Source: a virus
DNA: 63,582 nucleotides
IMG/VR virus record: IMGVR_UViG_3300036846_000316
Coordinates: 1-63,582 of that record
Strand: one strand, 5' to 3'
Part shown: positions 1 to 63,582 of the stretch, in pieces
Position numbering within the stretch: position 1 is the first letter of the stretch
How the letters are laid out: each line of letters starts with the position of its first letter
The notes under the pieces: generated by a model
Database searches by the model: none
What the model was told of the DNA's origin: nothing
The model's input: only the letters and a program-made list of their open reading frames with translations
Program-made: the position numbers and the translations under genes

Positions 1-51
1 GCCATCGACATGGCCCGTCACATGCACCCACCAAAGGAGACGAAACACTAA
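1..51 (+). CDS. 3' end of zinc-ribbon protein (partial)
   Basis: The last 16 codons and TAA stop of the gene that is complete at 63151-63435. It is present here only because the window overlaps itself. It is not a separate gene. Confidence 0.9.
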   Translation, partial: AIDMARHMHPPKETKH

Positions 52-66
52 CAGCACTCAGCAAGC

Positions 67-84
67 GTAAACGTAAACGTAAAA
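67..84 (+). repeat. GTAAAC tandem hexamer tract
   Basis: GTAAAC-GTAAAC-GTAAAA, directly upstream of the ribosome binding site GGAGG (89-93). The right-hand copy of the same locus has three full units. It may be a slippage-prone microsatellite or a small regulator-binding array in the leader of the first gene. Confidence 0.8.
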
Positions 85-98
85 CGTTGGAGGAACTA

Positions 99-290
99 AT
101 GTCTAAAGTGAAAAGAGGAACCAATGGGATTGATCTATATCGGAATGGCCTTGATCGCCATCTTGGGGATGGGGGGCGGGGTGGTCGGCTATCTCAGTCT
201 GGTGATGCCGATCCCAATTATCGGTTGGCTGGAGCAGTACATGGTTGTGCTGTTGATCCTGTCGATCATTTGCAGCTTGCTGCTCATTAA
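99..290 (+). CDS. Possible leader ORF overlapping the membrane protein gene
   Basis: An ATG at 99 has the best ribosome binding site of this locus (GGAGG, 89-93), yet the frame encodes a 63-residue product with no recognisable fold. It overlaps the more convincing membrane-protein gene at 124 in another frame. It could be a short leader whose translation is coupled to the gene at 124, or a chance frame. I lean to the gene at 124 as the real product. Confidence 0.25.
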   Translation: MSKVKRGTNGIDLYRNGLDRHLGDGGRGGRLSQSGDADPNYRLAGAVHGCAVDPVDHLQLAAH

Positions 291-306
291 CGCCAGCCCG
301 TACTAA
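124..306 (+). CDS. Small two-helix membrane protein
   Basis: A 60-residue protein that is nearly all hydrophobic. One membrane segment lies at about residues 3-24, ending in a Gly-rich turn, and a second at about 35-55. AGAGGA precedes the ATG. No family is recognised. It heads the early plus-strand gene set, directly after the GTAAAC tract, and is one of about ten tiny membrane proteins in the early modules. Functions such as host-envelope targeting or superinfection exclusion are guesses. Confidence 0.7.
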   Translation: MGLIYIGMALIAILGMGGGVVGYLSLVMPIPIIGWLEQYMVVLLILSIICSLLLINASPY

Positions 307-317
307 GGGGAGTTACC

Positions 318-890
318 ATGACGATCTATACTGGGGCACAGGACACCGCGATGGAATTATTCCAGACCGGCGATCCGAAGGCACTGCACAAGTTCCTCAC
401 GCGTTGGCGCGAAGGACTGGAGAAGGTGTCGACCGAATATATCCTCGCGGTCATCGAGTACTACAACTCGCTGACCAACGACAAGGAGATGCCTGACATC
501 AACATCGGGCCGCTGCGGATCAACCGTAGCAGCCAACGCGTGTTCTGGAATGGACACGACGTCGACCTGACGATGACGGAGTTCCGTGTCGTCAAGCTGT
601 TCGCCGACAACATGGGCGAGTGGCTGACCTATCGCAAGGTGTACGACGTCGTGCACTACTCCGGCTTCACCGCAGGCTGGGGTTGCGAAGGCTACCGCAC
701 CAACGTGCGCTCGATCATCAAGCGGCTACGCCGCAAGTTCATGTGCATCGAGCCGACGTGGGACGTGATCGAGAACTACAGCGGCTATGGCTACCGCTGG
801 GCCAAGCCGCCGATGCCGACCATCGTCACGCCCATTGCCGGGGTGACGGTGACGATTGACAGTCCAGCACCGATCATCGCGGCCAAGTAG
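318..890 (+). CDS. OmpR/ChvI-type winged-helix DNA-binding protein
   Basis: 190 residues. Residues about 1-50 are helical and unassigned. Residues about 62-160 form an OmpR-class winged helix: a 'GPLRI' strand, a 'DLTMTEF' recognition-type segment, and the 'YRTNVRSIIKRLRRKF' helix followed by a 'GYGYRW' wing. This pattern is typical of the C-terminal domain of Rhizobiales ChvI-like regulators. There is no receiver (phospho-acceptor) domain, so it is an orphan effector domain. GGGGAG precedes the ATG. As one of the first genes it is a plausible transcriptional regulator of the phage or host. Its DNA target is unknown. Confidence 0.8.
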   Translation: MTIYTGAQDTAMELFQTGDPKALHKFLTRWREGLEKVSTEYILAVIEYYNSLTNDKEMPDINIGPLRINRSSQRVFWNGHDVDLTMTEFRVVKLFADNMGEWLTYRKVYDVVHYSGFTAGWGCEGYRTNVRSIIKRLRRKFMCIEPTWDVIENYSGYGYRWAKPPMPTIVTPIAGVTVTIDSPAPIIAAK

Positions 891-917
891 GAACAACCAT
901 GTTCACAGGAGCAACCT

Positions 918-1202
918 ATGTGCGACATAGACGATACCGACAACACGATGTTCGCCCTGACGTGGCACGGGCGCGGGGGCCCCCTGTACTGGTCCACGCA
1001 CAAGGGATGGACGCCTGACGTAGACAAGGCGTGGGTGCTGTCGGCCGTGCTGGTCGACAGTATCGAGGCAGACGACAAGCTGATGAGTATGTTGCCGCAA
1101 CACAAGGAGCGGCGAGACGGGGCGAACTGGGAACCCATCTATCTTCGGTTAGCGCATCACGCCCCGGGCGTGACCGATGATGACTTCATGGAGAATAGAT
1201 AA
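918..1202 (+). CDS. Hypothetical protein carrying the 17-bp palindrome in frame
   Basis: 94 residues with no recognised family. AGGAG precedes the ATG. The dispersed palindrome (1157-1173) is read in frame as HAPGV near the C-terminus, about 28 bases before the next start codon. The stop codon TAA overlaps the next ATG (TAATG). The last ~15 residues may simply be tolerated sequence that hosts the DNA signal. Confidence 0.6.
   Translation: MCDIDDTDNTMFALTWHGRGGPLYWSTHKGWTPDVDKAWVLSAVLVDSIEADDKLMSMLPQHKERRDGANWEPIYLRLAHHAPGVTDDDFMENR
1157..1173 (+). promoter_or_regulatory. 17-bp palindrome, copy 1 (C centre)
   Basis: Exact TCACGCCCCGGGCGTGA. It lies inside the 3' end of the preceding gene and 28 bases upstream of the next start (1202). 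Confidence 0.9.
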
Positions 1203-1648
1203 TGGCAAAAGGTATGTACGATCTTCCGGTAAGCGACGCCAAGCGAGACTTGGTGGTGCATCTCACAGACGCCGACGTGAAGGGAAGCAAGCGTGCCGAC
1301 CAAGACTACTGCGCGGTCGCGAACGCTCTCTGTCGGCAAGAGCACTTCAAGACCGCAAGGGTGCACAAGGGCGTGACCTACGTCATGAAGACGGACGGCA
1401 CGGTCGACCGCTACATCACACCGCGAGACCTGTACATCGAACTGATGATCTTCGACCGTGGGGGGAAGATGGAAGCGAGGGACTACAAGCTGCAAGCACC
1501 GCGAGGGAGCAAGCGGCTTGGCCATCACGAGAAGCCCAAGGGCAAGAAGGGCAAGACAGGCAAGCCCTCGAAGATCGTCCATCTCGTCAAGTCAGTCCGC
1601 GAGGATGCGCCGAAGGGCATCAAGTCGCTGCAGTCGTTGTTCGAGTGA
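1202..1648 (+). CDS. Hypothetical protein with Lys-rich C-terminal half
   Basis: 148 residues. The N-terminal two-thirds look globular (mixed alpha/beta). A basic linker rich in Lys/Gly at about 108-125 could contact nucleic acid. GGAGA lies 8 bases before the ATG. The stop TGA overlaps a GTG start of the next frame (GTGA). No family recognised. Confidence 0.65.
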   Translation: MAKGMYDLPVSDAKRDLVVHLTDADVKGSKRADQDYCAVANALCRQEHFKTARVHKGVTYVMKTDGTVDRYITPRDLYIELMIFDRGGKMEARDYKLQAPRGSKRLGHHEKPKGKKGKTGKPSKIVHLVKSVREDAPKGIKSLQSLFE

Positions 1649-2209
1649 CGGCGGATCGGCGAGCGGACCATGTGTGGAACTACACGGGTCCGCTGGCCGA
1701 GGCGGAGAAGAACCCGGAGTTGGTTGACACGATCATTGTCAACTATCTCCGGGCTGGCGGTGTGCCAGATGCCGAAGCTCTCGCCATGGTCGAAGCTGAA
1801 CGAAAGAAGGTCAATGAAAGGGTGGCTGCATATGGAAAGGTCACGCGTACGAAAGGAACACAAGCTGTGCATGGTCTGCAACAAGAGGTACTTCACGGGG
1901 GCGATGCTCATCTTCGTGGGAAAGGCCCCCGCCGAAGAAAAGGCATGGGGGCTATGCCCCGCCCACCGGAAGCTAAGAGAGCGCAATCTGATCGCACTCG
2001 TCGAAGTCGATCCGACCAAGTCGATGCCGACCAGCTTCGACACGATGCTGCCGGACCAAGCCCAACGAACGGGACTGGTGATCTACCTGTCCCGTTCGAT
2101 CTTCAACCTGATCTTCCAAGGCGAGCCACCCGACAGCGGCGTGGCCTTCGTGCCGCCGGAAGTGGTAGCAATCCTGCAGAAGATTAAGCAAGGCGGCACT
2201 CAGCATTGA
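1645..2209 (+). CDS. Two-frame coding region, possible frameshifted zinc-binding protein
   Basis: Two adjoining frames both look coding. The first starts at GTG 1645 (4-base overlap with the previous stop) and gives a helical, charged segment of about 65-70 residues. Protein-like composition then switches to the +1 frame, where ATG 1832 opens a frame ending at 2209. That frame has a CxxC (KLCMVC) and a later 'LCPAH', a possible zinc site. The first frame stays open to 2187 but its later part looks like an out-of-frame shadow. Either there are two overlapping genes, or one protein of about 185 residues made by a +1 shift, or a sequencing indel near 1845-1865. Confidence 0.5.
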
Positions 2210-2252
2210 CATCGCCGTTCGTGGGGGGCAAACTTCAACTAGGAGTATAGTC

Positions 2253-2498
2253 GTGCCACTAACAACTCACGTAGAGTTCGAGGCATCGTTCGTCGGCCGA
2301 CCGGGTGACGCCCGGGACAAGGCCGCCGAGAGCATCGTGCACATGTACGACGGCTCGATACTGGGAGCGGGAACGTTCCTGCCAGAAAGCATACGCGACC
2401 TCCAGATCAGGGTGCCGCGTATCCACGAACGCCATCTCAAGGACGCCCTGCGCAAGGCCGGGCTGAAAGTCGAGGACGCGTTCACGCCCCGGGCGTGA
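2253..2498 (+). CDS. Hypothetical protein, stop codon supplied by the palindrome
   Basis: 81 residues, GTG start with AGGAG nine bases upstream. No family recognised. The last four residues (TPRA) and the TGA stop are encoded by the 17-bp palindrome at 2482-2498. Confidence 0.6.
   Translation: MPLTTHVEFEASFVGRPGDARDKAAESIVHMYDGSILGAGTFLPESIRDLQIRVPRIHERHLKDALRKAGLKVEDAFTPRA
2482..2498 (+). promoter_or_regulatory. 17-bp palindrome, copy 2 (C centre)
   Basis: Exact copy. Its final TGA terminates the preceding gene. It is followed at once by CAGGAGG and the ATG at 2510. Confidence 0.9.
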
Positions 2499-2509
2499 CA
2501 GGAGGCGTA

Positions 2510-2929
2510 ATGACCACGCTCATGGAGGTAGTAAGACCGATGCTGTTACCAGACCCGTACGACGCCGACTGGGACTTGTGCCTAGCCGCGTATCGCTTCA
2601 ACCGAACAGTCTGCATGAACAGGCTGTACAACGTCGCCCGCCAGTTGACCAAGCTGGAGGATCGCGTCGCCGAGATCGAGGATCGCGGCGGCCCAACACC
2701 GGACGAGGACCGCGAGGTCACTGACCGGCTCAGGGTGCAGAACATCCTGCAGAATATCGACCGGCAGGCCCTCGTTGGCCTGCGGTTCTATCTCGACCTC
2801 GCCCGAGTGGTCCACAAGAAGGCCGACCGGGGGTCGTACGAACTGATCTACCGCAATGCGCGCGACCACGGCATCCCACCCTACCTCACGCGCAAGATGC
2901 TGGACGAGACCATCAGCAGGAACAACTGA
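2510..2929 (+). CDS. Hypothetical helical protein
   Basis: 139 residues, largely helical, with a coiled-coil-like stretch at about 35-80. The start at 2510 is chosen for its AGGAGG (2500-2505); an upstream GTG at 2495 lies inside the palindrome. The stop overlaps the next ATG (TGATG). No family recognised. Confidence 0.65.
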   Translation: MTTLMEVVRPMLLPDPYDADWDLCLAAYRFNRTVCMNRLYNVARQLTKLEDRVAEIEDRGGPTPDEDREVTDRLRVQNILQNIDRQALVGLRFYLDLARVVHKKADRGSYELIYRNARDHGIPPYLTRKMLDETISRNN

Positions 2930-3183
2930 TGGGCCGATCCAAACGCGACACGGTCGTCATCGTTCGCGATGTGGCCAAGGCGATGGGGGCAACTGTGCTG
3001 GAAGTGAAGAAGTCGTTACGGCATCCGGGCATTCGTCTCCGCACCGCTGAAGGTGTCGAGTTTTGGATGCGAGTAAGCCAAGGCAAGGTCGAGCCCTACA
3101 AACAACGGGGCTGGGTCCGCCAAGCTATCCGACGTGCCAACAAGCGAAAGGCTAACGACAATGGAGTTGAGCCGAATTATTGA
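2929..3183 (+). CDS. Small basic protein, possible DNA binding
   Basis: 84 residues and basic. The N-terminal half ('VRDVAKAMGATVLEVKKSL') resembles a helix-turn-helix. The C-terminus is Arg/Lys-rich. It overlaps the preceding gene by one base and the following AAA+ gene by about 23 bases. Function unknown. Confidence 0.55.
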   Translation: MGRSKRDTVVIVRDVAKAMGATVLEVKKSLRHPGIRLRTAEGVEFWMRVSQGKVEPYKQRGWVRQAIRRANKRKANDNGVEPNY

Positions 3184-4285
3184 GTTGCTTCCGCACTACA
3201 TCACGGCGGGCGTCTGCATCGAGATACGCGGACGCTCCGGCATCGGCAAGACGGACATGGTTCGCCAGTTCGTCTTCGACCAGAACCGACGCTCCGGCAA
3301 AAGCTGGGGCATCGGTGCACACTTCGCGGCAACGTGGACGCCGCCCGACGTGACGGGGTACCTGATGCCCCGCACGGTCAAGGTCACCATGCCGGACGGC
3401 ACCGTGCAGGAGCAGACCATCTCCGAGTGGTCGGCTCCGGTATGGCTGCGTGCCGACCCCGGCCAGCAGTCGACGTGGCTCAACGACTACGACGTCCCGG
3501 TGCTGGTGTTCGAGGAGTTCGACAAGGCGAACCCCGAGGTCAAGAAGGCAGCAGCACCAGTCATCCTGTATGGGGGGATTGGCAACTGGTACCTCAAGCG
3601 CGGAGCCGCTCGCATCCTGCTGACCAACCACGCCGACGATGGACGGCAGGGCTCGACCAAGGAGTTCGACTTCATCATCAACAGGAAGGTGCTGTTGAAC
3701 GCGACCCAGACCGTTGCTGCGTGGATGGACTGGGCCGACAAGAACGACGTCCACCCGATGTTCAAGGCGTTCGCCGAGCAGCATCCGGCGGTCGTGTTCG
3801 GAGGCGACCTGCCGGAGAAGCAGGGCCCGTACTGCACGGCACGCTCGCTGGTGATGCTGGAGAGCGTGGCCAAGCAAGGGATGATGACGCTGGATGGCGC
3901 GCTCACCCATCCCGAGGACTTCAACGAGACGGCGGCTGGTGCGATTGGTGCGCCTGCCGCGCGTGACCTTGTGACGTTCCTCAAATTCAAGGACGACATC
4001 CCCGACTGGGCGGACATCGTGCGCAGCCCAAGCCGGGCCAAGGTGTCCAGCAATGCCGGGGCACAATTGATGGCGGCGCACTTCGCCGCCTACAACGTCG
4101 ACGACAAGACCATCGAGCAGGGCGTGACCTACGTCAAACGCCTGCGCCCCGAGTTCCACATCACGTTCGCCAAGGCTGCGGCCCGCCGCAACTTCCGGCT
4201 GGTCAACAGCAAGCCGTTCGCGAAGTGGACCAACGATCAACCTGAACTGGTCGCCCTGATCAACGCATTGGGAGGAGCCCGCTGA
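3161..4285 (+). CDS. MoxR-type AAA+ ATPase
   Basis: 374 residues. The Walker A is GRSGIGKT (about residues 25-32) and the Walker B is 'VLVFEEFDKA' (about 115-124), followed by a sensor-1-like 'ILLTNHADD'. The size and order fit MoxR/RavA-like AAA+ ATPases, which usually act as chaperones with a VWA-domain partner. That partner lies 2 kb downstream (6220-7512), with only small genes between. ATG 3161 is preferred; a GTG at 3134 would overlap the previous gene further. It probably remodels a protein complex; the substrate is unknown. Confidence 0.8.
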   Translation: MELSRIIELLPHYITAGVCIEIRGRSGIGKTDMVRQFVFDQNRRSGKSWGIGAHFAATWTPPDVTGYLMPRTVKVTMPDGTVQEQTISEWSAPVWLRADPGQQSTWLNDYDVPVLVFEEFDKANPEVKKAAAPVILYGGIGNWYLKRGAARILLTNHADDGRQGSTKEFDFIINRKVLLNATQTVAAWMDWADKNDVHPMFKAFAEQHPAVVFGGDLPEKQGPYCTARSLVMLESVAKQGMMTLDGALTHPEDFNETAAGAIGAPAARDLVTFLKFKDDIPDWADIVRSPSRAKVSSNAGAQLMAAHFAAYNVDDKTIEQGVTYVKRLRPEFHITFAKAAARRNFRLVNSKPFAKWTNDQPELVALINALGGAR

Positions 4286-4485
4286 TGGGTAACAACGGCA
4301 AGAAGGTAGACCACACGATGAAGGCCACCATCGAGCAGATGGATAACGGGGCCTACATGATCATCCGCAAGCACTCGTCGGCAACGACGCAAGGCGTCAT
4401 CATGCTGAAGAAAGTCTACATGGACTTCGACAGCCTTTCCAAGGACCTCAAGGATCACATGCACTTCAACTTCGACAAGAAGTGA
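4285..4485 (+). CDS. Hypothetical small protein
   Basis: 66 residues, start overlapping the ATPase stop (TGATG), so translation is probably coupled. No family recognised. It is followed by a palindrome copy and a long hairpin, which mark the end of this sub-operon. Confidence 0.6.
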   Translation: MGNNGKKVDHTMKATIEQMDNGAYMIIRKHSSATTQGVIMLKKVYMDFDSLSKDLKDHMHFNFDKK

Positions 4486-4487
4486 TG

Positions 4488-4504
4488 TCACGCCCCGGGC
4501 GTGA
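4488..4504 (+). promoter_or_regulatory. 17-bp palindrome, copy 3 (C centre)
   Basis: Exact copy, intergenic, nine bases before a strong hairpin and 70 bases upstream of the next start (4575). Confidence 0.9.
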
Positions 4505-4513
4505 TCTACTGCT

Positions 4514-4539
4514 GGCTAGGAGGCAGTCGCCTCCTAGCC
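4514..4539 (+). other. Perfect 11-bp hairpin without U-tract
   Basis: GGCTAGGAGGC pairs with GCCTCCTAGCC around a four-base loop AGTC. No T run follows, so it is not a canonical intrinsic terminator. It could be an RNA stabiliser, a processing site or an operator. Confidence 0.7.
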
Positions 4540-4574
4540 TGCATAGGGAGCCAACGTCAAGTGGAGGAGAACAA

Positions 4575-4772
4575 ATGAGCAAGACCAAGTTCGTCGGGAT
4601 GCGGTTCGTCGTCGTCCCCGGCATGAAGCCACTGATCATGGTCGAGGAGGATACCAGCGACGGTCTCCTGCAGATCAGCGTCAACGAGACCTTCAGCAGG
4701 CTACCGCCCATGGTGGCAGCCGATGCGCTGGACAAGGAACTGACGAAGCTACTCGACAAGAAGGAGGACTGA
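4575..4772 (+). CDS. Hypothetical small protein
   Basis: 65 residues. GGAGGAGA precedes the ATG. It is followed within 3 bases by the next gene. No family recognised. Confidence 0.6.
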   Translation: MSKTKFVGMRFVVVPGMKPLIMVEEDTSDGLLQISVNETFSRLPPMVAADALDKELTKLLDKKED

Positions 4773-4774
4773 GC

Positions 4775-5011
4775 ATGGCGATGATCAACCTGAGCATCAA
4801 CCTGATCTACGACGTCAAGGACGGCGTCGACATGGACACGGCGGTCTCTGCCGTGACGGGCGCGACGTCGGCATTGATGTCGATTGCTGGCATCAAGGAC
4901 GGCAGGCCGGACGGCAGCGAGACGGTGCCGCTGTTCTGGCCAAAGGCAATCCGCCAAGCGGTCGACCTGACCGAGGTCAAGCAACTGATGGTGATCAGCG
5001 ATGGCGACTAA
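4775..5011 (+). CDS. Hypothetical small protein
   Basis: 78 residues; GGAGG precedes the ATG. It alternates short strands and helices in a ferredoxin-like pattern, similar in rhythm to the next gene, and the two may be distant duplicates. It overlaps the next gene by 11 bases. Confidence 0.55.
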   Translation: MAMINLSINLIYDVKDGVDMDTAVSAVTGATSALMSIAGIKDGRPDGSETVPLFWPKAIRQAVDLTEVKQLMVISDGD

Positions 5012-5210
5012 GCGGTTCCACATCGAACTGGAGATCGTCGGCATCGACAGCAACGACCGCATGCAGGCCATCGTCGAGGCGGTGCAAGAGGCGGGACGGC
5101 AGCTTCACGCTGCCGCTACACTGATCTGCGGCGACGCCTCGCCGCCCAAGATCATGCTGTACGGGGAGGACTTCAGTGAAGGCAAGACGGATATCAAGCT
5201 GGGAGCGTAG
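5001..5210 (+). CDS. Hypothetical small protein
   Basis: 69 residues. The beta-alpha pattern ('HIELEIVGI...AIVEAVQEAGRQL') suggests a compact alpha/beta fold. It starts inside the preceding gene. Function unknown. Confidence 0.55.
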   Translation: MATKRFHIELEIVGIDSNDRMQAIVEAVQEAGRQLHAAATLICGDASPPKIMLYGEDFSEGKTDIKLGA

Positions 5211-5214
5211 GCCC

Positions 5215-5484
5215 ATGAACGACAACAAGGCTCTGGTGTTCACACCCGAGCAGGTACAGGCCCTGTGGATGTACCAGTTCGGCCCATGGCGCGATCCATG
5301 GGCTCCCGAGAAGGACCCCGAACGGCCCTTCCCGATGCACCCGTTCACCTGCCCCAATCGGGGCTTGCATCCCGAAATGGCAGGCGACAAGGGCATCCTC
5401 GTGCCGACGGTGCGGGGATGGGTATGCCCGTTCTGCGACTATACCCAAAGCTGGGCTCATGACTTCATGCTGGGGACACGCTAA
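5215..5484 (+). CDS. Putative zinc-finger protein
   Basis: 89 residues. Cys in 'FTCPNRGLH' and a 'CPFC' knuckle near the C-terminus suggest a single zinc site of the kind that ends many small phage proteins. GGGAG precedes the ATG. The stop overlaps the next start (TAATG). Confidence 0.6.
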   Translation: MNDNKALVFTPEQVQALWMYQFGPWRDPWAPEKDPERPFPMHPFTCPNRGLHPEMAGDKGILVPTVRGWVCPFCDYTQSWAHDFMLGTR

Positions 5485-5894
5485 TGACAGCGACACTGAG
5501 GAAGGTAAGCTCGAAGCAAGTCATCGCCATTCATACGTTGATGGCGCAACACTGCAAGACCGTGGACGGCTATGCCGTCTACGAGGAGGGATGGGACGAC
5601 GCCCGCATCCTCCGCGAGATCAGTGCCAGCAACCCCGAACCGGACCGGGCGATCAGCAACACGTCGGTCAGTCGCTTGCGGGTCGAAAACTTCGGCCGGT
5701 TCAAGAAACAGTTGGACGATGTAGGCACTGCAGCGATAATGGCGCGCATTGATCAAGTGGAAGCGGATTACCGGGACCTGCTCGACTGGACCTTGCGCGT
5801 CGCCAAGTTCCTGCAGGAGAAGTTCCCTGCGCAACGCGAACGCTACACCCCGCCGATTGGCCGACCACAATCGGCACCCCGCATGGAGGACTAG
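5484..5894 (+). CDS. Hypothetical protein, possible DNA-binding
   Basis: 136 residues, helical. The segment at about 30-70 ('WDDARILREIS...NTSVSRLRVENFG') has the spacing of a helix-turn-helix. The second half is a probable coiled coil. Function unknown. Confidence 0.5.
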   Translation: MTATLRKVSSKQVIAIHTLMAQHCKTVDGYAVYEEGWDDARILREISASNPEPDRAISNTSVSRLRVENFGRFKKQLDDVGTAAIMARIDQVEADYRDLLDWTLRVAKFLQEKFPAQRERYTPPIGRPQSAPRMED

Positions 5895-6083
5895 ATGCTG
5901 ACACTAGGCGAACGCACCATGCTGCGGGCGAAGATACGCGAGGTCCAAGAGACCGTCGAAGACCTGCGCGCCTGCCTGCGCAGCGGGGATCACATCACCA
6001 TGGAAGAGGCAACGCGCCGCAGCATCGCTGCGCGCAACGCCATCGCTGAACTGAAGCGGTACATGGAGGACGACCTGTCATGA
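5895..6083 (+). CDS. Hypothetical coiled-coil protein
   Basis: 62 residues, nearly all helix with heptad-like Leu/Ile spacing. It directly abuts the previous stop (TAGATG) and overlaps the next gene by four bases (ATGA). Confidence 0.55.
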   Translation: MLTLGERTMLRAKIREVQETVEDLRACLRSGDHITMEEATRRSIAARNAIAELKRYMEDDLS

Positions 6084-6223
6084 ACCTCTACGCGCTGCTC
6101 ATAGTCCCGTTCGTAGGCTTGTGGATTTGCGCGATCCTGCGATGGCCGCGAGCAACACTTCTCGCGTTCGCGCTCGCCTTCATGGCGGGCTGGGCAATCT
6201 TCAAGATGACGAGGATACAATGA
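6080..6223 (+). CDS. Tiny two-helix membrane protein
   Basis: 47 residues. Hydrophobic segments lie at about 3-20 and 26-42, separated by 'RWPRA'. It overlaps the upstream gene and the downstream VWA gene by ATGA junctions at both ends, so it is firmly in the operon. It may anchor the AAA+/VWA pair at the membrane; that is inference from position only. Confidence 0.65.
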   Translation: MNLYALLIVPFVGLWICAILRWPRATLLAFALAFMAGWAIFKMTRIQ

Positions 6224-7512
6224 CAACCCAAGGCAGAGGCATGCTCAAGCGGATCAAGCTCGATCCATCGCAGCGCCGCTACTGGCAGGATACGTTGGCG
6301 GCACTCAGTTGGATCGCGCCGGGCTTCGTGCATGTGATCTATACCATGCTGAACAACACGGGCGACGACGACGTCGCGCTGTTCACCGAGGACGGCATCA
6401 TGGCCAACCACACGGGGGCGACCGATGGCTGGCAATTGATCTTCAATCCCACACGGTTCTTCAAGTATGACCTGATGGAGCGCTGCTTCATCGTCCTGCA
6501 TGAGGTCATGCATGAAGCGCTCAACCACGTCCGCATGGGCTACCACTTCAAGCAACGCGGCGTGATCACAGTCGGCGGCAAGTCGCTGCCGTACAGCCAC
6601 GACTTCGCCAACATGATGCAGGACTACGTGATCAACGCCATCCTCGTCGCATCGAAGCTGGGCAAGTTCAACAAGGACTGGCTGCTCAACACCGGCATCG
6701 CCGACGAGAACTCGACGTGGATCGAGACCTACTTCAAGCAATGGGTGAACGTGAAGGTCCTGACGGTTAACGTGAACCTGAACGGCGGCGTCTACTGGGG
6801 ACAGATCGGCGTCCATCTCGATCCGCACCAGACCAGCGGCAAGGAGGAAGTCCCGGCGCGCAACGATCAGGCGTGGGAGATCGTCATGAACCAAGCGGCC
6901 GAGATACAGCGGGCGCAGGGCAAGATGCCTGCGGCGCTGCAGCGGTTCTTTGACAGCATCCTCAAGCCCAAGGTCGACTGGACCGACCATGTGCGCGGGC
7001 ACATCACCCGCATCATGGGCTCCGGCGCGTACGACTTCCGCAGGCTCGACCGGCGGCTGGTCACACGCGGCGTCGGCGCACCGGGCATGAGCGGTCACGG
7101 GGCCGGGCTGGTGGTGATCGGCGGCGACACGAGCATGAGCGTGTTCGCGTCGGCCGACCGGGTGCACCGCTGGATCGGCGAGATCGCCGGGATGATCGAG
7201 GACGTGCAGCCCGAGGAGACGCACGTCGTATGGTGCGATACCGTGGTCAAGCGGGTCGACATCTGCACCGACGTGACCGACGTCCGGCACATGATCTATC
7301 GCGGCATCCCCGGCGGCGGCGGCACGATCTTCATGCCGGTCTTCAAGTACATCGAAGACAACGACCTGCGTCCTGATGTACTCCTCTACTTGACAGATGG
7401 TGACGGCACGTTCCCAAAGCACGAGCCCGACTATCCAGTGATCTGGGGAGACATCAGTGGCGAAGCGCAAAAATACCCGTTCGGTTCAGTCGTTCATATC
7501 CCGGGAGATTAA
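6220..7512 (+). CDS. VWA metallopeptidase-like protein, partner of the MoxR ATPase
   Basis: 430 residues. The N-terminal part has a zinc-protease-like HEVMH followed by ALNH (about residues 94-102), as in putative VWA-like metallopeptidases (DUF2201 type). The C-terminal VWA domain carries a MIDAS motif 'DTSMS' (about residue 302) and a later 'TDG'. Such proteins are usually encoded beside MoxR-type AAA+ ATPases, here at 3161. The start at 6220 overlaps the upstream stop (ATGA). Whether peptidase activity is retained is unknown. Confidence 0.8.
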   Translation: MTTQGRGMLKRIKLDPSQRRYWQDTLAALSWIAPGFVHVIYTMLNNTGDDDVALFTEDGIMANHTGATDGWQLIFNPTRFFKYDLMERCFIVLHEVMHEALNHVRMGYHFKQRGVITVGGKSLPYSHDFANMMQDYVINAILVASKLGKFNKDWLLNTGIADENSTWIETYFKQWVNVKVLTVNVNLNGGVYWGQIGVHLDPHQTSGKEEVPARNDQAWEIVMNQAAEIQRAQGKMPAALQRFFDSILKPKVDWTDHVRGHITRIMGSGAYDFRRLDRRLVTRGVGAPGMSGHGAGLVVIGGDTSMSVFASADRVHRWIGEIAGMIEDVQPEETHVVWCDTVVKRVDICTDVTDVRHMIYRGIPGGGGTIFMPVFKYIEDNDLRPDVLLYLTDGDGTFPKHEPDYPVIWGDISGEAQKYPFGSVVHIPGD

Positions 7513-7786
7513 CCGGGAGATCGTCAAGGCTCCGGTCGTGGTGACCCGCGCGAACGCTGCGTTCGCGCGGCTCTGCCATCCCACGCGGTACGGCGTCTAT
7601 TACAACAAGGACGACGCGGTCAACCCATGGGTCGAGCACGGCTACACGCGCTGGACGATCATGGAATGGGAAGGCTTGTTCGGCGCAGCGTTCGATCAGG
7701 CGGGCTCAGACCCGACGCACGATCCCGAGCGCAAGTGGGAGTTCTTCGGCTACACGATCCCGCTCTACAACGATCCCAAGACTTGA
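7457..7786 (+). CDS. Hypothetical protein
   Basis: 109 residues, GTG start with GGGGAG upstream, overlapping the VWA gene by 56 bases. No family recognised. It ends the AAA+/VWA operon; a promoter-like sequence overlaps its stop codon. Confidence 0.6.
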   Translation: MAKRKNTRSVQSFISREINREIVKAPVVVTRANAAFARLCHPTRYGVYYNKDDAVNPWVEHGYTRWTIMEWEGLFGAAFDQAGSDPTHDPERKWEFFGYTIPLYNDPKT

Positions 7787-7811
7787 CATACTAGCAGGGA
7801 TACGGTAAATA
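7783..7811 (+). promoter_or_regulatory. Candidate sigma70-type promoter
   Basis: TTGACA (7783-7788), 17-bp spacer, TAAATA (7806-7811). It would drive the HTH gene at 7834 and the replication genes beyond. Confidence 0.5.
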
Positions 7812-7833
7812 GAAAGTCAGCGTGGAGGCACGC

Positions 7834-8136
7834 ATGGCGAGGAAACATTTGACTATCCCCGAGTGTCGAGGCGCGTTGCGCGTAATTGCCAGAGACTTGC
7901 GTAACCTTGGTAACCCGATTACAGCTAGGCGTATAGAAGGGGTGATACTGCAAATGGTACGACGACCCGCCGTCCGCACCACACCTATCAAGCACCGACC
8001 GCTGACGCCACGCCTCAGGGCGGCGATCCGCAATTACGCGAAGCTGCAGCCCGACGCTTCGCAAGTCCAGATCGGCCGGAAGTTCGGCGTGAACCCCGGT
8101 CGTGTGTCCGAGGCTCTTGCAGGCAAACGTAGATGA
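7834..8136 (+). CDS. Helix-turn-helix DNA-binding protein
   Basis: 100 residues, very basic. The C-terminal segment ('ASQVQIGRKFGVNPGRVSEAL', about 76-96) is a clear helix-turn-helix of the type seen in small phage regulators. GGAGG (7824-7828) fixes the ATG at 7834. It is preceded by its own candidate promoter and followed within a base by a copy of the palindrome. It is a reasonable candidate to bind that palindrome, without direct evidence. Confidence 0.65.
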   Translation: MARKHLTIPECRGALRVIARDLRNLGNPITARRIEGVILQMVRRPAVRTTPIKHRPLTPRLRAAIRNYAKLQPDASQVQIGRKFGVNPGRVSEALAGKRR

Positions 8137-8153
8137 TCACGCCCCGGGCGTGA
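8137..8153 (+). promoter_or_regulatory. 17-bp palindrome, copy 4 (C centre)
   Basis: Exact copy, abutting the stop of the HTH gene and followed directly by CAGGAGG and the ATG at 8166. This is the same arrangement as at 2482. Confidence 0.9.
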
Positions 8154-8165
8154 CAGGAGGAAACA

Positions 8166-8414
8166 ATGCCTATCTCCGCCAAGCCAACGCATCCTACCCC
8201 GCTCTCGCCCGCCGAGGCTGCTGTCCCGCGCAACACGGGCGGCAAGGGCTGGCAAGCCGGAGGCCGCTTCGTCTGGGTCTCGCACTTCGGCAGCAAGCGC
8301 ACCAACACCGGCAGCCGCGAGGGCGGCAAGGGGCGCGGCAACCTGATGGGCAAGGCCGCGCCACCCGCCAAGTCGACCATCGTTCCCCACTGGGCGCGCA
8401 AGTATCAGGAGTAG
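8166..8414 (+). CDS. Small basic hypothetical protein
   Basis: 82 residues, Gly/Lys/Arg-rich, with little predicted structure. AGGAGGA precedes the ATG. Possibly nucleic-acid binding. It lies directly upstream of the replication genes. Confidence 0.55.
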   Translation: MPISAKPTHPTPLSPAEAAVPRNTGGKGWQAGGRFVWVSHFGSKRTNTGSREGGKGRGNLMGKAAPPAKSTIVPHWARKYQE

Positions 8415-8416
8415 CC

Positions 8417-9148
8417 ATGACCAAACGGAAGATACATCCACCCTTGAAGAACAAGATGTTGCTGGCGATCATGAACGCCATCGACCGCATGGAGACCAAG
8501 CAAGTGGCGCTGGCGAAGCAACCCTTCTCGATGCAGGACCTGCTGACCCTGTTCATCGACCCAGCGATGCACGAGCCACTGACCTACGCGTATCGGGTGT
8601 GCGAACCCAGCGGGCATACGCAGGACCTGTTCGTCTTCCGCCCGCTCGGGCCGGAGCACAACGCAGGCTCGGCGTACGTCCGCTTCTACTGGCATGGCAC
8701 CATCGAGAACGGCTTCTATGTCCCGTTCGACAAAGGGGCGCAGAAGCGCTACCCGGCAACGATCCGCGATGAAGCGCCCGCCGAACTGGTCGAGCGCTTC
8801 CACCAGTCCGCTGGCGATCTCGTCGACATCCACTACAGCTTCTCGCTGGTGCGGCGCGCGCTGCACGGGCTGAACGTTCCCGGGGTCTGTCCGTCGATAG
8901 CCTCGCTTCGCTACCACTGGCCATGTATCGTGCCGCTGTTGAACGCGGCACGGTATTCACCCATGGCCGAGGAACTGATCCATCACAACGTCAAGGAAGG
9001 CGACCGGGCGCGGCTATCGCCGACGCTGCGACGGCTGCTCGGGCCGTCCAACCAGACGGTGGCTCGGCACCAACTGATCGACGAACTGGAGCCACCGACC
9101 CAGCCGCCGGTCGCCTACGAACTGCAACACGACTTCAAGCAATCCTGA
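8417..9148 (+). CDS. Hypothetical protein upstream of DNA polymerase
   Basis: 243 residues with no recognised family. The ATG at 8417 follows the previous stop by two bases, with AGGAG in the preceding codons. Mixed alpha/beta. Its position next to the polymerase suggests a role in replication. Confidence 0.6.
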   Translation: MTKRKIHPPLKNKMLLAIMNAIDRMETKQVALAKQPFSMQDLLTLFIDPAMHEPLTYAYRVCEPSGHTQDLFVFRPLGPEHNAGSAYVRFYWHGTIENGFYVPFDKGAQKRYPATIRDEAPAELVERFHQSAGDLVDIHYSFSLVRRALHGLNVPGVCPSIASLRYHWPCIVPLLNAARYSPMAEELIHHNVKEGDRARLSPTLRRLLGPSNQTVARHQLIDELEPPTQPPVAYELQHDFKQS

Positions 9149-9155
9149 GGTTGGC

Positions 9156-9200
9156 GCATGGTCTCCGTCACTGCATATCTTTCCGGTGCGGAGACCATGC
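9156..9200 (+). other. 12-bp inverted repeat over the polymerase start
   Basis: GCATGGTCTCCG (9156-9167) and CGGAGACCATGC (9189-9200), perfect arms with a 21-base loop. The two candidate ATG codons of the polymerase (9158 and 9197) lie in opposite arms, so an RNA hairpin here could mask both. A palindrome copy begins six bases later. Confidence 0.6.
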
Positions 9201-11059
9201 CGCAATCACGCCCCGGGCGTGACGACTTAGAATTTTGGTTCGTCGACTTCGAGACATTTTACTCATCCGATTACACACTGCGCTCGCTCGATCCTCCCAG
9301 TTACATTCTGGACCCCCGCTTTGAGGCGATCTGCCTCGGCGCGGCACGCGGCTTCACCGAGCCGCCCCGGATCGTCGACGGCCCAGACATCCCCCACTTC
9401 CTCGCCAACCTGCCACCCAACGTGGCGATGTGCTCGCACAACGCCCTGTTCGACATGGCCATCCTGTCATGGGTCTACGGCTACGTGCCGAAGCTGATCG
9501 TCGACACCTTGGCGATGGCCCGCACCCTGCTGGCGCACATCCTGAAGCGGCTCGATCTCGGCACCATCGCCCGGCACATCGGGCTGGTGAAGGGCGACAT
9601 GGTGCAGAAGGTCAAGGGCATGACCCGCGCCGACATCATCGCCAACGGCCTGTGGGATGACGAGGTCTCCTACTGCCTGCAGGACACTGCGATCTGCCGC
9701 GCCATCTTTCTCCACCTGCTGCCGCTGCTGCCGCCCGAGGAACTGATCCTGCACGACATCATTGCTAGGTGCACAATAGAACCGGCACTCAGGCTCGATG
9801 TCGATCTGCTGTACCAGCATCTCGGCGAAGTCCAATGGGACAAGCAAAAGCTGTTCATGCACGCGATGTTCGCCGGGCTGGAGGACAAATCCCAACTCAT
9901 GAGCAACCAGCAGTTCGCCGAACTGCTGCGCAACTATGGCGTCGAGCCACCGATGAAGGTCAGCAAGTCGACCGGGCTGATGACCTTCGCCTTCGCCCGC
10001 ACTGATCCGGCCTTCCTCGAACTGATCGACCACGAAGACCCGCGCGTCGGTGCGCTGGTCGAGGCAAGGCTGGGCCACAAATCCACCATCGAAGAGACGC
10101 GCACCCAGCGCATGCTCAACATCGCTTCGCTCGACTTCCCCCACCATGGCGGCACGGGCGTGATGCCGATCCCGCTGATCGTCGGCGCGGCGCACACCCA
10201 TCGGCTGGGCGGCGGCTGGAAGCTGAACTGCCAGAACTGGGGGCGCACGTCGCCGATCCGCAAGTCGATCAAGGCACCGCCCGGCCATAAGCTGGTGGTT
10301 GCCGATGCCCGCCAGATCGAGTGCCGGACCAACGCCGAGTTCTGCCATCAGGAGAACTTGCTGGAGGAGTTCCGCCGCAACGAGGACGTCTACCTCAACT
10401 TCGCCAACGAGATCGGCGTGATCCGCTTCATCGGCAAGATCGGTGTTCTCCAACTCGGATATCAGGCGAGCGGCGGCCGGTTCCAGCAAAGCGTGTGGGT
10501 CGAGAGCTTCAAGGCGGGCGGCGATCCGGTGTGGCTCGACGACATCGAGAGCGAGCGCGTGGTGCAGGGGTTCCGCCGCCGCTACAGCCGCATCAGGGAC
10601 ATGTGGTACTGGCTGCCGCGCATGTTCGGTATCCTCGCTGGCCACGCCCCGCCGGTCGAGTACGGGCCGATCCGGTTCGAGAAGGGCCGCATCGTCGGAC
10701 CGACCGGGCTGTGTCTGTACTATCCGAACATGCGCTACGAGGACGGAGAATGGTTCTTCGACCAAGGTGGCGTGAAGACCAAAATTTATGGCGGCAAGAT
10801 GCTGGAGAACATCATCCAGTTCCTCGCCCGGTGCAACACGATGTCAGTTGCCGTGCGGCTCAAGAAGCCGCTGCTGGAACATAGTTCCCGCTTGACACAT
10901 ACATCCCATGACGAGTTAGTATACGCCGTGCCGGACAGGTTCGTAGACACGGTCAAGCCAATCATCCACGCCGAAATGTGCCGCCCCCCGCTCTGGATGC
11001 CGACCATCCCGCTCGACTGCGAGATCGGCGTCGGCGATACCTACGGAGAAGCCAAGTGA
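9158..11059 (+). CDS. Family A DNA polymerase with 3'-5' exonuclease
   Basis: 633 residues. The N-terminal DnaQ-like exonuclease has 'FVDFETF' (exo I, about residue 28), 'SHNALFDM' (exo II) and 'CLQDTAIC' (exo III). The polymerase domain has motif A 'VVADARQIECR' (about 380), an O-helix-like segment with R..GK...LQLGYQ (about 425-440), and motif C 'HDE' (about 584). It is compact compared with Pol I, as usual for phage replicases. The palindrome at 9206 is read in frame as SRPGRD just before exo I. ATG 9197 is an alternative start. Confidence 0.9.
   Translation: MVSVTAYLSGAETMPQSRPGRDDLEFWFVDFETFYSSDYTLRSLDPPSYILDPRFEAICLGAARGFTEPPRIVDGPDIPHFLANLPPNVAMCSHNALFDMAILSWVYGYVPKLIVDTLAMARTLLAHILKRLDLGTIARHIGLVKGDMVQKVKGMTRADIIANGLWDDEVSYCLQDTAICRAIFLHLLPLLPPEELILHDIIARCTIEPALRLDVDLLYQHLGEVQWDKQKLFMHAMFAGLEDKSQLMSNQQFAELLRNYGVEPPMKVSKSTGLMTFAFARTDPAFLELIDHEDPRVGALVEARLGHKSTIEETRTQRMLNIASLDFPHHGGTGVMPIPLIVGAAHTHRLGGGWKLNCQNWGRTSPIRKSIKAPPGHKLVVADARQIECRTNAEFCHQENLLEEFRRNEDVYLNFANEIGVIRFIGKIGVLQLGYQASGGRFQQSVWVESFKAGGDPVWLDDIESERVVQGFRRRYSRIRDMWYWLPRMFGILAGHAPPVEYGPIRFEKGRIVGPTGLCLYYPNMRYEDGEWFFDQGGVKTKIYGGKMLENIIQFLARCNTMSVAVRLKKPLLEHSSRLTHTSHDELVYAVPDRFVDTVKPIIHAEMCRPPLWMPTIPLDCEIGVGDTYGEAK
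9206..9222 (+). promoter_or_regulatory. 17-bp palindrome, copy 5 (C centre)
   Basis: Exact copy within the first codons of the polymerase gene, in frame as SRPGR(D), after the 12-bp inverted repeat. Confidence 0.9.
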
Positions 11060-11061
11060 CC

Positions 11062-11286
11062 ATGCAGCCCCGGAACTGGTTCAAATGCGACCGCTGCGGC
11101 GACGAGGCATACGTCAGCTTCGGCAACACGCCGACGACCGTGCGGAACCTGCCGCCGGAAGGCTGGGTTATGTTGCGAACCGGGGACGATCCGTCACAGC
11201 CTGCGCAGCACCTGTGCCCGCCATGCTCATTCGGATTGACCGGCTACCTCAAAGGGGGATCGCTCGGCCAAGCGAGCGGTTCATGA
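11062..11286 (+). CDS. Small zinc-ribbon protein
   Basis: 74 residues. Two cysteine pairs (KCDRCGD near residue 10 and LCPPC near residue 54) form a zinc ribbon. It starts two bases after the polymerase stop and is the last gene before an intrinsic terminator. Confidence 0.65.
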   Translation: MQPRNWFKCDRCGDEAYVSFGNTPTTVRNLPPEGWVMLRTGDDPSQPAQHLCPPCSFGLTGYLKGGSLGQASGS

Positions 11287-11289
11287 TGA

Positions 11290-11340
11290 CCTCCCGGCAG
11301 CCTGCCTTCCCCTCATCTACCGGCTGCCGGGAGGATTTTT
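11290..11340 (+). terminator. Intrinsic terminator after the polymerase operon
   Basis: A perfect 13-bp stem, CCTCCCGGCAGCC with GGCTGCCGGGAGG, followed by ATTTTT. A palindrome copy follows after one base, so the next genes form a new unit. Confidence 0.9.
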
Positions 11341-11341
11341 G

Positions 11342-11358
11342 TCACGCCCCGGGCGTGA
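11342..11358 (+). promoter_or_regulatory. 17-bp palindrome, copy 6 (C centre)
   Basis: Exact copy, one base after the terminator T-run and 76 bases before the next start (11435). Confidence 0.9.
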
Positions 11359-11434
11359 CGTGAGTACGACTGGTGTCATTAGGAACTGGGCCCGGTTCGT
11401 AGAAACCATGGCGTCGAGCATTAGGGACACATCC

Positions 11435-12151
11435 ATGAGCACCACAACCTTCGACGGCCGACCTATCGAGAAGCCGTTCGCGTGGTCGTTCAGCGCGCTC
11501 GACAACTTCGAGACATGCGCTAAGAAGTACTACCACGGCAAGATCAAGAAGGACTTCCCCGACAAGCCCGGACCCGACGCGTCGTGGGGTCTCAAGGTAC
11601 ATGCCGCGATGGCCGACCGGATCATGAAAGCGAAGCCGTTGCCCGACGGCATGCAGCAGTGGGAGAAGTGGGCGGACTGGGCGATGGAGAACAGCGACCG
11701 CACGCAGGTGATCATGCGCTGCGAGCACAAGCTGGCTGTTACCGAACGCCTGCAACCCTGCGAGTACTTCGACAAACAGTTACAGCCGTGGTTCCGCACC
11801 GTGGCCGACGTGATCAAGATCAGGATGCCGTACCTCAGGATCATCGACTGGAAGACCGGCAACTTCAAGGAAGGCAGCGACCAGCTTCTGCTCACCGCCG
11901 CCACCGCGTTCGCCCACTATCCCGAGGCGACGCATGCCCTTTGCCAGTTCGTCTGGCTGAAGGACGACCTCAAGACCGAGGAACTGTTCGCCCGCTCCGA
12001 GATGCCCTACCTGTGGGCACGTTACGCCCCGCGCGTGACAAGGATGAAGGAAGCGGCGCTGACCAGCGAATATCCCCCCAACCCGAGCGGCCTATGCAAA
12101 CGCCACTGCCCGGTGACTTCATGCCCCTACTTCGGCAAAGGGTCCTACTGA
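11435..12151 (+). CDS. Cas4/RecB-like PD-(D/E)XK exonuclease
   Basis: 238 residues. 'WSFSALDNFETC' near the N-terminus, the catalytic-type 'RIIDWKTG' (about 137-144) with a downstream Gln, and a C-terminal Cys cluster (CKRHCPVTSCPYF) that may bind an Fe-S cluster or zinc. This order matches RecB/Cas4-type nucleases of phages. AGGGA precedes ATG 11435; ATG 11408 is an alternative. A degenerate version of the palindrome at 12022 is probably coincidence. It likely processes DNA ends in recombination or replication. Confidence 0.8.
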   Translation: MSTTTFDGRPIEKPFAWSFSALDNFETCAKKYYHGKIKKDFPDKPGPDASWGLKVHAAMADRIMKAKPLPDGMQQWEKWADWAMENSDRTQVIMRCEHKLAVTERLQPCEYFDKQLQPWFRTVADVIKIRMPYLRIIDWKTGNFKEGSDQLLLTAATAFAHYPEATHALCQFVWLKDDLKTEELFARSEMPYLWARYAPRVTRMKEAALTSEYPPNPSGLCKRHCPVTSCPYFGKGSY

Positions 12152-12477
12152 TGGCCCGGCGCGAGGTTCTGGAGCGCGAGATCAAGAAGCGCATCTCGGC
12201 GTACCTCGACAGCCTGTCGTCAGCGAGCGTGCCGGTGTACTACCGGATGCACGTCCCGTTCGGGTACGGCAAAAAGAGCATCGACTACGAAGGCTGCATC
12301 TGCGGGCGGTTCTTCGGGATCGAGGCCAAGTCGCCAGACAACGCCGCCGGTCTGACGGTCCAGCAGCGAGACACCTGCTTGGACATTCTGGCGGGCGGCG
12401 GCAAGGTGTTCATCATCTCGGACCATGTCGGTCTGAGCGCGTTCATGCGGTGGGTAGAGCGATGCTGCAGAACCTGA
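12151..12477 (+). CDS. VRR-NUC domain nuclease
   Basis: 108 residues, matching the small stand-alone VRR-NUC/Holliday-junction-resolvase-like nucleases of phages. An N-terminal helix is followed by a G-x-D-Y motif and 'FFGIEAKSP' (D...E-x-K core). The start overlaps the upstream stop (TGATG), and it overlaps the helicase start. It is commonly found next to SNF2-type helicases, as here. Confidence 0.8.
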   Translation: MARREVLEREIKKRISAYLDSLSSASVPVYYRMHVPFGYGKKSIDYEGCICGRFFGIEAKSPDNAAGLTVQQRDTCLDILAGGGKVFIISDHVGLSAFMRWVERCCRT

Positions 12478-13877
12478 GGGCAATGGGCGTCGCGGCGCAC
12501 CCGCACATCTCCCAATCCAACTACGACTGGTGCGGCGGCAAGCCGTTCGACATCCAGAAGAAGACGGTGGAATTGCTGACCGAGCATCCACGCGCCTACG
12601 TCCTCAACTCTATGGGCACCGGGAAGACGAAATGTGCGCTCTGGGCCTTCGATTATTTGCGGCGCTCGACTTCCTGTCGGCGCATGTTGGTCGTTGCACC
12701 GCTGTCGACGCTGCGCTTCACTTGGGGCCGCGAGATTTTTCTGACGACGCCGCAGTACAAATTCAACGTGCTGCATGGCACCACGGAAAAGCGCCTGAAG
12801 CTGCTGGCCGAACCCACGGACATCTACATCGTCAACCACGACGGCCTCAGGATCATCGCCGACGCGGTCGCTAAGCGGCCTGACATCGACGTCATCTGCA
12901 TCGACGAACTGGCGACCTACCGCAACCGCACCAAGAAGACCCGGATCGCCGAGGACCTGTGCCGACGCAAGCCCATCGTCTGGGGCATGACCGGCGCGCC
13001 CACCCCCAATGCCCCGACCGACGCCTTCCAGCAGGCGAAGATCATCACGCCCCATACAGTGCCCAAGTACTTCGGCTCCTTCCGCGACGCGACCATGTAC
13101 CGGATCAACCAGTTCAAGTTTGCGCCGCGCCCGGGGGCGCGCGAGACCGTGCTGGCGGCGCTGCAGCCCAACGTGCGCTTCACGCTCGACGACGTGATGG
13201 AGTTGCCGCCCTTCATTAGCCGCGTCACCGACGTGGACATGGGACCGAAGCAAGAACAGATATACAAGGCGGTGAAGAAGGACTGCTATGCGCTGCTGCA
13301 GCAGGGCAAGATCAAAGCGGCGAACGCGGGCGCGGTCATGTCCAAGCTGCTGCAGATCAGCTTGGGCTGGGTCTATCTCGATGACAAGAGCGTCGCCCAA
13401 CTCGACAACGAGGCACGCAATCAGGCGCTGCTCGATACGGTGCAGGCGGCCGAGCGCAAGGTGCTGGTGTTCGTGCCATTCAAGCACGCGCTGCGGGGCA
13501 TCCATAACCTGCTGGGCAAGAATGCGATTAGCAACGCAATGGTAAGTGGTGATACGCCACTGAAGGAACGCGACGAAATCTTCCGCGCCTTCCAGTTCGG
13601 TGACGATCCCAAGGTGATCGAGGCGCACCCCGAGTGCGTCAGCCACGGCATCACGCTGACAGCGGCGGACACTGTCATCTGGTACGGGCCGATCACGTCG
13701 ACCGAGATTTACGATCAGGCGAACGCGCGCATCCGCCGCGTCGGCCAGCACAGCAAGCAACTGTTCCTGCACCTGCAGGCCACGAAGTCTGAGCGGCACA
13801 TCTACAATCTATTGATGCGCAAGATCACCATACAGGACGAACTGCTCAAGATGTTGGAACGGGAGAGCGCGCCATGA
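12462..13877 (+). CDS. SNF2-type (SF2) DNA helicase
   Basis: 471 residues. Walker A is SMGTGKT (about 50-56) and motif II is DELA (about 148-151). Motif III region is 'GMTGAPTPN', and motifs V-VI are 'ANARIRRVGQ', all in helicase superfamily 2 order as in phage SNF2-like helicases. ATG 12462 is chosen over the upstream GTG. It is encoded with the VRR-NUC and Cas4-like nucleases, suggesting a recombination-replication unit. Confidence 0.85.
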   Translation: MLQNLRAMGVAAHPHISQSNYDWCGGKPFDIQKKTVELLTEHPRAYVLNSMGTGKTKCALWAFDYLRRSTSCRRMLVVAPLSTLRFTWGREIFLTTPQYKFNVLHGTTEKRLKLLAEPTDIYIVNHDGLRIIADAVAKRPDIDVICIDELATYRNRTKKTRIAEDLCRRKPIVWGMTGAPTPNAPTDAFQQAKIITPHTVPKYFGSFRDATMYRINQFKFAPRPGARETVLAALQPNVRFTLDDVMELPPFISRVTDVDMGPKQEQIYKAVKKDCYALLQQGKIKAANAGAVMSKLLQISLGWVYLDDKSVAQLDNEARNQALLDTVQAAERKVLVFVPFKHALRGIHNLLGKNAISNAMVSGDTPLKERDEIFRAFQFGDDPKVIEAHPECVSHGITLTAADTVIWYGPITSTEIYDQANARIRRVGQHSKQLFLHLQATKSERHIYNLLMRKITIQDELLKMLERESAP

Positions 13878-14266
13878 ACGACAACACGCTCAACGAGATG
13901 ATCACCAGCTACATCGCCCTGCGAGACAAGAAGGCGTCCATCGAGAAAGAGCAGAAGGCAGTGATCAAGAACTACGACGATGCGATGGACCAGATCGAAA
14001 ACTTCTTGATGGGACACCTGCGTCAGCAGAAGCTGACCAACATGGCTTGCGAGGCAGGCGTCGCCTTCATCAAGCGCAAGCGCAGCGCGACTGTCGGCGA
14101 TACCCAGACTTTTCGTGAGCACGTAATATCAACAGGGAACTTTGACTTGTGTGACTTTCGTGCTAAACCTGAAGCCGTCGAGGACTATGCCAAAGACCAT
14201 GACGGCGAGGTGCCACCCGGCGTCAACTTTCGCACCTACGATGCCGTTCAAGTAAACCGCAAATAA
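13874..14266 (+). CDS. Hypothetical helical protein of the replication operon
   Basis: 130 residues. The N-terminal half is a long charged coiled coil; the C-terminal half is globular. It overlaps the helicase stop by four bases (ATGA). Similar small coiled-coil proteins sit beside SNF2 helicases in many phages; some are called Gam- or host-nuclease-inhibitor-like, but I cannot assign that here. Confidence 0.6.
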   Translation: MNDNTLNEMITSYIALRDKKASIEKEQKAVIKNYDDAMDQIENFLMGHLRQQKLTNMACEAGVAFIKRKRSATVGDTQTFREHVISTGNFDLCDFRAKPEAVEDYAKDHDGEVPPGVNFRTYDAVQVNRK

Positions 14267-14277
14267 GGGAGCGTCCC

Positions 14278-15627
14278 ATGAGCAACGGCGAACTGACGAT
14301 CTTCAAACAGGGCGGGCAGGTCTCGACGGCCTTCCAAGGCGTGACCCTGCCGAGCCAGCGGCTCGACGATGGCGTGAGCGCAGGCTTCGCCAAGCTGAGT
14401 TACAAGGGCTCCAAGTGGGGCATCAAGTATCAGGGCGCGTATCATCCGGTGCAGGCCCGCATGCCGGACGGCACGATCATCCAGTCGCCCTTCCTCGACG
14501 TGGTGATCCTGCGCGCCGCCGGGCATCCGTCGAAGGCGTGGTACGAAGGGCTGTACTCGGAAGGCGACAACTCGCCGCCCGACTGCTGGTCGACCAACGG
14601 GCTCAAGCCCGATGTCGGAGTGCCGAAGATACAGTGCGCCACCTGCATCGGTTGCCCGTGGAACGTGTGGGGCAGCAAGGTCAACCGCGATACCGGCGAG
14701 GCGACGCGCGGCAAGGCGTGCATGGACAGCAAGCGGCTGGCCGTCGTGCCGGTCGGCGACATCGAGAACAAGTACTACGGCGGGCCGATGATGCTGAACG
14801 TGCCGCCGACGTCGCTGAAGCGGCTGGGCCCCTACCAGAACGCGCTGGAGGCGAACACCATCCACTATACGCAGGTCTGGACCCGCATCACGTTCGAGGG
14901 TCAGTCGGCCTACCCGCTGTTCATCTTCGACGCCATGCAGGCGCTGAACGACGTGCAGGCGGCGCAGGTGGTCAAAATGATGAACCACCCGCTGATCGAC
15001 CGCATCCTGAACACCGAGTTGCGCACCGCCGAGGCGTGGGACGATCCGTCGATCCAGCCGCAGGGCCAGCCGCAGCAGACGGCGACGGTGCACCAGCTTC
15101 ATCCGCAGGCTCAGGCGCAGCCCCAGCCGTCGGTGATCGTCACCCCGCCGCCCGCCCAGCAGCCCGAGGACGATCTCAAGCCGCCGGGGTTCCTGCAGCG
15201 CCAGCCCGAGCAGCAGGCTCCTCCGGCCCAGCCGGTCGCACCCCCGCCGCCCACGGCCGCCGCACCCCAGACCCCGGCTCACCAGCCCGTGCAGGAGGTC
15301 ATGCCGCCGCCTGCCCATCAGGCTCCGACCCTGCCGCCGGGTATGACCCTGCCGCCCGGGATGACCCCCGAGATGGCCGCCGCGTTCATGGCCCAGATGC
15401 AGCCCAAGGCGACCAGCCGGGGCCGGGGACGGCCGCGCACCCCACCGGTCCAGCCGACCAACATGGACAGCAGCCAGCCTCAGGCGGCTGCCGAACCGGC
15501 TACCCCGGTGGCTGCCGCCACCATGGTGACCCCCAGCGGGCCGCCTGCCGCCCCTCAGGCGAACGGCGCAGCCGCGCCTGACGCCGCCGTGTCGTCGATC
15601 ATGAGCACGGTCAAGAACCTGCTCTAG
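14278..15627 (+). CDS. Replication-region protein with Pro/Gln-rich tail
   Basis: 449 residues. Residues about 1-250 are globular and include a Cys cluster (CATCIGCPW, then 'KACMD'), a likely metal site. Residues about 260-430 are low-complexity, rich in Pro, Gln and Ala, and end in a short helix. Phages with this gene order often carry a single-stranded-DNA-binding protein here, and a disordered tail would fit. That function is inferred from position and architecture only. GGGAG precedes the ATG. Confidence 0.6.
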   Translation: MSNGELTIFKQGGQVSTAFQGVTLPSQRLDDGVSAGFAKLSYKGSKWGIKYQGAYHPVQARMPDGTIIQSPFLDVVILRAAGHPSKAWYEGLYSEGDNSPPDCWSTNGLKPDVGVPKIQCATCIGCPWNVWGSKVNRDTGEATRGKACMDSKRLAVVPVGDIENKYYGGPMMLNVPPTSLKRLGPYQNALEANTIHYTQVWTRITFEGQSAYPLFIFDAMQALNDVQAAQVVKMMNHPLIDRILNTELRTAEAWDDPSIQPQGQPQQTATVHQLHPQAQAQPQPSVIVTPPPAQQPEDDLKPPGFLQRQPEQQAPPAQPVAPPPPTAAAPQTPAHQPVQEVMPPPAHQAPTLPPGMTLPPGMTPEMAAAFMAQMQPKATSRGRGRPRTPPVQPTNMDSSQPQAAAEPATPVAAATMVTPSGPPAAPQANGAAAPDAAVSSIMSTVKNLL

Positions 15628-15638
15628 CTGATGTCCCT

Positions 15639-15670
15639 GTCACACTGCGCAGTTAATTGCGCAGTGTGAC
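15639..15670 (+). other. Perfect 13-bp hairpin between replication genes
   Basis: GTCACACTGCGCA and TGCGCAGTGTGAC around a six-base loop GTTAAT. No U-tract follows. Candidate operator or mRNA-stability hairpin. Confidence 0.75.
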
Positions 15671-15691
15671 CGTCCTTCGAGGGGAAGGTCG

Positions 15692-18600
15692 ATGTCGGAT
15701 ATCGCCAAATTTCTGGCACGCGTAGTGCCGTGGCCATCGGCGTCGGTGGCGGGCTTCGTCAACGTCCACTGGCCGTTCATTGGTCGAGACGGTAAAGACC
15801 ATTGGGCCGGACAGGCGTTCACCGACCAGCAGACGGCGACGAAGTACGTCAACGGCATGTTGCGGAACAGCAAGGACCTGTTCCTGTGCATGAGCCTGCA
15901 GCGCAACGCCCAGCAGCAGAAGCCTAACGCTCAAGGGAAGCTGCGCCGGAAGGCGGTTCGAGCCAGTGCGAACGCCATCTTCCTACGGGCGTTCTGGCTC
16001 GACGTCGATCTGTGGAAGCCGGGCGACCTCAACGATAAGAAGTATCGCACTACTGACGAAGCGCTGAAGGCGTTTGTCGAGTGGCGTCAGAAGACTGGCT
16101 TACCGCCTGTCAGTCTGATCGTGTTCACTGGCTCTGGTGGTTTCCATGTCTACTGGGTGCTGCACGAGCCGATCACGGTCGAGGCGTGGCAGCCCATCGC
16201 CGAGGCGCTGAAGGCCGCCTGCCAGCAGGGTGGGTTCGAGGCGGATCACGGTCGCACCGCCGTCCCGGCGCAGGTGCTGCGCATCCCCGGCACCAGCAAC
16301 CACAAACATAACCCTCCGCGTCTAGCGGTAATCGCGCACGAGGGACCAGACATCGCGCTGGCCGACATCGAGACGCCGCTGTTGACTTATAAGTCAACTC
16401 ACGCCCCGGGCGTGACATTCGTCAATCCCCGTCAGATGTCGTTAAAACTCGGCAGCATCTCCCCGGCGTTCGCGGGCGTCACCCTGCCCGGCCGCCTCGA
16501 TGCCGGGCTCGACGCCTACGTGCCGACCATCGAAGAAGTCGCCGACGAGTGCCCGTGGGTCGACGCTCTGCTGCAGACCGGCGGCGCGCAGCGCGGCGAG
16601 AACGAATGGCGCGAGAGTTTGCGGGTCGCCTACTATGTGCAGGATGGAGCCGAGGTCGCGCACGAATTGAGCGACGGCCATGCGACCTACGCCGAGCAGG
16701 ACACCGACGCCAAGTTCGCTGCCATCGAGCACAGCCACGGCAACGGCCGGATCGGCTGGCCGCAGTGCCGCACGATCCACGATATAGGCGCTGGCGAATG
16801 CAAGTACTGTCCGCACCTACCTAAGGGCAAATCGCCGCTCAACTTCGCAATTCCCAAAGCCGTCGTCGCGGTTGCCGCTGCGACCGCAATTGCTGTTTCC
16901 CCCATAACGTCGGCCATGCCGACCCAGCCTGAGTGGTTGCCGCCGTCGTACTACCATGACGCAAGGCGCTGTATCTTTCGGGAGATCGAAGACCCGAAGG
17001 AAGAAGGCAAGTTGCTCCGCAATGAAATCTTCCCCTTGCCGCTCTATAACTTCCACGTCTACGACAAGGCGGCGGTCGGCGGCAGGCATGTACTGGACTT
17101 CGATTGCGCGGTCACGTCGATTATAATTAGGAGGGTAGAGGCAATTAGCTTCACCGATATGATCGACCTTCGTAAGTTGGGAGAGAAGCTGACCGACTAC
17201 GGCATCCCTGCGCTCCCGCACCAACTCCAAGATTTGAGGACGTTCATGGTCTCGTTCGTGCAGAAACTGGAGCAGGCCAAAGGTCGGGTCACAATCTACC
17301 GTAGCGCGCCATTCGGCTGGCTGGAAGTCGACAGAAAGGTCGCTGGCTTCGTCTATAACCGCAAGCTGTTCAATAGCAAGGACCCGGTTCCGATCCAACC
17401 ACTGCGGTCGGTGGCGGGCATGGCCTACGAGCCAACCGGCGATCTGGCGGCGTGGAAGAACGTCATGAAGTTGATCACCGATCAGAAGCGGCCAGAACTG
17501 ATCGTGCCGATCTGCGCCAGCATCGGCACCCCGTTGCTTCCTATGACAGGCATCGACGGCGCGGTTCTTCACCTGTGCGGCCCTAGTGGCAGCGGCAAAT
17601 CCCGAGCCTTGCAGTCCGCACAGTCGGTCTGGGGGAGCCCAGCGAAGATCAGCAACTATGATGACACGGTGGCCAACATCGACCTCAAGCTGCAGCAATT
17701 GCACAACTTGCCCAAGGTCTACGATGACGTGTCCTTGACCATGGACAAGAAGCTGATCGGCCTGTTCATGCGTGTCAGCATGGGCGTAGGCCGGGGTAAG
17801 GCGCAGCGCAGCGGGCAAGACATCGCCGAGAGCCACGATTGGTGCACGCTGATGATATCGGCATCGAACCTTGAAGTGCATGCCCACATCAATGAGTTCG
17901 AGACGACCAACGTCGCCGCGATGAACCGAGTGTTCGAGTACCATGTCGGGAAGAACAAAAGCCGGTTCGGCATGCTCGACACGGGCTCCGAGGCGGAGCG
18001 CATGTATGCTTTGCTGAAGCGAAACTATGGTGTCGCCGGATTGGAGATTGCCAAGTATTACGGCAACAACCATGACAACCTCGACATGGTCGTCGCCAAG
18101 CTGTGCCAGATGGTCCACCAGCGCGGGCAATGCGGGGACGACGACCGCTACTACATTCCGATCATCGCAGTATCTCTTGCTGGTGCGCTCGTGGGCACCA
18201 AGTTGGGGTTGATCGACGTGGATACAGATCAGTTGGAAGGTTTCCTGATCGAGCAACTGCAGGAGCAGCGACGGCAGCGTAAGTCGTCGTCTAGCAATCT
18301 CACCGAACAGGCGAACGTCGAGGGGTTGATCAGCGAGTTTGTGAAATCCTGCCGCGACCGGACCCTGATCAGTGACACGGTCTGGACCCTCCAGTCACGT
18401 CCGCCGACTACCTACAAGCCGACTTGGCTCAATCAGTTTGACTTCAAAGGCCAGCAGATCGACGTTCGCGTCGCGCGCGACGACAAGATCGTCCGGGTGT
18501 CGATGCCCGCGCTGAATGACTGGCTGAAGAAGAACAGGCACATGACCGTCGGCAACCTCAAGCCCGCCATCAAAATGCTGATGCCGAACACGCGCATCAG

Positions 18601-18694
18601 CCAGTTCGATCTTGGCCACGGTTTCAAGAACCTCCAGCAGCCGCGCATCTGGTGCCTTGAGATCGTCGACCCGACCTTCTGGGACTTCAACTAG
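15692..18694 (+). CDS. Primase-helicase (PrimPol-type primase plus AAA+/helicase)
   Basis: 1000 residues. The N-terminal primase-polymerase-like domain has 'LDVD' (about 103-106), 'GGFHVYW' (about 149-155) and 'RIPGTSNHK' (about 196-204), the usual order of AEP-type primases. After a linker, residues about 620-780 form an AAA+/SF3-like ATPase with Walker A GPSGSGKS (about 629) and an acidic 'VYDDVS'. An 18-bp palindrome and the 17-bp palindrome (16381-16415) lie in the interdomain linker (about residues 231-241). GAGGGGAAGG precedes the ATG. It most likely primes and unwinds at the replication fork. Confidence 0.85.
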   Translation: MSDIAKFLARVVPWPSASVAGFVNVHWPFIGRDGKDHWAGQAFTDQQTATKYVNGMLRNSKDLFLCMSLQRNAQQQKPNAQGKLRRKAVRASANAIFLRAFWLDVDLWKPGDLNDKKYRTTDEALKAFVEWRQKTGLPPVSLIVFTGSGGFHVYWVLHEPITVEAWQPIAEALKAACQQGGFEADHGRTAVPAQVLRIPGTSNHKHNPPRLAVIAHEGPDIALADIETPLLTYKSTHAPGVTFVNPRQMSLKLGSISPAFAGVTLPGRLDAGLDAYVPTIEEVADECPWVDALLQTGGAQRGENEWRESLRVAYYVQDGAEVAHELSDGHATYAEQDTDAKFAAIEHSHGNGRIGWPQCRTIHDIGAGECKYCPHLPKGKSPLNFAIPKAVVAVAAATAIAVSPITSAMPTQPEWLPPSYYHDARRCIFREIEDPKEEGKLLRNEIFPLPLYNFHVYDKAAVGGRHVLDFDCAVTSIIIRRVEAISFTDMIDLRKLGEKLTDYGIPALPHQLQDLRTFMVSFVQKLEQAKGRVTIYRSAPFGWLEVDRKVAGFVYNRKLFNSKDPVPIQPLRSVAGMAYEPTGDLAAWKNVMKLITDQKRPELIVPICASIGTPLLPMTGIDGAVLHLCGPSGSGKSRALQSAQSVWGSPAKISNYDDTVANIDLKLQQLHNLPKVYDDVSLTMDKKLIGLFMRVSMGVGRGKAQRSGQDIAESHDWCTLMISASNLEVHAHINEFETTNVAAMNRVFEYHVGKNKSRFGMLDTGSEAERMYALLKRNYGVAGLEIAKYYGNNHDNLDMVVAKLCQMVHQRGQCGDDDRYYIPIIAVSLAGALVGTKLGLIDVDTDQLEGFLIEQLQEQRRQRKSSSSNLTEQANVEGLISEFVKSCRDRTLISDTVWTLQSRPPTTYKPTWLNQFDFKGQQIDVRVARDDKIVRVSMPALNDWLKKNRHMTVGNLKPAIKMLMPNTRISQFDLGHGFKNLQQPRIWCLEIVDPTFWDFN
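16381..16398 (+). repeat. 18-bp perfect palindrome inside the primase-helicase gene
   Basis: GTTGACTTATAAGTCAAC is perfectly self-complementary and abuts a copy of the 17-bp palindrome. The pair makes a 35-base double palindrome at the domain linker. Confidence 0.85.
16399..16415 (+). promoter_or_regulatory. 17-bp palindrome, copy 7 (C centre)
   Basis: Exact copy, read in frame as HAPGV within the primase-helicase linker. Confidence 0.9.
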
Positions 18695-18705
18695 AGGAAG
18701 AAGCG

Positions 18706-18897
18706 ATGGACGTACCCTACCGAGTAGAGCCTGCCCACCGCAGCGCCGACCGGCCGCTGTCCTACGAGATCGTCACCGCCCGCGACGGCGTGCTGTGCAG
18801 CAGCCCCGACATCGTGTTCCTGCATCGCCTTGTCGACCTGCTGAACGCCGACGAAGCTAGTCGACTTTCCGGTAAGTCCCGTCCGCCTGCCGCTTGA
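18706..18897 (+). CDS. Hypothetical small protein
   Basis: 63 residues, GAGGAAG before the ATG. No family recognised. It is the last plus-strand gene before transcription converges with the late block; its 3' end overlaps the minus-strand HNH gene by 41 bases. Confidence 0.5.
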   Translation: MDVPYRVEPAHRSADRPLSYEIVTARDGVLCSSPDIVFLHRLVDLLNADEASRLSGKSRPPAA

Positions 18898-19177
18898 TGT
18901 GGATCGGCACGTAGCCGGGATCGTGCAGGAAGGACTTGTCGGCCCGGTTGTCGTGCACCGACCGGGGCCGCCAGTTCGAGGGATCGTTCGACCCACCCGC
19001 CGCCAGCGGCTTGATGTGATCGAGGTCCATCCCTTTGTACTCGGCACCCTCGCCGTACTTCTTGATCGCCCAGTAGCGCGCCTTCATCCGGGCGCGCTGC
19101 TTGGCGTTGTCGTACTTGGCGTACTCGCGGTCGTACGGCCGGTAGGTGTGCTTCCGCCCCGTGCCTTCCTGCGCCAT
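18857..19177 (-). CDS. HNH endonuclease
   Basis: 106 residues. 'MDLDHIKPLAAGG' followed by 'NWRPRS' is the HNH beta-beta-alpha metal fold (DH...N...). GAGGAAG precedes ATG 19177. Small HNH proteins like this lie in many phage late regions, where some assist terminase cleavage and others are homing enzymes. This one is the promoter-distal end of the late operon, far from terminase. Confidence 0.8.
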   Translation of the reverse strand: MAQEGTGRKHTYRPYDREYAKYDNAKQRARMKARYWAIKKYGEGAEYKGMDLDHIKPLAAGGSNDPSNWRPRSVHDNRADKSFLHDPGYVPIHIKRQADGTYRKVD

Positions 19178-19323
19178 CACTTCCTCTTGATCTTGCCGCC
19201 CTTCTTCATCGCGGCCATCTGCTTCTTGTCGAGGGCGATGTCGGCCTTCGACCCTTCCTTCACGCCCTTGGGATCGACGTCCTTGCCGGACTTCTCGAAC
19301 GACTTCAGTGTCATCTTCGCCAT
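19177..19323 (-). CDS. Small Lys-rich protein
   Basis: 48 residues, Lys/Met-rich, ending in KKGGKIKRK. The start (ATG 19323) and stop each overlap a neighbour. The C-terminal 'KGGKI' echoes a motif shared by several late proteins of this genome. Function unknown. Confidence 0.55.
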   Translation of the reverse strand: MAKMTLKSFEKSGKDVDPKGVKEGSKADIALDKKQMAAMKKGGKIKRK

Positions 19324-19667
19324 CACTTGCTCCATGTTTTGTGGTTCATCACTTTGCCGCCACGCGCGAACAGTTGCTTGGGATCGTAGACGCCTGTGCG
19401 GATCGCGTCGCCCCAGTTGTCGACCTTGTGCCGTATCCGGCCTTTCAGATCGTCGGAGTACTCGTAGACCGGGCGGTTGTTCGGCGGGGCATCCGGCTTG
19501 GTCGGCGGGGTCTTGGGAACGCTGCCGCCATCCTCGAACCGGACGCCCTGCTTCTTGTCGGCGTTAACGAAGTCGCGGCCGACCTTCTGGCTGACGCCGC
19601 CGTAGCCGCCCGGTGTGTGGGCAGCGGCGCGCATCAGGTTCTGTTGGGGCTTGGATACGGTGGGCAT
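19323..19667 (-). CDS. Hypothetical late protein with FARGG motif
   Basis: 114 residues. 'RFEDGGSV' and a C-terminal 'LFARGGKV' belong to the recurrent FAxGG-type motif of this genome's late proteins. GGAGGT precedes ATG 19667. The N-terminal '[11 protein letters not shown]' is typical of small conserved phage proteins of unknown role. Confidence 0.6.
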
Positions 19668-19669
19668 GG

Positions 19670-19849
19670 TTACCTCCAGTGGTAGTCCCCGAGCCCGCCG
19701 CCGAAGAACAGCACCACGAGGACCAGCAGGATGATCAGGAACACGCCGGACGGCCAGTAGCCATAGCCGTAGCTGGTCATGTACGGCCACGACGGCAGGG
19801 CTCCGAAGATCAGGACCAGCAGCACGACGAGCACGAGGATGGCGATCAT
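19670..19849 (-). CDS. DUF3309-like small membrane protein
   Basis: 59 residues. Two hydrophobic helices flank a 'GALPSWPY...YGYGYWPSG' centre, the hallmark of the small DUF3309 family, widespread in proteobacteria with unknown function. A phage copy beside a lipoprotein could take part in lysis, which is speculative. Confidence 0.7.
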
Positions 19850-19850
19850 G

Positions 19851-20063
19851 TCAGTCTCCCTTGTCGACGCAGTGGCAGCCGACGTGCGTACCCCCAATTG
19901 ATATCGCATACTTAGACCCGACGTTCCACTCGATCACGTTGCACTTGACCTCGTGCTCACACTTCAGGGTCGGCGTGACCTGCACCACGTCGACCTGCTT
20001 GGAACAGCCAGCGAGCATCAGCATGATCACGCCCCGGGCGTGACTAAGGGCTTTTCTTCCCAC
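19851..20063 (-). CDS. Small lipoprotein, candidate outer-membrane spanin
   Basis: 70 residues from GTG 20063 (57 from ATG 20024). The lipobox is 'LMLAGC', with an n-region containing Arg/Lys only if the longer start is used. The mature part is about 50 residues with four further Cys. Small phage lipoproteins are often o-spanins, but no Rz-like partner is obvious. The palindrome at 20027 encodes SHARG in the n-region or, with the shorter start, ends three bases before the ATG. Confidence 0.55.
   Translation of the reverse strand: MGRKALSHARGVIMLMLAGCSKQVDVVQVTPTLKCEHEVKCNVIEWNVGSKYAISIGGTHVGCHCVDKGD
20027..20043 (-). promoter_or_regulatory. 17-bp palindrome, copy 8 (G centre in the transcript)
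   Basis: Exact copy (C centre on the plus strand). On the minus strand it reads ...GGGGCGTGATC then ATG, the same layout as at 36263. Confidence 0.9.
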
Positions 20064-20244
20064 TCAACGCCTTCCGCACATTGCGGTCCGCGCCGACGTT
20101 GGACATGCCGCCGATCATCGCCGACACCTTCACGTCGGTGCCCGCTCCCTTCAGCGGCTTGTCGCTGATCTCCTTGGTCTTGGCCTTCTTGCCGACCCGG
20201 CTGCTCATGTCCCTGTCGGCGTTGCCGAACTTCTGCGCGACCAT
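20044..20244 (-). CDS. Hypothetical small basic protein
   Basis: 66 residues, Lys-rich. AGGAGGA precedes ATG 20244. It lies directly downstream of the giant ejection-protein gene. No family recognised. Confidence 0.6.
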   Translation of the reverse strand: MVAQKFGNADRDMSSRVGKKAKTKEISDKPLKGAGTDVKVSAMIGGMSNVGADRNVRKALSGKKSP

Positions 20245-20252
20245 GGTTCCTC

Positions 20253-23200
20253 CTACTGAACGTTGTACATGCTGTAGCGCGGCATCAGCGTCTGATTGCG
20301 CCGGGACATCGTCACCCCGAGCATCGACGGGTCGGCGGTCTGCTTCGCGGCGTAGCGCTGGCGGGCCTTGTACAGGTCGCCGAGCGTCATCTTGCTCTCG
20401 GGCCACTTCGCATTGAAGCTGTCGATCAGGTTGCGGCCGACCGAGACCCGCTCCTTGTCGCTGGCGTTGGCGTAAATCTCGAACGCCCGGTTCTTGTCGG
20501 TCGAGATTTGCCGGATGTCCTCGCGCATCGCATGGCGCTTGTCGCCCGCCCGCTGCTGGCGCGAGGTCTGCGCGCCCAGCGCCTGCACGCCGGTCTCCCA
20601 CCACTCGGGCTGGATGCCCTGCGGCAGGCCGGTCGGCGTCCTGAACTGCGGCCCACCCAACTGCCTGCGGAGCGCAGCCGACGTGTCGGCGATGGTCTTG
20701 ACCGGCAGCAGGCGTTCCGCCCCGTTGAAGAACGAATGTTCCGCTTCGGTGTAGCGTCCGTTCACCAGATGGCCGACGCTGTTGGTCATGTCGCTCAGCC
20801 CCTGAATGGCGTCGACCGCGTAGCCCCCGGGCGCGCCCGCCACGAAGTGACCAGCCGCCTGCCACCAGTCGCTCGGCCGGTTGCCCAGCGCGCCGAAGGT
20901 CCACAGGCTGTCGTAGCCGGTGCGCTGGCCGATGCCGAGACCGGCGTAGCGGAAGCCGCCCTTGGACAGAAACTCGCCGAGGTCTGGGCCCAAGTACTTC
21001 AGCGACGCCTCGTAGGCCATGCGCTCGGCGTCGTCGCTGTTGAAGCCGGTGAACGGCGACATGACGTTGATCACCGCCTTGATCGGTTCGGTCGGCAGGC
21101 CGAGGTAGCCCGAGGTCATCACCGCCGTGCCGACCATGTAGGCAAGCTGCCGGTACGCCGCCGCCTTCTGCTCGGGCGGCAGGTTGCGGATGTGCGCCGT
21201 CGCCGCGCCGTAGATCGCCCGCATCCAGTGAGACGACATGCGCCCGGCGTAGCGCTTGAACTGGAACATCGGCCGGAACAGCGGGTTGTTGAAGATCGGA
21301 GCCGAGGCGTAGGCGTTGTAGTTGCCCGCCGTCTCGTGGACCGTCTTGCGGGTGTACTCCAGCGCTTCCTCGTGGCTCAGCGTCTTGCCGTTGACGCCGT
21401 GCTCCTTAGCCAGCCGGTAGGCCGCCAGTCCGATGCCCGCGCGGTTCACGCCTTCGATGTGGCTGTTGATCTGGCGCGACATGTGATCGGACCAGTCGAG
21501 GACGCTGCCTCTGCGCGACGGGTCGTACATCTGCTCCAGTTCGAGCCCAGCGTTGCGGTCCAACTGGCTATGCTGCTCCATGTGCTGCAGCACCTTCACC
21601 GCCTCGGGATCGTGGCGGACGTTGTCGATCAGCCTGCCGTACAGGTCGCCCTGCCGCAGCGCCGACCGCCACGGCCGGAACGACGGGGTGTCGCCGCCGA
21701 TGAACGACTTGCCCGCTCCCTTGAAGCCCGCGCCGATGGTCTCGTACTTGCGCACGTCGCGGAGCGCCCGCCACAGCGCCGGGTAGGCACGCCAGCCGAA
21801 CTGGCCCGCCAGCGCCGGAGCCGTCGCGGTCCACGGCTCGATGGTCTGCAAAATCCAGAAGAACGGCGACGCCAGCTTGTCGAGGTAGGACATGCGCAAC
21901 AGCGTCGTCAGCTTCTTCGACCACCACGGATCGACCACCTCGTTGGGATGGCGCATCGCCCGCTTGTGCAGCGTCGCTTGGACCCGGGCGTTCGTGATAC
22001 CGAACTTGCCCTGCGGATCGGTCGGCGACCCGTGGTAGCTGTTGTCCCTGACGTAGTCGTCCATGCCCTTCAGCGCGTCCGCCAGTTCGGTCCGGTGCTC
22101 CAGCCCGGCCAAGGTGTGCGCGGTGTTCTTGTGATACTCAAGGAAGTTGCGGATCATGTCCTTGCGCGCGCCTTGGGCGAAGGTCCGCTTCATCATGGTC
22201 GAGCGCGCCGACGTCGACATCATGGTGCGGATGCCCGCCTCCTTGAGATCGCGCAGCAACATTGCCCGGCTGGTCTCGTCCATGTCCCGGTAGCCTTTGC
22301 CGTTGATCACCCCGCGCTCCATCTCGCGGTAGATGCGGTCGGCCTTCGCCGGGTCGACGTAGGTCCTGTTGTGGTCGCGGATCGGCGCGACGTGGTTCAG
22401 CATCAGGTGGCCCAGATTGGCTTCGGTCTGCAGTTCGCGATGCCGGGCTTCGGCTTCGGCCTGCCGCTCGTGGAACTCCAGCAGCAGCGGGTTGAAGCTG
22501 CTGCGGTACTTGACGATCCCTTCGTCGCCCGCGTCCTTGGGCTTCACGCGCTTGGCCAGCCCCTCGGTGGTCGTCGTGTGGTAGCCCGGCTCCAGTTCGT
22601 CGCCGGTCGTGCGGGTGCGCTCGCCATACTCGGTCAGCAGGATCGGCTTGCCGTTGGTGTCGCGCATCATGTGGCCGTTCTCGTCCTTGGCGTAGACCAC
22701 GTCACTGTTGCCGTTGAAGTGCACACCCTTGAACCGGGGGTCGTTCATGACCTCGCGGATGAAAGCGGCACGCTCCTCCGGGGTGTCGTGCTCGAACTCG
22801 CCGCTCGGCCGACCGTCGTCGCGAGCAATCTGAGAGCCGCGTCCCTTCAGGCTGTCCATGTCGTAGCGGGCTTCGGTCACCCAGTCGCCGCGCCGCATCG
22901 ACGGAGCCCACACCGGCAAGGTGCGGAACATCGGGTTCGCCCTGATCTGGGCAACCTCGCGCCGGAAGTACGCGTGCTGCGCCGTGTCGGTCGGATCGTA
23001 GCCCGGCACGAACCGGGTCAGCGCCCGCTGCTCGCGCTCGCTGAGCGCCTTGTCGCCGTGCAGGATGTAGGTCATCAGCCGAGGCTTGATGCCGCCCGGC
23101 GCGCCGTCGGCGACCAGACCCTTGGCGTCGATCAATCCGCTCATGGTGTGCTGCAGCATCGCCTCGTGCTTGTCGTCGAACGACTTCTGCATGTCCTCCC

Positions 23201-26200
23201 AAAGCTGGTGCTGGACCGGCGTCATGGCGTCCCAGCGCGCCTTCAGTTCCGGGTACATCTCGCGCTGCTGGATGTGGGCGTCACTGTCGGTGATGTGGGC
23301 GTTGCGCCCCTCGCCCAGCGGATCGCCGCCGTGCATCGTGTAGTGGTTCGCCAAGTCCTGATAGTCCTGCAGTTCGTCGTACGCCCGGCTGTTGACCCGC
23401 TCCACATCGGACACCCGCTCGCCGAGCGCTTCGATCTCGGGGTTGTACTGGTGGCGGCGGCCGGTGGCATTGATGCGATCCAGCACCCCGCTGACGTTGC
23501 TTGCGTGCCCCTGCATGCCTGTGTCGCCCCGGTGCTCGACGTCGCTCAGGTTATGCAGGTCGAGCGGCAGGTTGCCGCTCTTGAGATAGGTCTTGAGCGC
23601 ACTGAAGCGGTTGTTGGCGTCGGCCGACTTGCGCAGCGCGTACTCCTTCGCCTCGGTCATCGAGATCGGCCGGGCGACGTCGGTCGGCGTCGGGCGCTGC
23701 CGTCCACCCTCGCGGATGCTCTGGAACAGATCGAGCGAGTTGATCACCGCGTCGTTCAGCAGGCGCTTCTTGCTGACCAAGAAGAACAGTTTGGACATCG
23801 CCCGCTTGAGCAGGCCCAGCGTGCGGGCCAGCATGGTGGTGCGCTCGGCAGGGGGCGCGAACGCCTCGCGCTCGCCCCGGCTAGTCTGCACCCGCGACAG
23901 AGCGTCCATCAGCCTGCCGTCGTCGGAGTACAGGTGCGACAGGAACTCGTGCACGTTGCTGAGCGACTGCGGCAGGTCCTCGTTGCCCAGCACCGCCCGC
24001 AGTTCCGGGTTCGCGAACTCGCCGCGCGCGTTCCGGCCGTAGTACATGTCGGACAACGTCTGACGCACGGCGTCGAGACGGTTGGCGATCTCGGGGAACT
24101 TCTCGATGGCGACCTCGGTCATCGGGTGACCGAACTCGTGCAGCAGGACCTCGCGCAGCCGCGCCGGGTTGGCGGCTATCGTACGGTCGATCAGAATGCG
24201 ATGAGTGCGCGCATCGTAGAACCCTTCGGTCCCCTCCGGCATGGCGCGCCGCTCGTTCGCCAGCCGCATCTGCTCGCCGGTCAGCATGACCACGTCGGCG
24301 TCGCCTGCGACCTCGTGGACGATGTCGAGGTAGTGGTTGCGCAGCACCGCCTGCTCGGATCGGTCGCCCGGGTCCGGCCGCAGCCGGAGATGCTTCAGGG
24401 CTCTGCCGTTGAGCAGGTTGTCGACGCTGCGCACCGTCGCCCCGGCGGGCAGGTGCGCGCGGTTGCTCAGGTCACCCGCCGGGTCGAGCACGCGGCCCAG
24501 CCCGTAGTCCTCGTTGACCATGCGCGGCGACATCTCCATCCGCAGCCGCCGGGTCTGGGTTTCGAGATCGCGCAGTTCCTCCTGCAGGGCCACCCGGTGT
24601 TCGGTGTTCTCCCGCAACTGGGTCGCCCGTTCGAGCGAGCCTTCCGGGGCCGTTGGGTACTGCGGGTCGAGTTGCAGTTCGTCGTTGATCTCCTCGGCCC
24701 GCACCTGCAGGTCGGCCATCCGCTGCTCGCGGTCCTGCTGCGTCGGCTCGCTCGGCTGTTCGTGCGCCAGCCTGCGCTTGGCGCTGTCCTGCCGCGTGCG
24801 GGCAAGCTCGCGTTCCCGCTGGATGCCTTCCGCCTCGGTGTCACCCGTCAGGAAGCGGTTCGCCCACTCCAACTGCAGCCGCCGCATGTGGGTGTGCATG
24901 TCGCGGTACATCCGGTCGTTCTGCAGATCGGTGAGCCCCGGGATGTTCTCCAAGAACTGGGTCGGGTCGTAGTCGCGACCGCCGATGTCCTCGATCCCCT
25001 CCTGCATGTCGAGCACGCGCGCAAGTTCGGACTTGAGTTGGCTGATCGACCGCTTGCGGTTGAACGTGGCGTCGGGCGACGTGTCGGTCGGCTTCTCCGC
25101 CTGCATCGCATCCAACTGCCGCTGCAGGTTGTTGGCGCGCTGCTTCAGCCAGTCGTATGCCTCCTCCTGCTTGTTGCGGCTGTAGACGTCGGCCACGTCG
25201 TACCGCCCTTGAGCCATCAGCTTCTCGCGCACGAGGACGTCGTGCATGACGTCGCGCAAGTGCTCCAAGTTCAGCAGCGCCAGCTTCTGGGGACTGTCCT
25301 TGGTACGGTCCACGCCGACCAACTGGCGCAGGGTCGCGGCCTGCTTCTTGAGATCGAACAGGCGGCCGTACCATTCGTACAGCTTGCTGCGCGTGCCCGG
25401 CACGCCCCAGCCCACCGGCTTCTCGCCTTGCGCCACCATCCGGTCGCGCGTGGCCTTCATCTCGCCGGTGATGCGATTGACCTGCTGCTCCAGCAACGAC
25501 GCAATGGCGCGCCCCGCCTCCATCGCCCGCTGCTTGCTGATCTTCGTCGGGTCGGAAAAGATGTCGGGCTCGTCCTTCGACGGCGACGCCAGCAGCTTCT
25601 CGATGGCGTCGGCAGTCTCCTTCTGTCCCGACGTGTAGGCGTTCTCGATCACCCGCTCCCGCTCCCGGTAGGCTGGTGCCCGGACAGCCCGCTTGCGCGC
25701 CGCGTCGGTCTCCTTCCGCCGGGCTTGGTCGTGCAGGTAGAAGGTCATCGCGCGGACCTTGGGGTTCTGCGCGATCAGGTCCTTGAACGTCTTGTCGAGG
25801 ATGTTCCGCGCCCGCGCGGTCCGTTCGTTGTCGGCGAGTTCACGGTTGATGCGCGCCGAAACTTCTCTGATCGTCGCGTCCTTGGCTTCTGCTTCGGTGA
25901 CCGGCGCGCGGCGCGCTTCCTGCAACTCGATGTGCTCCTTGAGCCGCCGCGTTTCGGCGATCCGCTCAAGCTCGTGCGCCGAGATGCCCTCGGGCTCCTC
26001 GGGTTCCTCGCCGCGCTTGCGCGCTTCGTACTCTCGCTCCTGCCGCGCTTCCTCGGCCGCATGCTCCTCGGCGGTGAGCCCTTCGCGCTTCGGTTCGGTG
26101 ATGATGCGCCTGCCTTCACCTTCCTGCGGTTGACGGACGTTGCGCCGGGCAGCCGCCAACTCCTCCTCGGTCCGGGGCTCGCGCGGCTCGGAGACCGGCG

Positions 26201-28520
26201 TGGCAATAGGATGTTCGACGTCAGTGAGAACTCGCGGCCCCCGTTCGTCACGCCCGGGGCGTGACACGCCTGCCGCTTCGTCGCGTTGCGCCGCCCGCTG
26301 GGCAGCCGCCTCGCGCTCCTCGTTGATCATCTGCTGTTCGCGCGCTTCGGCGCGCTGACGAGCCCGGCGGATCAGAGCCTGACCGCGCGTCGGCGTGCGC
26401 GGGCCGGTCGCCCGCAGCGGCTCGCCGGTCAGACTTGCCATGCGAGCGGCTGTGCCGGGGGCGAAGCGGCCTTGTGGTGTCAGGCCAATGTCTTCCAGCC
26501 GTCCTTTGCGCGGCCGTCCTGCAGCGCCGCGCAGGTAGGGCTTCTCCTCTGAAACCGGCCGGGCTTCGCCGTACTCACCCGTCGGCTCGCTCGGCCGGTT
26601 CAGCGGGCCTTGGTAGCCGCGCCGCTGCTCGGGGGTTAGCGCTTGCTCTTGCGCCCGGTACGCTTGGTCTTCGACGTCCGACGAGAGGCCCCGGTACGCT
26701 TCGGGCGGGACTTCGCGGCGGTCTTGCGCTTGGGCTTCGGCTTGCGGCCTAGAGACGGGGGCATGGGGTTCCTGTTCTGCTGGGGGAGCGATGGGCTCCG
26801 GTTCGGCGATCCGCGCGCCTTCGCGGCCGAGCAGAGTGTCGATCACCCCTTGGGGATCACGCGCCACCGCATCCACGACCGCGCGATGATCCTCGGGGGA
26901 CAAGGTATCGCGCATCACGCGCTTCATCGACGGATGAAGCCTGTTCCACATAACTCTGGATACACCTTTGTCAAGTGCGCTCTGAATGGAAGATGCCCAC
27001 TGTTGGCGCACTGCATGAGGCACGCTCTGCGCTATCGCTTCCAGCGGCGACGGCGGCGGCTTGTACAGATCGTCGGCGGCGGTGTTCTCCGGTCCTTCCG
27101 GCCAGCGCTGCTGCCACTGCGGGTCATGCGCTGCCGGAGGCGGAGGCGGCTTTGGCGGCTCCCTGAAATCCTCCGGCCCCCACTGGCCCGGCGGACGCGG
27201 CGGCGTCACCGGAGGCCGGGGAGACGGCGTGGTCATGTCACTCCAATCCTCCCGCCCGGCCGGGGGTGCCGCCGGTTGTTCGGGCATTCCCGGCCGCTGC
27301 GGCTGCGGCTCGGTCGGTCTCGTCGGCTGCTCGGTCGGCTTCGGCTGAGCCAACTGGCTGGTCGCTGCCGCCGTGATGTCCTCGCCCAGATCGTTAGCGT
27401 CCGTGGTGCCCTTGACCGTCGCCGGTCGCGTCGGTCGCGTCGGCGTCCCTTCGTATGCCGCCTGCGGATTGTCCGGGTTCATGATCATCGCCGCTTCTTC
27501 CGGCGACACCGGCCGAGGCGTGCCCGGGTACTTGCGAACCTCCGCCGTCGGGCCGTACTCCCGGTACGGCCGTGCACGCGGACCGCCGATCAGACCCATC
27601 GGACCGAACACCGCCGCACCCTCGCCCGCTTGCGCCGCGACCGTGCCCCAGTCGATGCTCTTGTTCGGATCGAGGTTGGTGCCCTGCATCTGGCTGGACA
27701 GTGCGCTGCCACCCTGCTGCGCAGCACCACCGAGCGCCGCTTCCACGCCCCCCACCCCCGCGCGCTGCGCCATGCCCTTCGTCGACAGGGCGTCGAGGTT
27801 CTTCAGCACGTTAGTGGTCAGCCAGTCCCCGACAGTGCGTTGCGCGGCTCGGGTCAGCAGGACCTTGGCCGCGCCCGCGCCAATCGCACTGCCCGCCACG
27901 TTCGGCAACGCCGTCAGCAGGTTCTTCATCTTGGTCGGGTCGTTGTTGCGAGCGAACAGGTTGTCGCGCGCTTCGTCGTCCGACACACCGTTGGAAATAT
28001 CCTGTGCGTAGCCCGGGTCGTTCTTCAGGTCGTCGGGCGTCGCTTCCCTGATCCGCTTGTGCAGTTCGGCCTGCACCTGCCCATAGCCGATCCCGGCAGC
28101 GACGAACGGCGCGGCATAGCCGGTCGCTGCCACAGGAGCGAACGGCACCAGCCCGGTGGCCGTCCGAGTGAGTTCGTCGACCGGCGTCTTGGTCCAGCCG
28201 TGCGCCTCGGGGTGTTCCTCGCGATACTGCCCCGTCGCCGACTTGCCGCTCTTGAGCCATGTGTCGAGGTCTTCAAGTGCCGTCAGGTTCTCATTCTGCG
28301 TCTTCCTGTCCACCATGTCGGGAGCGGCCGTGCTGATCGCCGCCTTGGCCCCCGTCGTCGCTCCTGCAAGGCCGACCACGCCCCGCGCAACGTCGATGCC
28401 GGTGTCCTTCGCGTAGCCCCACAGGCCGCGCTCGGGCGGCGGCTTATCCTCGGGAGCGGTGTTCGCCCCCATGCCAGCGGTGTTGAACTGGAAGTCGTCG
28501 TACGGCGTCTTGTCAGCCAT
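20253..28520 (-). CDS. Giant internal virion (ejection) protein with HEFGH motif
   Basis: 2755 residues, the largest gene. It has an N-terminal hydrophobic glycine-rich region (about 25-330), a long Pro/Arg/Glu-rich linker with coiled coils (about 340-1400), and a zinc-protease-like 'LLHEFGHPM' (about residue 1460) inside a globular segment. A long C-terminal half shows helical and hydrophobic stretches (near 2200-2450). Size, position after the tail genes and architecture fit the giant polyvalent ejection proteins of short-tailed phages, which form the DNA-delivery channel and carry enzymatic domains. The 17-bp palindrome at 26248 is read as SRPGRD in the linker (about 753-758). Confidence 0.8.
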   Translation of the reverse strand: MADKTPYDDFQFNTAGMGANTAPEDKPPPERGLWGYAKDTGIDVARGVVGLAGATTGAKAAISTAAPDMVDRKTQNENLTALEDLDTWLKSGKSATGQYREEHPEAHGWTKTPVDELTRTATGLVPFAPVAATGYAAPFVAAGIGYGQVQAELHKRIREATPDDLKNDPGYAQDISNGVSDDEARDNLFARNNDPTKMKNLLTALPNVAGSAIGAGAAKVLLTRAAQRTVGDWLTTNVLKNLDALSTKGMAQRAGVGGVEAALGGAAQQGGSALSSQMQGTNLDPNKSIDWGTVAAQAGEGAAVFGPMGLIGGPRARPYREYGPTAEVRKYPGTPRPVSPEEAAMIMNPDNPQAAYEGTPTRPTRPATVKGTTDANDLGEDITAAATSQLAQPKPTEQPTRPTEPQPQRPGMPEQPAAPPAGREDWSDMTTPSPRPPVTPPRPPGQWGPEDFREPPKPPPPPAAHDPQWQQRWPEGPENTAADDLYKPPPSPLEAIAQSVPHAVRQQWASSIQSALDKGVSRVMWNRLHPSMKRVMRDTLSPEDHRAVVDAVARDPQGVIDTLLGREGARIAEPEPIAPPAEQEPHAPVSRPQAEAQAQDRREVPPEAYRGLSSDVEDQAYRAQEQALTPEQRRGYQGPLNRPSEPTGEYGEARPVSEEKPYLRGAAGRPRKGRLEDIGLTPQGRFAPGTAARMASLTGEPLRATGPRTPTRGQALIRRARQRAEAREQQMINEEREAAAQRAAQRDEAAGVSRPGRDERGPRVLTDVEHPIATPVSEPREPRTEEELAAARRNVRQPQEGEGRRIITEPKREGLTAEEHAAEEARQEREYEARKRGEEPEEPEGISAHELERIAETRRLKEHIELQEARRAPVTEAEAKDATIREVSARINRELADNERTARARNILDKTFKDLIAQNPKVRAMTFYLHDQARRKETDAARKRAVRAPAYRERERVIENAYTSGQKETADAIEKLLASPSKDEPDIFSDPTKISKQRAMEAGRAIASLLEQQVNRITGEMKATRDRMVAQGEKPVGWGVPGTRSKLYEWYGRLFDLKKQAATLRQLVGVDRTKDSPQKLALLNLEHLRDVMHDVLVREKLMAQGRYDVADVYSRNKQEEAYDWLKQRANNLQRQLDAMQAEKPTDTSPDATFNRKRSISQLKSELARVLDMQEGIEDIGGRDYDPTQFLENIPGLTDLQNDRMYRDMHTHMRRLQLEWANRFLTGDTEAEGIQRERELARTRQDSAKRRLAHEQPSEPTQQDREQRMADLQVRAEEINDELQLDPQYPTAPEGSLERATQLRENTEHRVALQEELRDLETQTRRLRMEMSPRMVNEDYGLGRVLDPAGDLSNRAHLPAGATVRSVDNLLNGRALKHLRLRPDPGDRSEQAVLRNHYLDIVHEVAGDADVVMLTGEQMRLANERRAMPEGTEGFYDARTHRILIDRTIAANPARLREVLLHEFGHPMTEVAIEKFPEIANRLDAVRQTLSDMYYGRNARGEFANPELRAVLGNEDLPQSLSNVHEFLSHLYSDDGRLMDALSRVQTSRGEREAFAPPAERTTMLARTLGLLKRAMSKLFFLVSKKRLLNDAVINSLDLFQSIREGGRQRPTPTDVARPISMTEAKEYALRKSADANNRFSALKTYLKSGNLPLDLHNLSDVEHRGDTGMQGHASNVSGVLDRINATGRRHQYNPEIEALGERVSDVERVNSRAYDELQDYQDLANHYTMHGGDPLGEGRNAHITDSDAHIQQREMYPELKARWDAMTPVQHQLWEDMQKSFDDKHEAMLQHTMSGLIDAKGLVADGAPGGIKPRLMTYILHGDKALSEREQRALTRFVPGYDPTDTAQHAYFRREVAQIRANPMFRTLPVWAPSMRRGDWVTEARYDMDSLKGRGSQIARDDGRPSGEFEHDTPEERAAFIREVMNDPRFKGVHFNGNSDVVYAKDENGHMMRDTNGKPILLTEYGERTRTTGDELEPGYHTTTTEGLAKRVKPKDAGDEGIVKYRSSFNPLLLEFHERQAEAEARHRELQTEANLGHLMLNHVAPIRDHNRTYVDPAKADRIYREMERGVINGKGYRDMDETSRAMLLRDLKEAGIRTMMSTSARSTMMKRTFAQGARKDMIRNFLEYHKNTAHTLAGLEHRTELADALKGMDDYVRDNSYHGSPTDPQGKFGITNARVQATLHKRAMRHPNEVVDPWWSKKLTTLLRMSYLDKLASPFFWILQTIEPWTATAPALAGQFGWRAYPALWRALRDVRKYETIGAGFKGAGKSFIGGDTPSFRPWRSALRQGDLYGRLIDNVRHDPEAVKVLQHMEQHSQLDRNAGLELEQMYDPSRRGSVLDWSDHMSRQINSHIEGVNRAGIGLAAYRLAKEHGVNGKTLSHEEALEYTRKTVHETAGNYNAYASAPIFNNPLFRPMFQFKRYAGRMSSHWMRAIYGAATAHIRNLPPEQKAAAYRQLAYMVGTAVMTSGYLGLPTEPIKAVINVMSPFTGFNSDDAERMAYEASLKYLGPDLGEFLSKGGFRYAGLGIGQRTGYDSLWTFGALGNRPSDWWQAAGHFVAGAPGGYAVDAIQGLSDMTNSVGHLVNGRYTEAEHSFFNGAERLLPVKTIADTSAALRRQLGGPQFRTPTGLPQGIQPEWWETGVQALGAQTSRQQRAGDKRHAMREDIRQISTDKNRAFEIYANASDKERVSVGRNLIDSFNAKWPESKMTLGDLYKARQRYAAKQTADPSMLGVTMSRRNQTLMPRYSMYNVQ
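26248..26264 (-). promoter_or_regulatory. 17-bp palindrome, copy 9 (C centre in the transcript)
   Basis: Exact copy (G centre on the plus strand) inside the giant gene, with no gene boundary within 2 kb. Confidence 0.9.
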
Positions 28521-28523
28521 GGA

Positions 28524-31500
28524 TCAACCCGTCGGTGGGAACGAGAACGGGATATTCTCCTCGGGCACCTTGTAGGTCGGCGCGAGGTCGAGGATCGCCT
28601 TGCCAGCCCGAGAACCCAAGTTCTTCTTGGCCGTCTCAAGCTCTTTGTCCTTCCGGCCCTGCTCGGTCTGCAGCTTCTGGTATCCGGTCCAGTTCTTCTT
28701 CTGCAGGGCGTGCACGTCGTTGAACGTGTTGCCGTTGACCAGAACCTTGTCGCCCGAATGCAGGGTCAGCACGTAGCCGCGCGGCCCATTCTGACGCGCC
28801 GAGAACTGCAGCGCGTCGACCCCGCTGCCGTGGTTCATCGGGCTCTTGCCGGTCGGCGAGATCGCCGTCAGCGCCAGCGCCGCGTTGGCAGCATCCTCCG
28901 CCGTCATGCCAGAGTTCTGCTGCCATAGATGCAGGGCGAGGCCGTGCAGCGGTGCGCGGTCCCGGTCGGTGTACAGGTTCTCCAGCGCCGAGTTCGTCAG
29001 TGACGGGTCCTTGTTGGTCTCGACGTCGGTGAACCGCTTGGCGATGAGGTCCTGCGTATCCTTCAGGTCGGCACCATGGGGCATCGTGCGCGGCTTGCTC
29101 TCGGTCGTCTGCAGGTCCTGCCCCTTCTCCATGCGCTCGCGCTTGTGCTTGAAGTCCTCGTCGAGCCCTTTGATCTTGGCGTCCCACCGCGCCTTCTGCG
29201 CCGCCAGCGCCGGGGTGACCGACTTGCTCCATTCATTCTTCGGCACGATCTTCTCGGCGTAGGCGAGGTAGCGCTCGCGCTCCTGCTCGTACTGATCGCG
29301 GATCATGTTCTTCGCCTGCTGGTAGCTCAGTTGGAGCCCCTGCGATTGGTAGTCTTCAATAGACTGCAGCGGCTCGCGCGGAGCCTTTTCCATCTGCTGT
29401 TGTTCCAACTCTTCGATGGTCGGCTGCTTCGGCTGCTGCGGTTGCTGCCCCGCCCCCGGCTGCTGCGTTTGCGCTGGCTGTGTTTGAGCAGGCGGGGGCG
29501 GGGGCTTCGGCCCGGCTCCGGCCTGAGGCGGCGGGGGCGGGGCTGGAACAACAGGACGGACACCCTGCTGCGGCGGCTGTGGACCGCCGCCGGGATGCAC
29601 CGGGGCAAGCGCCGACGGGTCCGGCTCCATGTTCGGCTGGCCAGTCGGGGTCTGGGTGGCGCTCGCTCCTCCTGAAGCCTGAGCGACCTGTGGAGCGGGA
29701 GCCTGCGGGGCTGGTGCGGCCGGGGGTTGCGTCGGCCCAGCCGGAGCCGCTGAAGGCTGGGCCGCAGGACGGGTCGTACCCGGCACCTGCGGCTGGGTCT
29801 GTATCGCTGGAGCTTGGGGCGGTGGCGCAGCAGGCTGGGGCGGGTCGTAGCCCATCACGTCCCAACCGAGCTTGCCAGTCGCCATGCCGAGCGACAGGTT
29901 CATGATGGTCTGCTGGGTGAGCGGCATGCTCATCGTCGTCTTCCCGTTCTTGTCGAGGACGATGATTTGGTTGCCGTGCACCACGGCGTGCTTTTGGTCC
30001 GGCAGGTACTGGTAGCCTTGCGTCAGCAACTGCGCGGCCTGCTGCAGATTACCCGACTGCGCCGCCTTCGCAGCGGCGACACCGAAGGGGCGGCTCTGCT
30101 GTACGCCGAACTGGGCGACGTCGTACGCCGCATGGTCCGCCAACTCAGGATGGCCCTGCTGCATGTACCATTCGTGCGTCGACTTGATCGCCGCTTCCAT
30201 GCGCTGCTGCGGCGTCATCGAGCCCTGCGGGTCGATGGTGCGCATCAGATCGCCCATGGTCTTGTTGTCCGGCGCGTCGGTGCCGTCGTAGACCTGCTGC
30301 GGGTGCTGCGCGCCGACCTGATGGGCGACCTTCACGGCCCCCGACATATAGTCGGTGCCAGTCTCCATGTGGCCGCCGGGCACCGGGTTCTCGACCCGGA
30401 TCGTCTTGCCGTTCGCGTCCATGATCACGCGCTGGCCGACATGCGGCTGGGTGCGCCCCTCGCGGTCCACCGCTGCGATGTTGTCGGGATCGAGCGCGTC
30501 CTTGACCGGATCGTACGCCTCGTCGCGGGTCTGGTCGGTTAGCGCCTTCCACGGATGGCCAGTCGCGATGCCCTGCCGCTGGCCGCCGTCGCCGCGCTTC
30601 GCCGTCACCGTGATGGCAGGCAACTGGCCGCCTTTGGTTCTTGCCGCATAGCTCGGATCGTCTTGGTAGTACTGGTCCGGGCTGTCGTTTTGTGGGCGGT
30701 TGTCCGGCATCTCAGTCGGCCCGCCCGTCTCGCCGGGGTCACGCACCACTTGATCGGTCGGCACGTCGCGGCGTCCCGTCCGGTAGCCACCGGGGGTCGC
30801 GCCGCCGTAGGTCGCGCCACCGAACCTGTTGCCACCGAACCTGTTGCCGCCGGGGGTCGCGCCGCCGGGGGTCGCGCCGCCGTACTTGTTGCCGCCGTAG
30901 GTCCCGCCGCCGTAGCGCGGCTCCTCCTCGACCGGCACATCGGGTCCGCCGGACTGCAGCCACACCGGCTTGCCCTGTTCGTCGTAAACGACCCGCCCTT
31001 CCGGCGGCGTGGTGTCGCCGCCATCGGCGAAGCTGCGCACCGTGCCGCCCCGGCGGTAAGCCTGCTCCCGTCCCGTCGGCGGACCCGGCGGCGAGAGGTA
31101 GTCGTTCTGCTCGCGCAGCGACCTGTCGATGTTCGTGTTGTCAGGCTTGGCCGCTCGGTCGACCATCGCGTCCCGCTGCGCCTGCCACGCCTTGTCGACC
31201 GAGCCACCCTTGGCGAATTGTGGGGCCTGCTCGCGTCGATACACGCCCGTGTTCCCACGCTGCGACGGCGGGGTGATCTCGCCCTCACTGCGGTCCGGTC
31301 GGTCCGGCGTCCTGTCACCGTAACTGCGCTGCCGCGTCGGGTCCGACTTATCGACCGGACCGCCGTCGGCGAAGCGGCGCACCGCGCCGCCCTTGCGATA
31401 GCCCGCTCGTGTGATCGCACTCTCCGCATTGCGATAGTCGATCATCGACTTGGCTGCTTTCGAGCGGTTAACCGACATCATCGGATCGTGGTAATACTCC

Positions 31501-32417
31501 CAAGCAGGCGGCCTCACAGGACGACTACCTGCGGTCGACCGATTGACTTCCTGAGCGAGCGGGTCGTCATCGACAGGACCACCGTCGGCGAACTTGCGCA
31601 CACCCCGCTTGCGGATGCGACCGCCCCGGCGCGCTACGTCCATGCCTGCACCAGCGTCGTAGCTCGACGTGTCCGGCGGGCTGTAGTCCGTCGAGATCGC
31701 CTGAGTGACCGGCGGCGCTGCAGTGTCACCGTACCCAGAACCCGGGCCATTCGTTCCTGCGCTGGGCTGCAGCGGCGTGGGATCGCCCGTCGCCGGTTGG
31801 GGGGAGAGGTCGGTCGACGGACCCCGCGTGATGGTCGGTTGCGCAGGCGCAGGCGGATTGCCCGCCTGCTTATTCATCTTGTTCGCCGCGTTGATGCCCG
31901 CCGTCATCATCGACGACATCAACTGCTGACGTCGCGCCTTGCCGCCCGAGGCGAACCGCTGCGGTGGGATTTTGCCACCGCGTGCGTCGGACGACACATC
32001 CGTCGGCGCGTCGGGCGTACTGTCGCCGCCGCCACCATCGCTGTTATTGTTGATGACCGTCGTGCCGCCGCTGTCCGGCGGAGGCGAGCCGACATCGCCA
32101 TGCTGCGCGGCGTAGCTCATGAACTGCTGCGACCCCGGCGAGAGCGTCGCGCCGCCCGCGCCGCCACCGCCGCCTCTCGGCTGCCAGCGGTTCGCCTTGT
32201 TGGCGTTCGCCGACGCGAGGTTCACGTACGCGTCGGTCTTGGCTTTGTTGAGCCCGTAGGTCTGGCTGTACTTGTAGGCGTCGAGCTTGTTCTTCTCGCG
32301 GGCGATGTCGCGGGCATCCTTGCGGTCCTGCGCCTTGGATGCGAACTCCATCCAACTGTTGCCGATCTGTGCGCCCTTGGTGAAGTTGTCGACGAAGTGC
32401 TGGAGAGCCTTGCTCAT
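28524..32417 (-). CDS. Large internal virion protein with repeated FADGG motifs
   Basis: 1297 residues. The N-terminal ~120 residues are helical. Residues about 150-600 are low-complexity, with several '(R/K)xFADGG' or 'FASGG/FAKGG' motifs preceded by 'RKGG/RRGG' and a GGATPGG repeat. A middle globular domain (about 600-800) is followed by a Pro/Gln-rich linker (about 850-1000) and a C-terminal helical and globular part. It probably belongs to the ejection apparatus with its two neighbours. Its start overlaps the upstream stop. Confidence 0.75.
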   Translation of the reverse strand: MSKALQHFVDNFTKGAQIGNSWMEFASKAQDRKDARDIAREKNKLDAYKYSQTYGLNKAKTDAYVNLASANANKANRWQPRGGGGGAGGATLSPGSQQFMSYAAQHGDVGSPPPDSGGTTVINNNSDGGGGDSTPDAPTDVSSDARGGKIPPQRFASGGKARRQQLMSSMMTAGINAANKMNKQAGNPPAPAQPTITRGPSTDLSPQPATGDPTPLQPSAGTNGPGSGYGDTAAPPVTQAISTDYSPPDTSSYDAGAGMDVARRGGRIRKRGVRKFADGGPVDDDPLAQEVNRSTAGSRPVRPPAWEYYHDPMMSVNRSKAAKSMIDYRNAESAITRAGYRKGGAVRRFADGGPVDKSDPTRQRSYGDRTPDRPDRSEGEITPPSQRGNTGVYRREQAPQFAKGGSVDKAWQAQRDAMVDRAAKPDNTNIDRSLREQNDYLSPPGPPTGREQAYRRGGTVRSFADGGDTTPPEGRVVYDEQGKPVWLQSGGPDVPVEEEPRYGGGTYGGNKYGGATPGGATPGGNRFGGNRFGGATYGGATPGGYRTGRRDVPTDQVVRDPGETGGPTEMPDNRPQNDSPDQYYQDDPSYAARTKGGQLPAITVTAKRGDGGQRQGIATGHPWKALTDQTRDEAYDPVKDALDPDNIAAVDREGRTQPHVGQRVIMDANGKTIRVENPVPGGHMETGTDYMSGAVKVAHQVGAQHPQQVYDGTDAPDNKTMGDLMRTIDPQGSMTPQQRMEAAIKSTHEWYMQQGHPELADHAAYDVAQFGVQQSRPFGVAAAKAAQSGNLQQAAQLLTQGYQYLPDQKHAVVHGNQIIVLDKNGKTTMSMPLTQQTIMNLSLGMATGKLGWDVMGYDPPQPAAPPPQAPAIQTQPQVPGTTRPAAQPSAAPAGPTQPPAAPAPQAPAPQVAQASGGASATQTPTGQPNMEPDPSALAPVHPGGGPQPPQQGVRPVVPAPPPPPQAGAGPKPPPPPAQTQPAQTQQPGAGQQPQQPKQPTIEELEQQQMEKAPREPLQSIEDYQSQGLQLSYQQAKNMIRDQYEQERERYLAYAEKIVPKNEWSKSVTPALAAQKARWDAKIKGLDEDFKHKRERMEKGQDLQTTESKPRTMPHGADLKDTQDLIAKRFTDVETNKDPSLTNSALENLYTDRDRAPLHGLALHLWQQNSGMTAEDAANAALALTAISPTGKSPMNHGSGVDALQFSARQNGPRGYVLTLHSGDKVLVNGNTFNDVHALQKKNWTGYQKLQTEQGRKDKELETAKKNLGSRAGKAILDLAPTYKVPEENIPFSFPPTG
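30781..30915 (-). repeat. GGATPGG / GGNRFGG coding tandem repeats
   Basis: About ten degenerate units of 15-21 bases, coding short Gly-rich motifs (YGGATPGG, GGNRFGG) in the large internal virion protein. Likely made by local slippage. Confidence 0.75.
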
Positions 32418-33745
32418 GTGCGCGCTCCTTCCGACCGGAACTGCGGCGGCATCGTATCGAGTGCAGCCATCTGCTGGCCATCCATCGCGTGCTCCTCGGG
32501 CTGAGCCGGGGAGTTCTTCTGCTGATCGTTGTCCGCCTTCATGATCAGGTTCTGGAAGAACTTCTCGCCATACCAGTCGACTGTGCGCTCGGGAACCACG
32601 AACTCTCCGGCGTTCACCATGGCGTGCACATCGTCGGTATTCTGACCGCCGCTCGGCGACATGCTGGGATCGACGAAGTGCGAAGGATCGTCGCCACCAC
32701 CGCCCATCGGTGGCGGCCCCGTGTCGATGGCCCCACCCTGTGCGTAGCGCGGGACGCGCCGACCCCGCGCCGGAATTTTACCACCCGTCGCAGCCGTCGC
32801 TGCCGCACCCGCCGCCTTGCCGAGGCTCGATCCGACCGCGCTGCCCATCGGGCCGAAGAACGATCCCGCGATGCCACCCGCCAGCGGCAGGATCGTGCTC
32901 ATGAACCCGCCATCGCTGTTCTCGGCGTTCAGCTTTTGCGCCTGCAGTTCCTGATTGTAGGAGTTCGACATCGTGTTGCCCCACTGCTGCATGTAGGGCT
33001 CGGCCGAATTGTAGTAGCCCATCGACGGCGCGTACGCGCCCGCCGTGGTGGTGACCGCCGTCTCGGGGGCCTGCACCTGCTGGGTGCGGTTCGCCGTCGC
33101 CAGACCCGCCTGCTGGCCGCCCACGCCCGCCTCGCCCTGCTCGCTTGTCAGCGCGCCCGTCGTCACGTTGCGTGCCTCGGTGCGCGCCTGCATGCGGCCC
33201 TGTTCGGCCGCCGCCGTGGTCGCCGCCGCGCGGCCGATCCGCGCCTGCGTATCCAGCGCCGTCGAAGCGACGCCCGGCGAGATGCCCATCGACGTCTGCT
33301 TGCGCTGCTCGGCCTGCAGTTGCTGGTCGATGCCGGTCGCGGCGTCCGCGCCGTACTTGCCCGCGTAGCTCTCCTCGGTCTGCGGCAGGTTCTTGATCAT
33401 GCGCGTCGCATCGTCGGCCTGCGCCTGATAGAGCGGCTGCGACTGCTGCTGCCAGTTCTGCATGGTCGTGTCGGACACACCCTGCTGCCCGGTCGCCGCC
33501 GTGCCTGCCGCCCCGCTGACCGTCTTCGCCAAGCTGCTAAGATCGAGCCCCTGCTGTTGCGCCCAACTGTAGAGATCGCGGCCGTAGCCGGTCAGCGTGT
33601 TGCCCGTCGCCGTCATCGCGGCGATGTAGTTGCTGTAGTCCGGCGGCTGGCCGACCGTCGCCCCGCCCCCGCCGCCGTAGCAGATGTTGCGATGCAGCCG
33701 GTAGTCGTCCGGTCCGTCGATAGGCTGCCAATTACGCATAGACAT
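32414..33745 (-). CDS. Internal virion protein, T7 gp14-like position
   Basis: 443 residues, Ala/Gln/Gly-rich and helical. A glycine-rich, mildly hydrophobic segment around 270-310 ('PLAGGIAGSFFGPMGS') could insert in a membrane, followed by 'PRYAQGGAIDTG'. First of the three ejection-type genes after the tail genes. The assignment rests on size, composition and gene order. Confidence 0.65.
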   Translation of the reverse strand: MSMRNWQPIDGPDDYRLHRNICYGGGGGATVGQPPDYSNYIAAMTATGNTLTGYGRDLYSWAQQQGLDLSSLAKTVSGAAGTAATGQQGVSDTTMQNWQQQSQPLYQAQADDATRMIKNLPQTEESYAGKYGADAATGIDQQLQAEQRKQTSMGISPGVASTALDTQARIGRAAATTAAAEQGRMQARTEARNVTTGALTSEQGEAGVGGQQAGLATANRTQQVQAPETAVTTTAGAYAPSMGYYNSAEPYMQQWGNTMSNSYNQELQAQKLNAENSDGGFMSTILPLAGGIAGSFFGPMGSAVGSSLGKAAGAAATAATGGKIPARGRRVPRYAQGGAIDTGPPPMGGGGDDPSHFVDPSMSPSGGQNTDDVHAMVNAGEFVVPERTVDWYGEKFFQNLIMKADNDQQKNSPAQPEEHAMDGQQMAALDTMPPQFRSEGART

Positions 33746-34193
33746 CCTCCCCTCGACGGTGGCCGTTAACCTGCAGGAAGCGCTTACGCAGGTTAAGCCA
33801 TCGACAGTTCTCGCGCAGCATGGAAAACAGGATCAGGTCCCCGTCTGGGATGGCGTCCTCAATTGTGTACTCGTGCGTAAATCCCGCCCGCTGGACCTGC
33901 TGCAGGGAGGGGATATTGCTGGAACCAACCGTGCACAGAACCTTCTTCACACCCAGTTGCTCGAAGCAATAGTCGAACAGGACCCACATCAGGAGCGGGC
34001 TGCACCAGTGGCCGCCGACCCCCGCCATGTGGGTCATGACCGACGCCCCGGTGAAGTTGGTCAGGATGAAGCCGCCGAGGAAGTTGCCGTCGTGGTCGAG
34101 CCGACTGAGGCACTTGTCGACGTCCGGGTCGAACCCGGTGCGCGCCGCGCGGGCGATCAGGCCGCCATGACGGATATCGCCGGACCAGATCAT
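33732..34193 (-). CDS. GNAT-family acetyltransferase
   Basis: 153 residues. 'GGFILTNFTG' and 'HWCSPLLMWVLFDYCF' followed by 'VLCTVGSSNIPSLQQVQRAGF' follow the beta4-alpha-beta5 order of GNAT enzymes. GNAT genes in the tail/ejection segment are common in short-tailed phages, with unknown substrate. It overlaps both neighbours. Confidence 0.7.
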   Translation of the reverse strand: MIWSGDIRHGGLIARAARTGFDPDVDKCLSRLDHDGNFLGGFILTNFTGASVMTHMAGVGGHWCSPLLMWVLFDYCFEQLGVKKVLCTVGSSNIPSLQQVQRAGFTHEYTIEDAIPDGDLILFSMLRENCRWLNLRKRFLQVNGHRRGEDVYA

Positions 34194-34462
34194 ACGAGGT
34201 TCCCCACGATGCGCCAGTTGCCGCCCAGCGCAACGCTGAGCGTTGTCGTCTCGGCCGAGTGTAGCCAGAAGTCACCATCGGCGAATTTGGTCGGCTGGGT
34301 CGGCTGAAGGAACATCACGGGTCGGCGCGCACTGCCCATTGGACTGGGCGCGCGCATCATGCGTTCGACCTGCTGCTTCAGCGCCACGCACGTCGCGGTC
34401 AAGGCGGTCAAATCGGGTCGCGGCACCGGGATGGCGGGGACGATGACAGGCGCTTGTTCCAT
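34190..34462 (-). CDS. Hypothetical tail-region protein
   Basis: 90 residues. The N-terminal part is helical. The C-terminal 'DGDFWLHSAETTTLSVALGGNWRIVG' is beta-rich and resembles short tail-attachment domains. ATG 34462 overlaps the upstream stop (TGATG). Confidence 0.5.
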   Translation of the reverse strand: MEQAPVIVPAIPVPRPDLTALTATCVALKQQVERMMRAPSPMGSARRPVMFLQPTQPTKFADGDFWLHSAETTTLSVALGGNWRIVGNLV

Positions 34463-36261
34463 CACACCTTCCTCAATTCATGCGGGGTCTGCGCGCAATG
34501 GATCGCGTCGATCACGGCGTAGCCTTCGACCTCGAACTGGTAGTACAGCGCCTTGTAGCCAGACGGCAGCCGGAACATCTCGCCCGACTGGTCCAGCTTG
34601 CGCTCGTAGCGCAGCGGCAGACCCTCGTCGGTCGAGAGCGCGTGGTCACTGGCGTACACCCGGAACATGGTCGGGTTCGGCTGCGTCGAGGGATCGGAGG
34701 GCGTGAAGTAGACCTTCGCCGCGCCGAGGTTCTGCAGATAGGGCAGAGTGAAAATCTTCGAGCGCCAGCGGTAGCTGGCGTAGGGCGCAAGCTGACGGGT
34801 GTCGACGAGGTAGACCACGCCGTCGCGCAGCACCATCGTCTCGCCGTTGAAGATGTCGGTGATCACGTTGATCACGATGTCAGGGGTCGGATCGAGCGTC
34901 GTGATCGCCAACCGCTGGTCGGCCAGCGAGATGAACGCTCCCGGCCGTCGACCGTAGAAGCTCTCCTGCTGGAAGGCATCCTGCTGGAACGCCGTGAAGG
35001 CGTCGCCGCCCTCGACCGAGTTCTGGAACACGCCGGGCGAGGTCCCCGAGTAGCAGTAATAGGCTTGGCTCAGGATCGAGGCCATGACGGTCGACAGGTT
35101 CAGCCGCGCCGCCCACTGGCTCTTGAGGATCATCTGCGCCGTGAGGTTCACCGCGCCGGACGGCGTGATGTTGATCAGCCCGTTGGGCGAGCAGTAGAGC
35201 ACGCCGTTGGGCGTATTGACGATGGAGCGCATCGACGTGCACGGCTCCAGCGGCTGGATTTTCGCCAGCGCCATCTGACCCGGAGCCGTGCCGGTCGCCC
35301 CGTAGGGCTGGCCTTCGCACAGGATGATCAGCGACTGATCGTACACCCCGAGGCCGACGATCTTCGGGTCGACGCCGATCACGTACTGGATCGGCCACGC
35401 GTGCGGGTACCACGGTTCGCAGAACCAGACTTCATTGTCGCGCCAGCCCGCCACCATCCCGTTGGGCATGGTGATCAGCCCCTGCAAGTCGGCAGGCGGC
35501 GCGGACCATGTCGTCGTCGTGAGTTGGTCGTTGTTGACGATGATGCCATCCGTGTTGACGGTGCAATCGTCATCGTAGGTCGTTGTGGCAATTGGCAACT
35601 CGACGACAAAGAAGAACGTCGACACACCCTGCGCGCTGACCACCGTGCGGTAGACCCGCAGCAATGTCAGGTCGCGGTTGTCGGTGTCCGCCGTAGTCGG
35701 CGGCGTAAAGGTGAGATGGTAAGTAGCATCGAGCAGGCCGACGGTGTTCGACGGCGGCGATGGCGGGCCTTCTTCGCCGTTCGCCGTCACCCACGTATAG
35801 ACGTAGTCAACCGTTTTACTTTCACTACTCACCCCTCCCGACGATGTGACGCCGGGCGCGACCGACGGCGGCGGCACCCCCAGCAGGAAAGGCGCGTCGC
35901 CGTTCTTGATCATCGTCTCGGTCATCATCTTCGGCGCGACGCCGTCCGCCCAGTAGTACCGGGGATCAGTCTGCCCCACGACCGGGCTCTTGATCACCCG
36001 AACGTTGTCGTTCTGAAACTCCAGCCAGTAGCTGTCGACCATGTTGTCGACGCCGGGATCGCCCTTGGGCACCCGGAAGAAAGAACGGCTCGCTGCATTT
36101 TGGAGCGTGTAGATAGGCTGCAGCGAGCGCACAGGTTCGATCCGCCCCGAAAGCAACCATGCATTGATGCTGTCGGCCGCTTGGGTATTCCCGATCAGGC
36201 GTTCGTCGATGGCAGGGACCTCGCCACCAAACTCCGCAATTGCAATCGGAGGGATCGGCAT
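34462..36261 (-). CDS. Tail tube/nozzle protein (T7 gp12-like)
   Basis: 599 residues, beta-rich throughout, following the gp11-like and fiber genes. Length, beta content and gene order fit tail tubular protein B of podovirus-type phages. No Shine-Dalgarno sequence other than the palindrome itself lies upstream: the ATG is one base after the motif (GGGGCGTGAC-ATG). Confidence 0.65.
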   Translation of the reverse strand: MPIPPIAIAEFGGEVPAIDERLIGNTQAADSINAWLLSGRIEPVRSLQPIYTLQNAASRSFFRVPKGDPGVDNMVDSYWLEFQNDNVRVIKSPVVGQTDPRYYWADGVAPKMMTETMIKNGDAPFLLGVPPPSVAPGVTSSGGVSSESKTVDYVYTWVTANGEEGPPSPPSNTVGLLDATYHLTFTPPTTADTDNRDLTLLRVYRTVVSAQGVSTFFFVVELPIATTTYDDDCTVNTDGIIVNNDQLTTTTWSAPPADLQGLITMPNGMVAGWRDNEVWFCEPWYPHAWPIQYVIGVDPKIVGLGVYDQSLIILCEGQPYGATGTAPGQMALAKIQPLEPCTSMRSIVNTPNGVLYCSPNGLINITPSGAVNLTAQMILKSQWAARLNLSTVMASILSQAYYCYSGTSPGVFQNSVEGGDAFTAFQQDAFQQESFYGRRPGAFISLADQRLAITTLDPTPDIVINVITDIFNGETMVLRDGVVYLVDTRQLAPYASYRWRSKIFTLPYLQNLGAAKVYFTPSDPSTQPNPTMFRVYASDHALSTDEGLPLRYERKLDQSGEMFRLPSGYKALYYQFEVEGYAVIDAIHCAQTPHELRKV

Positions 36262-36262
36262 G

Positions 36263-36279
36263 TCACGCCCCGGGCGTTA
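36263..36279 (-). promoter_or_regulatory. 17-bp palindrome, variant copy 10 (TAA form)
   Basis: One substitution. On the minus strand the leading TCA is TAA, which is the stop codon of the upstream gene (36277-36813). The start of the 599-residue gene follows one base after the motif. Confidence 0.9.
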
Positions 36280-36813
36280 CGGACGCGTCCGGTGCTGCTC
36301 CGGCTGCTGGCCGGTATGCGGCTCGTGCCCCGGTTCGTACGTCCGAGGCGCAGCCGATGCAGGCTGCGGCGGTGGTGCGACCGGCTTCTGGTCCTTGTTG
36401 GGCTTCATCATCTCAAGCTGCTCGGCGAGGGTGGGCGGCGGCGGAGGCGGCAGGTACCGGCTCTCGACCTCGCGTCCGACGATCAGCGCGTCGGCGTCGT
36501 CCATCATCAGCGGGATGGTCGAGACCGTACGCTTGGCAGCCTCCTCGGCCTGCTCCTTCCAGTTGACGTCTTCGATGGGCAGGACCGGATACGGGCTGCC
36601 CATCATGTTGCGGGACGTCACGCTCAACTCGTCCTTGCCCGCGAACGCCTTGGTCGGCTCGGGCTTCGCCGGAGCCGTCGGCTGCACACCCTGATGCGTG
36701 GTCGGCGCGTTCGGATCATGCGTGGTCCCCGAGTGCGCAGGCTGGTGCTGGGCCTGATGCTGCCCACCGTGCTGCGCGTTGTGCTGCGTGTCGTGTTCGT
36801 GCTTGTCGGCCAT
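36277..36813 (-). CDS. His/Gln-rich hypothetical virion-region protein
   Basis: 178 residues. The first ~50 are rich in His, Gln and Thr (about twelve His). The middle is globular and the tail is Pro-rich. The His stretch could bind metal ions. Stop codon TAA lies inside the variant palindrome. Confidence 0.6.
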   Translation of the reverse strand: MADKHEHDTQHNAQHGGQHQAQHQPAHSGTTHDPNAPTTHQGVQPTAPAKPEPTKAFAGKDELSVTSRNMMGSPYPVLPIEDVNWKEQAEEAAKRTVSTIPLMMDDADALIVGREVESRYLPPPPPPTLAEQLEMMKPNKDQKPVAPPPQPASAAPRTYEPGHEPHTGQQPEQHRTRP

Positions 36814-36822
36814 CGTGATCTC

Positions 36823-37704
36823 CTAAATCTTGATGATCGCGTTGCGGATGATCGTCTTCTGGACGACCGGGAATGCCTGCGTGTCGCCAGTCACCGTGAA
36901 CGTATGGGTGTGGTTGCCGACCGCAGGACCGCTGCCGACAATACCGAGATTACCGCCCGGAGCGTTGCCGTCAGTAGTTCCACCAATAACCATGTGCGCC
37001 GTCTGGGTCGTACCGCCTGCGCCGACCAGCGTGCCGGTCTTGGTCGTGTCGCCGGGCAGGAAGTTCGAGGCTGCTTCGCCCATCGCCGCCACGGTGCCGC
37101 GCTCGTCCATCAACTGGATCGGCTTGTGATTGCCCCAGTCGGTTGTTGCGTCGGGCCCGCGTCCGCCGGTCACCGGCATGAGGATCGGCAGGTTCCACAC
37201 ATGGGTATAAAGCGACTGGTACATGTTGTCGGCGTGCGTCGCACCCGACGACGCGTCACCGAAGGTGTCGCCGTTCAGTAGCAACCATCCAGCAGGTGGC
37301 GTCGCCGGGTACCAGCCCATGATCAAGCCGGTGAACATTGGCGAGCCGCCTACCAGCAGCGGCTGCCACGCTCCGCCGATGAAGACTTCGGGCAAGCTGA
37401 TGTCGGTATTGAACCTGATCTCACCGGGCTGCGGAGCCGCCGGACGCTGGCCTGACGATCCCGATGGCAGGCCAAACGAGCCGACCACATTGGCAATCCA
37501 TCGGCCAATCGCGCCGACGGCGGAGTAGGCGAGCGGCAGTTCCTGCAGCGGGCCGGGACCGGACGTATCGCGGCCAACCACCATGCCGCCCGCGCCATCG
37601 GTCTCGACGTCGTGGGTGTCGTTCCAGTCGGACGGCTTGGCCAGCGTGCTGTCGGGGCCGTCGGCCTTCTCGCTGATGAAACGATGGACGATCTTCAGAG
37701 CCAT
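36823..37704 (-). CDS. Tail fiber protein with collar-type domain
   Basis: 293 residues. 'PEVFIGGAWQPLLVGG' is a fiber-repeat type and 'GWYPATPPAGWLLLNGDTF' matches the phage tail collar motif. The C-terminus has 'HTHTFTVTG', the HxH pattern of trimeric fiber tips. The start (37704) overlaps the upstream stop. Probably a receptor-binding or adaptor fiber. Confidence 0.75.
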   Translation of the reverse strand: MALKIVHRFISEKADGPDSTLAKPSDWNDTHDVETDGAGGMVVGRDTSGPGPLQELPLAYSAVGAIGRWIANVVGSFGLPSGSSGQRPAAPQPGEIRFNTDISLPEVFIGGAWQPLLVGGSPMFTGLIMGWYPATPPAGWLLLNGDTFGDASSGATHADNMYQSLYTHVWNLPILMPVTGGRGPDATTDWGNHKPIQLMDERGTVAAMGEAASNFLPGDTTKTGTLVGAGGTTQTAHMVIGGTTDGNAPGGNLGIVGSGPAVGNHTHTFTVTGDTQAFPVVQKTIIRNAIIKI

Positions 37705-38348
37705 CAGGTCCATCCTTTCTTGTGGTACACCGCGAAGCTCTGCGGAAACGCCCAACGCTGGCCGCCGAAGACGTTCGAGTGCAGGGCGTCGGCGCGCGCC
37801 TTGCTGCGCTCCGAGACGTAGACCTGCCAGTTCTGTGACCCCAGCTTGGGGTTCGAGTAGGGCTTGGCGGGCATCGCCTGCAGGCGGCCGAGCACGCCAT
37901 AGTGCAGCCCGTCGCCATACTTATGGATGATCCACTCGTCGCTCGGGTCGATCTCCGGGTAACCATTGGCGTCGGGATCGTCGTAGTTCTTGGCGACCAC
38001 CGCGACCCACGTCCCGGCGTTCGGCTGGTAGCGCACGGTGATGATCCCCGGCACGTACATCTCGATGCCACTCTGCACCCAGTTCTGCGACGGCGACATG
38101 GCAGCTTGGTCATAGACCAGCAGCAGCCGATGTATCTGTCCGAACTTCGCGGGCGTGATGGGATACTGTAAAGTGTTAGGGTCAACATCAAATGGGATTT
38201 GCTCGATCCAGATGTTCGTCCGGTCGGTGAAGTCGCCCCACACCTGCAGCAGCATCTGCTTGAACACCGCATCGGTGACGCCGGGGATTTGGATTTTCAC
38301 ATCGTCGTAGATGCGGCTCCAGACCGTCTTGGGGTTCGGTGTGCTCAT
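37704..38348 (-). CDS. Tail tube/gatekeeper-region protein
   Basis: 214 residues, mixed beta/alpha. It is translationally coupled (ATGA) to the gp11-like gene upstream. Its position between head-tail adaptor and fiber genes suggests an adaptor or tail component. No family recognised. Confidence 0.5.
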   Translation of the reverse strand: MSTPNPKTVWSRIYDDVKIQIPGVTDAVFKQMLLQVWGDFTDRTNIWIEQIPFDVDPNTLQYPITPAKFGQIHRLLLVYDQAAMSPSQNWVQSGIEMYVPGIITVRYQPNAGTWVAVVAKNYDDPDANGYPEIDPSDEWIIHKYGDGLHYGVLGRLQAMPAKPYSNPKLGSQNWQVYVSERSKARADALHSNVFGGQRWAFPQSFAVYHKKGWT

Positions 38349-38830
38349 CCCAGTGACCCCGTGATGATTGCAGACTGGAAGACCTTGAGGAAGCCGGTCG
38401 CCCGGCTGTCTTGGTTCTGCTCGTCGTCGCGCGCCTGCGTGAGGCCGACCACGTAGTAGACGATGGCGGGCATGTACTGCGGCTCGATGCCGATCTGGAC
38501 GTCGAGGTTCTGGGTGTCGAACTGCGGCAACACGAAGCCCACTTCGAGGAACAGGTCCGGCCGAAGCCGGTAGGTCTCCATCATGCACTGGTTGAGGTTG
38601 GTGATCAGGCTGTCGGTCGAGTAGCGATACGCGCCCGCCAGATTGTCGGTATCCTGCAGGAGCGTGCGCACCTGCTCGATCACTTCGCCGACCGTGCCGA
38701 TCTTCTGGGTGTTGCTGTCGTAGTAGCCGACGGTCCACGCCACGCCGTCATAGACATACACCTGCCCGTTCGGCGCAGTGTACTTCTGGCCGGTCGCCGG
38801 GCTAGAGGGGAAGTCCATCGGAGTAGCCAT
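38345..38830 (-). CDS. Head-tail adaptor (T7 gp11-like)
   Basis: 161 residues. A short beta-rich N-terminus ('GQVYVYDGVAWTVG', a small tail-domain repeat) precedes a helical adaptor-like region ('LITNLNQCMMETYRLRPDLF') typical of tail tubular protein A/adaptors of podovirus-type phages. Confidence 0.65.
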   Translation of the reverse strand: MATPMDFPSSPATGQKYTAPNGQVYVYDGVAWTVGYYDSNTQKIGTVGEVIEQVRTLLQDTDNLAGAYRYSTDSLITNLNQCMMETYRLRPDLFLEVGFVLPQFDTQNLDVQIGIEPQYMPAIVYYVVGLTQARDDEQNQDSRATGFLKVFQSAIITGSLG

Positions 38831-38841
38831 GGATCATCCTA

Positions 38842-41064
38842 TCATGGAGCGCGCTCGAAGACGTTGAACCACGACTGCATGCCCGCCTGTGGTGGCGTCG
38901 TCGAGCCGTTGTTGATCTGGTTCACGCCGAACGACTGTCCACTGTTCGTGCCGATGCGCAGCGTGTAGGTGCGCGCCGTCGTGCCGGGCGATGGGCAACT
39001 CGTCCTGAACGGCAGCGTCTCTTGACACCCCGCGCCATTGATCACGTAGTACCCCGCACAGTCGATCAGCGTGTTGCCGTCGAACAAGGCCAGCATGACG
39101 ATCTGATTGGCGCTGTAGGCGATCCCCTTCACGACAACGTCGAAGTCGATGCGGCTGCCCGCCGACTGCGGCGTGAGATTGATCGTTCCCAGCAGTGCAC
39201 CGCCCGCCGTCGTCGGAGCCGCGCCAGTCGACGTCGGGTAGGCCCCGGTGTAGGTACCACCCGCGAGGGTGTTGTACTGCTTCTGCAGGACGTCGTTACT
39301 GCTGCCCGCCGGTCCCTGCGGTCCCACCGCGCCGACGCCAATCTCGCGGATCGTCATGGTGGTGCGCTGGTTGCCACCGCCCATTTGCGCAGCGTTAGTA
39401 CCGTTCAAATAACCCGCCGCACCCGAAGACCCAAAGCGCAGCATGAACGTGTGCGGGCCTGCCGATAGTACGCCTTGCCAACGAAGGCCGAGTGTGCCGT
39501 TCCAATTCGTGTTCGTAACGATCTGTTCCTGCGCCACCGCGTTGGTCGCGCCGTCAATGAACAGCGCCAACGTCTGCCACGACGCCCCACCCGAGTTGCC
39601 TGCCGACCCCAGAACGGCAACTTCGATGGGGTGCGAAGCGTCCACCGCCGTGAAGGAGCGCGAGAAGACTTGCTGGCCTTGCGTGATCAACGCAGGCGTG
39701 TTGGCGGCACCGCCGAGCCCGGTGTTGTTGTCCAGCAGCAAGGTACCGAGGCTGTCGAACGTCGGGGCCGTAACCGGACCGCCCGTCGGCCCTGGCGGGC
39801 CCTGCGGTCCCACCGCGCCGATGCCGATCTCGCGGATCACCATCGAGTTCTTCTGCGCGCTACCGCCTGTGTGGCCGCCGTCGCTCATGTTGGTGTAGAT
39901 GCCGCTGGTATTCAGCGAGCCCAGCCGCAGCGTGAAGGTGTGCATCCCCGCTGCCAGCGTCCCCTGCCAATACAGCCGGGCTTCAGTCGCTGACCCAGTC
40001 GACGCCGACACCAAGCCTTGCGCGACGGCCGCCGTCGCGCCGTCGACGAACAACCCAATGATGCCGTGCGCTGCGTTGGCGTTCGGCGCTTGCAGCCAAA
40101 CGCTGGCGTCAACCTCGATAGGATGCGTCGCGTCGGTTGCCGTGAAATTACGACTGAAGACTTGCGTCCCATTCGTAATTTGCATGGCGGTGTCGCCGCC
40201 AGCCCAGAAATTCGAGCCGCTGGCAAACCCAGCCGACGACTGGTCGACAGTCGGCGTCGCGACCGCCGGAACCATCGGCCCCGTCGGGCCTACTGGACCT
40301 TGTGCACCTGTCGCGCCTGTCGCGCCTGTCGGGCCCGGCGGTCCGGTGTTGCCAATCGGGCCTTGCGTACCCGTCGCGCCCGTCGCGCCGACTGGACCCT
40401 GTGGGCCAGCCGGACCGACATTCCCCTGATCGCCCTTCGGTCCCTGCGAACCCGTCGCGCCCGTGTTGCCGATGGGACCTTGGACGCCCTGTATGCCCTG
40501 ATCGCCCTTCGGTCCCTGTGGACCGACCGGGCCGACATCGCCCTGTGGTCCCTGTGCACCCGTGTCGCCCTGTGGTCCCTGCGCGCCCGTCGCCCCCGTT
40601 GGTCCGTCAGGGCCCACTGGACCCGGCACGCCTTGGTCCCCTTGCGGTCCCGGCGGACCAACGGGGCCGTCCGGCCCCGGTTGTCCCTGCGGTCCCTGCT
40701 TGCCCGACCCGTAATTCGACAGCACCCACTGGTACGTGTTGCCGTCGTAGAAGTACGTGTACTGCTGCCCGTCGATGGTGCTCCACCACAGATCACCAGC
40801 CAGCGCGCCGCCGGGCGCAACCGCCGAGATCGTCAGGTTCGGCGTGCGCGTGACATCGTTCGGGCCGACCACCGGCACAGGCGGCGGCGGCACGATCTCG
40901 GGGACCACCGGAACAACCGCCACCGCCGACGGCTGGGTCTGCACCCACGTCGAGTTCGACGGGCCGATGTACCAGACGTACTCGCGACCCGTCGTGGTGT
41001 TGAACCAGAGATCGCCATCCGCTGGCGTAGCAGGCGGCGTCGGCGCGTTCGTAACCGTGGGCAT
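38842..41064 (-). CDS. Collagen-like fiber protein
   Basis: 740 residues. Two short 'GDLWW/GDLWFNT' domains (1-120) precede a Gly-X-Y collagen segment (about 121-263, 'GPQGPxG' units). Two homologous beta domains follow (about 270-400 and 440-580), each ending in a '[13 protein letters not shown]' or '[13 protein letters not shown]' linker, then a C-terminal tip. Collagen-like segments make stable triple-helical fibers in phages, often on the capsid or tail. It lies directly downstream of the capsid gene. Confidence 0.85.
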
Positions 41065-41086
41065 CGTCCCTCCATGCGTCGGGGGA

Positions 41087-41103
41087 TCACGCCCGGGGCG
41101 TGA
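41087..41103 (-). promoter_or_regulatory. 17-bp palindrome, copy 11 (C centre in the transcript)
   Basis: Exact copy in the short gap between capsid and fiber genes, 22 bases upstream of the fiber start (41064). Confidence 0.9.
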
Positions 41104-41125
41104 TCCCTGCGCCGTCAGAGGACCC

Positions 41126-42145
41126 TTAGACCGGCACCGGCTCGGTGATGACCGCCTGCGACAGTGCGATGCCGTCGATCACCTTGTAGCCGAACACCTG
41201 CAGGCCACGGAGCAGCGTGCCGAAGGTAAACTCCGACCGCAGCGTCTCGACCTTGCTGATCTGCGACGCGAAGGTCAGGCCGTGCGCGTGGCCCGCGTAG
41301 ACCACCCACTCGCCCGCCGCCAACGCCGGAGGCCCAGTGACCGGGCCCTTGGGCAGGAGGTTCGACACGTACAGGGTGAAGCGGTCGATCATGCCGAGGC
41401 GACCGTTGCGCAGGATCGACTGGTCGTCGCCCGACAGGTACGCCTGCCGGAGTTCCGACCCCTTGATCAGCGCGGCGGCCCATGCCGGGATCACCACCCA
41501 GCGCCCGGTCTCGGGGATGTTCTGCTCGTCGAGCACCAGCCCCATGCGCAGGATCAACTGCAGGATGGTCACCTGCCCGGCGACCGGCGGGGTCGCCTGA
41601 TTGGCGACAACCGGGATCGGCGTGCCGGTGACACCGAGGTTGATGTTGCCGGAAATCTTGCCTGCGGTCGCGCCTTGGTTCTGCGCGGCGCACTGGCCGA
41701 GGATGCCGAGCAGGACAATCTGGTCGACCTGAATTTTCATCTGCTGGGCGGCGTCGTCGGACCAGATGCCCATCAGGTTGATGTCGCTCTGGATTTCCAT
41801 GACGTCGTCCAAAATCTCGTTGAAGTAGAGACCTTGGTCGATCTTGAGATCGACGATGTTGGACGCGGGCCGGTCGACCGAAAGCTGACCGCCGACCAGA
41901 TACGGCCGGATGGTGATCGTCGGCTTCGTGCGAATGTGAACGGTGTCGCCTTGGTTCTTGATCTCGCCTTCGTAGTCGGTGTTCGAGATCGCGGCGAGGA
42001 CGGTCGAAGCGTAGAACTTCTCGATCAGCTTGCCCGACCAAATCTCGGGAATGAACGTGCCGGAGTACGGCGGGTTCGGCTGTACTGAGCCTGTCGGGAA
42101 GATAGGCGGAACAGTGCCGGAACCAGCGAGCGGATAGCCTGCCAT
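41126..42145 (-). CDS. Major capsid protein
   Basis: 339 residues. It follows the scaffold gene and precedes the fiber gene, the usual podovirus-type order. Beta/alpha composition with '[18 protein letters not shown]' near the N-terminus, as in major capsid proteins of that group. No processing site is obvious. Confidence 0.8.
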
Positions 42146-42185
42146 CGTGCGCTCCTAAGGGTTGGCCGATCCAACCCCTGAGCGG

Positions 42186-43316
42186 CTATCGGTTGCCGTT
42201 CCAGTCCATGGGGCGGACCGTGCGTTGATCAGGAATGATCCGCCCTTCGTGCTGTGCAGCGATGATGTCGGCGTCGATGGCTGCCCTGTCTGCCTCGCGC
42301 GTCCGCCACTTCCCTGCAGCACACTCGGTGTAGAACCGAGAAATGTCTTGGGCGGTGTACATCGGCTTATCGGCGGGCATCTGCGCGCTCGACTGGGCTC
42401 TGCCGGGAGCCGCGAGTTGATCCAGCGACAGGCGCGTCCCCAGTGGCACCCCGGGCACCGCAGGCGGCATTCCCGGCTGCGGCGATGCAGGGTACGGCTG
42501 CTGGGGCGGGCGTGCGCTGGCACGCGGGTCGACGGCAGCCTCCTCTGCAAGATAAGCCCGGAAGAACGCCGCCACCCGATGGGCGTCACCGCTGTTCCAC
42601 GCGTCTTGCATCAACTGTTGACGCATAGCACCGGAAAAGAGATCAGGCAACTGGACCCATTGCACGAAGCGGGGGTCTCTGTTCAGGTCCTGCCAATTGG
42701 GCACGAGACCGCCAACGGTGGCGTTCATGCGCGTCAGGAAGGCGTTGCCGGTCTCCTGCTGGACATGGCCCAGCCGACCGCGCAGTTCCTGCACTTCGGC
42801 ATGCAGCGGCGCGGCGATCTCGGTCGCGGCGCGGCGCACCACGTCGATGAACTCGGGGCCATAGTCCTGCATCTCCTGCTCGGTGAGCAGGTTGCCCATC
42901 GGCATCGGCTGCGCAGGCGGCGGCGTACTGCGCAGCGTCGCGTTCTCGCTCTGCAGATGCTGCATCTGGTCGCCCATCTGCGCCATCATTTGCTCAGCGC
43001 GCTGGAAACGTCCCTGCATAGCGAGAAAGCGGTTGCGCCATTCCTCGGGCGGAAGCTCGGGTTCAGGAGGAGCCGCCGCAGACGGTGTGGGAGGGGCCGA
43101 CGGGGGTAACGCCGGAGGAGCCTGCGGCGGCGTAGGTGCGCCCTGTTCAGTAGGTTCGAGCACAGACGGTTCGGCCTGCCCGACCAAAGCCTGCTGCACG
43201 ATCTCAGCACGCTTGCTCGCATCGCGCACAGCCTTGGGAACGACAAGGTTGGGATCGACCTGAGCCATCGGGCCCTTGCCGCGAAGTGTCTCAGCCGAAA
43301 TGGGCGTGTCTGCCAT
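42186..43316 (-). CDS. Scaffold (capsid assembly) protein
   Basis: 376 residues. The N-terminal third is Pro/Glu/Gln-rich and a coiled coil lies at about 100-170. It lies directly upstream of the major capsid gene, which is where scaffold proteins sit in these phages. The C-terminus is basic. Confidence 0.65.
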   Translation of the reverse strand: MADTPISAETLRGKGPMAQVDPNLVVPKAVRDASKRAEIVQQALVGQAEPSVLEPTEQGAPTPPQAPPALPPSAPPTPSAAAPPEPELPPEEWRNRFLAMQGRFQRAEQMMAQMGDQMQHLQSENATLRSTPPPAQPMPMGNLLTEQEMQDYGPEFIDVVRRAATEIAAPLHAEVQELRGRLGHVQQETGNAFLTRMNATVGGLVPNWQDLNRDPRFVQWVQLPDLFSGAMRQQLMQDAWNSGDAHRVAAFFRAYLAEEAAVDPRASARPPQQPYPASPQPGMPPAVPGVPLGTRLSLDQLAAPGRAQSSAQMPADKPMYTAQDISRFYTECAAGKWRTREADRAAIDADIIAAQHEGRIIPDQRTVRPMDWNGNR

Positions 43317-43324
43317 ATAATCCC

Positions 43325-43567
43325 CTAGCGTTTCTCGTAATTCTTGCGCTGTTCCATGCAGTTCACAAGCCGGTCGCGGATCGAAATCGCAAGGTTCGTC
43401 CGACCCTGCGCGCCCATGATCCCTTCGGTCCCTGCCGCCAACAGCCCCTTGGTTTCCTTGTCGGTCACCAGTTGAACCGCCCTCACCAGTGCCTCGAACT
43501 GGTCAGGTGCAGCGACCTTGAGGTTCGAGGCGGCGATGGTCAGATGAAACCAAGGATCGTCGCTCAT
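43325..43567 (-). CDS. Hypothetical small protein
   Basis: 80 residues, helical. Between portal-proximal small genes and the scaffold gene. Start overlaps the upstream stop. No family recognised. Confidence 0.55.
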   Translation of the reverse strand: MSDDPWFHLTIAASNLKVAAPDQFEALVRAVQLVTDKETKGLLAAGTEGIMGAQGRTNLAISIRDRLVNCMEQRKNYEKR

Positions 43568-43776
43568 CGCACTCGCGTGCCGCGCAAGCCCATCTGGATC
43601 AACTGCGGATAGGTCTGCGGCGCGGTCAGTCCGTCCGGCGTCAGCCGCGCCAGATCGAGCACGGTCGGCGGCGGGTTGCCGGGCTGCGGCTTGGTCAACT
43701 GGTTCATGGCTGCCCGGTTCGGCAGCATCACTTCCTTGCCGGGCTTGCCCTTGTTGCGGTTCGGCAATCTGATCAT
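43564..43776 (-). CDS. Hypothetical small protein
   Basis: 70 residues, basic N-terminus and Pro-rich middle. Translationally coupled on both sides. No family recognised. Confidence 0.5.
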   Translation of the reverse strand: MIRLPNRNKGKPGKEVMLPNRAAMNQLTKPQPGNPPPTVLDLARLTPDGLTAPQTYPQLIQMGLRGTRVR

Positions 43777-44048
43777 CAGAACGTCTTCGTCGAGATGACC
43801 TTGCCGCCCTTGCAGAAGTCCTGCGTCGGCAGCCCGGTGCCCATCGGCGCGGACGAGCGCGGCGGGCGCTTCATCGCCATGGGGTCGCCGCTTGCCGCGC
43901 CGAACGGTGAGGACGCGGCGGTCGCCGACTTGTTCGGCGCGTCGGCCGCCTTGCCGATCCCGCCGAAGTTCTTGCTCCCGGCGGGGCTTGCACGGCCGAC
44001 CAGCGCGGGCAGCTTGGGCGGGGTCGTGCTGAGACGAGGCGGGCGCAT
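43776..44048 (-). CDS. Small late protein with CKGGKV motif
   Basis: 90 residues, Pro/Ser/Ala-rich and probably disordered, ending in 'FCKGGKVISTKTF'. That end matches the recurrent GGK(V/I) motif of the late proteins. Start overlaps the upstream stop by one base. Confidence 0.5.
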   Translation of the reverse strand: MRPPRLSTTPPKLPALVGRASPAGSKNFGGIGKAADAPNKSATAASSPFGAASGDPMAMKRPPRSSAPMGTGLPTQDFCKGGKVISTKTF

Positions 44049-44404
44049 CAGCCGCCATCCGGTCCGGTGCAGCCCGGCCGCGAAGGACGACTGCCGCGAT
44101 TGCCGAACATCTTGGTGGTCCCGCCGTGCGCGAAGCCGTCTTGTCGCGCGCCAGTCACCGCCGACCCACCGGGCTCTTGCGGACCCGCACCGAACGAGTT
44201 CTTCGCCTCGTTCTTGCTGTAGCCCATCACGCCGCTCGGCCCCGCCTGCGGCTCGATGCTCGTGCGCGAGCCCGAGTGGCCCTCCTGCGACGTGCGGTCC
44301 GGCGTCTGGGTGCCGGTCGGCGCAAAGCCGTGCATCTTGTTGCTGCCCCCGAGCTTGCCCCAGTTGGCACCCTTCTCCGGCGACTTCTTGTTCGCAACCA
44401 TCAT
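44048..44404 (-). CDS. Small late protein with FAHGG motif
   Basis: 118 residues, Gly/Ser/Pro-rich, with 'QDGFAHGGTTK' near the C-terminus. ATG 44404 overlaps the upstream stop (TGATG) and is preceded by GGAGG; ATG 44401 is an alternative. Confidence 0.5.
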   Translation of the reverse strand: MMVANKKSPEKGANWGKLGGSNKMHGFAPTGTQTPDRTSQEGHSGSRTSIEPQAGPSGVMGYSKNEAKNSFGAGPQEPGGSAVTGARQDGFAHGGTTKMFGNRGSRPSRPGCTGPDGG

Positions 44405-44664
44405 CACCTCCGTTTGAACAGGTTGTCGTGTGACACGCTGCCCGACCGGGGCAGTGCAGACCCACCGGAAGCGAACGGGTTCGGTCTGATCTTGCCGCCC
44501 TTTCGGTGGTAGTACTCGCCGGGCCCCGGCTTGTCGCGCCCGGCGTAGTCGTCGATCATCGCATCGGGCACCTGCAGGAACTTGGCCCGAACCTCAGGGT
44601 TCGGGCTCTCGTAGACCTTCTCGCCGTGGCCGATGTCCGACACGGTATACGGGTTCTTTGCCAT
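44404..44664 (-). CDS. Small late protein with RKGGKI / FASGG motifs
   Basis: 86 residues. 'YHRKGGKIRPNPFASGG' places the two shared late-protein motifs side by side. It follows the portal gene. Function unknown. Confidence 0.55.
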   Translation of the reverse strand: MAKNPYTVSDIGHGEKVYESPNPEVRAKFLQVPDAMIDDYAGRDKPGPGEYYHRKGGKIRPNPFASGGSALPRSGSVSHDNLFKRR

Positions 44665-44673
44665 CGCTCGCTC

Positions 44674-46920
44674 CTACGGTCCGGCCGTCCGTCGACCGAC
44701 AAGGTTCGTCCGTGGTCCCATGTCCTGTGACGATCTCTGCGGGGCCTGTCCACCCCCCGCGCCACCCGGGCCTGCAGGCGGTGGTCCGGCGGCACGCCGC
44801 TGGCCACCACCCGGCGGTCCACCCGGTGGCGCACCCGGTGGAGGCGGCGGCTGCTGCGTCGCACCGGGCATGCCCTGCTGCTGCGCCGACGCTTCCGCCT
44901 GCTTCTGCTGGGCTTCCATCTCGTCCTCGCTGGGCACGATCTCCTCGCCGTCGAGGCCGATGCCGGTCGAGACCGCGCGCAGCACGGCAGCGCGTCCCTT
45001 CGGGCCAATGATCTGCATGTCGATGGGGTTCCCGGTCAGTTGCAAGAACTCAAGCTGGCGCTGACGCATCGTCTCGCGCTGGACGGCGACGGCGACGCCC
45101 TTGGGCACCACCTCCTCTTCGCCGGTCAGCAACCCTGAACTATCGGTCATCAGCACGAGGTCGAGGAGATCGCGCAGCAGCGGGTCCATCACGTCGTCGT
45201 CTATGTTCGCACAGACCGTCTGTAGTATTTTCGACGCGTTGCCCATGAGCATGGCAAGACCCGACGCCGTGCGCCCAGCGCCTCCACCCGGCGAGTTACC
45301 CGAAAGGTATTTCGGAATGGCTGAGACGTCGTCCGCAAGACCATAGAAAGCATTGAACACCCCCAGCAGTTCTTGCGCGTTCGACTGCGGCTGGAAGAAG
45401 TCGATGGCCTTCTCGGTCGAGCCCGCCACCGCCGGGTTGGTCGTACGCCAGCGCTTCCACGGGTACATCTCGTCGGCGTTCTCTTGCCCCGCCAGACGGT
45501 CCTCGTTGACCACCACCTGTGGGCCGGACGCGATGGACATGTTGTTCACCACGGCGCGCAGCGTCGCGTTACAGACCTCTTGCAGGTCGCTGATGATGTC
45601 GGGAATGCCGTTGCCGATGGGCGACCCGGGCTGCTTCTCGAAACTGGTCACGTAGAACGGCTTGCGGCGGCGCGGGTTGGGATTGAGTTGTACCTTGATC
45701 AGGTACTGGCCGATCAGCCACGCCTGCACGGCGTAGTCGCGCAACGGGTCGGGGATTTGCTGTGGCGAGAAGCCGTAGTCCATCAGCATCCGCCCCTGCA
45801 CGTTGCCGTTGAACTCCAGCGTCGTGATCAAGTTGGACTGGTTCATCACCGGGTTTTCCCGGTTCTCCATGATGGCCCGAGAAGCATCCGTGCTGTCCCA
45901 ATTCTCGTTGAGCCCAGCGGTACCATAGAACTGCAGCACGGCGCGGATGTTCTCGGTGTTGTACCCCGGCATGCCGATCACATCATTCAGATCGGTGCGG
46001 GTGACCCGGAGACGGTGGATCATCTCGGCCGCCTCGATGTGCGTGACGCCGGGTGTCCACCAGATATCAAATGGGGAGACGCGTTCCCACCACAGCTTGG
46101 CCCGCCGGGTCTGGGTCGGCTGGTTGCCCTGCCATGTGATGTCGGTGACCATGCGCACCGTCGGCCCTTTGATGCAGGCGAACGGGTAGCTCGGGATGTC
46201 GATCAGCAATTCGGCGAGCGCGGTGTAGAAATTCCCCTGCACGAGGATTTCGTCGATCTTGTCCTCGGCGATCAGGGTCTGCTCGTGCGCATGCTTCTTG
46301 GCCGCCTGCCGCGCTGCCTCCATCAACTGGAACACGCGCTTCTGGATCACCGTCGGATCGGGCGGCGTACCGGGCACCGGAGGCACGGGCGGCACGCCGG
46401 GCGATTGGCCGGTCGGGTCGGGCGCGCCGGGGAAGCCGGGTGCGCCGATGGCCGCCGACTGCGCTTCCAAGGTCACCATCTTCTCGATGCTGGTCAGCGC
46501 CTCGCTGGGAATGGTCGGGTCCGAAGGCTCCTGCAGCCCCCACGCGCGGTCGGCCCCGAGGTAGACGTCACGCAAGAGGGACGTCGCTCCCCGGCACTTC
46601 GCTGCGATCAGGCGCGCGTAGACTTCGGACCCGCCAAACTTCCTGATCTCAGCCAACTTCTGCGGCTCGTACACGCCTTGCATGGCGCGCAGGCTGGACA
46701 GCAGCCGATCTGTCCAGCCGTTCACCGTATTGCGATGGCGCACCATCATGTCCCACTGCTGCCGAATGTAGCCAGCGAGACCGATGAATTGGGTGGTGTT
46801 GGGGAGTAGCTGGCGTTGCTGTTCCTGCTCGCGCCGCTCGGCCGCCATCATCTCGGCGTTGGACATAGTCCGAACGAGACCCGGCTGCTGCTGGCGCGGG
46901 AACGGCACGAGGTCAGCCAT
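44674..46920 (-). CDS. Portal protein
   Basis: 748 residues. It has a long helical N-terminus, a central wing region and a Pro/Gly/Gln-rich C-terminus, and is the size and in the position (upstream of scaffold and capsid, divergent from terminase) of head-tail connector/portal proteins. It is the first gene of the minus-strand late block. Confidence 0.75.
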   Translation of the reverse strand: MADLVPFPRQQQPGLVRTMSNAEMMAAERREQEQQRQLLPNTTQFIGLAGYIRQQWDMMVRHRNTVNGWTDRLLSSLRAMQGVYEPQKLAEIRKFGGSEVYARLIAAKCRGATSLLRDVYLGADRAWGLQEPSDPTIPSEALTSIEKMVTLEAQSAAIGAPGFPGAPDPTGQSPGVPPVPPVPGTPPDPTVIQKRVFQLMEAARQAAKKHAHEQTLIAEDKIDEILVQGNFYTALAELLIDIPSYPFACIKGPTVRMVTDITWQGNQPTQTRRAKLWWERVSPFDIWWTPGVTHIEAAEMIHRLRVTRTDLNDVIGMPGYNTENIRAVLQFYGTAGLNENWDSTDASRAIMENRENPVMNQSNLITTLEFNGNVQGRMLMDYGFSPQQIPDPLRDYAVQAWLIGQYLIKVQLNPNPRRRKPFYVTSFEKQPGSPIGNGIPDIISDLQEVCNATLRAVVNNMSIASGPQVVVNEDRLAGQENADEMYPWKRWRTTNPAVAGSTEKAIDFFQPQSNAQELLGVFNAFYGLADDVSAIPKYLSGNSPGGGAGRTASGLAMLMGNASKILQTVCANIDDDVMDPLLRDLLDLVLMTDSSGLLTGEEEVVPKGVAVAVQRETMRQRQLEFLQLTGNPIDMQIIGPKGRAAVLRAVSTGIGLDGEEIVPSEDEMEAQQKQAEASAQQQGMPGATQQPPPPPGAPPGGPPGGGQRRAAGPPPAGPGGAGGGQAPQRSSQDMGPRTNLVGRRTAGP

Positions 46921-46968
46921 CGCTACATCCTGTAGAACTATCCCCTACAGCCTACTAAGGTAATTGAC
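46921..46968. promoter_or_regulatory. Divergent portal/terminase intergenic region
   Basis: 48 bases between divergent starts. A short inverted repeat CTGTAG...CTACAG (46930-46950) lies inside. This gap must hold, or be flanked by, promoters for one or both directions; no consensus -35/-10 pair is visible. Confidence 0.5.
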
Positions 46969-47478
46969 ATGTCGGAACAAAACAATCCCGTCGAGACCCC
47001 AGTGAACGTCGAGTTGCTGGCCTCCCGGTTGGCTCGCGAGATCGCCCGCGACCTGATCCCGCTCGACCAGATTTGCGAGCGCTACAGCGTCGATGAGGAG
47101 ACCTACCAGCGCATCCTGCGCCACCCGCTGTTCCAGCAGCGGCTGCAGGAGGAGACCGATATCTGGAACGCCTCGACGCCGCGCGCCATCACAGAGCGGA
47201 TCAGCGCCAAGGCCGCGACCATGATCGAAGAGAGCCTGATCGAGGTCTACGAACTGGTGCACGACAAGAACCAGCCGATGTCGGCCAAGATCGAGGCGCT
47301 GAAGTGGGCGTCGAAGTTGGCGGGCGTCGGCGAGCGCGAAGCCAAGGACATGCTGCCGGGCGAGCGCGTGCGCTTCAACATCTACATCGGCGACAAGAAG
47401 GTCAGCCTCGAAAAGGAAGTCGTGCCGACGACCATCGAAGGCAGTGCCATTCTAGTGGATAAAGACCCTTCACTTTAA
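46969..47478 (+). CDS. Terminase small subunit
   Basis: 169 residues. N-terminal helix-turn-helix-like region (about 25-60), helical middle, beta-rich tail. It directly precedes the large terminase, separated by a palindrome copy. Size and place fit small terminases. Confidence 0.7.
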   Translation: MSEQNNPVETPVNVELLASRLAREIARDLIPLDQICERYSVDEETYQRILRHPLFQQRLQEETDIWNASTPRAITERISAKAATMIEESLIEVYELVHDKNQPMSAKIEALKWASKLAGVGEREAKDMLPGERVRFNIYIGDKKVSLEKEVVPTTIEGSAILVDKDPSL

Positions 47479-47479
47479 G

Positions 47480-47496
47480 TCACGCCCCGGGCGTGA
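47480..47496 (+). promoter_or_regulatory. 17-bp palindrome, copy 12 (C centre)
   Basis: Exact copy between the two terminase genes, 15 bases upstream of the TTG start at 47512. Confidence 0.9.
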
Positions 47497-47511
47497 CATC
47501 GGAGTTTCCAT

Positions 47512-48951
47512 TTGGACATCAACTATCATGCCCCACCGACCGTCTCGCAGTTCATGCAGTCGGAGGCGTTCTTCCGGCTGATCGCCGGGCCAGTTGGTTC
47601 AGGAAAGACAACGGGTCTAATCTTTGAACTGATGCGGCGGGCGCTGACCCAAGGCACGTCGCTTGACGGCTTCCGCTACACCCGCTTCGCTCTCCTGCGC
47701 CAGACGCTGCAGCAGTTGAAGCAGACCGTGCTCAAGGACATCAGCCACTGGTTCTCTGGGATTGCGCACTGGAAGGTGTCCGAGAGCACGATCTACTTCA
47801 ACTTCGGCGACGTCCGGTCGGAATGGATACTTCTGCCGCTGGAGGAGCCCGAGGACCGCAGGCGGTTGCTGTCGATGAACCTGACCGGCGCGCTGGTCTC
47901 GGAGTGCATCGAGATCGACTACGATTTGATGGACGACGTCGCCGGTCGCTGCGGTCGCTACCCGATGGCCACCGATGGCGGTCCGACATGGTTCGGCATC
48001 ATCGCCGACACCAACATGCCGCCGGAAGGCACACCATGGCATAGCGCCATGGTGGTCCCCCCGGTAGACTGGGAGGTCTTCACGCAGCCGGGAGGTCTGA
48101 CCCCCAATGCGGAAAATCTCGACTGGCTTGTCCAGACGGCGGAGACGCTACGACTTCCTATCGGCCATCCTGAACGCCACGCCCAAGGGCGGCGCTACTA
48201 CGAGCGGCTGGCGCGGTCGAACAACCAGAATTGGGTCAAGCGCTACGTCCACGCCGAGTTCGGCCCTGATCCGTCCGGCACCGCCGTCTACGCCGGATCG
48301 TTCCGCATAAAGTTCCACGCCGTCGACAATCTGGAGCCGCACCCCAACACCACGCTGTACATCGGGCAGGACTTCGGCCGCGACCCGTGGTCGATCATCA
48401 TGCAGTTGGACTATCGCGGTCGGCTGCTGGTGCTGGAGGAAGTGCCCGCCGAGGACATCGGCCTGCGTACTCATCTGCGCACCAACCTCCGGCCCAAGCT
48501 GGCTGACCCGCGCTACCAGAACCGCCCGGTCGTCGTGATCGGCGATCCGGCGGGCGTTGCGAAAAGTCAATATGACGAGGTCAACGCCTTCGACGTCCTG
48601 AAGCAGGAGGGATTTGCGTGCGTCCCAGCCGGTACAAACGATATCGACACGAGGCTGCGCACCGTCGAGGAATGGCTGCTGCAGCAGCGCGATGGTGGTG
48701 CCGCCATGGTGTTCGACAAGACCCGCTGCCCCACGCTCGTGCACGCCATGAACGGCATGTACCGCTACAGCAAGACCAACCTCGATGTGTCGAAGCCGCT
48801 GCCCGACAAGAACCGCTGGTCGCACCCGGCTGATGCGCACCAGTACGGCGTTCTAGGAACGAAGGGCAACACGGCGCGATCCATCGCCCGGCTGGTCGCC
48901 GGACGTCGGCCGCGCAACGGTCAGCGTGTCTCGGCGGCCGGGTGGACGTGA
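47512..48951 (+). CDS. Terminase large subunit
   Basis: 479 residues. Walker A GPVGSGKT (about 26-33) opens the ATPase domain; the nuclease domain includes 'IGQDFGRDPW' (about 285) and 'VVVIGDPAG' (about 340), the RNase H-like acidic residues. Start is TTG 47512, with GGAG upstream; no ATG is available in frame before the Walker A. Its 3' end overlaps the antisense gene at 48853. Confidence 0.85.
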   Translation: MDINYHAPPTVSQFMQSEAFFRLIAGPVGSGKTTGLIFELMRRALTQGTSLDGFRYTRFALLRQTLQQLKQTVLKDISHWFSGIAHWKVSESTIYFNFGDVRSEWILLPLEEPEDRRRLLSMNLTGALVSECIEIDYDLMDDVAGRCGRYPMATDGGPTWFGIIADTNMPPEGTPWHSAMVVPPVDWEVFTQPGGLTPNAENLDWLVQTAETLRLPIGHPERHAQGRRYYERLARSNNQNWVKRYVHAEFGPDPSGTAVYAGSFRIKFHAVDNLEPHPNTTLYIGQDFGRDPWSIIMQLDYRGRLLVLEEVPAEDIGLRTHLRTNLRPKLADPRYQNRPVVVIGDPAGVAKSQYDEVNAFDVLKQEGFACVPAGTNDIDTRLRTVEEWLLQQRDGGAAMVFDKTRCPTLVHAMNGMYRYSKTNLDVSKPLPDKNRWSHPADAHQYGVLGTKGNTARSIARLVAGRRPRNGQRVSAAGWT

Positions 48952-49206
48952 CTTCTCCTCGGCGACCACCTGATCGTACCAATCCTGATTGCCCACGACC
49001 CAGCGCGGGATGCCGCTCATCTCGATCAACTGCTTCTCCAACCGCTCCATCAGTTGCAGCATCTGCTGCGTCGGCAGGTCGAACGGACGGTCAGGCGTCG
49101 GGATGATCAGCTTCGGCGGCTTGACGATGAAGAACGACTTGGGCGGCGGCACAATCAGTGCCGCCGCCGCGCCGAAACAGAAGAACCGCCGTGATACGTC
49201 GATCAT
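48853..49206 (-). CDS. Exported protein with Tat-like N-terminus
   Basis: 117 residues. 'SRRFFCFGAAAALIVPP' near the N-terminus resembles a Tat or membrane-anchor signal. The rest has a helical 'QQMLQLMERLEKQL'. It overlaps the upstream stop (ATGA), and its 3' end runs 99 bases antisense to the terminase gene. Function unknown; last gene of this minus-strand unit. Confidence 0.55.
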   Translation of the reverse strand: MIDVSRRFFCFGAAAALIVPPPKSFFIVKPPKLIIPTPDRPFDLPTQQMLQLMERLEKQLIEMSGIPRWVVGNQDWYDQVVAEEKSRPPGRRDTLTVARPTSGDQPGDGSRRVALRS

Positions 49207-49337
49207 TGCTTGGGGACCTTGACCGGCGGGCCCTGCGGCACCGCCCGACCGGGTTGGGCGGGCTTCGATCCTTCGCCGCCGCCCTTGGGTTTCGACTTCT
49301 TGGAGACCGGCGTCTTGGTCTTTTTGCTGACGCTCAT
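49203..49337 (-). CDS. Small Lys/Pro-rich protein
   Basis: 44 residues, Lys/Gly/Pro-rich and disordered. ATGA overlaps with both neighbours, which supports translation. Function unknown. Confidence 0.5.
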   Translation of the reverse strand: MSVSKKTKTPVSKKSKPKGGGEGSKPAQPGRAVPQGPPVKVPKQ

Positions 49338-49654
49338 CGCCGACCCGAATTGATCTGGACGAAGTCAAGGTTGCCGTTGAGCACCGACGCCTTGCCCGGC
49401 GACCCGGGGACGTCGCTGCCCAACTCGCTCACCACCCGGACGCTGTCGTTATTGGCGACGATCACGCTGTCGGCCGGAAGTTCAGTCGGCGGCTGCTGGG
49501 ACATCATGTACTCGAAGGTCGCCTGCAGTTCCGGCGGGACCTGCCGCTGCATCCATTCGACCTTGTGCGCCTCGGCCTGCTCGTTGAGTTGGGCGAACTT
49601 CTTGTCGACCTCGTCCTGCGTATAGCCGGGAGGGAGTGGGGGTGCGGTTGCCAT
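49334..49654 (-). CDS. Hypothetical small protein
   Basis: 106 residues, helical first half, short beta second half. GAAGG lies upstream of ATG 49654. No family recognised. Confidence 0.5.
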   Translation of the reverse strand: MATAPPLPPGYTQDEVDKKFAQLNEQAEAHKVEWMQRQVPPELQATFEYMMSQQPPTELPADSVIVANNDSVRVVSELGSDVPGSPGKASVLNGNLDFVQINSGRR

Positions 49655-49656
49655 GA

Positions 49657-50019
49657 CTACCATCCTTCGGTTTGTCGCGTCTTGAGCACGAAGCCCATGA
49701 GGGGCCAAAGCTGCTTGAACGCCTGATCGTAGGCCAGCTTCTTGCCAAGGTCGAAGTTGTAGTTTTCGGCGCTGGCCGGTGTCGAGTGTCCAATCACCAT
49801 GAAGCCGTTCTTCATCATGATGGTGCAGATCGTCATCAGCCGCGCCCGCTCGTAGACTTCGGTGTCGGTGTAACTGTCGACCTTGATCTCGGCATGGTCG
49901 AGCAGGTGATCGCCGGTCTGGTAGAAGACGCCGAAGATGTAGCCCTCGATGTCGGTCAGCCGCACGCGCGGGGCCGTCGCGTTCGCGGCGGCCAGCTTCT
50001 CGATCTCTTCAGCGTTCAT
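49657..50019 (-). CDS. Gp49-family phage protein
   Basis: 120 residues. 'MKNGFMVIGHSTPASAENYNFDLGKKLAYDQAFKQLWPLMGF' region matches the small Gp49/N4-gp49-like family (about residues 65-110), whose members sit near lysis genes in many phages. ATGA overlap with the tailspike. Function unknown. Confidence 0.7.
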   Translation of the reverse strand: MNAEEIEKLAAANATAPRVRLTDIEGYIFGVFYQTGDHLLDHAEIKVDSYTDTEVYERARLMTICTIMMKNGFMVIGHSTPASAENYNFDLGKKLAYDQAFKQLWPLMGFVLKTRQTEGW

Positions 50020-51155
50020 TTCACCACCCTCATGGGATTGCCACCGGCTCCGTAATAGCTGCAGTGATTGTACTGCTGCTCGACGCTGCCCGGCTGGTTC
50101 ATCAGGTAGAGCATCGGTGCTCCGACGTTCACCCACTGGCTGCCGTCCCACTTGCGGCAACAGGTGGACCCGTCCGAGGAACATTCGCAGGCGAACACCA
50201 CGGAGCCGTAGCCATTGGAACCGAGGTCGATGCCACATTGGGACGGCCCCGCCGTGTTCTCGAAGTTGGCGAAGGCGATGGAGCGCAGCCCGTCGGGAGC
50301 GTCGATACCACGTCCATTGAGCACGAACGACCCGCCGACCATCGACACCGAGTAGACCGTCTTGAGGCCCGCCCCGAGATTGCGCGACGCGTTCAGATGG
50401 TTGACGTGGATGTTCGACACCACGGCCTGCCCGGGCTGGCCGAGGTTCATGTGCTGCATCAGCATGCCGTCGCCCGAACAGTTCTCGATCTGCAGGTTGT
50501 CGGCTACGCCTTCGTAGACGCCGCCCTCCAGCACGATCCCGTTCACCGCCCCGGCGGCGTAGATGTCGCGCAAGTTGAACTGGTAGATCGGCCCGTAGTC
50601 GCCCAACGGCGCGCTCAAGGTCAAGGCACGTCTTGCGCCATTGCCCGACAGGCTGCCAATGTCACCGCCGTCGAAGTAGAGCCCAGTCAGGGTGAGGCCC
50701 CGGCAGTTGCTCCCCTCGCTGCCGACGATGGTCAGCATGTCCTCGCCCTTGTTGCCCTTCCAGCGCAGCTTGGCCCCGTTGCCGTAGACCCCCCACGGAC
50801 TGCCCGAGTTGGGCGCGTCGAGGCTGATCGTCGACGACAGGTCGATGACCGTGCGCGGGTCGAGCAGGCCGATGCGCTGCTCGTTCTTGTAGGTATTCAA
50901 GGCGTCGACAAGCTGCGATTGGTCGGTCGGGTAGTCCATGCTGCCTCCGGGGCTGGGATTGGGGTCGGGCGGGATCGGCTCGGGCGGATCGGGCGTGTCG
51001 CCCGGTCGCTGGTAAGCCCCGCTGGAAATGCGCGTGTCGGGCGCGCTCGGCTGCGGCCCGGCATAGACCTCGATGAACTCGCCCGGATCGGTGTCCATGC
51101 CCGAGAAGATCGTCTCGCCGGTCGCCTCGTCGACCAGTTTGTAGGGAGGGTTCAT
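50016..51155 (-). CDS. Tailspike with parallel beta-helix (pectate-lyase-like)
   Basis: 379 residues. N-terminal ~70 residues form an attachment part with a Pro-rich linker, followed from about 75 by repeated beta-strand turns ('ALTLSAPLG', 'GIVLEGGVYEGVADNLQIENCSGDG'), the right-handed beta-helix of polysaccharide-degrading tailspikes. It probably binds or cleaves a surface glycan of the host. Confidence 0.75.
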   Translation of the reverse strand: MNPPYKLVDEATGETIFSGMDTDPGEFIEVYAGPQPSAPDTRISSGAYQRPGDTPDPPEPIPPDPNPSPGGSMDYPTDQSQLVDALNTYKNEQRIGLLDPRTVIDLSSTISLDAPNSGSPWGVYGNGAKLRWKGNKGEDMLTIVGSEGSNCRGLTLTGLYFDGGDIGSLSGNGARRALTLSAPLGDYGPIYQFNLRDIYAAGAVNGIVLEGGVYEGVADNLQIENCSGDGMLMQHMNLGQPGQAVVSNIHVNHLNASRNLGAGLKTVYSVSMVGGSFVLNGRGIDAPDGLRSIAFANFENTAGPSQCGIDLGSNGYGSVVFACECSSDGSTCCRKWDGSQWVNVGAPMLYLMNQPGSVEQQYNHCSYYGAGGNPMRVVK

Positions 51156-51328
51156 CAGTAATGCCGCTCCTTCGGTTGTTTGTAGTCCTTGGGCGGCACA
51201 CCGGGATGGCCGTGGCTGTAGTCGCCTGCGGGCTGCTGCTCGGGCTGCTGCTCAGGCTTCGGGGCCTGCGCTCCCTCCTCCGTCCGGTGCTGCGCCTGCC
51301 TGATCTCCCTCTCGCGTTCCCTCGACAT
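51155..51328 (-). CDS. Small Gln/Pro-rich protein
   Basis: 57 residues. GGAAGGG precedes the ATG, but it overlaps the DHH gene by 77 bases. Likely real because the stop abuts the tailspike start. Function unknown. Confidence 0.5.
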   Translation of the reverse strand: MSREREREIRQAQHRTEEGAQAPKPEQQPEQQPAGDYSHGHPGVPPKDYKQPKERHY

Positions 51329-52265
51329 GGTGACCCTTCCAATCCTGCGGCGTGGTGAAACCGGCTGCATGGGCGTGGCCGCCGCCACCCATCGCCTTGG
51401 CGATCTCGCTGACATCCGGGCCGCCGTCGATGCTGCGCATCGACCACGCCCGCTTGCCATCCTTCATGTCGATGTAAGTCGCGCCGCACTTGCACTCGTG
51501 GGTCTGCGACAGGCGGTTGCCAATGTCGCTGGCGAGGAAGTTGGGAGCGTTGACCACTGGCATCTTGGTGCCGCCAAGGGTCAGGAACTGCACGCCATGG
51601 GCGATCATGCTCTCGACGTGCTTGGCCTGCTGGCGCTCCAGCCCGATGCCTTGGATGATCATGTGGCGCTGGCCGTCGTTGGTCTCGCAGGTCTTGACCA
51701 TTTCGTCCCACGTATCGAAGTCGAACGCCTGACTATACGCCAAGGTGTTGATCTCGCGCGTTCCGGGGATCGCGAAGCGCCACAGGTCGCGATCCTGTAC
51801 ATGGGCGACGAACCGGGGCATCGGCACACCGGGATTGAAGAAGTCCCAGCACAGGCCCGCGCCCGAGCGGTTCATGTCGAAGAACGCGATGCATTCGCCG
51901 GGCACCGGGAAGTAGGGGAACGCCTGCACCTTGTCGGCGCGCGCTTGGTATCCTGCCAGATCGGCTTCGGCGGTCTTGTGATGGTCGAGGATCAGGATCG
52001 CCCGCGCCGTCTTGCGCATCTCCTCGATCACGTCCTTCTTGTAGCTAAAGTCGACCATCAGCACGTTGCGGTCGGTCACGTCAGGCGGAGCCTCCTGATA
52101 GACCCCGCCGAAGTGCTCGACCTCGCCGTTGAAGAAGCGGTCGACCACCCACGCGCTGGTGAAGCCATCGAGGCAGCCCTTGTGCCAGATGCAAAGCGGC
52201 GGCGGCGGTTGACTGCGCGGCGGGTCGTACGGCTTATCGTCCCTCGGCATCGGCTGTGCGTCCAT
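51252..52265 (-). CDS. DHH/DHHA1-family phosphoesterase
   Basis: 337 residues. In order: 'HKGCLDGFTSAW' (motif I), 'VDFSYK', the defining 'LDHHKT' (about 113), 'MNRSGAGL', 'QDRDLW' and the DHHA1 signature 'GGGGHAHAAGF' (about 300). DHH-DHHA1 enzymes hydrolyse short oligonucleotides or cyclic dinucleotides. In a phage this could be a nano-RNase, or an enzyme that removes nucleotide second messengers used by host defence. Complete catalytic set present. GGAGATCGAGG precedes the ATG. Confidence 0.85.
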   Translation of the reverse strand: MDAQPMPRDDKPYDPPRSQPPPPLCIWHKGCLDGFTSAWVVDRFFNGEVEHFGGVYQEAPPDVTDRNVLMVDFSYKKDVIEEMRKTARAILILDHHKTAEADLAGYQARADKVQAFPYFPVPGECIAFFDMNRSGAGLCWDFFNPGVPMPRFVAHVQDRDLWRFAIPGTREINTLAYSQAFDFDTWDEMVKTCETNDGQRHMIIQGIGLERQQAKHVESMIAHGVQFLTLGGTKMPVVNAPNFLASDIGNRLSQTHECKCGATYIDMKDGKRAWSMRSIDGGPDVSEIAKAMGGGGHAHAAGFTTPQDWKGHHVEGTREGDQAGAAPDGGGSAGPEA

Positions 52266-52491
52266 CCTCGATCTCCTTCTCCAGCAGTCGGATATAGCGC
52301 TCGGCAAGCTGCAGCTTGGCAATCGCTCCCTGTCTGAATACCGACGTCGGCGGGCCGCCGGGACGCTGCATGCCGAGCACGGTGGCAAACTGGCCGAGCC
52401 ACGCCGCATGGTCGATACGGCGCAGCGCCTCGTCGGTGATCTTGGACGCCGCCTTCGCGATGTCGGGCGGCGCGCCGTTGACCTCAGGCAT
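52234..52491 (-). CDS. Hypothetical helical protein
   Basis: 85 residues, helical, with a Glu/Arg-rich C-terminus. It overlaps the DHH gene and the endolysin. No family recognised. Confidence 0.5.
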   Translation of the reverse strand: MPEVNGAPPDIAKAASKITDEALRRIDHAAWLGQFATVLGMQRPGGPPTSVFRQGAIAKLQLAERYIRLLEKEIEDGRTADAEGR

Positions 52492-52900
52492 AGTAGACCT
52501 CCTCGTCGCGCGGGTCCTCGCTCTGGCTGATGTGCACCCACTCGCCGTACTCGCGGATCAACTGGTCGTAGGGGATCGGCGGGTCGGCGTTCTGCAGGAA
52601 GTCGTAGATTTGATCGGGTGTGCCGAAGTCGGGGGCGATGAAGTCGGCAGCCTGCCCGGTCATGTGCTGACTATCGGGCACGCCACCAACCTCTTCGTTC
52701 AGTTCGTCGCAGCGATAGCCCGACGTGATGAAGACCTCGACGTCACCGAGCGCGGTCCGAACCTTTTCCATAAGCTCGGCGGTCTTGCGGAGTTCGTCGA
52801 TCACTTCCGGCGGCGGCGTGTTGTCGATCTCGCACGCGTCGGCGGTGTCGGATGCGATGAACTCCTCAAGGGTGAAGTGCTCGGTGAGTTGGGTCATCAT
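52484..52900 (-). CDS. Endolysin, M15-type peptidase
   Basis: 138 residues, single domain. 'HFTLEEFIASD' at the start, 'ITSGYRCDELN' and 'SQHMTGQAADF' (zinc-ligand SxHxxGxAxD), and 'EWVHIS' at the end are the motifs of peptidase M15 (D-Ala-D-Ala carboxypeptidase-like) endolysins. It should cleave peptidoglycan peptides. It is coupled to the DUF2829 gene upstream. Confidence 0.85.
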   Translation of the reverse strand: MMTQLTEHFTLEEFIASDTADACEIDNTPPPEVIDELRKTAELMEKVRTALGDVEVFITSGYRCDELNEEVGGVPDSQHMTGQAADFIAPDFGTPDQIYDFLQNADPPIPYDQLIREYGEWVHISQSEDPRDEEVYYA

Positions 52901-53223
52901 GCCTCGGTGGGCTGCAGCGGGGTCTTGCCGTCGGCGTGATACTCGCCCGGTTTGACCGGGTCCGCCATCTCCCAATCGTCCGCCAAGAGATCGGCCTGCG
53001 TGATGGTCCACGGCGCGAGCGGACCGTGCTTGCGTTTGATCATGAGGAACGGCCCGGTGTCGTTGCCTGCACCGAACTTCTGCGGCACCTGCACCGATCC
53101 AGCCGGAACGTAGGCGACGAACTCGATCCGCCCGTGCCAGCCCTTGCGCTTCATCGGATGACCGTGGAGCATCAGCCCGACCGCCCATCCAATTGAACTA
53201 TACTTACTTGTTGATCCTTCCAT
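52897..53223 (-). CDS. Tad2-like (DUF2829) protein, candidate anti-Thoeris
   Basis: 108 residues. 'KRKGWHGRIEFVAYVPAG' followed by 'PFLMIKRKHGPLAPWTITQADLLADDWEM' fits the Tad2 domain (DUF2829), shown in other phages to sequester the signal molecule made by Thoeris ThsB. Length and C-terminal 'SQTDLLA-DW' type motif match the family. It lies directly downstream of the tRNA and upstream of the endolysin, overlapping it by four bases. Whether this copy binds a signal is untested. Confidence 0.75.
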   Translation of the reverse strand: MEGSTSKYSSIGWAVGLMLHGHPMKRKGWHGRIEFVAYVPAGSVQVPQKFGAGNDTGPFLMIKRKHGPLAPWTITQADLLADDWEMADPVKPGEYHADGKTPLQPTEA

Positions 53224-53243
53224 CCTTCTCTCCTCTGTTGAAC

Positions 53244-53317
53244 TGGAGTGAGCGGCAGGAATTGAACCTGCGTCTTCGGGATCACAACCCACTGCTCTAC
53301 CTCTGAGCTACGCCCAC
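53244..53317 (-). tRNA. tRNA-His (GTG)
   Basis: 74 bases including CCA. Acceptor GTGGGCG/CGCTCAC, D-arm GCTC...GAGC, anticodon loop TTGTGAT (anticodon GTG), T-arm GCAGG-TTCAATT-CCTGC. The anticodon stem has one G-A mismatch. The base before position 1 is C, so there is no encoded G-1, a trait known in many alphaproteobacterial tRNA-His. Discriminator is T. A palindrome copy lies one base upstream of its 5' end. Confidence 0.85.
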
Positions 53318-53318
53318 G

Positions 53319-53335
53319 TCACGCCCGGGGCGTTA
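53319..53335 (-). promoter_or_regulatory. 17-bp palindrome, variant copy 13 (TAA form)
   Basis: One substitution: on the minus strand TCA becomes TAA, which is the stop of the GIY-YIG-like gene. The motif ends one base before tRNA-His. Confidence 0.9.
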
Positions 53336-53869
53336 CACGCCCGCCCTCTCCGCCTCACGCTCCTTGCGCGCGGCCTGCTTGCCTTGGTGCCATCTCGGCG
53401 CGGGCGGCTCCAGTCCCAACGCCTGCTCGACCGTCCAACCGCGTTCGAGGCGGCGATAGGCGGTGAGATACTTGACCTTGGAGTGATCGCGCACCGCTTC
53501 GGCCAAGGTCATGCGCTTGCCCTTCACCGTGACCATCGGGCTTTCCGCCCGCTGGCCGCCGATGATGCGGTAGCCCTTGGCCATGAACTTCTTCTGCGCC
53601 CGCGCCACCATCTCCAGCGGATCGTTGACCCCGTCCATGTGGAGCGACATCACCTTGAAGGTGAACTCGTCACTCGGGTGTTTCGGAAGATCGCGGATCG
53701 GCCAGTAGACCTTCGCGTCGGCGTCATGGGACAGCAGCATATGGCTCATGCTGTGGCTGCGCTTCTGCAGGTTGCTGGTGTAGCTCACGTAGGCGAACCG
53801 CCTCTTGCGGTTCAGCAGGGCGAACACCCCCGCCTGCAAGGGGATTACATCAGGTTCACGGTACATCAT
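53333..53869 (-). CDS. GIY-YIG-like protein
   Basis: 178 residues. 'GVFALLNRKRRFAYVSYTSNLQKRSHSM' resembles the N-terminal GIY-YIG nuclease core with variant tripeptides (GVF, YVS). 'LAEAVRDHSKVKYLTAYRRLERGWTVEQAL' near the C-terminus resembles NUMOD/AP2-like DNA-binding helices of homing enzymes. It may be a homing-type nuclease or a degraded one. AGGAG precedes the ATG. Confidence 0.6.
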   Translation of the reverse strand: MMYREPDVIPLQAGVFALLNRKRRFAYVSYTSNLQKRSHSMSHMLLSHDADAKVYWPIRDLPKHPSDEFTFKVMSLHMDGVNDPLEMVARAQKKFMAKGYRIIGGQRAESPMVTVKGKRMTLAEAVRDHSKVKYLTAYRRLERGWTVEQALGLEPPAPRWHQGKQAARKEREAERAGV

Positions 53870-54547
53870 CTAGTGTGCTCCTAGTTCCCGCAGCGCCGCC
53901 TCGCGCGCGAGATTGAGATCGAGTAAACGGCCTTCGTCAGTTGACGCTGCCTTGGCCAGTGCCCGGTAATTCACCTGCACGTCATCCTTCGAGACCTTGG
54001 CCGTCGGGTGGAAGCGGAGAACGCTGCGCCACGGCGGCCGGTTGTCGGCAGATGGGGGCGGCAGGGCGTCGTATCCAGTGAACGCTTGCGCAAGAGTTCC
54101 CACGCCGTAGCGGTCGACCCGGCGCAGGCAGTCGATGTGGTTGGCGATGGCGCAGATATTCTCCTGCACGGTCAACCACTTGTCGCAGGCCAGCACGCGC
54201 TCCTTGCCGTCGAGGACAAAGTACGCCGCCGCACCGACATCGTCGGGCGCGCGCCGATCTGCACGAGGCTCACCGCCGAGCGTCAGTTCGAGGTTGGTCG
54301 ATAGCACGATGTCGGTCGCGCCCAGCCGCTCGAACTGATCCTGCAGGCGAACGCAGGCAGTACGGAGCGTGACGGTCTTGTGTCCCCTATGGTCCTTGCC
54401 CACCCGCTGGTACGACCCGTTGACGGTCTCATAGCCGAACCGCTGGACAATCGCTGCCTCGGTGAAGGCCGAACGCTTGCGGTCGGCCGCCGGGGTACGC
54501 TTCCAGCCGAACGGCCACTGGAGAGGATAGCGAGGGTCTTCCTTCAT
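53870..54547 (-). CDS. J-domain-like protein lacking the HPD motif
   Basis: 225 residues. 'YPLQWPFGWKRTPA' at the start, 'RLGATDIVLSTNLELTLGGEPR', 'ACDKWLTVQENICAIANHIDCLRRVDRYGVGTLAQAF' and a C-terminal J-type helix region. This is the order of J-domain-containing proteins found on plasmids and other mobile elements of proteobacteria. The HPD tripeptide is not visible in the terminal segment, so classic DnaK stimulation is doubtful. A candidate promoter lies 11-39 bases upstream. Confidence 0.7.
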   Translation of the reverse strand: MKEDPRYPLQWPFGWKRTPAADRKRSAFTEAAIVQRFGYETVNGSYQRVGKDHRGHKTVTLRTACVRLQDQFERLGATDIVLSTNLELTLGGEPRADRRAPDDVGAAAYFVLDGKERVLACDKWLTVQENICAIANHIDCLRRVDRYGVGTLAQAFTGYDALPPPSADNRPPWRSVLRFHPTAKVSKDDVQVNYRALAKAASTDEGRLLDLNLAREAALRELGAH

Positions 54548-54557
54548 AATGTGGGGG

Positions 54558-54586
54558 GACTTAGAGGCTTGGAAGGGGGGTGTCAA
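54558..54586 (-). promoter_or_regulatory. Candidate promoter for the J-domain-like gene
   Basis: On the minus strand TTGACA (54586-54581), 17-bp spacer, TAAGTC (54563-54558); start codon at 54547, so the leader would be very short. Confidence 0.45.
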
Positions 54587-54728
54587 GTAGGTAGGGAATA
54601 AGTTTCCAGTTGACGGAAGCGGAATTTTTGGAACGCATATTTTCAAAGCGGATAAACGCCGCCATCGGGGGCCCCCGGCCTGTCCATATGGGGGTGGCCG
54701 CGTCCAGCCACGCTTGACGTTGACTAGA

Positions 54729-54745
54729 TCACGCCCGGGGCGTGA
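54729..54745 (+). promoter_or_regulatory. 17-bp palindrome, copy 14 (G centre)
   Basis: Exact copy in the divergent gap between the J-domain-like gene and the plus-strand gene at 54810, preceded by TTGACG-TTGACT. Confidence 0.9.
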
Positions 54746-54809
54746 GCCGCGCGGACTGTCCCCCAAACAGTAGAGACACCAATCATGGGTCTCATTGAAA
54801 GGAACTGTT

Positions 54810-55601
54810 ATGTCTAAGGTTGTTAAGAAGTCTGCAAAGAAGATTGATCACGCCCCGGGCGTGACGGACGCCCCGCACATGAAGAACGTTGTGCTGACCG
54901 CTCCCGTTGGCATCGCTGGCATTGTGCCAACGAAGCCTGTCACGAACATGGAAGGCGGTTCGCTCGTCAAGGCGATTGCCAACGATGCGAAGATACAGAT
55001 TGCGCAAGGCAAGAACGCGCTTCTCCGCATGGCTCCCTACATTTCGGCCGTTGCGGCGGGCGAGATCAAGGACATTGACGCGGATGCGAAACCGCTCCTG
55101 AACAAGGTGCGTGACGCTATCGTGGCTCATCGCGCGTCGCTTGTTCCGCCGGATACGCGCGAGGTGGCGGAAGTGTCGACCACGCGCAGCGGCGAGTTTA
55201 AGCACGTTCTGCGCCTTGGCACGTACGCGTGCCACAAGGACGTTATCGCCATGTTTGACGGGTACGACGTCAATCTGGACAACGTCGTGACGATTGCGAA
55301 ATTCATTGCGGAGACCGTCAAGGAAAAGAACGGTCCGGCCCCCGCACGCGAGGCGGTCTTTGCCAAGCTTGCGGAACGCAAGGGTTCGCGTCGTGGTTCG
55401 GAAGGCATGGCGGGTGACGAAGCCCAACCGACGAAGCCTGCAGGTGCCGTGCTGAAAGGCATCGGCAAGCGCGTCGACGGTTGGCGCTTGTGGTTCGGGC
55501 TTCCGAACGCGAGCAAGGTCAAGGACGAAGCATCCGCCAAGCTTGACGAACTGAAGGGTTTGCTGGCCAGCATTGAACGCTTGGCCAAGGCGGTACCCTG
55601 A
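54810..55601 (+). CDS. Hypothetical early protein, palindrome in N-terminus
   Basis: 263 residues. The N-terminus is Lys-rich, followed by a long alpha/beta region and a helical C-terminus. Codon choice is less GC-biased than the neighbours, so it may be recently acquired. A second palindrome copy (54848-54864) is read in frame as HAPGV. GAAAGGA precedes ATG 54810. A double terminator follows. Function unknown; it is a single-gene unit. Confidence 0.6.
   Translation: MSKVVKKSAKKIDHAPGVTDAPHMKNVVLTAPVGIAGIVPTKPVTNMEGGSLVKAIANDAKIQIAQGKNALLRMAPYISAVAAGEIKDIDADAKPLLNKVRDAIVAHRASLVPPDTREVAEVSTTRSGEFKHVLRLGTYACHKDVIAMFDGYDVNLDNVVTIAKFIAETVKEKNGPAPAREAVFAKLAERKGSRRGSEGMAGDEAQPTKPAGAVLKGIGKRVDGWRLWFGLPNASKVKDEASAKLDELKGLLASIERLAKAVP
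54848..54864 (+). promoter_or_regulatory. 17-bp palindrome, copy 15 (C centre)
   Basis: Exact copy 119 bases after copy 14, in the opposite centre orientation; the two flank the start codon of the 263-residue gene. Confidence 0.9.
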
Positions 55602-55611
55602 TACAACGAAC

Positions 55612-55642
55612 GGGAGCGGCAGAAATGCCGCTCCCTTTTTTT
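55612..55642 (+). terminator. Intrinsic terminator 1 after the 263-residue gene
   Basis: GGGAGCGGCA, loop, TGCCGCTCCC, then seven T. A textbook terminator. Confidence 0.95.
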
Positions 55643-55660
55643 GCCTGCGATTTATCCTAT

Positions 55661-55692
55661 CCCCCCGCGCCGCAAGGCGACGGGGGATTTTT
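55661..55692 (+). terminator. Intrinsic terminator 2
   Basis: CCCCCGCGCC-GCAA-GGCG(A)CGGGGG followed by ATTTTT. Together with terminator 1 it isolates the 263-residue gene from the next unit. Confidence 0.85.
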
Positions 55693-55696
55693 GCGT

Positions 55697-55713
55697 TCAC
55701 GCCCCGGGCGTGA
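55697..55713 (+). promoter_or_regulatory. 17-bp palindrome, copy 16 (C centre)
   Basis: Exact copy directly after the double terminator and before the AT-rich non-coding region; no gene starts within 450 bases. Confidence 0.9.
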
Positions 55714-56178
55714 GATCGGGTCGGCACGCGCGGAATTAAATCAGGCACTCAGAAACTACATGTGCAGCCCAAGCTTTACGCAAGAACTGCACGGAGTGTA
55801 CACTCCGGCAGTGCACATAAAACCGTGTGTATTCAAGGCGTTAGCGTAACTGTACATGGCCAGATGTTCACTTAATTAAATACCAACCCATTGATATTAC
55901 TGCATAATCTGGGGAACTGCATATAATATAACTGTATATGTGAATAGAGAGTATATAGGGGGGTGTCTACCCTAGCACCCTAACTAATAATACGGCTAGG
56001 GTCGTAGGGTAGACACCTCCACGCCTCTTATCTTTTCGTTTCCATGTACACTTCCGCGCACCACGCTAACACGTTGGTGCAGAACGCTAATTCGCGCCGA
56101 TATCTGCACATGAGCACCGTGAGTAGATACCTGTGCAGTTCGTCAATGCTGACCCTAACAATTAAAACTGAGGGATTT
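55714..56178. other. 465-base AT-rich non-coding region
   Basis: The largest gene-free gap. It is AT-rich relative to the rest, with TATAAT (55922) and 'GTATATAGG', a short stem around 55790-55820, and a 13-bp inverted repeat at 55962-56017. The latter contains four CCCTA/TAGGG units. No convincing protein frame is present. It is a candidate replication origin or strong early promoter region; I see no other strong origin candidate. Confidence 0.6.
55962..56017. repeat. 13-bp inverted repeat with CCCTA units
   Basis: GGTGTCTACCCTA (55962-55974) and TAGGGTAGACACC (56005-56017), 30-base spacer holding further CCCTA and TAGGG words. Confidence 0.8.
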
Positions 56179-56535
56179 ATGGACACAGAAGCCATCCGCA
56201 AGAAGGTGCAGGAGGTTGACCCTAAGCGATACCAGTACCTGCTGGACCTTGAGAAGGAGGCCGACTTCGCCTTCACTGAACACGCTGAAGGTGTAACCTT
56301 CGTCTGGTCCGATGCCTACGGGCACACCGTCGAATGGGGTCAGGCCGTAGGTTGGCACGACGCCAAGGCGGAATGTCTGCGGCGGTCGATGCAAGACAAT
56401 GGCTGGATCGCAGGCGAGCATCGCTTCACCCCTGACACGTTCGTTGTGGTCGAGGGATCACACTTGGCTGACATCGTGCGCTCCCTCGTGCCGATGGTAC
56501 GCAGCAAATACACAGAGATACCTGCAGGCACCTAA
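56179..56535 (+). CDS. Hypothetical early protein
   Basis: 118 residues, alpha/beta. GAGGG precedes ATG 56179; upstream in-frame ATGs lack a binding site. It is the first gene after the AT-rich region and ends in its own terminator. No family recognised. Confidence 0.6.
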   Translation: MDTEAIRKKVQEVDPKRYQYLLDLEKEADFAFTEHAEGVTFVWSDAYGHTVEWGQAVGWHDAKAECLRRSMQDNGWIAGEHRFTPDTFVVVEGSHLADIVRSLVPMVRSKYTEIPAGT

Positions 56536-56572
56536 GCCTCCATCCACGAGGCTGGGGCTGCAGGTCACTTGG

Positions 56573-56612
56573 CGGCCCAACCTTGCTCCCCCGAGGTTGG
56601 GCCGTCCTTTTT
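56573..56612 (+). terminator. Intrinsic terminator
   Basis: CGGCCCAACCT with AGGTTGGGCCG around a ten-base loop, then TCCTTTTT. Confidence 0.9.
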
Positions 56613-56620
56613 AGGTGGGG

Positions 56621-56640
56621 ACCGTGCCCTTTGGCACGGT
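56621..56640 (+). other. Short hairpin before the next gene
   Basis: ACCGTGCC-CTTT-GGCACGGT, an 8-bp stem 16 bases upstream of ATG 56657. It may protect the 5' end of the mRNA or bind a regulator. Confidence 0.7.
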
Positions 56641-56656
56641 AAATAGGAACTAAATC

Positions 56657-56932
56657 ATGTCAAAGTACATCGTCGGCTACAGTGCCAGTCTCTTGCTGGC
56701 GCTCGGTATCTTCATGCCGAGTGACAACCTAAGCACCAGTCTGGCCAAGCTATGGCTAGCCGGGCTGGGCACCGCCCTGATCTACGTCTTCATCGCCATC
56801 ATGGTGCTGGAGGAACGGGGAAGCAGCACTCAGCACGACGCACAACGTCACCGCGCAGGTATGCGCGGCGCTGGATATGTCGACGCTTCGCGTCGGCGCA
56901 TGTCGTCCCGCATGATGCGGGGCATGGAGTAA
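56657..56932 (+). CDS. Small membrane protein
   Basis: 91 residues. Hydrophobic segments at about 5-20 and 30-50, then a basic Arg/Met-rich cytoplasmic tail. AGGA lies upstream of the ATG. Function unknown. Confidence 0.6.
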   Translation: MSKYIVGYSASLLLALGIFMPSDNLSTSLAKLWLAGLGTALIYVFIAIMVLEERGSSTQHDAQRHRAGMRGAGYVDASRRRMSSRMMRGME

Positions 56933-56942
56933 CAACCCTAGG

Positions 56943-56959
56943 TCACGCCCGGGGCGTGA
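56943..56959 (+). promoter_or_regulatory. 17-bp palindrome, copy 17 (G centre)
   Basis: Exact copy, 21 bases upstream of ATG 56981. Confidence 0.9.
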
Positions 56960-56980
56960 TCAATAGAAAGGATTTGTCAA

Positions 56981-57139
56981 ATGGATCACTCAATAAGCGT
57001 CCTGCTGTCATTCGTGATCGGCCTGCCGTTGTTCTTCTGGTTCGTCGGCACCAAGGCGTTCGAGGTACTGGGTGCAATCAGCATCATGCTGTACCCGGTG
57101 CTTCTCCTAGTTGTCATTAGTATGGCTATCTTTCACTGA
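56981..57139 (+). CDS. Tiny two-helix membrane protein
   Basis: 52 residues, almost entirely hydrophobic (about 5-22 and 27-49). AAAGGA precedes the ATG. It has the size and topology of class II holin-like or inhibitory micro-proteins, but no family is recognised. Confidence 0.6.
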   Translation: MDHSISVLLSFVIGLPLFFWFVGTKAFEVLGAISIMLYPVLLLVVISMAIFH

Positions 57140-57153
57140 ACGAGGACACAACA

Positions 57154-57513
57154 ATGAACACGACAATCAAGCCAAGGAAGATGACCGTTGCCGAGGTCAG
57201 GAAGAAGTTCGGCATCAGCGTACCCGACGCGGTCGGCGCGCTGCAGAAGGAGCACATGGCGGCGATCATCATCTCTGCCACGGGCGAAGCCCAGATGGTC
57301 GATTGGCTGCGCGCAGTGATGCCGACCAAGGTCGGCATGATCGTCGGCGTGATCACCGAGCCAGTCACGCCCGAGCCCGTGCTGACCGGCCAGAAGGCGC
57401 ATGCCGCCATCAACGAGGCGCGCAGCGAAGCCCGCCTGTTCATCGACCGGCCAACCACCGAGACGCGTCATCGTCTGCAGTTGGCGATCAAGAAGCTGGA
57501 GAACACGCTGTGA
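57154..57513 (+). CDS. Hypothetical early protein
   Basis: 119 residues, basic N-terminus with a possible helix-turn-helix ('VAEVRKKFGISVPDAVGAL'), helical C-terminus. The stop overlaps the next GTG start. Function unknown. Confidence 0.6.
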   Translation: MNTTIKPRKMTVAEVRKKFGISVPDAVGALQKEHMAAIIISATGEAQMVDWLRAVMPTKVGMIVGVITEPVTPEPVLTGQKAHAAINEARSEARLFIDRPTTETRHRLQLAIKKLENTL

Positions 57514-57818
57514 TCGTCACCAAGGACTACGACGGTCGCTCGATCTATGGCGTCGGACCGAAGCAATCGGGCGTCGCCTACACCATCGTGCTGAACAAGG
57601 CACACGACAGCGAGGACTGCACCTATGTGCTGTTCTATCCGACACGGCTCAACGCCAACGGCAAACGCTGCTGGAAAGACAACGAGCAACTGTACAGCGA
57701 GCGCGACTATCGCTGGATCGAACGCATCGTCATCGCCTACCAACAGGGCGAGCAACGCGCACGCGAGGACGCCGAAGGCTGGACGTCCGATGCCAACGTG
57801 GCGAAGCTCAAGGCATGA
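57510..57818 (+). CDS. Hypothetical early protein
   Basis: 102 residues, GTG start overlapping the previous stop, and its stop overlaps the next ATG. Alpha/beta. No family recognised. Confidence 0.6.
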   Translation: MIVTKDYDGRSIYGVGPKQSGVAYTIVLNKAHDSEDCTYVLFYPTRLNANGKRCWKDNEQLYSERDYRWIERIVIAYQQGEQRAREDAEGWTSDANVAKLKA

Positions 57819-58150
57819 AATGGTTGGCTGCGATCCTGATCGTGCTGGCCTGCAATACCGAGTGCAAGGCGGCTGATCCTGTACCGATCAGGCGGGATTG
57901 CCCGGCATGGAAGCCAACGCGCAGCCGCGAGGTCACGCTGGCCTTTCAGCGGCTGCATCCCTGTCCGGCAACCGGGCTGCGCTACGGCGCATGCCCGGGA
58001 TACCAGAAGGATCACATCGTCGCGCTGTGTCGGATGGGACCTGACACGGTGGAGAACCTGCAGTGGCTGACCATCGCAGAGCATGAGCGCAAGACCGTGC
58101 ACGACATTCAGTTGTGCAAGGAATACCGACGTGAACATCACTGCAACTGA
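57815..58150 (+). CDS. Exported HNH-like nuclease
   Basis: 111 residues. The N-terminus 'MKWLAAILIVLACNTECKA' is a signal peptide. The mature part has 'YQKDHIVALC' and 'ENLQWLTIAEHERKT', the DH...N...H pattern of HNH enzymes, and six Cys that could form disulphides. An exported nuclease in an early phage module could degrade incoming DNA in the periplasm (superinfection exclusion), which is inference. Confidence 0.7.
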   Translation: MKWLAAILIVLACNTECKAADPVPIRRDCPAWKPTRSREVTLAFQRLHPCPATGLRYGACPGYQKDHIVALCRMGPDTVENLQWLTIAEHERKTVHDIQLCKEYRREHHCN

Positions 58151-58164
58151 GAAGGAGTTGGAAA

Positions 58165-58269
58165 GTGATAAGGTTCCTGATCGGCTGCGCCCTGATCCCG
58201 TTCGCACTGCTCGGGATCGCCAGCCTAATCATCGTGATCGCCGCGTTGTGCGGCGTTCCGATCAAGTAA
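58165..58269 (+). CDS. Tiny membrane protein
   Basis: 34 residues, one or two hydrophobic helices. GTG start with AAGGAG upstream. It follows the exported nuclease by 14 bases and could be an immunity or export partner; untested. Confidence 0.5.
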   Translation: MIRFLIGCALIPFALLGIASLIIVIAALCGVPIK

Positions 58270-58393
58270 GCACTCAGAATTTTGGCGTCTCGCGAGCGGG
58301 GGCGGAGCCCACGTATAGCGAGCGAGCGTAAGTGTACAGGTGTACCGGGCCACGCGGAACAGTGGATGCAATGTAAACTGATTGGATACTAAA

Positions 58394-59110
58394 ATGTCTA
58401 CCAAGATGGTACGGCGGGCAATGCTGCTCGCATTGATGGGAATGGTCCCTGCAGTGGCCCTTGCGAAGGGCGGTGGAGGCTCAGGTGGTGGCTCTGGTGG
58501 CGCTGGCGGTGGCAGCGGTGGCAGCGGTGGTGGCGGTTCGGGCGGCAGCGGCGGGAGCGGTGGCGGCTCGGGCGGCGGCTCAGGCGGCGGTGGAGGCGGA
58601 TCGGGTGGCGGCTCTGGCGGGTCTGGTTCCGGTGGTTCGGGCGGCTCCGGTGGCGGCTCGGGCGGCGGTGGTGGCAGCGGTGGCGGCTCAGGTGGCGGTG
58701 GAGGCGGCTCGGGCGGCGGTTCAGGCGGCGCTGGTGGCGCTGGTGGCGGTAGCGGTGGCGGCGGCTCTGGCGGTGGGTCCGGCGGCGGCTCAGGTGGCAG
58801 CGGGTCCGGTGGATCAGGAGGCGGCGGTGGCGGCGGCTCAGGCGGCGCTGGCGGTGGTGGCAGTGGCTCTGGTGGCGGCTCTGGCGGTGCTGGCAGCGGC
58901 GGCGGCGGGGCTGGCGCTGGTGGCGGAGGCTCGGGATCGGGCGCGTCCGGCGGCGCTGGCAGCGGCGGCGCTGGTGCTGCTGGCGGCACTGGCTCTGCTA
59001 GTGGCGGCGCTTCTGCCAGCAGTTCATCTAGTGGCAGCGCGGCTGACGGAGTGAACGACGTCAACGCCTACTTCAGGCAGCGTCGCTATCGTCTGTCGGT
59101 CCCGCAATAA
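58394..59110 (+). CDS. Secreted Gly/Ser-repeat protein
   Basis: 238 residues. Signal peptide 'MVRRAMLLALMGMVPAVALA', then about 180 residues of almost pure Gly with regularly spaced Ser (GGGSGGSGG type) and occasional Ala, then a Ser/Ala-rich stretch and a short C-terminal segment 'DVNAYFRQRRYRL'. It is the most extreme composition in the genome. Possible roles include a flexible surface polymer or an exported decoy; no family recognised. The opposite strand is open as poly-Pro but that is a shadow. Confidence 0.7.
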   Translation: MSTKMVRRAMLLALMGMVPAVALAKGGGGSGGGSGGAGGGSGGSGGGGSGGSGGSGGGSGGGSGGGGGGSGGGSGGSGSGGSGGSGGGSGGGGGSGGGSGGGGGGSGGGSGGAGGAGGGSGGGGSGGGSGGGSGGSGSGGSGGGGGGGSGGAGGGGSGSGGGSGGAGSGGGGAGAGGGGSGSGASGGAGSGGAGAAGGTGSASGGASASSSSSGSAADGVNDVNAYFRQRRYRLSVPQ

Positions 59111-59121
59111 CCTCGAACGTT

Positions 59122-59150
59122 GCGCCCCGGGCATCACGCCCGGGGCGTGA
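59122..59150 (+). promoter_or_regulatory. 17-bp palindrome, copy 18 (G centre) with truncated inverted copy
   Basis: Exact copy at 59134-59150, preceded by GCGCCCCGGGC (59122-59132). Together they can fold into a 10-bp stem with a five-base loop (59123-59132 with 59138-59147). 22 bases upstream of ATG 59173. Confidence 0.9.
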
Positions 59151-59172
59151 CAACGCGACAAGGAGACAGGCA

Positions 59173-59310
59173 ATGACAATGCGAAAGCTAGTGATCGGCT
59201 GGGCGTTGAACGCAGCGGCCATCGTCGCGTTCTTCATGTTCTGGATCATCGTCGGCATCGCCAAGGTGGACTGGAGCGTGATGACCTACATCCATGGGGG
59301 GCCGCGATGA
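59173..59310 (+). CDS. Tiny membrane protein
   Basis: 45 residues, one helix at about 6-30. AAGGAG precedes the ATG and the stop overlaps the next start (ATGA). Function unknown. Confidence 0.6.
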   Translation: MTMRKLVIGWALNAAAIVAFFMFWIIVGIAKVDWSVMTYIHGGPR

Positions 59311-59516
59311 GAAGCATCCGGCCACCGCACTTCGACATATGGTTCTGGCTACTGGTCGTGTGGTCGTTCCTCGTGCCGTACCTCTATGACGCGGGTCACG
59401 CTCGAAGCTGTAGCGAACGTGGTCAGGTCACGTTCTACACCATCACGTCGTGGTGGACCGACGACGAGATCACGACGTTCAAGTGCAGCCCGGCACCGCA
59501 GGGAGAACAGCTATGA
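59307..59516 (+). CDS. Small membrane protein
   Basis: 69 residues. Membrane segment at about 11-28, then a soluble part with two Cys. ATGA overlaps on both sides. Function unknown. Confidence 0.6.
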   Translation: MRSIRPPHFDIWFWLLVVWSFLVPYLYDAGHARSCSERGQVTFYTITSWWTDDEITTFKCSPAPQGEQL

Positions 59517-59785
59517 ACTGGATCGTTGAGATACTGTGGGCCATCGAACTGCACATCATGTTCAAGCGCTGGCTCGACATCCGCAAGATCGACAAGTCGT
59601 GGCTTGACGACCTCGACATGCGGCGAACGTGGGTACGCATGAACATGCGCTTGGGCGATCACGCATCGCACAGGATCACGGCACTCAGGCAATCTGGCGC
59701 AACGCCGTGCATCAAGGGAGGAGACGACGATGAACCAAGAGTTGGTCGGCAAACGCATTCGACTGACAGCGATGGTCGATCTTGA
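59513..59785 (+). CDS. Hypothetical protein
   Basis: 90 residues, amphipathic N-terminal helix, basic middle. Its 3' part overlaps the DUF4314-like gene by 56 bases. Function unknown. Confidence 0.5.
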   Translation: MNWIVEILWAIELHIMFKRWLDIRKIDKSWLDDLDMRRTWVRMNMRLGDHASHRITALRQSGATPCIKGGDDDEPRVGRQTHSTDSDGRS

Positions 59786-59930
59786 TCCGATCCCGGTCGG
59801 CAGTGAAGGCGAGGTCACATGGGTCAACCGTGTGCCGTCGCTCGGCTTCACCCAGATCGCGGTGAAGTGGGACAATGGCAGGACGCTGATGCTCAGCATC
59901 CCGCCCGACAAGTACGAGGTCGTGCCATGA
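59730..59930 (+). CDS. DUF4314-like small protein
   Basis: 66 residues. 'LVGKRIRLTAMVDLDPIPVGSEGEV' and 'IAVKWDNGRTLMLSI' match the small SH3-like DUF4314 family of phages and bacteria, with unknown function. GGAGG precedes the ATG. Confidence 0.7.
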   Translation: MNQELVGKRIRLTAMVDLDPIPVGSEGEVTWVNRVPSLGFTQIAVKWDNGRTLMLSIPPDKYEVVP

Positions 59931-60067
59931 AGGAATTGATCATGACGGCGTTGACGTTGGTAGCGTTCTGGTTGCTTGCCGAAGCGATAGACCTGATGTC
60001 ACCGACGCCGAGCCGCGTGATCAGCGACGTCGAGCCGGTGGCATTCATCAAGCAAGGGAGCAACTGA
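59927..60067 (+). CDS. Tiny membrane protein
   Basis: 46 residues, one helix at about 5-22. ATGA overlaps upstream, and the stop overlaps the next ATG. Function unknown. Confidence 0.55.
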   Translation: MKELIMTALTLVAFWLLAEAIDLMSPTPSRVISDVEPVAFIKQGSN

Positions 60068-60294
60068 TGAACTATCTTTTATGGCTTGGTTTTTGGATCA
60101 TCGTTGCGGTGATCGTCGACCTGCGGTCGAACCGGAAGCATCGACTGCCGCCACCTCCTGCGCCGCCTGCGCAGCCGTACCAACCGACCTTCGGTCCGCC
60201 GGGTCGCTACGTGCACAAGGGCAATTACCACAACCGATACTGGACATCGGGCAATCTCAACAAGATCGCCCCATGGGAAAATCACAAACGTTGA
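60067..60294 (+). CDS. Small membrane protein with Pro-rich tail
   Basis: 75 residues. Membrane helix at about 3-18, then a Pro-rich soluble tail with 'HNRYWTSGN'. Function unknown. Confidence 0.55.
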   Translation: MNYLLWLGFWIIVAVIVDLRSNRKHRLPPPPAPPAQPYQPTFGPPGRYVHKGNYHNRYWTSGNLNKIAPWENHKR

Positions 60295-60335
60295 CGCCGT
60301 CGCCGTACGGCGACGATGTAACAACGGCGCGGACA

Positions 60336-60365
60336 GCGCCCGGGGCAATCACGCCCGGGGCGTGA
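60336..60365 (+). promoter_or_regulatory. 17-bp palindrome, copy 19 (G centre) with truncated direct copy
   Basis: Exact copy at 60349-60365, preceded two bases upstream by the partial copy GCGCCCGGGGC (60336-60346) in the same orientation. Confidence 0.9.
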
Positions 60366-60417
60366 CGTGAGTAGCGTAAGCGTACAGCGTACCAACCTCA
60401 AAATGTGGAGTGTCAAA

Positions 60418-60942
60418 ATGTGTGAAGGTTCGATCCATGTCGCACACCGGCAGGCCAAGGAACAGGAGACCTTGGTCGTGCAGACGATCCCCCACCACGG
60501 GATCAAGGGCTACTACCCGGCCGATGGCCAGCCCAACAGCAAGCTGGTCTGCATCCGGGGCATCACCAAGGACGCCGTGATCCACGAACTGCGGATCATG
60601 GAAGGTCAGCGCTGCCCGCGCGGCTTCGAGAAGTATGTCGGGCAGAAGAACCTCAAGGTCACGCTGATCCATGCGGGCTACGCCGACTGGATCGTGTTCG
60701 GTGACGACAACGTCAACGATGCGAATAAGCGGCTCGCGCTCGGCTTCGTCGCCGACGGCGTGCGCGTCGACATCGGCATCCCGGCGATCACCGGGGACAA
60801 GGGCGTCGACGCGGTCAAGGCCGCGCTCGTCGAGCAGGACAAGATCGGCGTCGAGAAGACCGGTCTCAGCATGACCGCGAACGCGATCCGCAAGCGGCTC
60901 GCGCGGTTCAATGCCAAGGTCAAGGCGCAGGCCAAGGTCTAG
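60418..60942 (+). CDS. Hypothetical early protein
   Basis: 174 residues, alpha/beta, with a basic C-terminus. ATG 60418 has TGGAG ten bases upstream; ATG 60403 is an alternative. It is followed by a UUCG hairpin. No family recognised. Confidence 0.6.
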   Translation: MCEGSIHVAHRQAKEQETLVVQTIPHHGIKGYYPADGQPNSKLVCIRGITKDAVIHELRIMEGQRCPRGFEKYVGQKNLKVTLIHAGYADWIVFGDDNVNDANKRLALGFVADGVRVDIGIPAITGDKGVDAVKAALVEQDKIGVEKTGLSMTANAIRKRLARFNAKVKAQAKV

Positions 60943-60959
60943 CACTCAAACGCGATGGG

Positions 60960-60988
60960 TGGGGCGGCTTCGGCCGCCCCATTCATTA
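60960..60988 (+). terminator. Terminator-like UUCG hairpin
   Basis: TGGGGCGGC-TTCG-GCCGCCCCA, a 9-bp stem with a stable tetraloop, followed by a weak T-run (TTCATT). Probably a terminator. Confidence 0.65.
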
Positions 60989-60997
60989 GAAACTGAC

Positions 60998-61025
60998 TTG
61001 CATATGAATACTAATGTAGTAATAT
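60998..61025 (+). promoter_or_regulatory. Candidate promoter
   Basis: TTGCAT (60998-61003), 16-bp spacer, TAATAT (61020-61025), 25 bases upstream of ATG 61051, in a locally AT-rich stretch. Confidence 0.5.
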
Positions 61026-61050
61026 CCAGTCACTCAAACGGAGGACGACA

Positions 61051-61890
61051 ATGTCAGTGGCCAAGGCACACGCGGCGATGACCAGCCCACTATCGACCCC
61101 GTCACCGCACGACAATCTCGAACCCTTCAGGCAAAGCTTCTTCGACCAGTGTGAACAGTTCGGCAGCAACGCCGGGGCAGGTGACACGTCGAAGGTTGGC
61201 TGGTTTCAGGCGACATGTGAAGCGGCGTGGCAAGGCTACGTGTCGCCGGGCGCGCGCCGCAAGCCGGGCGATCCGCCCAACGATGCCGAGATCGCCTACA
61301 CGCGCTACGCCAACGCCCGCCAGAAGAAAGCGGGCGAGTTGGGCCGCAAGCTGCAGGGTGCCGATCCCAAGAACACCGACTATCGTACGCGGGTCAACGA
61401 AGCCAACACCATGATCAAGCTGGGCTCGATGCCAATCATCCACGACACCGATCAGGGTGGGCTGGGCGTGTTCAATCGCACGCTGCAGATCATCCGCACG
61501 ACCGAGGAGATCAAGGGTCAGGTCGACGACATGCTGCTCAACATTGCGCGCGCCCAGTTCGACAAGCCCGACGTGCCGCTCAATGACGACGAGATCAGGC
61601 AGGTGCTGATCCCCGAGAAGGAGGACGACAAGCCGCCGACGCCCGAGGTCGAACTGTGGGGTAACGTGATGCGCCAGATCGAGAGCATCATGCACAAGAA
61701 ATTCCCCGAGACGTCGGGCACCAGTCAGGATGCCAAGACGGCACTCAATGCCACGATCCGCCAGATCGACAAGCTGGGTGGCACGGCGGCCATGGCCAAG
61801 GCGCGCGCCAAGGCGGCAGAGAAGGACGCCAAGGACAAGGCGGCGCGGCAGGTGCAGCGGCAAGGCGCGCGAAAAGGTAAAAAGAAGTAA
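61051..61890 (+). CDS. Hypothetical early protein
   Basis: 279 residues, largely helical and ending in a very basic Lys/Arg/Ala-rich tail (about 245-279) suggestive of nucleic-acid binding. GGAGG precedes the ATG. Own candidate promoter. No family recognised. Confidence 0.6.
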   Translation: MSVAKAHAAMTSPLSTPSPHDNLEPFRQSFFDQCEQFGSNAGAGDTSKVGWFQATCEAAWQGYVSPGARRKPGDPPNDAEIAYTRYANARQKKAGELGRKLQGADPKNTDYRTRVNEANTMIKLGSMPIIHDTDQGGLGVFNRTLQIIRTTEEIKGQVDDMLLNIARAQFDKPDVPLNDDEIRQVLIPEKEDDKPPTPEVELWGNVMRQIESIMHKKFPETSGTSQDAKTALNATIRQIDKLGGTAAMAKARAKAAEKDAKDKAARQVQRQGARKGKKK

Positions 61891-61894
61891 CGAG

Positions 61895-62065
61895 GTCTGA
61901 CGCCCGTCCGCCTACAGACGGACAGACCAAGCAATGCCCGGCTGGGGATAAGACCGAGAAGCCGGGTGTGGATGGGGGTGGCGAGTAGCCGTCTAAGGGG
62001 ATCACATCCCGATGACGTTAGCCACCCCCGTTCGTGGTCACGCACTCGGCGCAGGTATGCGCCGA
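61895..62065 (+). ncRNA. Candidate structured RNA with multiple hairpins
   Basis: Four consecutive foldable elements in a gene-free gap: GTCTG...CAGAC enclosing GTCCG/CGGAC (61895-61927); CCCGGCT/AGCCGGG (61937-61966); GGGGGTGGC/GCCACCCCC (61974-62029) enclosing GGGAT/ATCCC; and TCGGCGCA/TGCGCCGA (62046-62065). A palindrome copy follows. No protein frame of interest. Candidate small RNA, riboregulator or leader of the gene at 62133. Confidence 0.5.
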
Positions 62066-62082
62066 CGTGTACAACGGGGCGT

Positions 62083-62099
62083 TCACGCCCCGGGCGTGA
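62083..62099 (+). promoter_or_regulatory. 17-bp palindrome, copy 20 (C centre)
   Basis: Exact copy at the end of the hairpin-rich segment and 33 bases upstream of ATG 62133. Confidence 0.9.
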
Positions 62100-62132
62100 C
62101 ATGTGAACCCAATGACAAGTGAGGATTGTACA

Positions 62133-62690
62133 ATGCAGGCCAAGCCAGCAACCAAGGAGTTCGTCGAATGGCTCCGCAAGAATGTCGGCGAGTTGATCCC
62201 GATGACCAAGAAGCTGATCGCCAGTGGTGAGCCGCATGTGCCCGCGCTGTTCGTCTTCCCCAAGGACGGCGAACTCAGCGTGCAGATCATGTCGATGGCT
62301 CCGTTCTTCGAGGCCGGGACAGAAGGCAAGGACTTGGTGTCGATGCTCCATCAGAAGGTCGGCGAGGACGATGAGGTCGAGTGCGCCGTGCTGGTGGTCG
62401 AAGCCTACGTGATCCACGCCAAGATCAACGACCCGCGCGCCAAGGAGATCGACATGACCAAGTCTCTCGCCGATCACCCAATGCGGGAAGAAGCGGTGAC
62501 GTTCAACGCCATCAACCATGGCATGCAGTTGATCGCGACCTACATCATCAAGCGACCGGACAACACGATCAACGACACATGGGATCACCTGATGGACCCG
62601 CGCGTCGGCATCCTCGAAGGCGAGGGGGCGGGCGAAGGCGTGACCGCTGCCGTCGGTCGCATGGTGCTGGACGACCGCAACATTCACTAG
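62133..62690 (+). CDS. Hypothetical early protein
   Basis: 185 residues, alpha/beta. GAGGA lies ten bases upstream of ATG 62133. No family recognised. It is followed by a string of coupled small genes that runs through the window junction. Confidence 0.6.
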   Translation: MQAKPATKEFVEWLRKNVGELIPMTKKLIASGEPHVPALFVFPKDGELSVQIMSMAPFFEAGTEGKDLVSMLHQKVGEDDEVECAVLVVEAYVIHAKINDPRAKEIDMTKSLADHPMREEAVTFNAINHGMQLIATYIIKRPDNTINDTWDHLMDPRVGILEGEGAGEGVTAAVGRMVLDDRNIH

Positions 62691-62700
62691 GGGGGCTGCG

Positions 62701-62907
62701 ATGATACTCGTTTGGATACTACTGTTCATCGTCATCGTGCTGGCCGGTGCGGTGGTCGGCATGGGGTTCAAGATGCAACGCATGGAGGAGACGCAGCAGG
62801 CGATCATGGACTGGCTGATCGTCGAGTTCCGCAACAGCCGCAAGCCGCAGTACTCGCTGAAGATCGGCGACAAGGTCATCATCCCGGGGGCGATCAATGA
62901 GCGTTGA
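62701..62907 (+). CDS. Small membrane-anchored protein
   Basis: 68 residues. N-terminal membrane helix (about 2-22) and a charged cytoplasmic part. It overlaps the next gene by 11 bases. Function unknown. Confidence 0.6.
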   Translation: MILVWILLFIVIVLAGAVVGMGFKMQRMEETQQAIMDWLIVEFRNSRKPQYSLKIGDKVIIPGAINER

Positions 62908-63154
62908 CGACTATCCCCTGCGCGCCAAGGACGGGCTGGCGATCACCGTGACCGAGACCTACCTGAAGCTGGTCGACCTCACGGTAGCGACGCAGAACCC
63001 CAACACGCTGCGTCTGTTCATGGACATGATGAACGTGCCCGGCGAGGATCGGCTGGCCTTCCTCGAATGCCTGTCGGACCGCAAGGCCCGGCTGCAGGAC
63101 ACGTTGCGCCAGCAGATCAGCATGGTCGCCACCTTGAAGCGTCAAGCGCAATGA
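62897..63154 (+). CDS. Hypothetical helical protein
   Basis: 85 residues, helical, with a coiled-coil C-terminus. Coupled to both neighbours. No family recognised. Confidence 0.55.
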   Translation: MSVDDYPLRAKDGLAITVTETYLKLVDLTVATQNPNTLRLFMDMMNVPGEDRLAFLECLSDRKARLQDTLRQQISMVATLKRQAQ

Positions 63155-63435
63155 AGGATTACCCGATCCCGACCTGCTTCTGCTTGAAGTGTGGCCACAC
63201 CTTCGACCGCAGCAGCAACCTGACCGGCAGGGGATCGCCCGACCCGGGCGATCTCACGCTCTGCATCCAGTGCGGCAGCATGCTGAAGTTCAACGCCGAC
63301 ATGACGGTGGGCTTGGTCGACGAGGCGACCGAGCTACGCGATATGCCTATCGAGAAGCGCGCCTTCATCGAGAAGGCGAAGTGGGCCATCGACATGGCCC
63401 GTCACATGCACCCACCAAAGGAGACGAAACACTAA
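63151..63435 (+). CDS. Zinc-ribbon protein
   Basis: 94 residues. 'CLKCGH' and 'CIQCGS' form a zinc ribbon (about residues 11-50), with a helical C-terminus. The ATG overlaps the previous stop (ATGA). Its last 16 codons are repeated at window position 1. Confidence 0.7.
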   Translation: MKDYPIPTCFCLKCGHTFDRSSNLTGRGSPDPGDLTLCIQCGSMLKFNADMTVGLVDEATELRDMPIEKRAFIEKAKWAIDMARHMHPPKETKH

Positions 63436-63582
63436 CAGCACTCAGCAAGCGTAAACGTAAACGTAAACGTAAAACGTTGGAGGAACTAATGTCTAAAGTG
63501 AAAAGAGGAACCAATGGGATTGATCTATATCGGAATGGCCTTGATCGCCATCTTGGGGATGGGGGGCGGGGTGGTCGGCTAT
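63385..63582. repeat. Terminal overlap, right copy
   Basis: Same as 1-192 apart from one additional GTAAAC unit at 63451-63468. See the left copy. Confidence 0.95.
63514..63582 (+). CDS. 5' end of the first membrane protein (partial)
   Basis: First 23 codons of the gene complete at 124-306, present because the window overlaps itself. Confidence 0.9.
   Translation, partial: MGLIYIGMALIAILGMGGGVVGY

Follow-up and report, generated by a model that had tools for sequence, protein, structure and literature searches.

What kind of genetic element is encoded by a hairpin-dense, non-coding segment lying between two phage genes, and does it act as RNA or as DNA? The question is raised by positions 61895-62099 of the window, that is, the whole stretch of 63,582 nucleotides analyzed here, taken from the IMG/VR record IMGVR_UViG_3300036846_000316. 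The source is an uncultivated soil phage; the ends of the 63.6-kb record overlap by about 190 bases, indicating that the genome is circularly mapping, and terminase comparison places Rhizobium phage RHph_TM3_14A (52% identity) closest among named phages. Searches of Pfam and PHROG returned no family for either flanking protein (279 and 185 aa), and the predicted fold of the 279-aa protein was of low confidence (pLDDT of 51) and was therefore left unused.

The sense strand of 61895-62099 has a minimum free energy of -115.1 kcal/mol. The 200 dinucleotide shuffles average -83.9 +/- 4.7 (z = -6.64) and none was as low; a comparison with shuffled sequence had been proposed in the initial annotation. 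The minus strand folds more weakly (z = -4.53). With z = -5.2, the segment is the most strongly structured of the 39 post-stop regions in the genome, for which the mean is -0.4 and the sd 1.3. The earlier claim that the hairpin density exceeds anything else in the genome holds after G+C correction, where 61901-62100(+) ranks first of 2,536 200-nt windows on both strands (z = -3.69), but not by raw energy, for which several GC-rich coding windows are lower. The individual structures named at that stage were all recovered: a 9-bp stem GGGGGTGGC/GCCACCCCC enclosing a hairpin (61974-61982 with 62021-62029), an 8-bp hairpin with a GGTA loop (62046-62065), and a 17-bp palindrome copy at the end of the segment (62083-62099).

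The flanking proteins, used as baits against viral contigs and named phages, yielded no relatives, and a long exact pattern from the element had no matches. A MoxR-like ATPase encoded a few kilobases downstream led to a 65-kb relative, IMGVR_UViG_3300013297_000004 (G013, locus L034; ATPase identity 86%), which is syntenic with the window through this region. Its intergenic segment matches the window only over 61925-62039; it lacks both small hairpins (61906-61923 and 62046-62065), and a palindrome copy follows directly after the element. The initial description needs correction in one respect: conservation is limited to 61925-62039, and the flanking small hairpins and palindrome are separate elements. 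It consists of two stacked things, a conserved RNA on the plus strand and a set of window-specific small hairpins with one palindrome copy:

61051..61890, + strand: upstream gene, 279 aa, with homologs in G013, G014, G015, G016 and G017
61906..61923, + strand: small hairpin GUCCG/CGGAC 5' of the element, alone no more than chance (z = -0.9)
61925..62039, + strand: conserved RNA element, a three-way junction (P1 closing stem, P2 hairpin, P3-P4 arm), with the same fold at L034:5288-5401
62046..62065, + strand: hairpin TCGGCGCA-GGTA-TGCGCCGA
62083..62099, unstranded: copy of the 17-bp palindrome TCACGCCC(C/G)GGGCGTGA, a genome-wide repeat
62133..62690, + strand: downstream gene, 185 aa from its ATG, with an orthologue in G013 (47% identity)

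A pattern search by loop letters only (GAGTAGCCNNCTAA ... GTTAGCC) added two contigs, L039 (G018) and L040 (G019), and a relaxed viral pattern returned 42 stretches with no additional genuine member. Because the outer stem was absent from the pattern, it provides an independent test: the matches have 8-12 perfect outer pairs in four distinct contigs (the window, G013, G018 and G019) and 0-2 in all others, without overlap. The single match in a bacterial genome lacked the outer stem and was attributed to chance. Another candidate relative, L033, was rejected, as it has one palindrome in common with the window and no sensible match otherwise. A DNA search of named phages with three members as query gave chance matches only, and the element was found in no isolated phage; likewise, a covariance model did not detect it in distant relatives, including RHph_TM3_14A. 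Each record holds one significant copy. The four members are a lower bound, since the collections searched may omit records near the window's own genome, and two of them (the window and G013) are syntenic relatives.

The window (z = -5.3) and G013 (z = -5.1) have a three-way junction in common, and eight of its pairs, spread across P2, P3 and P4, have changed on both sides. G013 retains all 10 pairs of P2, 5 of them with both partners altered. Of the 13 pairs in P3, one differs on both sides and three on a single side; in P4 the UAGC/GUUA helix is invariant, while two of the next three pairs show double changes. When all four sequences are counted, 97.4% of cells are paired, nine pairs carry double changes and the covariation score is 0.596. 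Each of these values was reached by none of 500 shuffles, and sliding the partner columns as a control destroyed the covariation signal, with far lower values. Furthermore, when the window was left out of the model, its copy was still recovered, scoring 49.2 bits (E = 4.6e-8) against 20.8 bits for the next match. The covariation analysis called for by the initial annotation, with its nine double-change pairs, thus bears out the description of the segment as structured RNA.

In all four members, folding of the sense strand is favored over that of the antisense strand by 9-15 kcal/mol, and one G-U pair is kept in every one of them; this combination indicates RNA rather than a DNA cruciform or a product of the opposite strand. 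The cores measure 62, 63, 70 and 72 nt, lengths incompatible with a reading frame as the cause of conservation. Compensatory changes in excess of both shuffled and slid controls, together with a strand-specific fold, are the general hallmarks of a conserved structured RNA, and it is near certain that a real sense-strand RNA with a conserved fold exists here, not a DNA signal. The packaging or replication signal suggested earlier is disfavored by the variable genome positions of the element, its constant sense orientation and a G-U pair that is meaningful in one RNA strand only. A search of the window against Rfam 15 at the gathering threshold found no family, and at permissive E-values the window copy, L034 and L040 gave chance-level matches far below threshold. 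The RNA family is absent from Rfam. Its parts in the window are as follows:

61934..61969, + strand: P2 hairpin, 61934-61943 pairing with 61960-61969, loop GGGGAUAAGACCGAGA
61970..62033, + strand: P3-P4 arm, the part common to all four phages and covered by the leave-one-out model match
61970-61982/62021-62033, + strand: P3
61983-61985, + strand: GAG bulge
61986-61989/62017-62020, + strand: UAGC and GUUA, in P4
61990, + strand: bulged C
61991-61993/62014-62016, + strand: GUC and GAC
61994-61996/62011-62013, + strand: internal loop, UAA and GAU
61997-62010, + strand: apical hairpin, variable

The recurrent core therefore reads GAG bulge, UAGC-GUUA, bulged C, NNC-GNN, UAA-GAU internal loop and variable hairpin. 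In the four-sequence alignment, the invariant letters cluster in the bulges and the intervening helix, and about 10 conserved letters are unpaired. The P2 hairpin and the three-way junction are based on two sequences, those of the window and G013, and P1 is uncertain, as G013 permits alternative pairings. The string 'GAUAAGAC' occurs both in the P2 loop of the window and in the apical loop of G018, a possible common motif that is too short to claim.

The genomic context of the element is constant in kind and variable in place. It is always sense to the adjacent genes, lying directly after one gene (about 2-35 nt from the stop codon) and before the next (about 8-94 nt from the start codon) in the four members, and its genome position varies by phage. 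In the window and G013, it is located 3' of the 279-aa gene. The G018 copy, on a fragment from a relative whose terminase is 74% identical, starts a few nucleotides after the stop of the major capsid gene, and the ATG of the next gene lies about 16 nt past the stem. In G019, a 57-kb phage with few genes in common with the window and no detectable terminase homolog, it is found 3' of an AAA ATPase gene.

The same positions were compared in phages related to the window. Behind the 279-aa gene, folding exceeds that of shuffles in all five phages examined (z = -2.1 to -4.6). Strong hairpins of unrelated sequence occupy this site in G014, G015 and G017 (z = -4.3, -2.7 and -2.1, the excess being modest in the latter two), and no copy of the element was detectable in these three with the covariance model. 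Behind the major capsid gene, a strong hairpin is present in seven of seven phages (the window, with its site at 41065-41125, L029, G013, L039, L028, L030 and L021), and the sequences are largely unrelated. This site is taken by the palindrome with a site-specific stem extending it in the window, G010 and G013, by the RNA element in G018, by other hairpins in G009 and G012, and by an intrinsic terminator in RHph_TM3_14A. Scoring a fixed stretch of 150 nt after the window capsid gene gives little excess over shuffles (z = -0.9), and the capsid argument accordingly rests on the individual hairpins, not on the shuffle excess. The common factor at these positions is strong RNA structure, not a particular sequence.

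That structure is kept at a position while the sequence is unrelated is the main reason for reading the element as an intercistronic mRNA element serving 3'-end protection, processing or protein docking, an explanation in which we place about even confidence. It probably serves phage mRNA as an intrinsic means of control or protection. The segment would then be the intergenic part of a polycistronic phage mRNA and the element would be cis-acting. Through its stem, the element may determine how the upstream message is processed or where its 3' end falls, either by blocking 3' exonucleases or by presenting a cut of the RNase III type, and the upstream and downstream genes could consequently be expressed at different levels. 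This effect of the stem may in turn be modulated through the invariant bulges, to which a protein could dock or a tertiary contact could be made. That the bulges and internal loop of the P3-P4 arm hardly vary suggests a further, specific partner; the helix letters, too, are more constant than an RNase barrier would need, so that a specific ligand may be the main point. Hairpins at a position are not proof of an effect on mRNA decay. Judged by its sequence, the irregular hairpin architecture is compatible with a candidate RNase III processing site. An intrinsic terminator combines a GC-rich stem with a U-tract, and the 3' flanks of all four members are without T-runs.

Several known systems offer parallels. 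The RNase III signals of T7-like phages and the sib site of lambda are irregular long hairpins with asymmetric loops, situated between or behind phage genes. The element resembles them in its irregular long hairpin and its position between or behind genes; they are not known to have the GAG / C / UAA-GAU letters. REP/PU and other bacterial intercistronic hairpins stabilize mRNA. The element shares with REP/PU a strong hairpin between genes of one transcript, shortly after the upstream stop codon, but it is single-copy per genome, has conserved bulges and an internal loop, and is not a repeat; members of REP and palindromic-repeat families have many copies per genome, in contrast to the one significant copy per record found here. 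The evolution of REP has been treated previously (PMC3116915). Likewise, covariation has revealed structured RNAs behind genes among candidate 3'-UTR RNAs such as the L17 downstream element (Weinberg et al. 2010, PMC2864571). The L17 downstream element is a separate family, and no Rfam model matches the element described here.

Other explanations deserve consideration. The GAG bulge and the UAA/GAU loop might be bound by a protein of the phage, perhaps one encoded by a flanking gene, thereby repressing or activating translation of the next gene or mediating put/nut-like terminator readthrough. Processive antitermination RNAs such as put and nut make RNA polymerase resistant to downstream terminators. 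The concentration of invariant letters in the bulges and the helix between them, the proximity of the next start codon (8-94 nt) and the occurrence of the element in the largely unrelated phage G019 would all suit this idea. However, the flanking genes differ among G018, G019 and the window, linking no single regulated or protein gene to the element, and the predicted folds leave the Shine-Dalgarno regions unpaired with the element itself; we consider this explanation somewhat unlikely. An intercistronic or 3'-UTR element is more likely than the structured leader or small RNA proposed in the initial annotation, because hairpins at the position are kept in distant relatives with unrelated sequence and the element follows the upstream stop by only about 2-35 nt in all four members. 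A 5' leader riboswitch would be expected between a promoter and a single regulated class of gene; in the window, neither promoter room nor a consensus match is seen after that stop, a test that would miss phage-specific promoters, and the next genes differ in kind. An independently transcribed, trans-acting small RNA would agree with the stable compact fold and the single copy per record, but is improbable, as the same short distance leaves hardly any room for a promoter, and the variable apical loop is without a conserved seed. Neither a sigma-70-type promoter (phage-specific promoters would escape) nor a sense-strand intrinsic terminator with its T-tract was recognizable beside the element in the window region.

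Riboswitches and ribozymes usually display highly conserved internal-loop letters amid variable helices, and the element has this appearance. Nevertheless, a riboswitch or new self-cleaving ribozyme is quite improbable: no Rfam class was matched at permissive thresholds, known ribozymes and riboswitches included, the conserved unpaired letters are few, and the neighboring genes are of no common type. Least of all do we favor ordinary strong hairpins of a GC-rich phage, of no specific function and similar through shared ancestry. The high G+C content and the syntenic relationship of two of the four members would fit, but the double compensatory changes, the presence of the element in a largely unrelated phage, its occurrence at non-orthologous positions and its first rank genome-wide make this reading highly improbable. 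A more far-reaching and rather doubtful proposal is a new functional phage RNA class, in which the GAG bulge and UAA/GAU loop fold would have a dedicated partner or its own chemistry and would form a module moving between unrelated phages, able to replace simple hairpins behind highly expressed genes. The intercistronic mRNA element remains our preferred explanation.

The palindrome that closes the segment lies outside the RNA element, which is found without it in G018 and G019. The left half of the palindrome also pairs as 62075-62092 (CGGGGCG-TTCA-CGCCCCG). About 21 copies are distributed over window 1157-62099, between and inside genes (e.g., at 2482, 9206, 16399, 41087, 47480 and 62083). 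Twenty of them lie in intervals that also hold the G013 palindrome, spelled TTACGCCC.GGGCGTAA; about 15 were mapped individually, and 5 fall in one broad unaligned interval (window 54.7-59.1 kb), where the match is at the interval level only. In G010, a relative with approximately 90% identity, the site corresponding to 41087 behind the capsid gene has TTCCCCGTACGGGGAA in place of the palindrome, and three further copies of TTCCCCGTACGGGGAA are found in G002 near 54.7-55.7 kb. Sites recognized by a regulator that has changed would be expected to show this combination of conserved positions and concerted respelling, as in Cluster A stoperators (PMC6550527), and the palindromes look like an operator or stoperator-like network coevolving with a putative regulator. 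Comparable sets of many short sites between or inside genes are the 17-bp dyad repeats of Cluster O mycobacteriophages, whose function is unknown (PMC4351075), and the stoperators of Cluster A mycobacteriophages, whose consensus differs among related phages (PMC6550527). Unlike stoperators, the palindrome here is symmetric.

Additional features were observed elsewhere in the window. A hairpin at 56851-56868 has the same GCGCA-GGTA-TGCGC center as that at 62046-62065 with other outer pairs; the two may represent a second small dispersed hairpin family, which was not seen in G013. A very stable hairpin, TGGGGCGGC-TTCG-GCCGCCCCA (60960-60981), separates the 191-aa gene from the 279-aa gene, so that the latter is bracketed by strong hairpins. 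The long intergenic region at 55601-56165 is AT-richer, with several strong inverted repeats and an intrinsic terminator at 55612-55641, and is a possible early promoter or origin region. The ORF at 58382-59110 encodes a long Gly/Ser-rich low-complexity repeat. A single tRNA-His gene, with anticodon GTG, lies at 53244-53317 on the minus strand and is adjoined by a palindrome copy at 53319-53335.

Structured RNAs in phage mRNAs are poorly catalogued beyond a few model phages. The element described here has a compact, searchable signature and is present at sites that are not orthologous, in soil phages that are for the most part unrelated. Together with the hairpins at equivalent sites, it points to a general habit of these phages, namely the placement of strong RNA structure, of any sequence, directly 3' of certain genes.
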